Shown piece after piece: positions 1 through 13,333 of a stretch of 13,333 bases of DNA; position 1 is the first letter of the stretch, and the number at the start of each line of letters is the position of its first letter. This DNA comes from Methylobacteriaceae bacterium (GTDB lineage Bacteria; Pseudomonadota; Alphaproteobacteria; Rhizobiales; Beijerinckiaceae). The stretch covers positions 1 through 13,333 of the forward strand of contig JAFAPJ010000070.1 in the NCBI GenBank assembly GCA_019247255.1, written 5' to 3'. Below the pieces are notes generated by a model. That model did no database searches and was not told the DNA's origin. It saw nothing but the letters and a program-made list of their open reading frames with translations. The position numbers were made by a program, and so were the translations under genes.

Positions 1-795
1 TGGGCGCCCGGCCATCGGGGCGGCGAGTCGGAGGAGATCATCGGCCGCTGGATGAAGGCGCGCGGCAGCCGCTCGCGCGTGATCCTCGCCACCAAAGTCG
101 GCATGGACATGGGCGAGGGCCGGGTCGGCCTGAAGCCGGCCTATATCGCGCAGGCGGTCGAGGCCTCGCTGCGCCGCCTGCAGACGGATCATATCGACCT
201 CTACCAGTCGCATCAGGACGATCCCGCGACTCCGCAGGCCGACACGCTCGGCGCCTTCGGCCGGCTCATCGAGGCCGGTAAGGTTCGGGTGATCGGCGCC
301 TCGAACTTCTCGGCCGAGCGGCTGGCGGAGGCGCTCCGGCTCGCCGAGACCGGCCTGCCGCGCTACGAGAGCCTGCAGCCCGAATACAATCTCGCGGTCC
401 GCGAACCCTTCGAGAGCGCGGTCGAACGCGTCTGCCGCGAGAACGAGGTCGGGGTCATCACCTACTTCTCGCTCGCGGCGGGCTTCCTCACGGGCAAGTA
501 CCGGTCGGAGGCGGATCTCGGGAAGTCGCCGCGCGGCGGGCGCGGGATGGGCAAGTACCTGACGCAGCGCGGCCTGCGCATCCTGGCGGCGCTCGACGCG
601 GTCGCGGCCGAGACGGGCGCGGCGCCGGCCTCCGTGGCGCTCGCTTGGCTCATCGCGCGCCCGGTCGTGACGGCGCCCATCGCGAGCGCGACCTCCCTCG
701 ACCAGCTCGAGACGCTCGTGGCCGCGACGCAGCTCACGCTCACGGCGGACCAGATCGCGCGGCTGGATGCGGCAAGCCGCCCGGACGAGGCCTGA
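1..795 (+). CDS. Aldo/keto reductase, C-terminal part (5' end outside window)
   Basis: NAD(P)H-dependent oxidoreductase of the aldo/keto reductase superfamily, cytosolic, interconverting carbonyls and alcohols; the substrate cannot be told. The frame is open from base 1, and the first 17 codons (including GGESEEIIGRW) already fit the family, so the ATG at 52 is an internal Met, not the start. Of the D-Y-K-H catalytic tetrad, the lysine is seen in ATKVG (codon 94-96) and the histidine in DLYQSH (codon 211-213); Asp and Tyr would lie upstream. Other family signatures are VRVIGASNFS, a YNL segment, and a C-terminal ATSLDQLE stretch of the cofactor-binding type. There are 264 residues here against roughly 310-330 for full members, so about 50-60 N-terminal residues are missing. 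A 72-base gap with a strong inverted repeat separates it from the aldolase gene, so co-transcription is uncertain. Confidence 0.93.
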   Translation, partial: WAPGHRGGESEEIIGRWMKARGSRSRVILATKVGMDMGEGRVGLKPAYIAQAVEASLRRLQTDHIDLYQSHQDDPATPQADTLGAFGRLIEAGKVRVIGASNFSAERLAEALRLAETGLPRYESLQPEYNLAVREPFESAVERVCRENEVGVITYFSLAAGFLTGKYRSEADLGKSPRGGRGMGKYLTQRGLRILAALDAVAAETGAAPASVALAWLIARPVVTAPIASATSLDQLETLVAATQLTLTADQIARLDAASRPDEA

Positions 796-825
796 CCGGG
801 GCGCTTTCCGAGCCTTGCGCCCCGG
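796..825 (+). terminator. Stem-loop directly after the aldo/keto reductase stop
   Basis: A perfect 9-bp inverted repeat, CCGGGGCGC (796-804) and GCGCCCCGG (817-825), with a 12-base loop, begins at the base after the TGA at 793-795. The position is typical of a transcript 3' end. No T-run follows, so it is not a classic intrinsic terminator; it could pause polymerase, act with Rho, or protect the mRNA 3' end. Confidence 0.5.
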
Positions 826-851
826 CGCCGTTCGGTCCACTTGGCCCGCCC

Positions 852-860
852 GGGGAGAGG
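852..860 (+). promoter_or_regulatory. Ribosome binding site of the aldolase gene
   Basis: The purine-rich GGGGAGAGG ends 7 bases before the ATG at 868. It decides the start: the in-frame TTG at 841 has no such site and would add a nine-residue extension not expected in the family. Confidence 0.75.
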
Positions 861-867
861 TAGCTCG

Positions 868-1641
868 ATGGAACTCGCGCGAAACCGGTTCAAGCACGCG
901 CTCGCGGCGGGCGAGCTCCAGGTCGGCCTCTGGTGCAGCCTCTGCTCGAACATCGTGGTCGATGTCGTCTCGGATTCGGGGTTCGACTGGCTCCTTCTCG
1001 ACACGGAACATTCGCCGAACGAGCTGCCGAACGTCCTGTCCCAGCTTCAGGCCTCCCGGAGCGGCACCGCGACCCCGATCGTCCGGCCGGCCTGGAACGA
1101 CGCCGTCCTGATCAAGCGCTTCCTGGACATCGGGGCGCAATCGCTGCTCATCCCCTTCGTGCAGAACGTCGAAGAGGCCCGCCAGGCAGTCGCGGCGACG
1201 CGCTACCCGCCCGCGGGCCTGCGCGGCATCACGACGAGCGGCCGCGCCGCCCGCTACGGGCGGGTCGGCGATTACCTCCGCACCGCGCACGAGGAGATCT
1301 GCCTCCTGGTCCAAGTCGAGACCGGCTCGGCCCTCGAGCAGATCGACGCCATCGCGAGCGTCGACGGCGTCGACGGCGTCTTCATCGGGCCGTCGGACCT
1401 GTCCGCGTCGCTCGGGCGGATCGGGGAGCCTGGCCATCCCGAGGTCCAGGACGCGATCAAGCACGCGATCGATCGCCTGCAAGCGGTCGGGAAGCCCGGC
1501 GGGATCCTGACCGCGCGGCCGGAGGAAGCGGACCGCTACATCCAGTGGGGCTACCGCTTCGTCGCGGTCGGGTCGGATCTCGGCTGCCTGACCCGCAGCG
1601 CCGACGCGCTCGCGGCCCGCTTCAAGACCAAGTCGGCCTGA
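868..1641 (+). CDS. HpcH/HpaI family class II aldolase
   Basis: Metal-dependent aldolase of the HpaI type (4-hydroxy-2-oxoheptanedioate or 2-keto-3-deoxy-L-rhamnonate aldolase relatives). The family reversibly splits 4-hydroxy-2-oxo acids into pyruvate and an aldehyde in the cytosol. The product is 257 residues, close to E. coli HpaI in length. The catalytic set is visible with a constant small offset from E. coli: Asp45 and His48 in LLLDTEHSPN (dyad), Arg73 in IVRPAWND (pyruvate carboxylate), and metal ligands Glu151 in VQVETG and Asp177 in FIGPSDLSASLG. The start is the ATG at 868, chosen for its ribosome site. The MaoC-type gene follows after 25 bases, so the two are probably co-transcribed. 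The family assignment is firm; the natural substrate is unknown, and garL/rhmA/hpaI-like roles cannot be separated from sequence alone. Confidence 0.92.
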   Translation: MELARNRFKHALAAGELQVGLWCSLCSNIVVDVVSDSGFDWLLLDTEHSPNELPNVLSQLQASRSGTATPIVRPAWNDAVLIKRFLDIGAQSLLIPFVQNVEEARQAVAATRYPPAGLRGITTSGRAARYGRVGDYLRTAHEEICLLVQVETGSALEQIDAIASVDGVDGVFIGPSDLSASLGRIGEPGHPEVQDAIKHAIDRLQAVGKPGGILTARPEEADRYIQWGYRFVAVGSDLGCLTRSADALAARFKTKSA

Positions 1642-1653
1642 TCCGGCGCCACC

Positions 1654-1660
1654 AGGGAGG
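1654..1660 (+). promoter_or_regulatory. Ribosome binding site of the MaoC-type gene
   Basis: AGGGAGG lies 6 bases before the GTG at 1667, which supports GTG as the start codon in the 25-base gap between the aldolase stop and this gene. Confidence 0.75.
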
Positions 1661-1666
1661 ACGCCC

Positions 1667-2125
1667 GTGCCGGGTCTCTATTTCGACGAGCTGCAGGTCG
1701 GCCAGATGTTTCAGCATCCGATCCGCCGCACCATCACCGAGACCGACAACGTCTGGTTCTCGGCCATCACGCATAATCCGGCGCGCCTCCACCTCGACGA
1801 GGAATATTGCCGGACCGAGACGGAATACGGTCAGCGGATCGTCAACAGCTGCTTCACGCTCGCCCTGATGGTCGGGATCTCGGTCAATGACACGACGCTC
1901 GGCACGGCGATCGCGAATCTCGGCTGGGACGAGGTGCGCTTCCCGAAGCCGCTCTTCCATGGCGACACGGTGAGGATCGAGACGGAGGTAGTGGAGCTGC
2001 GCGAATCGCGCTCCCGCCCGGAGGCCGGGATCGTCACCTTCCTGCACCGCGCCTACAACCAGCACGGCGAGCTCGTGGCGCAGTGCCGTCGCTCGGGCCT
2101 GCAGCGCAAGAAGCCCGTCGCCTGA
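1667..2125 (+). CDS. MaoC family hydratase/dehydratase, single hotdog domain
   Basis: A 152-residue single-hotdog protein of the MaoC/(R)-specific enoyl-CoA hydratase family, which adds or removes water at acyl-CoA thioesters. Seen: an N-terminal LQVGQMF strand; TITETDNVWFSAITHNP, then LHLDEEY (His42) at the active-site loop and helix; a central NLGWDEVRFPKPLFHGDTV segment typical of the fold; and a late TFLHRAYNQHGELVAQC strand pair. In the classical hydratase motif G-D-x-N-P-x-H the Asp is catalytic; here the matching place appears to hold His36 (T-H-N-P-A-R-L-H). This resembles the sub-branch related to mesaconyl-CoA or itaconyl-CoA hydratases, so the mechanism may differ. It starts at GTG with a good ribosome site and probably shares a transcript with the aldolase gene. 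A carbon-chain catabolic role is inferred; the substrate is unknown. Confidence 0.85.
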   Translation: MPGLYFDELQVGQMFQHPIRRTITETDNVWFSAITHNPARLHLDEEYCRTETEYGQRIVNSCFTLALMVGISVNDTTLGTAIANLGWDEVRFPKPLFHGDTVRIETEVVELRESRSRPEAGIVTFLHRAYNQHGELVAQCRRSGLQRKKPVA

Positions 2126-2151
2126 GCGCGTCCCGCTCGGAATCGCTTGGT

Positions 2152-2172
2152 CGCGTGCGTGGGCGCACCGCG
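2152..2172 (+). terminator. Weak stem-loop after the MaoC-type gene
   Basis: CGCGTGCG (2152-2159) can pair with CGCACcGCG (2164-2172, one bulged C) around a TGGG loop, 26 bases after the stop. A second small hairpin, GAGCG/CGCTC (2124-2138), overlaps the stop itself. Neither is followed by a T-run. They lie where a transcript end is expected, between the metabolic genes and the envelope genes, but chance pairing is common at this GC content. Confidence 0.25.
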
Positions 2173-2207
2173 CTGCATCGTCCGTTCGTTTGGCCACGCG
2201 GAAGCTC

Positions 2208-2239
2208 TTGCAACATTCTCCCGGCGGGTGACTGATACG
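2208..2239 (+). promoter_or_regulatory. Possible promoter of the envelope gene pair
   Basis: TTGCAA at 2208-2213 resembles a -35 box, and GATACG at 2234-2239 is a poor -10 candidate at a long 20-base spacing. It is the least GC-rich patch of the 159-base gap. A promoter is expected here because gene function changes, but the sequence match is weak. Confidence 0.2.
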
Positions 2240-2275
2240 AGCCGTCGCCGCTCAGCTCGGCGGCTCACCCGGCGG
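2221..2275 (+). promoter_or_regulatory. Two-part leader stem-loop reaching the ribosome binding region
   Basis: Outer arms 2221-2231 (CCGGCGGGTGA) and 2265-2275 (TCACCCGGCGG) pair at 10 of 11 positions. Inside, 2244-2250 (GTCGCCG) pairs with 2258-2264 (CGGCGGC) at 7 of 7 including one G-U, around a 7-base loop. The right arms abut each other and the left side has a 12-base bulge. The structure ends 9 bases before the ATG at 2285, so it overlaps the GGCGGATAGG stretch (2271-2280) that probably serves as ribosome site. It could limit translation of the giant protein or be an operator; no known riboswitch class is recognised. Confidence 0.4.
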
Positions 2276-2284
2276 ATAGGTCAC

Positions 2285-5200
2285 ATGGCGCCGCTCAGGC
2301 CGTTGCTTCTCGCGACCGCTCTCGTCCTGGCGGGCGGGCCGGCGGGCGCGCAGAGCTTCGATTGCAGCAAGGCGAAGGGCGCCGTCGAGGCTGCGATCTG
2401 CGCCAATCCGGCGTTGGCCGAGCAGGATCGGGCCCTCCTCGACGCTTATCGTGCGGCGCTCGCCCGCGACCCGGCCCGGGCCGAGACGATCCGGGCGGAG
2501 CAGCGAAGCTGGGCGGCGAACCGCGAGGCGGTCTGCGCCTCCAAGGGCGAGCCGCCGCCGCGGATCGCGGCCTGCCTCGCCGGACTGTACCGGACGCGGC
2601 TCGGCACGCTCGCGGCGTCGGCCGTTCCGCCCGCTCCGGCGGGCACACCCGCTCCGCCCGCGCGACCGGCTGCCGCCGGCGGCGTCCCGGGCCTCGCGGC
2701 CGGCATCCCGGGTCCGGGGAGGCCGGCCGTGGCGCCGTCCCCTGCGACCCCGCCGCGTCCGGTCCTGGTCGGGACGCCGGTGCCGCCGCTTCCCGTCCCG
2801 CCGTTGCCAGCCCTGCCGCCGCGCGACCCGGACCCGGCCGCCCGGCTCGACCGTGACGCCGTCGCGGCGGCGGGTCGGAGCGACGCTCTCCTCACGGTGA
2901 CGAGCCCGGGCCGCTTCGCGATCCGGGCCGAGAGCCGCACGGGTGTCTCGCTCCAGCTCGTCGACATGATCGCGGGTCCCGGCGACGAAGCGGGCGCGCC
3001 GGGCGTCAAGGACGGGCGCGTCGACGCGCTGCTCGATCGCGGCACCTACAAGCTGCGCGTGACGGGGGCGGCGAAAGCCGAGGGGGAGGCGAAGCTCCGG
3101 GTCGAGCCGTTCCTGGCCGCGGGCGAGGCCTCGACCTCGCTCCTGCGGGGCGGGCAGGCCTCGACGACCCTCGCGGATCGCCAGAGCCGCTCCTTCTGGG
3201 TGGCGGTCGGGGCGTCGGGCCGGGTGGCGGTCGAGGCGGCGGGCCGGAGCCTCGGCGACCTGCGGCTGTGGCGCAACGGACGCGACCTCGCCGACCTGGC
3301 GACCCGGCTCGACCGGGTGACGCCCGCCACCGGACATCCGCTCACGCGCGCCCGGATCGAAGGCGAGGTGGAGCGCGGTCTCTACCTCGCGACGGCTTAT
3401 GGCGGGCCGAAGCTCACCTGGACGGATGGCGATCCGGGCGAGCCGCTCCATCTCCGGGTCGGCGCGCCCGAGGCGCTGGCCGGCTTGGTCGAGGGCACGG
3501 TCGGTCCGAGCGGCACCGCGCTGTTCGCGGCGCCGAGCGGCGCCGCCTCGGTGCGGCTCGAGCTGCCGGAGCCCGCGGCCGCCACGCTGCGCGCCCGCCG
3601 CGGCGCGGACACGAGGGTCGCGACCCTCACGAAGACGAGCCGCGAGCCGCATCTCGCCCTCGCGCTCCCGGGCGGGACGGGGCCGGCGAGCCTCGAAGTC
3701 ACGGCCGCGCAGGGGCAGCCTTTCCGCCTCCAGGCGCTCGATCCCGGTGCCTCGCGGCGGGTCAGCGGCGCCGGCCCGCATTGGATCGCGGTCGACGTCG
3801 CGGGCGTCGGCGGCGACGAGGTGCCGGCGACCGTGCTCCTCGCTCAGAGCGATGCCCGCGCGGCGCGCGTCATCGCCGGCAACGCACCGAAGATCGGCCC
3901 GGGCCAGGGCTGGCGAACCAAGTTCAACCTGCGCGGCCCGACGACGCTCCTCGTCGAGGTGACGGGAGCCGGGCCGATCGCGGTCGGGCTCAACGGCCCG
4001 CGCTCGAGCGTCTCCTTCGCGCCGCTTCTCGGCTCGCGCACCCCGCGCGCCGACGGGAGGACGCCGCGCTTCGACATGGAGCCCGGCTGGTACACGATGA
4101 AGATCGACCCGGTCGCCGGCGCGTCCGGGATCGCCGACCTGACGCTCGCGCCGCCCGGAATGGGCGTCGAACTCCCGGCCCGGCAACCACCGCGGGCTTC
4201 GGTCACCCTCGGCGTCCAAGTCCTCGACCGCACCGCGAACTACCAGGTTTTCACCAACGCGGCGCCGGGGCTCGCTCTCGCGCCCGTCGCGCGGCCTCTC
4301 CCGCTCGACCTCGAGAAGGGCGCGCTCGCGCTCGACCAAGCGGCCGGCCAGGCGCTCGAGCTGCCGATCCGATGGTCCGCCCGCGGCGGCATCAGCGCGC
4401 TCGCGCCGAACGGCATCCCGATCGAGGCAACGCTCGCGTATGAGGCCGCGAGCCCCGCGGGCCGGACCGCGACGCTCATCCTCCCCGCGCCCGACAAGGC
4501 GCGCGCCGTCATCCTCGCCTGGTCGGATCCGCTCGGCGCGGCGAGCGAGGTCACGCCGATTCCCGCACCGACCGAGCTGCCGACGGTCGTGGCCGGGAAC
4601 CCTCGCTTCTTCAATCTCGCCCGGGGCGAGCGGACGAGCTTCACGGTCGACGTGCCCGAGGGCGGACTGTACCGGGTCGAGACGCTCGGCCGGCTGCGCA
4701 CGGCGCTCACGGTCGCAACCTCCTTCCTGCCCGCCCTCGACAAGGCGGAGGCGAACGGGGCGGGCGAGAACGCGCTCGCCCAAACCTACCTGCGCGCCGG
4801 CCGCTACCGCGTCGTGGTCGGAGCCAGCGAATCCGCGGGTCGGGTCGGGCTCACGGCACGTCCGGCCGAGCTGCCGGAGGCCGGGCGCCTCCTGCCCGGC
4901 ACGAGCGGGCGCGCGACGCTCGCCGACGGGCGCGGGATCGTGTTCCCGCTCGAGATTACGGACGCCGGACGCTACCGGATCGAGCTCTTCGCGCTGGGCG
5001 AGCCCTTCCGGGCCCGGATCGAGGACCATGAGGGCTGGCCGCTCACCGCGCCCGGGCCGCTCACCAGCCTCGAGCGCCGCTTCGAGCCCGGCCGCTACCG
5101 CCTCGTCGTCCTGCCCGGCACGGTCGAGGCCCGGGCGGTCGCGCGGCTGACACGGATCGAGCCGGCGCCCGAACTCGCCGGCCACGGGCCGCATCCGCTT

Positions 5201-7948
5201 TCCTTTGACGGCGAGGTCGCCTTTCAATGGCGCGAGCCGGCCTCCTTAGGCGAACCGCGCCACCCGGACGGCTGGACCTTCCGGCTCGCGTCCCCGGCCG
5301 AGGTCACGTTGCGGCTCGGCGAAGGGATGGCGGGCGACCTTCGGCGCGAGGGGGAGGCCGAGCCGGTCGCACGGATCGTCGGCAAGCCAGGCTTCGCGGG
5401 TCGCCTGCCCGCCGGCCGCTACCTCCTCGAAGCCAGGGCGCTCGGACGTAACGATCGTCTCGACTACACGGTCGCGCTCGCCGCGAGCGAGATCCAGCCC
5501 GGCGTGCCGCGCCGGGTGGAGCTGCCCGCCACGATTTCCTTCGCGGTCGCGGAGGATCGCGTCGTCACGCTCACGACCTTTGGCCGGACCGACCTAAAGG
5601 GCGTGCTCAAGGACCAGGACGGGCGCGTGATCGAACGCCTGACGGACCGGGCCGACGACTGGAATATCGGTCTCTCCCGCCGGCTCGCGGCGGGCAGCTA
5701 CCGGCTGGAGCTCTCGGCCGTGCAGCCGAAGGCGAAGCCGAAGCCCGAGGAGGCCGAGTCCGCGTCCAACGACGAGTCGGGCGACGATCCGGAAAGCCCC
5801 GAGGGCGCCGACGAGGCTGCCGCAGAGGGCGCCGGGAGCGATGCGCAGCCCGGCGCCGATGCCGCCGACGCGCCTGCGGCCGCCGAGGCGTCGCCGGAGG
5901 TCGCGGACAGCGAGGCGCCCGCGGACGATCGCGTCGAGGTCCGGCTCGCGCTGCCGGACGCGGCCGAGATGCCGGGACTCCCGGCCGACGGCGTGAGCGT
6001 CGCGGAAGGCGGCGCGGTCCATCTCGCGCCCGTCCCGTCCGCGGAGGCCGGGACGCTCCTTCTCGCCGCCGCGCGGTCGAGCCAGGAGATCGTGCTCGCG
6101 CTGGAACGCCGCGAGCCCGGCGGACGCTGGACCGTCGTCGGAACGTCGCGCGGGCTCGCGCCCCTCGTTGCGGCGACCGCCGACGGCGATGCCTCCCGCC
6201 CGTGGCGCCTCGCGGCTTGGGCGGTCGATGGCGGCCCGGCCCGCATCGCGCTCGCGCTACGAACCGTCCGGCGCGACTCCGTGCCGGCCGATGCTGTGGC
6301 GCTCGCCCCCGTGCCGCTCGGCGAGGTGGCGGAGGACGTGCGGGTCGCGCTCGCGGCCGCGCCGGCTTCGGGCGTCCTGAGCCTCGCCGAGGCGCCGGCC
6401 GGCCTCCTCGAAGGCTCCGCCGCGGGGCGAGCCCTCGCGCCGGCGGAGCCCGTGCTCGTACCGCAATCGGAGGCCGTCTGGCTCGTCGCGCGCGGGCCTG
6501 CGCGCTCGCTCAAGCTGGCGGCAGCGCCGCTCCCGACCGCGCCTGTCGCCCTGACGGTGCCGGCCGGCGGCCGCGCCGTGCTTCCCCACTCCGCGCCGCC
6601 CGACGGCAGGATCCGGGTGTGGCGCGCCGCATCCGCCTTCGGCCAGCCCGGCCTCGAGGCGGGCCGCGGGATGGGCCTTGCGGCGGGGAGCGCCGTCGCG
6701 GTCGCCGGGGATGCCCCGCTTCGCGCCTGGAACGCGGAAGGCGACGTTCCCCTGTCTCTGCGGCTCGTCGCGCGGGATCTCGCGCTCGCCCCCGAGAAGC
6801 CGGCCTCCGACGAGGTCGCGCTCTCGGTCGCCGCCGGCACTGCACAGCCTTTGCGGCTCGCGGCTGGCCGGAAGCGCCTCCGGCTCGACCTCGCGCCCGG
6901 CACTGTGGTGGCGCTCGCCGGGCCGGGCGGCGCGCCCGCGACGGTGTTCGCGGACCGGGAGGCGGTCAGCCGGACGCTGGAAGGCGAATGGACGAGCCTC
7001 GTCCTCGCGAACCTCGGCGCCTCCGCGCAGCCGGTCCGGGCGAGCGTCGCGCCGTCAGCGGCCGACCACCTGGCGCTCGGCCCGGAGACGGTCGTGAAGC
7101 GCTTTTTCGGCGCGGCCGGCTCGCTTTCCTTGCCGGTCGACGCCAGACCCGGCGACCGGCTCGTCGCGGTCGGCGCCGAGGTCAGCTTCCTGGGCCAGGA
7201 CGGGCAGGTGCTCCGGGGCAGGTCGCTGGCGCTCGCGGGGCCGGGCGAGGCGATCCTCGACCATCCGCCCGGGCTCGTCGCGCTCTGGATCGAGCGGGCC
7301 GGCGCGTCTCCCTGGCCCAAGGCCGAGCCGCGCTCGGTCGAGCTGCCATCCGTGACGAAGCTGGACGGCCCCGCGATGACGCTCGCCCTCGCCCCGCCCG
7401 TTCCTGTCTTGCTCCATGCCCGCACCAGCGCACCCGCGATCCTGCGGCTCGATGGGGGCGAGCCCGCGGTCTTTCCGGCCGGTGCCGAGCTGCATCGTCT
7501 GATCCCCGCCGGTCGCAGCGAGCTCAGGCTCGATTCTCCGCATGACGGTCCGCTCGCCGGCGCACTCGAGCTCACCGCGACGCCCGTCACCCCCATGCGG
7601 GACGGTGTCGGCGAGGCGGTCGCGCTCGCGCCCGGCGGGACTGCGCTCTTCGCCTTCGAGCTTTCAAGGCGCGGCCCGGTCGGCATTGGCATCCGGGCCG
7701 AGCCCGATGTGGCGGCCGTCCGGCTGCTCGATGCCGGCGGCCGGGAGCTCGGCCGCGGGATCGCGCAGCTGCATACGCTCGACCCTGGCCGCTATCTCCT
7801 GGAGGCCAGCCTCCCGGCGGACGGCCGCACCGCGACCCTCCGGCCGGCCGTGATCGGCATCGCGCCCCCGCCGAGCGGCCCGCCGCCCGACGTCGTCGCC
7901 CGATATCTCGAGCTCGTCGGGCTCGCCCCGACCGCGCCCTCCCGCTGA
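2285..7948 (+). CDS. Giant exported protein with N-terminal LprI-like domain
   Basis: A 1887-residue secreted, probably periplasmic protein. The ATG at 2285 is chosen because it opens directly into a signal peptide (residues 1-22, cleavage likely after AGA, before QS); the in-frame TTG at 2147 would bury that signal behind 46 arginine-rich residues. Residues 24-110 form an LprI-like domain (PF07007/DUF1311): FDCSKA, AICANP, a DRALLDAY segment, then W76, C84 and CLAGLYRTRL, with four cysteines (27, 39, 84, 97). A proline-rich linker covers about 114-184. The remaining body has no cysteine and looks all-beta: a G-x-Y-x-hydrophobic motif recurs at tyrosines 255, 367, 603, 796, 841, 897, 938, 1046, 1139 and 1837, and an acidic spacer lies at about 1147-1217. 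I recognise no named family for the body; it may resemble pre-peptidase C-terminal-like beta-sandwiches. The macroglobulin gene follows after 11 bases, so a joint envelope role is likely. Lysozyme inhibition is known for mycobacterial LprI, not shown here. Confidence 0.88.
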   Translation: MAPLRPLLLATALVLAGGPAGAQSFDCSKAKGAVEAAICANPALAEQDRALLDAYRAALARDPARAETIRAEQRSWAANREAVCASKGEPPPRIAACLAGLYRTRLGTLAASAVPPAPAGTPAPPARPAAAGGVPGLAAGIPGPGRPAVAPSPATPPRPVLVGTPVPPLPVPPLPALPPRDPDPAARLDRDAVAAAGRSDALLTVTSPGRFAIRAESRTGVSLQLVDMIAGPGDEAGAPGVKDGRVDALLDRGTYKLRVTGAAKAEGEAKLRVEPFLAAGEASTSLLRGGQASTTLADRQSRSFWVAVGASGRVAVEAAGRSLGDLRLWRNGRDLADLATRLDRVTPATGHPLTRARIEGEVERGLYLATAYGGPKLTWTDGDPGEPLHLRVGAPEALAGLVEGTVGPSGTALFAAPSGAASVRLELPEPAAATLRARRGADTRVATLTKTSREPHLALALPGGTGPASLEVTAAQGQPFRLQALDPGASRRVSGAGPHWIAVDVAGVGGDEVPATVLLAQSDARAARVIAGNAPKIGPGQGWRTKFNLRGPTTLLVEVTGAGPIAVGLNGPRSSVSFAPLLGSRTPRADGRTPRFDMEPGWYTMKIDPVAGASGIADLTLAPPGMGVELPARQPPRASVTLGVQVLDRTANYQVFTNAAPGLALAPVARPLPLDLEKGALALDQAAGQALELPIRWSARGGISALAPNGIPIEATLAYEAASPAGRTATLILPAPDKARAVILAWSDPLGAASEVTPIPAPTELPTVVAGNPRFFNLARGERTSFTVDVPEGGLYRVETLGRLRTALTVATSFLPALDKAEANGAGENALAQTYLRAGRYRVVVGASESAGRVGLTARPAELPEAGRLLPGTSGRATLADGRGIVFPLEITDAGRYRIELFALGEPFRARIEDHEGWPLTAPGPLTSLERRFEPGRYRLVVLPGTVEARAVARLTRIEPAPELAGHGPHPLSFDGEVAFQWREPASLGEPRHPDGWTFRLASPAEVTLRLGEGMAGDLRREGEAEPVARIVGKPGFAGRLPAGRYLLEARALGRNDRLDYTVALAASEIQPGVPRRVELPATISFAVAEDRVVTLTTFGRTDLKGVLKDQDGRVIERLTDRADDWNIGLSRRLAAGSYRLELSAVQPKAKPKPEEAESASNDESGDDPESPEGADEAAAEGAGSDAQPGADAADAPAAAEASPEVADSEAPADDRVEVRLALPDAAEMPGLPADGVSVAEGGAVHLAPVPSAEAGTLLLAAARSSQEIVLALERREPGGRWTVVGTSRGLAPLVAATADGDASRPWRLAAWAVDGGPARIALALRTVRRDSVPADAVALAPVPLGEVAEDVRVALAAAPASGVLSLAEAPAGLLEGSAAGRALAPAEPVLVPQSEAVWLVARGPARSLKLAAAPLPTAPVALTVPAGGRAVLPHSAPPDGRIRVWRAASAFGQPGLEAGRGMGLAAGSAVAVAGDAPLRAWNAEGDVPLSLRLVARDLALAPEKPASDEVALSVAAGTAQPLRLAAGRKRLRLDLAPGTVVALAGPGGAPATVFADREAVSRTLEGEWTSLVLANLGASAQPVRASVAPSAADHLALGPETVVKRFFGAAGSLSLPVDARPGDRLVAVGAEVSFLGQDGQVLRGRSLALAGPGEAILDHPPGLVALWIERAGASPWPKAEPRSVELPSVTKLDGPAMTLALAPPVPVLLHARTSAPAILRLDGGEPAVFPAGAELHRLIPAGRSELRLDSPHDGPLAGALELTATPVTPMRDGVGEAVALAPGGTALFAFELSRRGPVGIGIRAEPDVAAVRLLDAGGRELGRGIAQLHTLDPGRYLLEASLPADGRTATLRPAVIGIAPPPSGPPPDVVARYLELVGLAPTAPSR
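2354..2614 (+). other. LprI-like (DUF1311) domain
   Basis: Residues 24-110 of the giant protein. The order C-x(11)-C ... W-x(7)-C-x(12)-C followed by L-x-x-x-Y-x-x-R-L matches the family layout, in which the four cysteines are expected to form two disulfides in the periplasm. In the family this domain usually makes up a small protein of about 100-150 residues on its own; here it caps a protein over ten times longer. The family's one well-studied member, LprI of Mycobacterium tuberculosis, inhibits lysozyme. Confidence 0.78.
2624..2836 (+). other. Proline-rich linker in the giant protein
   Basis: Residues about 114-184 are built almost only of Pro, Ala, Gly, Val and Leu, with runs such as VPPLPVPPLPALPP, ending in RDPDP. 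It separates the disulfide-rich LprI-like domain from the beta-rich body and would act as an extended, flexible arm. Its composition makes chance sequence similarity to other linkers likely. Confidence 0.7.
3041..5701 (+). repeat. Degenerate G-x-Y-x-hydrophobic protein repeats
   Basis: Nine of ten copies of the motif lie here. Examples are DRGTYKLRV, EPGWYTMKI, RAGRYRVVV, DAGRYRIEL, EPGRYRLVV, PAGRYLLEA and AAGSYRLEL; a tenth (DPGRYLLEA) is at 7781-7807. The motif resembles the penultimate turn and strand of small beta-sandwich domains. Spacing is uneven (41 to 236 residues), so some units are probably too diverged to see. These are protein-level repeats; the DNA copies are not close. Confidence 0.6.
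5723..5937 (+). other. Acidic low-complexity spacer in the giant protein
   Basis: Residues about 1147-1217 begin with a lysine/proline stretch (KAKPKPEE) and continue with Glu, Asp, Ala, Ser and Gly, with no predicted fold. It divides the motif-rich first part from a C-terminal part of about 670 residues that has only one clear G-x-Y motif. Confidence 0.7.
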
Positions 7949-7959
7949 GGACCTCGCCG

Positions 7960-10900
7960 ATGCGATCCGCCGCAGCCCTCCTGATCGCCGCTTCTCTCGC
8001 TCTCGCCGCCGGCGCGGGTCCGCTCGCGGCTCAGAACCTCGCGTCCGAACCCGGCCGCCCCGCCCCGACAGGGACCGCCGCGGCACCTTTCGCGCTCGAC
8101 CGGCTGCAGCGGGCGGACGGCGCGAGCGTCGTCCCGGACCGCTTCCTGCGCCGTTGGGACCCGATCACCATCTTCTTCGACCGGGATGCCGGCCCGGCGG
8201 CCGGCGGTCCCGAGGACGAGCCGGGCCGCGTCGTCCAGCTCTCGCCGCCGGCGGCCGGCGCGTGGCAATGGCTCAACGCGCGTACCCTCCAGTTTCGTCC
8301 GGCGGAGCCCTGGCGGCCGCTCGCGCGGGTCGCGGTGACGGCGGGCGGCCGGACGACCCGGCTCGTGCCGCTCCTCCCGGCTCCGACCGCGACCAGCCCC
8401 GACGGCCGACGCGACGGCATTGCGGAGCTCGACCAGATCGGGCTCACCTTCTCCGAGCCGGTCGAGGCGGAGGCGCTCGCGCGTCTCCTGTCGATCGAGC
8501 TCCGGCCGCTGCCGGGACTCGACGGCCGCGGCGGCCAGACCCTGTCCGGCTCCGATTTCGAGGTGAAGGCGCTCGAGCGCGCCAAGCGTGCCGATCCGCA
8601 GACCTATCTCGTGCGCCTGCGCCAACCCGTGCCGGACGGCCGGCTCGCCATCCTGCGGCTCAAGCTCTCGGACGAGCCCGGGCTCGACGATCCGAGCTTC
8701 GAGCTGCAGCTCCGCTCGGCCGTGCCCTTCACGGTGACCGAGCTCGGCTGCGGGCGCGGACTCGACAAGCAGGTCGAGGATGGGATCGTCCGCTGCAATC
8801 CGAACGGGTCCGTGTCGGAGGAAGAGGACGAAGGCTCGCGTCCCGCGCCGAAGCGGAGCCTCACGCTGGGCTTCACGGCGGAGCCGGCCGTGCCCGACGC
8901 ACTCGGGCTCCGGCAGGCGCTCCGGATCACGCCGCCGGTCGACGACCTCACGGCCGAACGGAGCGGCACGAGCCTGCGGGTCGGCGGCCGGTTCAAGGCC
9001 GAGACGGTCTACGACATCCGAGTCGAGCCGGACACCGTGAGGGACGGGCGCGGCCGCGCGCTGTCCGGCGCGCCGTTCGCGGCCCGCTTCGCCTTCCTGC
9101 CGGATCGGCCGCGGCTGCGATGGGATGCTGCCCAGGGCATCGCCGAGCGCTTCGGCCCGCAGATGATCCCGCTGCGCGGCCGCAGCTACGACCGGGCCGA
9201 CATCCGCATCCACGCGGTCGACCCGCTCGCCCGTCACTTCTGGCCGTTCCCGGCGGACGGGCTCGAGACGGAGGACGATGCGAAGCCGCCGCTCGCCGGC
9301 AACGAGGCGGGAGCCTGGACCGACAAAGCCGACATCCAGGCGGCGGCCATGGCGGAGCGCATCCGCTCGCTCGGCTCGCCCGCGATTTCGGAGATCGTGC
9401 GGCTCCCGACGCAGCGCGGCGGCGTCGAGGCGAAGTTCGGCCTGGACGTGAAGGGGCTCCTCGCCAAGATCGCGGGGCCCGACCAGCCCGGCACGTACCT
9501 CGTCGGCCTCCGGCCAGTGGACGGCGCGAAGCGGCGCTGGCTGCGCGTCCAGGTGACCGACCTCGTCCTGACCGCGATCGAGGAGGCGGAGCGCGTGCGC
9601 TTCGCCGTCACCTCGCTCGCCAACGCGCGTCCGGTCGACGGCGCCGAGATCCGGCTCGAAGGGCTCCAGAACGACCGCTTCGTCACGATCGCGCGCGGTC
9701 GCACCGACGCTGACGGCGGCTTCACCTGGAATCTTCAGGCCAGGCCCAAGGGCGAGATCCGCCGCATCGTGGTCCAGAAGGGGCTCGACACGCTTGTGCT
9801 CGAGCCCGGGCGCGGCCCGGCCGAATACCGCGACGAGAACTGGACGAAGCCGGAGGAGACTTGGCTCGCCTGGACGGTGCGGCCGGACGAGAAGCGCGCC
9901 GAGGAGGCCCGGACCCTCTGCCACGTCTTCACCGAGCGCCCGATCTACCGGCCGGAGGAGCCCGTACACGTGAAGGGCATGGTGCGCCGCTACCTCGGCG
10001 GGGCGCTCAGCTTCGCGTCGAAGGGTGGGACCGTGATCGTCACCGGGCCGGGCGACGCGGAATGGCGCTACCCGGTCTCGCTCGATCCGGTCGGCGGCTT
10101 CTACCAAAAGTTCGACGTCGCGACGGAGGCGACCGGCGATTACCAGGTCAAGTTCCAGCCGGACGGCGAGGAGGAGACCTGCGGCGATTTCCCGTTCAAG
10201 AAGGAGGCCTACCGGCTTCCGACCTTCGAGGTCCTGCTCAACGGGCCCCGGGAAGTGCCGCTCGACGGCGAGTTCTCCGTCGACCTCCTGGCGAAGTACT
10301 TCGCCGGCGGCCTCGTGGCGGACCGCCCGATCAAGTGGCGGGTCAGCCAGTTCCCGCAGGCCTGGACGCCGCCCGGCCGCGACGGCTTCCTGTTCTCGTC
10401 CGACAGCCGCTTCTCGGGCGACGCCAAGTTCCGCTCGACGCCGGTCCTCGAGCGCGAGGCCCGGACGGATGCGGGCGGGGCCGCGCGCCTCACTCTCGAC
10501 CCGACGATCGAGCCGACCGCGCAGCCCCGCCGCTACGCCGTCGAGGCGACCGTCACGGGCGACGACGATATCCAGATCCGCTCCATCCAGAACGTGGTCG
10601 CCCTGCCGCCTTTCACGCTCGGCGTGAAGGTCCCGCGCTACCTGCCCCAGGCCGGCGCGATCGAGCCCGAGATCCTCGCCGTGAAGGCCGACGGCTCGCC
10701 GCTCGCCGGGCTCGAGATGACGGTCCGGCTGGTGCGCCGAAACTGGTCCTCGGTCCTGCAGGCCTCCGACTTCGCCCAGGGTTCGGCGAAATACGTGACG
10801 CAGGTGGTCGACGAGACGCTCGTCGAGCGCAAGGTCACGTCGACGGCCGAGGTGCAAAAGCTCGCCTTCGAGGCGCGCGAGGCGGGGGTCTACCTGATCC

Positions 10901-13333
10901 AGGTCGAGGCCTCCGACCGGATCGGCCGGCGCCAGATCGTCTCGGTTGATTTCTTTATGGGCGGATCGACGCCCGTGACCTGGTCGCGGCCGCCCGCCGA
11001 GACCGTGACGGTCACGACCGAGAAGGATGAATACGCGCCGGGCGAAACCGCGACGCTCGTCCTCCAGAGCCCCTTCCAGAGCGCGCGGGCGCTGGCGGTC
11101 GTCGAGGAGCCCGAGGGTCGCTTCCGTTATGATTGGGTCGACATCCAGAACGGCTTCGGCCGCTACGAGCTCGCGCTCCGCAAGGAGCAGATGCCGCGCC
11201 TCGCGGTGCATTTCCTCGTCATGCGCGGCCGGCTGCCGGGCGAGATCAATCCGACCGCACCCTTCGACCAGGCGAAGCCCGTCACGGTCGCTGCGACCAA
11301 GTGGGTCAAGGTCTCGCCCGTCCGCAACATCGTGGTCGCGGCGCTCGAGGCGCCGGCGCGCGCCCGTCCGGCGCAGGAGATCGAGGTCGCGATCCGGCTC
11401 TCGGACGAGACCGGCCGGCCGCTCGCCGGCGAGGCGACCTTCTGGATGGTCGATCAGGCCGTGCTGTCGCTGGCGCGCGAGCGCCCGCTCGATCCGCTGC
11501 CCGCCTTCGTGGTGAACCGCCCCACCCGTTTGGCCGCCCGCGACACGCGCAACATGGCGTTCGGGGTCATCCCGCTCGAGGAGAACCCCGGCGGCGACGA
11601 GGCGGCGGACGATTGGGGGATCGAGAACATCTCGGTCCGCAAGAACTTCACGCCCGTGCCGGTCTACCTGCCGCGGGTGCCGATCGGCCCCGACGGCGTG
11701 GCGCGGGTCAAGGTCAAGCTCCCGGACACGCTGACCGTGTTCAAGCTGCGCGCCAAGGCGATCGCGGGGCCGGACCGCTTCGGCTTCGCGACGGGCGAAC
11801 TCCTGGTCCGGCAGGAGCTCGTGGCCCAGCCCGCCCTGCCGCGCTTCGTCCGGCCGGGCGATCGCTTCGAGGCGGGCCTCATCGGGCGCGTGGTCGAGGG
11901 GCCGGGCGGCACCGGGCGCGTGGCCTTGACGGTCGACGGGGCGGCGCTCGAGGGCCCGCGCGAGCGGACCCTCGCCTGGGAGCAGAACCGGCCGGCCCGC
12001 GCCGACTTCCCGCTAACGGTCGGCGAGCCGAAGCCCGGCGCCGAGCGGACCCGCCTGCGCTTCGTGCTCCAGCGCGACGCCGACAAGGCGGGCGACGCGG
12101 TCGAGATCGAGCTGCCCGTCCGGCCGGACCGGCCTCCCGTGCGCCGGCGCGAGATCGCCGAGATCGCGCCCGGCGCCTCCGCCACCCTCCCCACGCCGAA
12201 CGACCCCGTCCGCCCGGGCTCCTTCTCGCGCCGCGTGACGCTCGCGAGCGATCCGGCGGTCGTGCGCCTCGTCGCCGGGCTCACCTACCTGGTCGAGTAC
12301 CCCTACGGCTGCACGGAGCAGCGCATCGCCTTGGCCTCGGCCGGGCTCGCCATGAAGCCCTTCGCGCCGATCCTGGCGGCGGGCGGGCTTGAGAGCCGCG
12401 TCGGAGAGAGCGTCCGATCGACCGCGAAGGTCATCGGAAGCGCGGTCGACGACGACGGGCTCGTCGCCTTCTGGCCGCGCTCGCGCGGGACCGTCACGCT
12501 GACGGCCTGGGCCTATCGCTTTCTCGTCGCAGCGGACCGCGCCGGCGAGAGCGTGGACAAGACGCTGATCGACCGGCTCGGCAAGGTGCTGAAGCTCGCG
12601 CTCCGCTCCGATTACCCGCGGCTGCTCCGCGAGAACGAGCTGCGCGAGCGCGTCGAGGCGCTGACGGCGCTCGCGGAGGGCGGGCGGATCGACGAAGCGT
12701 ATGCGGCCGAGCTCGCGCGGCGCGCCAAGGCCATGCCGACCGCGACGCTCGCGGCCGCGACGGCCGCGCTCGCGAGGCAGTCGGGCGACGATCGCCGCAT
12801 TCCGGACGAGCTCGTCGACACGCTCTGGGGGCGCATCCGCATTCTCAACCGCGAGGGCCGGTACGCTTATGCCGGCATCTCGGGCGAGGCCGCGAGCCCC
12901 GAGATCCTGCCCTCCGAGATCCGCGCCCTGGCGGAATCGGTCCGGGCCGGCGCGCTGGCGGCGCCCGAGGACGGGCGCAACGCCGTCCTTCGGGAGGCGC
13001 TCATCCGCACGGGCGAGGGGAGCGGCTGGGGCACGACGACCGCGAACGCGGCCGCGATCCGGGCGCTCGCCGAGACCTGGCGGGCCGCCGGCGGCAGCGT
13101 CGCGGTCAACCTCGCGCGGGGCGGCGCGCCCGAGAAGCTGCAGCTCACCCCTCAGGCGCCGGTGATCCAGCGGGTCGCGAGCGAGCCCGCGCCGGAGCGC
13201 GTCGAGAATGCCGGGCAGCGCCCTATCGTTGCGCTCGTCGACCTGCGCTATCAGCCGGTCGAGCCTGGCTTCCTGGCGAAGCCCGTCGCCGACGGCTTCG
13301 TCCTCGCCCGGACGGCCTATCGGGTTCCCGGCG
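7960..13333 (+). CDS. Alpha-2-macroglobulin family protein (3' end outside window)
   Basis: A periplasmic protease-trapping protein of the bacterial alpha-2-macroglobulin family (E. coli YfhM/ECAM relatives). The frame is open for 1791 codons to the window edge. The start ATG has GAGG (7947-7950) overlapping the upstream stop, 9 bases away, suggesting translational coupling. Residues 1-24 are a type I signal peptide (cleavage likely LAA|QN) without a lipobox cysteine, so unlike E. coli ECAM it is probably soluble. Landmarks: TERPIYRPEE at 658 (MG3), YRLPTFEV at 751, VDQAVLSLA at 1164, RKNF at 1227, PDTLTVFKLRAKA at 1255, the thioester site C-T-E-Q at 1451-1454, and a complete helical thioester domain ending near WGTTTANAAAIRALAETW (1689). 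Cysteines 264/279 and 654/741 could pair, leaving Cys1451 free. An acidic loop (SEEEDEG) lies near 284. Perhaps 100-200 residues are missing. The pbpC gene (PBP1C) often neighbours this family and may follow. Confidence 0.94.
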   Translation, partial: MRSAAALLIAASLALAAGAGPLAAQNLASEPGRPAPTGTAAAPFALDRLQRADGASVVPDRFLRRWDPITIFFDRDAGPAAGGPEDEPGRVVQLSPPAAGAWQWLNARTLQFRPAEPWRPLARVAVTAGGRTTRLVPLLPAPTATSPDGRRDGIAELDQIGLTFSEPVEAEALARLLSIELRPLPGLDGRGGQTLSGSDFEVKALERAKRADPQTYLVRLRQPVPDGRLAILRLKLSDEPGLDDPSFELQLRSAVPFTVTELGCGRGLDKQVEDGIVRCNPNGSVSEEEDEGSRPAPKRSLTLGFTAEPAVPDALGLRQALRITPPVDDLTAERSGTSLRVGGRFKAETVYDIRVEPDTVRDGRGRALSGAPFAARFAFLPDRPRLRWDAAQGIAERFGPQMIPLRGRSYDRADIRIHAVDPLARHFWPFPADGLETEDDAKPPLAGNEAGAWTDKADIQAAAMAERIRSLGSPAISEIVRLPTQRGGVEAKFGLDVKGLLAKIAGPDQPGTYLVGLRPVDGAKRRWLRVQVTDLVLTAIEEAERVRFAVTSLANARPVDGAEIRLEGLQNDRFVTIARGRTDADGGFTWNLQARPKGEIRRIVVQKGLDTLVLEPGRGPAEYRDENWTKPEETWLAWTVRPDEKRAEEARTLCHVFTERPIYRPEEPVHVKGMVRRYLGGALSFASKGGTVIVTGPGDAEWRYPVSLDPVGGFYQKFDVATEATGDYQVKFQPDGEEETCGDFPFKKEAYRLPTFEVLLNGPREVPLDGEFSVDLLAKYFAGGLVADRPIKWRVSQFPQAWTPPGRDGFLFSSDSRFSGDAKFRSTPVLEREARTDAGGAARLTLDPTIEPTAQPRRYAVEATVTGDDDIQIRSIQNVVALPPFTLGVKVPRYLPQAGAIEPEILAVKADGSPLAGLEMTVRLVRRNWSSVLQASDFAQGSAKYVTQVVDETLVERKVTSTAEVQKLAFEAREAGVYLIQVEASDRIGRRQIVSVDFFMGGSTPVTWSRPPAETVTVTTEKDEYAPGETATLVLQSPFQSARALAVVEEPEGRFRYDWVDIQNGFGRYELALRKEQMPRLAVHFLVMRGRLPGEINPTAPFDQAKPVTVAATKWVKVSPVRNIVVAALEAPARARPAQEIEVAIRLSDETGRPLAGEATFWMVDQAVLSLARERPLDPLPAFVVNRPTRLAARDTRNMAFGVIPLEENPGGDEAADDWGIENISVRKNFTPVPVYLPRVPIGPDGVARVKVKLPDTLTVFKLRAKAIAGPDRFGFATGELLVRQELVAQPALPRFVRPGDRFEAGLIGRVVEGPGGTGRVALTVDGAALEGPRERTLAWEQNRPARADFPLTVGEPKPGAERTRLRFVLQRDADKAGDAVEIELPVRPDRPPVRRREIAEIAPGASATLPTPNDPVRPGSFSRRVTLASDPAVVRLVAGLTYLVEYPYGCTEQRIALASAGLAMKPFAPILAAGGLESRVGESVRSTAKVIGSAVDDDGLVAFWPRSRGTVTLTAWAYRFLVAADRAGESVDKTLIDRLGKVLKLALRSDYPRLLRENELRERVEALTALAEGGRIDEAYAAELARRAKAMPTATLAAATAALARQSGDDRRIPDELVDTLWGRIRILNREGRYAYAGISGEAASPEILPSEIRALAESVRAGALAAPEDGRNAVLREALIRTGEGSGWGTTTANAAAIRALAETWRAAGGSVAVNLARGGAPEKLQLTPQAPVIQRVASEPAPERVENAGQRPIVALVDLRYQPVEPGFLAKPVADGFVLARTAYRVPG
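11476..11637 (+). other. Candidate bait region of the macroglobulin
   Basis: Residues about 1173-1226 lie between the VDQAVLSLA strand and the RKNF strand, the place where the protease-cleavable bait segment sits in animal alpha-2-macroglobulins. The stretch is loop-like: several arginines (RPTRLAARDTRN), then MAFG, then an acidic, glycine-rich part (EENPGGDEAADDWG). Arginine and Met/Phe sites would suit trypsin-like and chymotrypsin-like proteases. Placement rests on flanking motifs only. Confidence 0.5.
12310..12321 (+). other. Thioester site C-T-E-Q
   Basis: Codons for Cys1451-Thr-Glu-Gln1454 within YPYGCTEQR. In this family the Cys and Gln side chains form an internal thioester that covalently captures the protease after the bait is cut. 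Both key residues are present, so this is the thioester-bearing type and not the bacterial type that lost it. Confidence 0.93.

Follow-up and report, generated by a model that had tools for sequence, protein, structure and literature searches.

A giant exported protein, an alpha-2-macroglobulin and PbpC are encoded by a rare three-gene cassette in bacteria

Introduction

Bacterial alpha-2-macroglobulins (A2Ms) have been described as falling into a type I, which has a thioester and is often accompanied by pbpC, and a type II, which has no thioester and is encoded in a six-gene operon (PMC5764988). For the pair YfhM and PbpC it was proposed that the A2M stops proteases and that PBP1C mends the cell wall (PMC4498604, PMC5764988). 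In a Methylobacteriaceae genome, an A2M gene directly follows a gene for a giant exported protein, and the question arose of whether the two proteins belong to one functional unit and what this unit does. A search of the open-licence literature on bacterial macroglobulins, pbpC/PBP1C, YfhM and LprI, judged by titles and the beginnings of abstracts, brought up no work on the giant, which does not show that it is absent from print. Here, we describe the stretch of DNA that carries both genes (13,333 bases, in the following called the window) together with its relatives in other genomes.

Results

The window comprises an entire contig (C357) of a genome of 3.36 Mb in 685 contigs that is 82.65% complete; all features described lie on the forward (+) strand. 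Positions 1-2125, upstream of the genes of interest, encode an aldo/keto reductase, an HpcH/HpaI aldolase and a MaoC-like hydratase. The next open reading frame (2285-7948, ATG at 2285, TGA at 7946-7948) encodes the giant exported protein of 1,887 amino acids, and the gene after it (7960-13333), recognised by its ATG at 7960 and its Pfam domains, encodes an A2M that is open to the contig end over 1,791 amino acids. Two very large, co-oriented genes for exported proteins only 11 bases apart (7949-7959), as given in a preliminary description of the locus, were thus confirmed, and so was the overlap of the second gene's ribosome site with the first gene's stop: a Shine-Dalgarno-like GAGG (7947-7950), which may serve the A2M gene as its ribosome site, overlaps the TGA. 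Since the contig makes up the whole window, the A2M gene is cut short at its end; for comparison, a relative from Enterovirga has 1,938 amino acids. A search with an A2M profile found the missing C-terminus (139 amino acids with a bMG10 domain) in contig C90 of the same genome (3,140 bases), followed by a DUF559 ORF and an 838-amino acid open frame with transglycosylase and transpeptidase domains, which is itself truncated by the opposite contig end. The endonuclease-like DUF559 ORF (L108:2281-2718) separates the A2M end from pbpC. The ends of C357 and C90 have nine bases in common; this is suggestive of a join and too short to prove it.

The giant starts with a stretch that, judged by eye, resembles a signal peptide (aa 1-23, 2285-2353). 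The LprI-related domain that had been proposed for its start is real (PF07007, aa 27-108, 2363-2608, Pfam E 1.9e-8, score 35 bits, cut-off 22 bits) and is helical in the structure model. The four LprI cysteines (27, 39, 84 and 97), conserved in an alignment of 14, are the only cysteines of the giant, of whose 1,887 residues the domain makes up about 80. The DUF1311 structure 3gi7 was matched by sequence at E 0.37, below unrelated chains, with a query longer than the LprI domain alone. Besides LprI, no Pfam or NCBIfam family was above cut-off in the giant, and the Pfam listing for the window contained no MliC domain. The remainder of the protein was modelled with AlphaFold2. A Pro/Ala-rich linker (aa 114-170, 2624-2794) is predicted to be disordered (pLDDT below 50, model residues 91-147) and leads to a first beta-sandwich array with internal repeats (aa 183-1146, 2831-5722, mean pLDDT 88.3), which includes a PPC or collagen-binding-type domain (aa 763-860, 4571-4864) and two more PPC/jelly-roll-like domains (aa 863-961 and 965-1068, 4871-5488). 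An acidic linker (aa 1147-1220, 5723-5944), likewise predicted to be disordered (pLDDT below 50 in all but one of model residues 1-74), separates it from a second array (5945-7945, mean pLDDT 87.2) with a final PPC-type domain at about aa 1766-1861 (7580-7867). The PPC assignments come from fold matches of the predicted structure; by sequence, PF04151 (PPC) was matched in five of 37 giant relatives (best E 2.4e-6), bMG6 instead of PPC in two of the 37, and the window copy had no PF04151 match at E 1. According to the model, the giant consists of beta-sandwich domains strung in a row, several with a PPC fold. PPC domains are generic and indicate no single role.

Among 7,990 candidates scored, 372 homologues of the giant were found at E<=0.001 (the best 120 are listed). 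One of them (P0104) has a precomputed ExbD domain (PF02472) and no LprI. Across 36 relatives taken from the closest 120, the core has a mean column identity of 48% and more than 130 invariant columns; in wider sets, the two halves of the giant have 38% and 32%. These values bear on the idea that the giant serves as a decoy substrate or sensor, a large target in the periplasm that proteases readily cleave, so that other proteins are spared or damage is signalled. The predicted disordered linkers between ordered arrays would suit such a target, but the conservation of the core exceeds what a decoy would need, and we consider this very unlikely.

When contigs were scanned with the giant, the best 80 of 109 matches corresponded to 79 loci, among them 62 in Alphaproteobacteria, six in Gammaproteobacteria, one in an unclassed member of the Pseudomonadota, three in Acidobacteriota and one each in Eiseniibacteriota, Nitrospirota, Myxococcota and Elusimicrobiota. 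One locus is labelled Actinomycetota (L039, Mycobacterium sp. KBS0706); its A2M hardly differs from the Inquilinus limosus protein and, judged from this, the genome is probably mislabelled. In 69 of the 79 loci, the gene immediately downstream of the giant's, in the same orientation, encodes an A2M. The pair is far from being confined to one strain, these loci with the giant (best 80 of 109 matches) coming from six named phyla, and the pairing is far above chance. Nine of the ten loci without an A2M lie at contig ends with at most 564 bases left. The tenth (L061, Competibacteraceae) has an LprI-bearing giant and no A2M in the next 5.1 kb. The median gap between giant and A2M was 5 bases (n=69 loci, A2M starts chosen by script), and 17 of the 69 had a four-base overlap.

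The preliminary description had suggested comparing neighbourhoods with and without pbpC. Indeed, pbpC turned out to be the third member: it follows the A2M gene in 60 of the 69 loci (best 80 of 109 matches). Five of the nine exceptions run out within 42 bases, and at the other four (L013, L029, L068 and L078) no pbpC was found in the 3.5-4.2 kb after the A2M gene. In the six loci in which the third gene was tested, the best model was PBP_1c (TIGR02073) with 421-478 bits, all under the cut-off of 494.2. Other neighbours vary by lineage, and common runs of them are found chiefly in Methylocystis-like relatives. Seven of 72,556 plasmid records contain the giant, all of them from Rhizobium and two from nodules; in the two of these seven records whose annotation was read, the order is hypothetical protein, MG2 protein and transglycosylase. 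The plasmid records could point to a host-contact factor of plant-associated bacteria, a reading that we regard as extremely improbable, since the cassette is also found in methanotrophs, Acetobacteraceae, Acidobacteriota and Elusimicrobia.

Loci that were found by means of the giant cannot reveal how often the A2M occurs without it. Therefore, genome samples were searched with both proteins. In the family sample (60 genomes), the giant was found in five genomes and an A2M in 19; all five giant genomes have a close A2M (58-100% identity), and the other 14 A2Ms are distant (at most 30%). In the class sample (289 genomes), four genomes have the giant and 41 an A2M, with identities of 46-100% in the giant genomes and at most 29% in the other 37. 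In the phylum sample (398 genomes), which was searched with profiles, the giant was found in four genomes and an A2M in 125; the A2Ms of the giant genomes scored 2308-2876 bits and the other 121 at most 134.5 bits. The three samples overlap and all include the window's genome, so that ten distinct giant genomes are represented, and only 2 to 14 candidates were scored per genome, which leaves room for misses. In two genomes (G104 and G384), giant and A2M are on separate contigs. A further giant match in the class sample (G201) was rejected as chance: it had an E-value of 7.4e-4 over 98 residues, contained three stops and came without an A2M match. The cassette is thus rare, occurring in about 1% of the phylum sample.

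The A2Ms and PbpCs encoded next to a giant also form lineages of their own. In quick trees, the giant-type proteins were set apart at an SH-aLRT of 100 both for A2M (22 giant-type and 14 giantless) and for PbpC (22 and 13), the giantless rows all coming from the window's family. The same split, again at 100, was obtained for both proteins with 20 giant-type and nine giantless sequences plus the respective E. coli protein, the E. coli A2M being a long branch. Pairwise distances in 24 representatives of 46 loci correlated at 0.97 for A2M and giant, 0.92 for A2M and PbpC and 0.91 for giant and PbpC; such correlations also result from vertical descent.

The A2M of the window contains an MG2 domain (9922-10191, Pfam E 6.8e-11), a bait-region domain (A2M_BRD, 11008-11472, E 1.6e-11) and the Pfam A2M domain, and its profile matched the YfhM structures 5a42, 4ziq and 4rtd with E-values of 7e-34 to 8e-34. 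Positions 53-120 of the profile, near the N-terminus, match the N-terminal part of LdtMt2, a mycobacterial L,D-transpeptidase (E 3e-4 to 2e-3; window:7960-8343 and relatives), and the bacterial Ig domain Big_10 was found by Pfam at aa 92-128; judged by these matches, the A2M may carry a wall-enzyme domain at its N-terminus. A lipobox was not found in the window's A2M, whose first cysteine does not occur before aa 264, and a lipobox-like word is present in two of 62 giant-type A2Ms. We considered that the giant might substitute for a lipid anchor and dropped this idea, since a lipobox seems to be missing from the family's giantless A2Ms as well: in 13 of these 14, residues 1-250 of the open frame contained no lipobox-like word (the word in L088 lies ahead of where the protein probably starts; L100 is truncated at its beginning). 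A missing lipid anchor is thus no explanation for the giant. All 14 giantless loci have CxEQ and a pbpC match downstream, which is partial in L100.

The thioester that had been described in the second protein is intact in the window copy (GCTEQ, aa 1450-1454, 12307-12321). The thioester column was readable in 65 of the 69 A2Ms (loci from the best 80 of 109 matches), and the cysteine was kept in 46 and lost in 19. Serine (GSTEQ) stands in its place in all 12 Rhizobium-type loci, glycine in six loci that belong to the Acetobacteraceae by name, and aspartate in L080. Whole clades thus dispense with the thioester, and it was ruled out as the essence of the cassette.

The LprI domain is just as optional. 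It is present in 22 and absent from 39 of 61 giants (the window and 60 giants from the 79 loci that are longer than 1,650 amino acids and do not run off their contig). Giants without LprI have, judged by eye, a signal-peptide-like start from which the core follows almost at once, and they remain together with the A2M and mostly also with pbpC. The Methylocella giants L027 and L028 have a short stretch with two cysteines at the LprI place, perhaps a remnant of the domain. LprI, too, was ruled out as the essence of the cassette. LprI and thioester were also scored jointly: 15 copies have LprI and a lost thioester, six have LprI and an intact one, 34 have no LprI and an intact thioester and two have neither, while four could not be scored. 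The window is therefore among only six scored copies with both features. The table is lopsided, yet on the tree, which comprised 61 of the 69 loci plus the window after A2Ms that were cut, split or contained N had been dropped, it takes as few as three changes of the thioester and seven of LprI, and three independent pairs are too few for a test of whether LprI and the loss of the thioester are causally connected.

These distributions weigh on the purpose first proposed for the pair, a dual shield in which LprI faces lysozyme-like enzymes and the thioester A2M faces proteases, as a protection from predatory bacteria, phage lysis enzymes or secretions of a host. Two features observed in the window copy, LprI and the intact thioester, fit this proposal. 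The lysozyme-facing half fares badly, since most giants do without LprI while staying paired with the A2M, and since ScwA of Salmonella, which has LprI and no MliC, is reported to leave lysozyme sensitivity unchanged (PMC7933661). The same source credits the inhibition by LprI of M. tuberculosis to a separate MliC domain. PliG matches of the giant were no better than those to collagenase PPC or other jelly rolls and thus indicate a likeness of fold only. The protease-facing half is weakened by the 19 A2Ms with a lost thioester, and LprI is found more often with a lost than with an intact thioester, albeit through few independent events. A search with the PADLOC anti-phage defence models gave no match, and a link of predators or Bdellovibrio to macroglobulins was represented in the open-licence literature only by work on a CPR predator, judged by its title. 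We regard the dual shield as unlikely.

Discussion

Two known systems resemble the cassette in part. Like type I yfhM-pbpC (ECAM of E. coli, Sa-A2M of Salmonella), it has an A2M with MG domains, bait region and thioester followed by pbpC, a gene order that we also saw in E. coli K-12. Unlike type I, it has an additional giant upstream, an A2M without lipobox, where E. coli YfhM is an inner-membrane lipoprotein, and separate lineages of A2M and PbpC, and the thioester cysteine is gone in some clades. With type II (magABCDEF, or yfaA-yfaT-yfaS-yfaQ-yfaP of E. coli) it shares an A2M with a dedicated companion and, in some clades, the missing thioester; in contrast to type II, pbpC belongs to the cassette. 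When the giant profile was compared by sequence with YfaA, YfaP, YfaQ and YfaT of E. coli, which we take to correspond to Mag proteins, no match was obtained; a kinship of the giant with these companions was therefore rejected, and the parallel to Mag is one of analogy only. The 80 N-terminal residues with four conserved cysteines are like LprI/DUF1311 proteins such as M. tuberculosis LprI and Salmonella ScwA, but in the cassette this domain is small, optional and set in front of a giant core. Compared with clostridial collagenase PPC domains (PF04151) and PliG, the giant consists of serial beta-sandwiches and has no attached protease. The PAN-domain A2Ms described in root nodule bacteria are another fusion (PMC4653623).

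The cassette could be concerned with wall synthesis and not with defence. PBP1C would then have giant and A2M as its partners, structural or regulatory, during growth or in shaping the envelope, and trapping would be secondary or lost. pbpC is retained in 12 of 12 Rhizobium-type loci in which the thioester is lost, and the LprI protein ScwA is described as controlling the levels of wall enzymes (PMC7933661). On the other hand, 46 of the 65 readable A2Ms (best 80 of 109 matches) kept the thioester cysteine, and the type II protein MagD, without lipobox or thioester, is reported to trap protease while its companions MagA, MagB and MagF bind and stabilise it (PMC5764988), so that loss of the thioester need not end trapping. 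A role in wall synthesis alone thus seems improbable to us.

We favour, tentatively and as a reading with nearly as much for it as against it, a periplasmic module of giant, A2M and PBP1C that would combine protease trapping with wall repair. The A2M would capture proteases reaching the periplasm, as has been suggested for YfhM of E. coli, and PBP1C would rebuild the damaged wall, as proposed for YfhM-PbpC. By analogy with the companions that stabilise lipid-free MagD, the giant may act as a scaffold or stabiliser that holds A2M and PBP1C at the peptidoglycan, and LprI and thioester would be accessories, gained or lost by lineage. In a more far-reaching version, which we think possible and rather doubtful, bacterial macroglobulin systems would have a third class, with the giant as its indispensable centre: its PPC-array scaffold, and not a thioester or lipid anchor, would position the A2M on PBP1C and peptidoglycan, thioester and LprI would be interchangeable, and in Rhizobium and Acetobacteraceae a thioester-free A2M would work through the giant.

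The cassette crosses the divide between type I and type II macroglobulins: pbpC is kept, a giant that has had no name of its own is added, and there are clades with serine or glycine in place of the thioester cysteine. This bears on the names of the giants in databases, where they appear as 'lysozyme inhibitor LprI family protein' or 'hypothetical protein', and it opens to experiment the question of how a macroglobulin without a lipid anchor stays at the wall.
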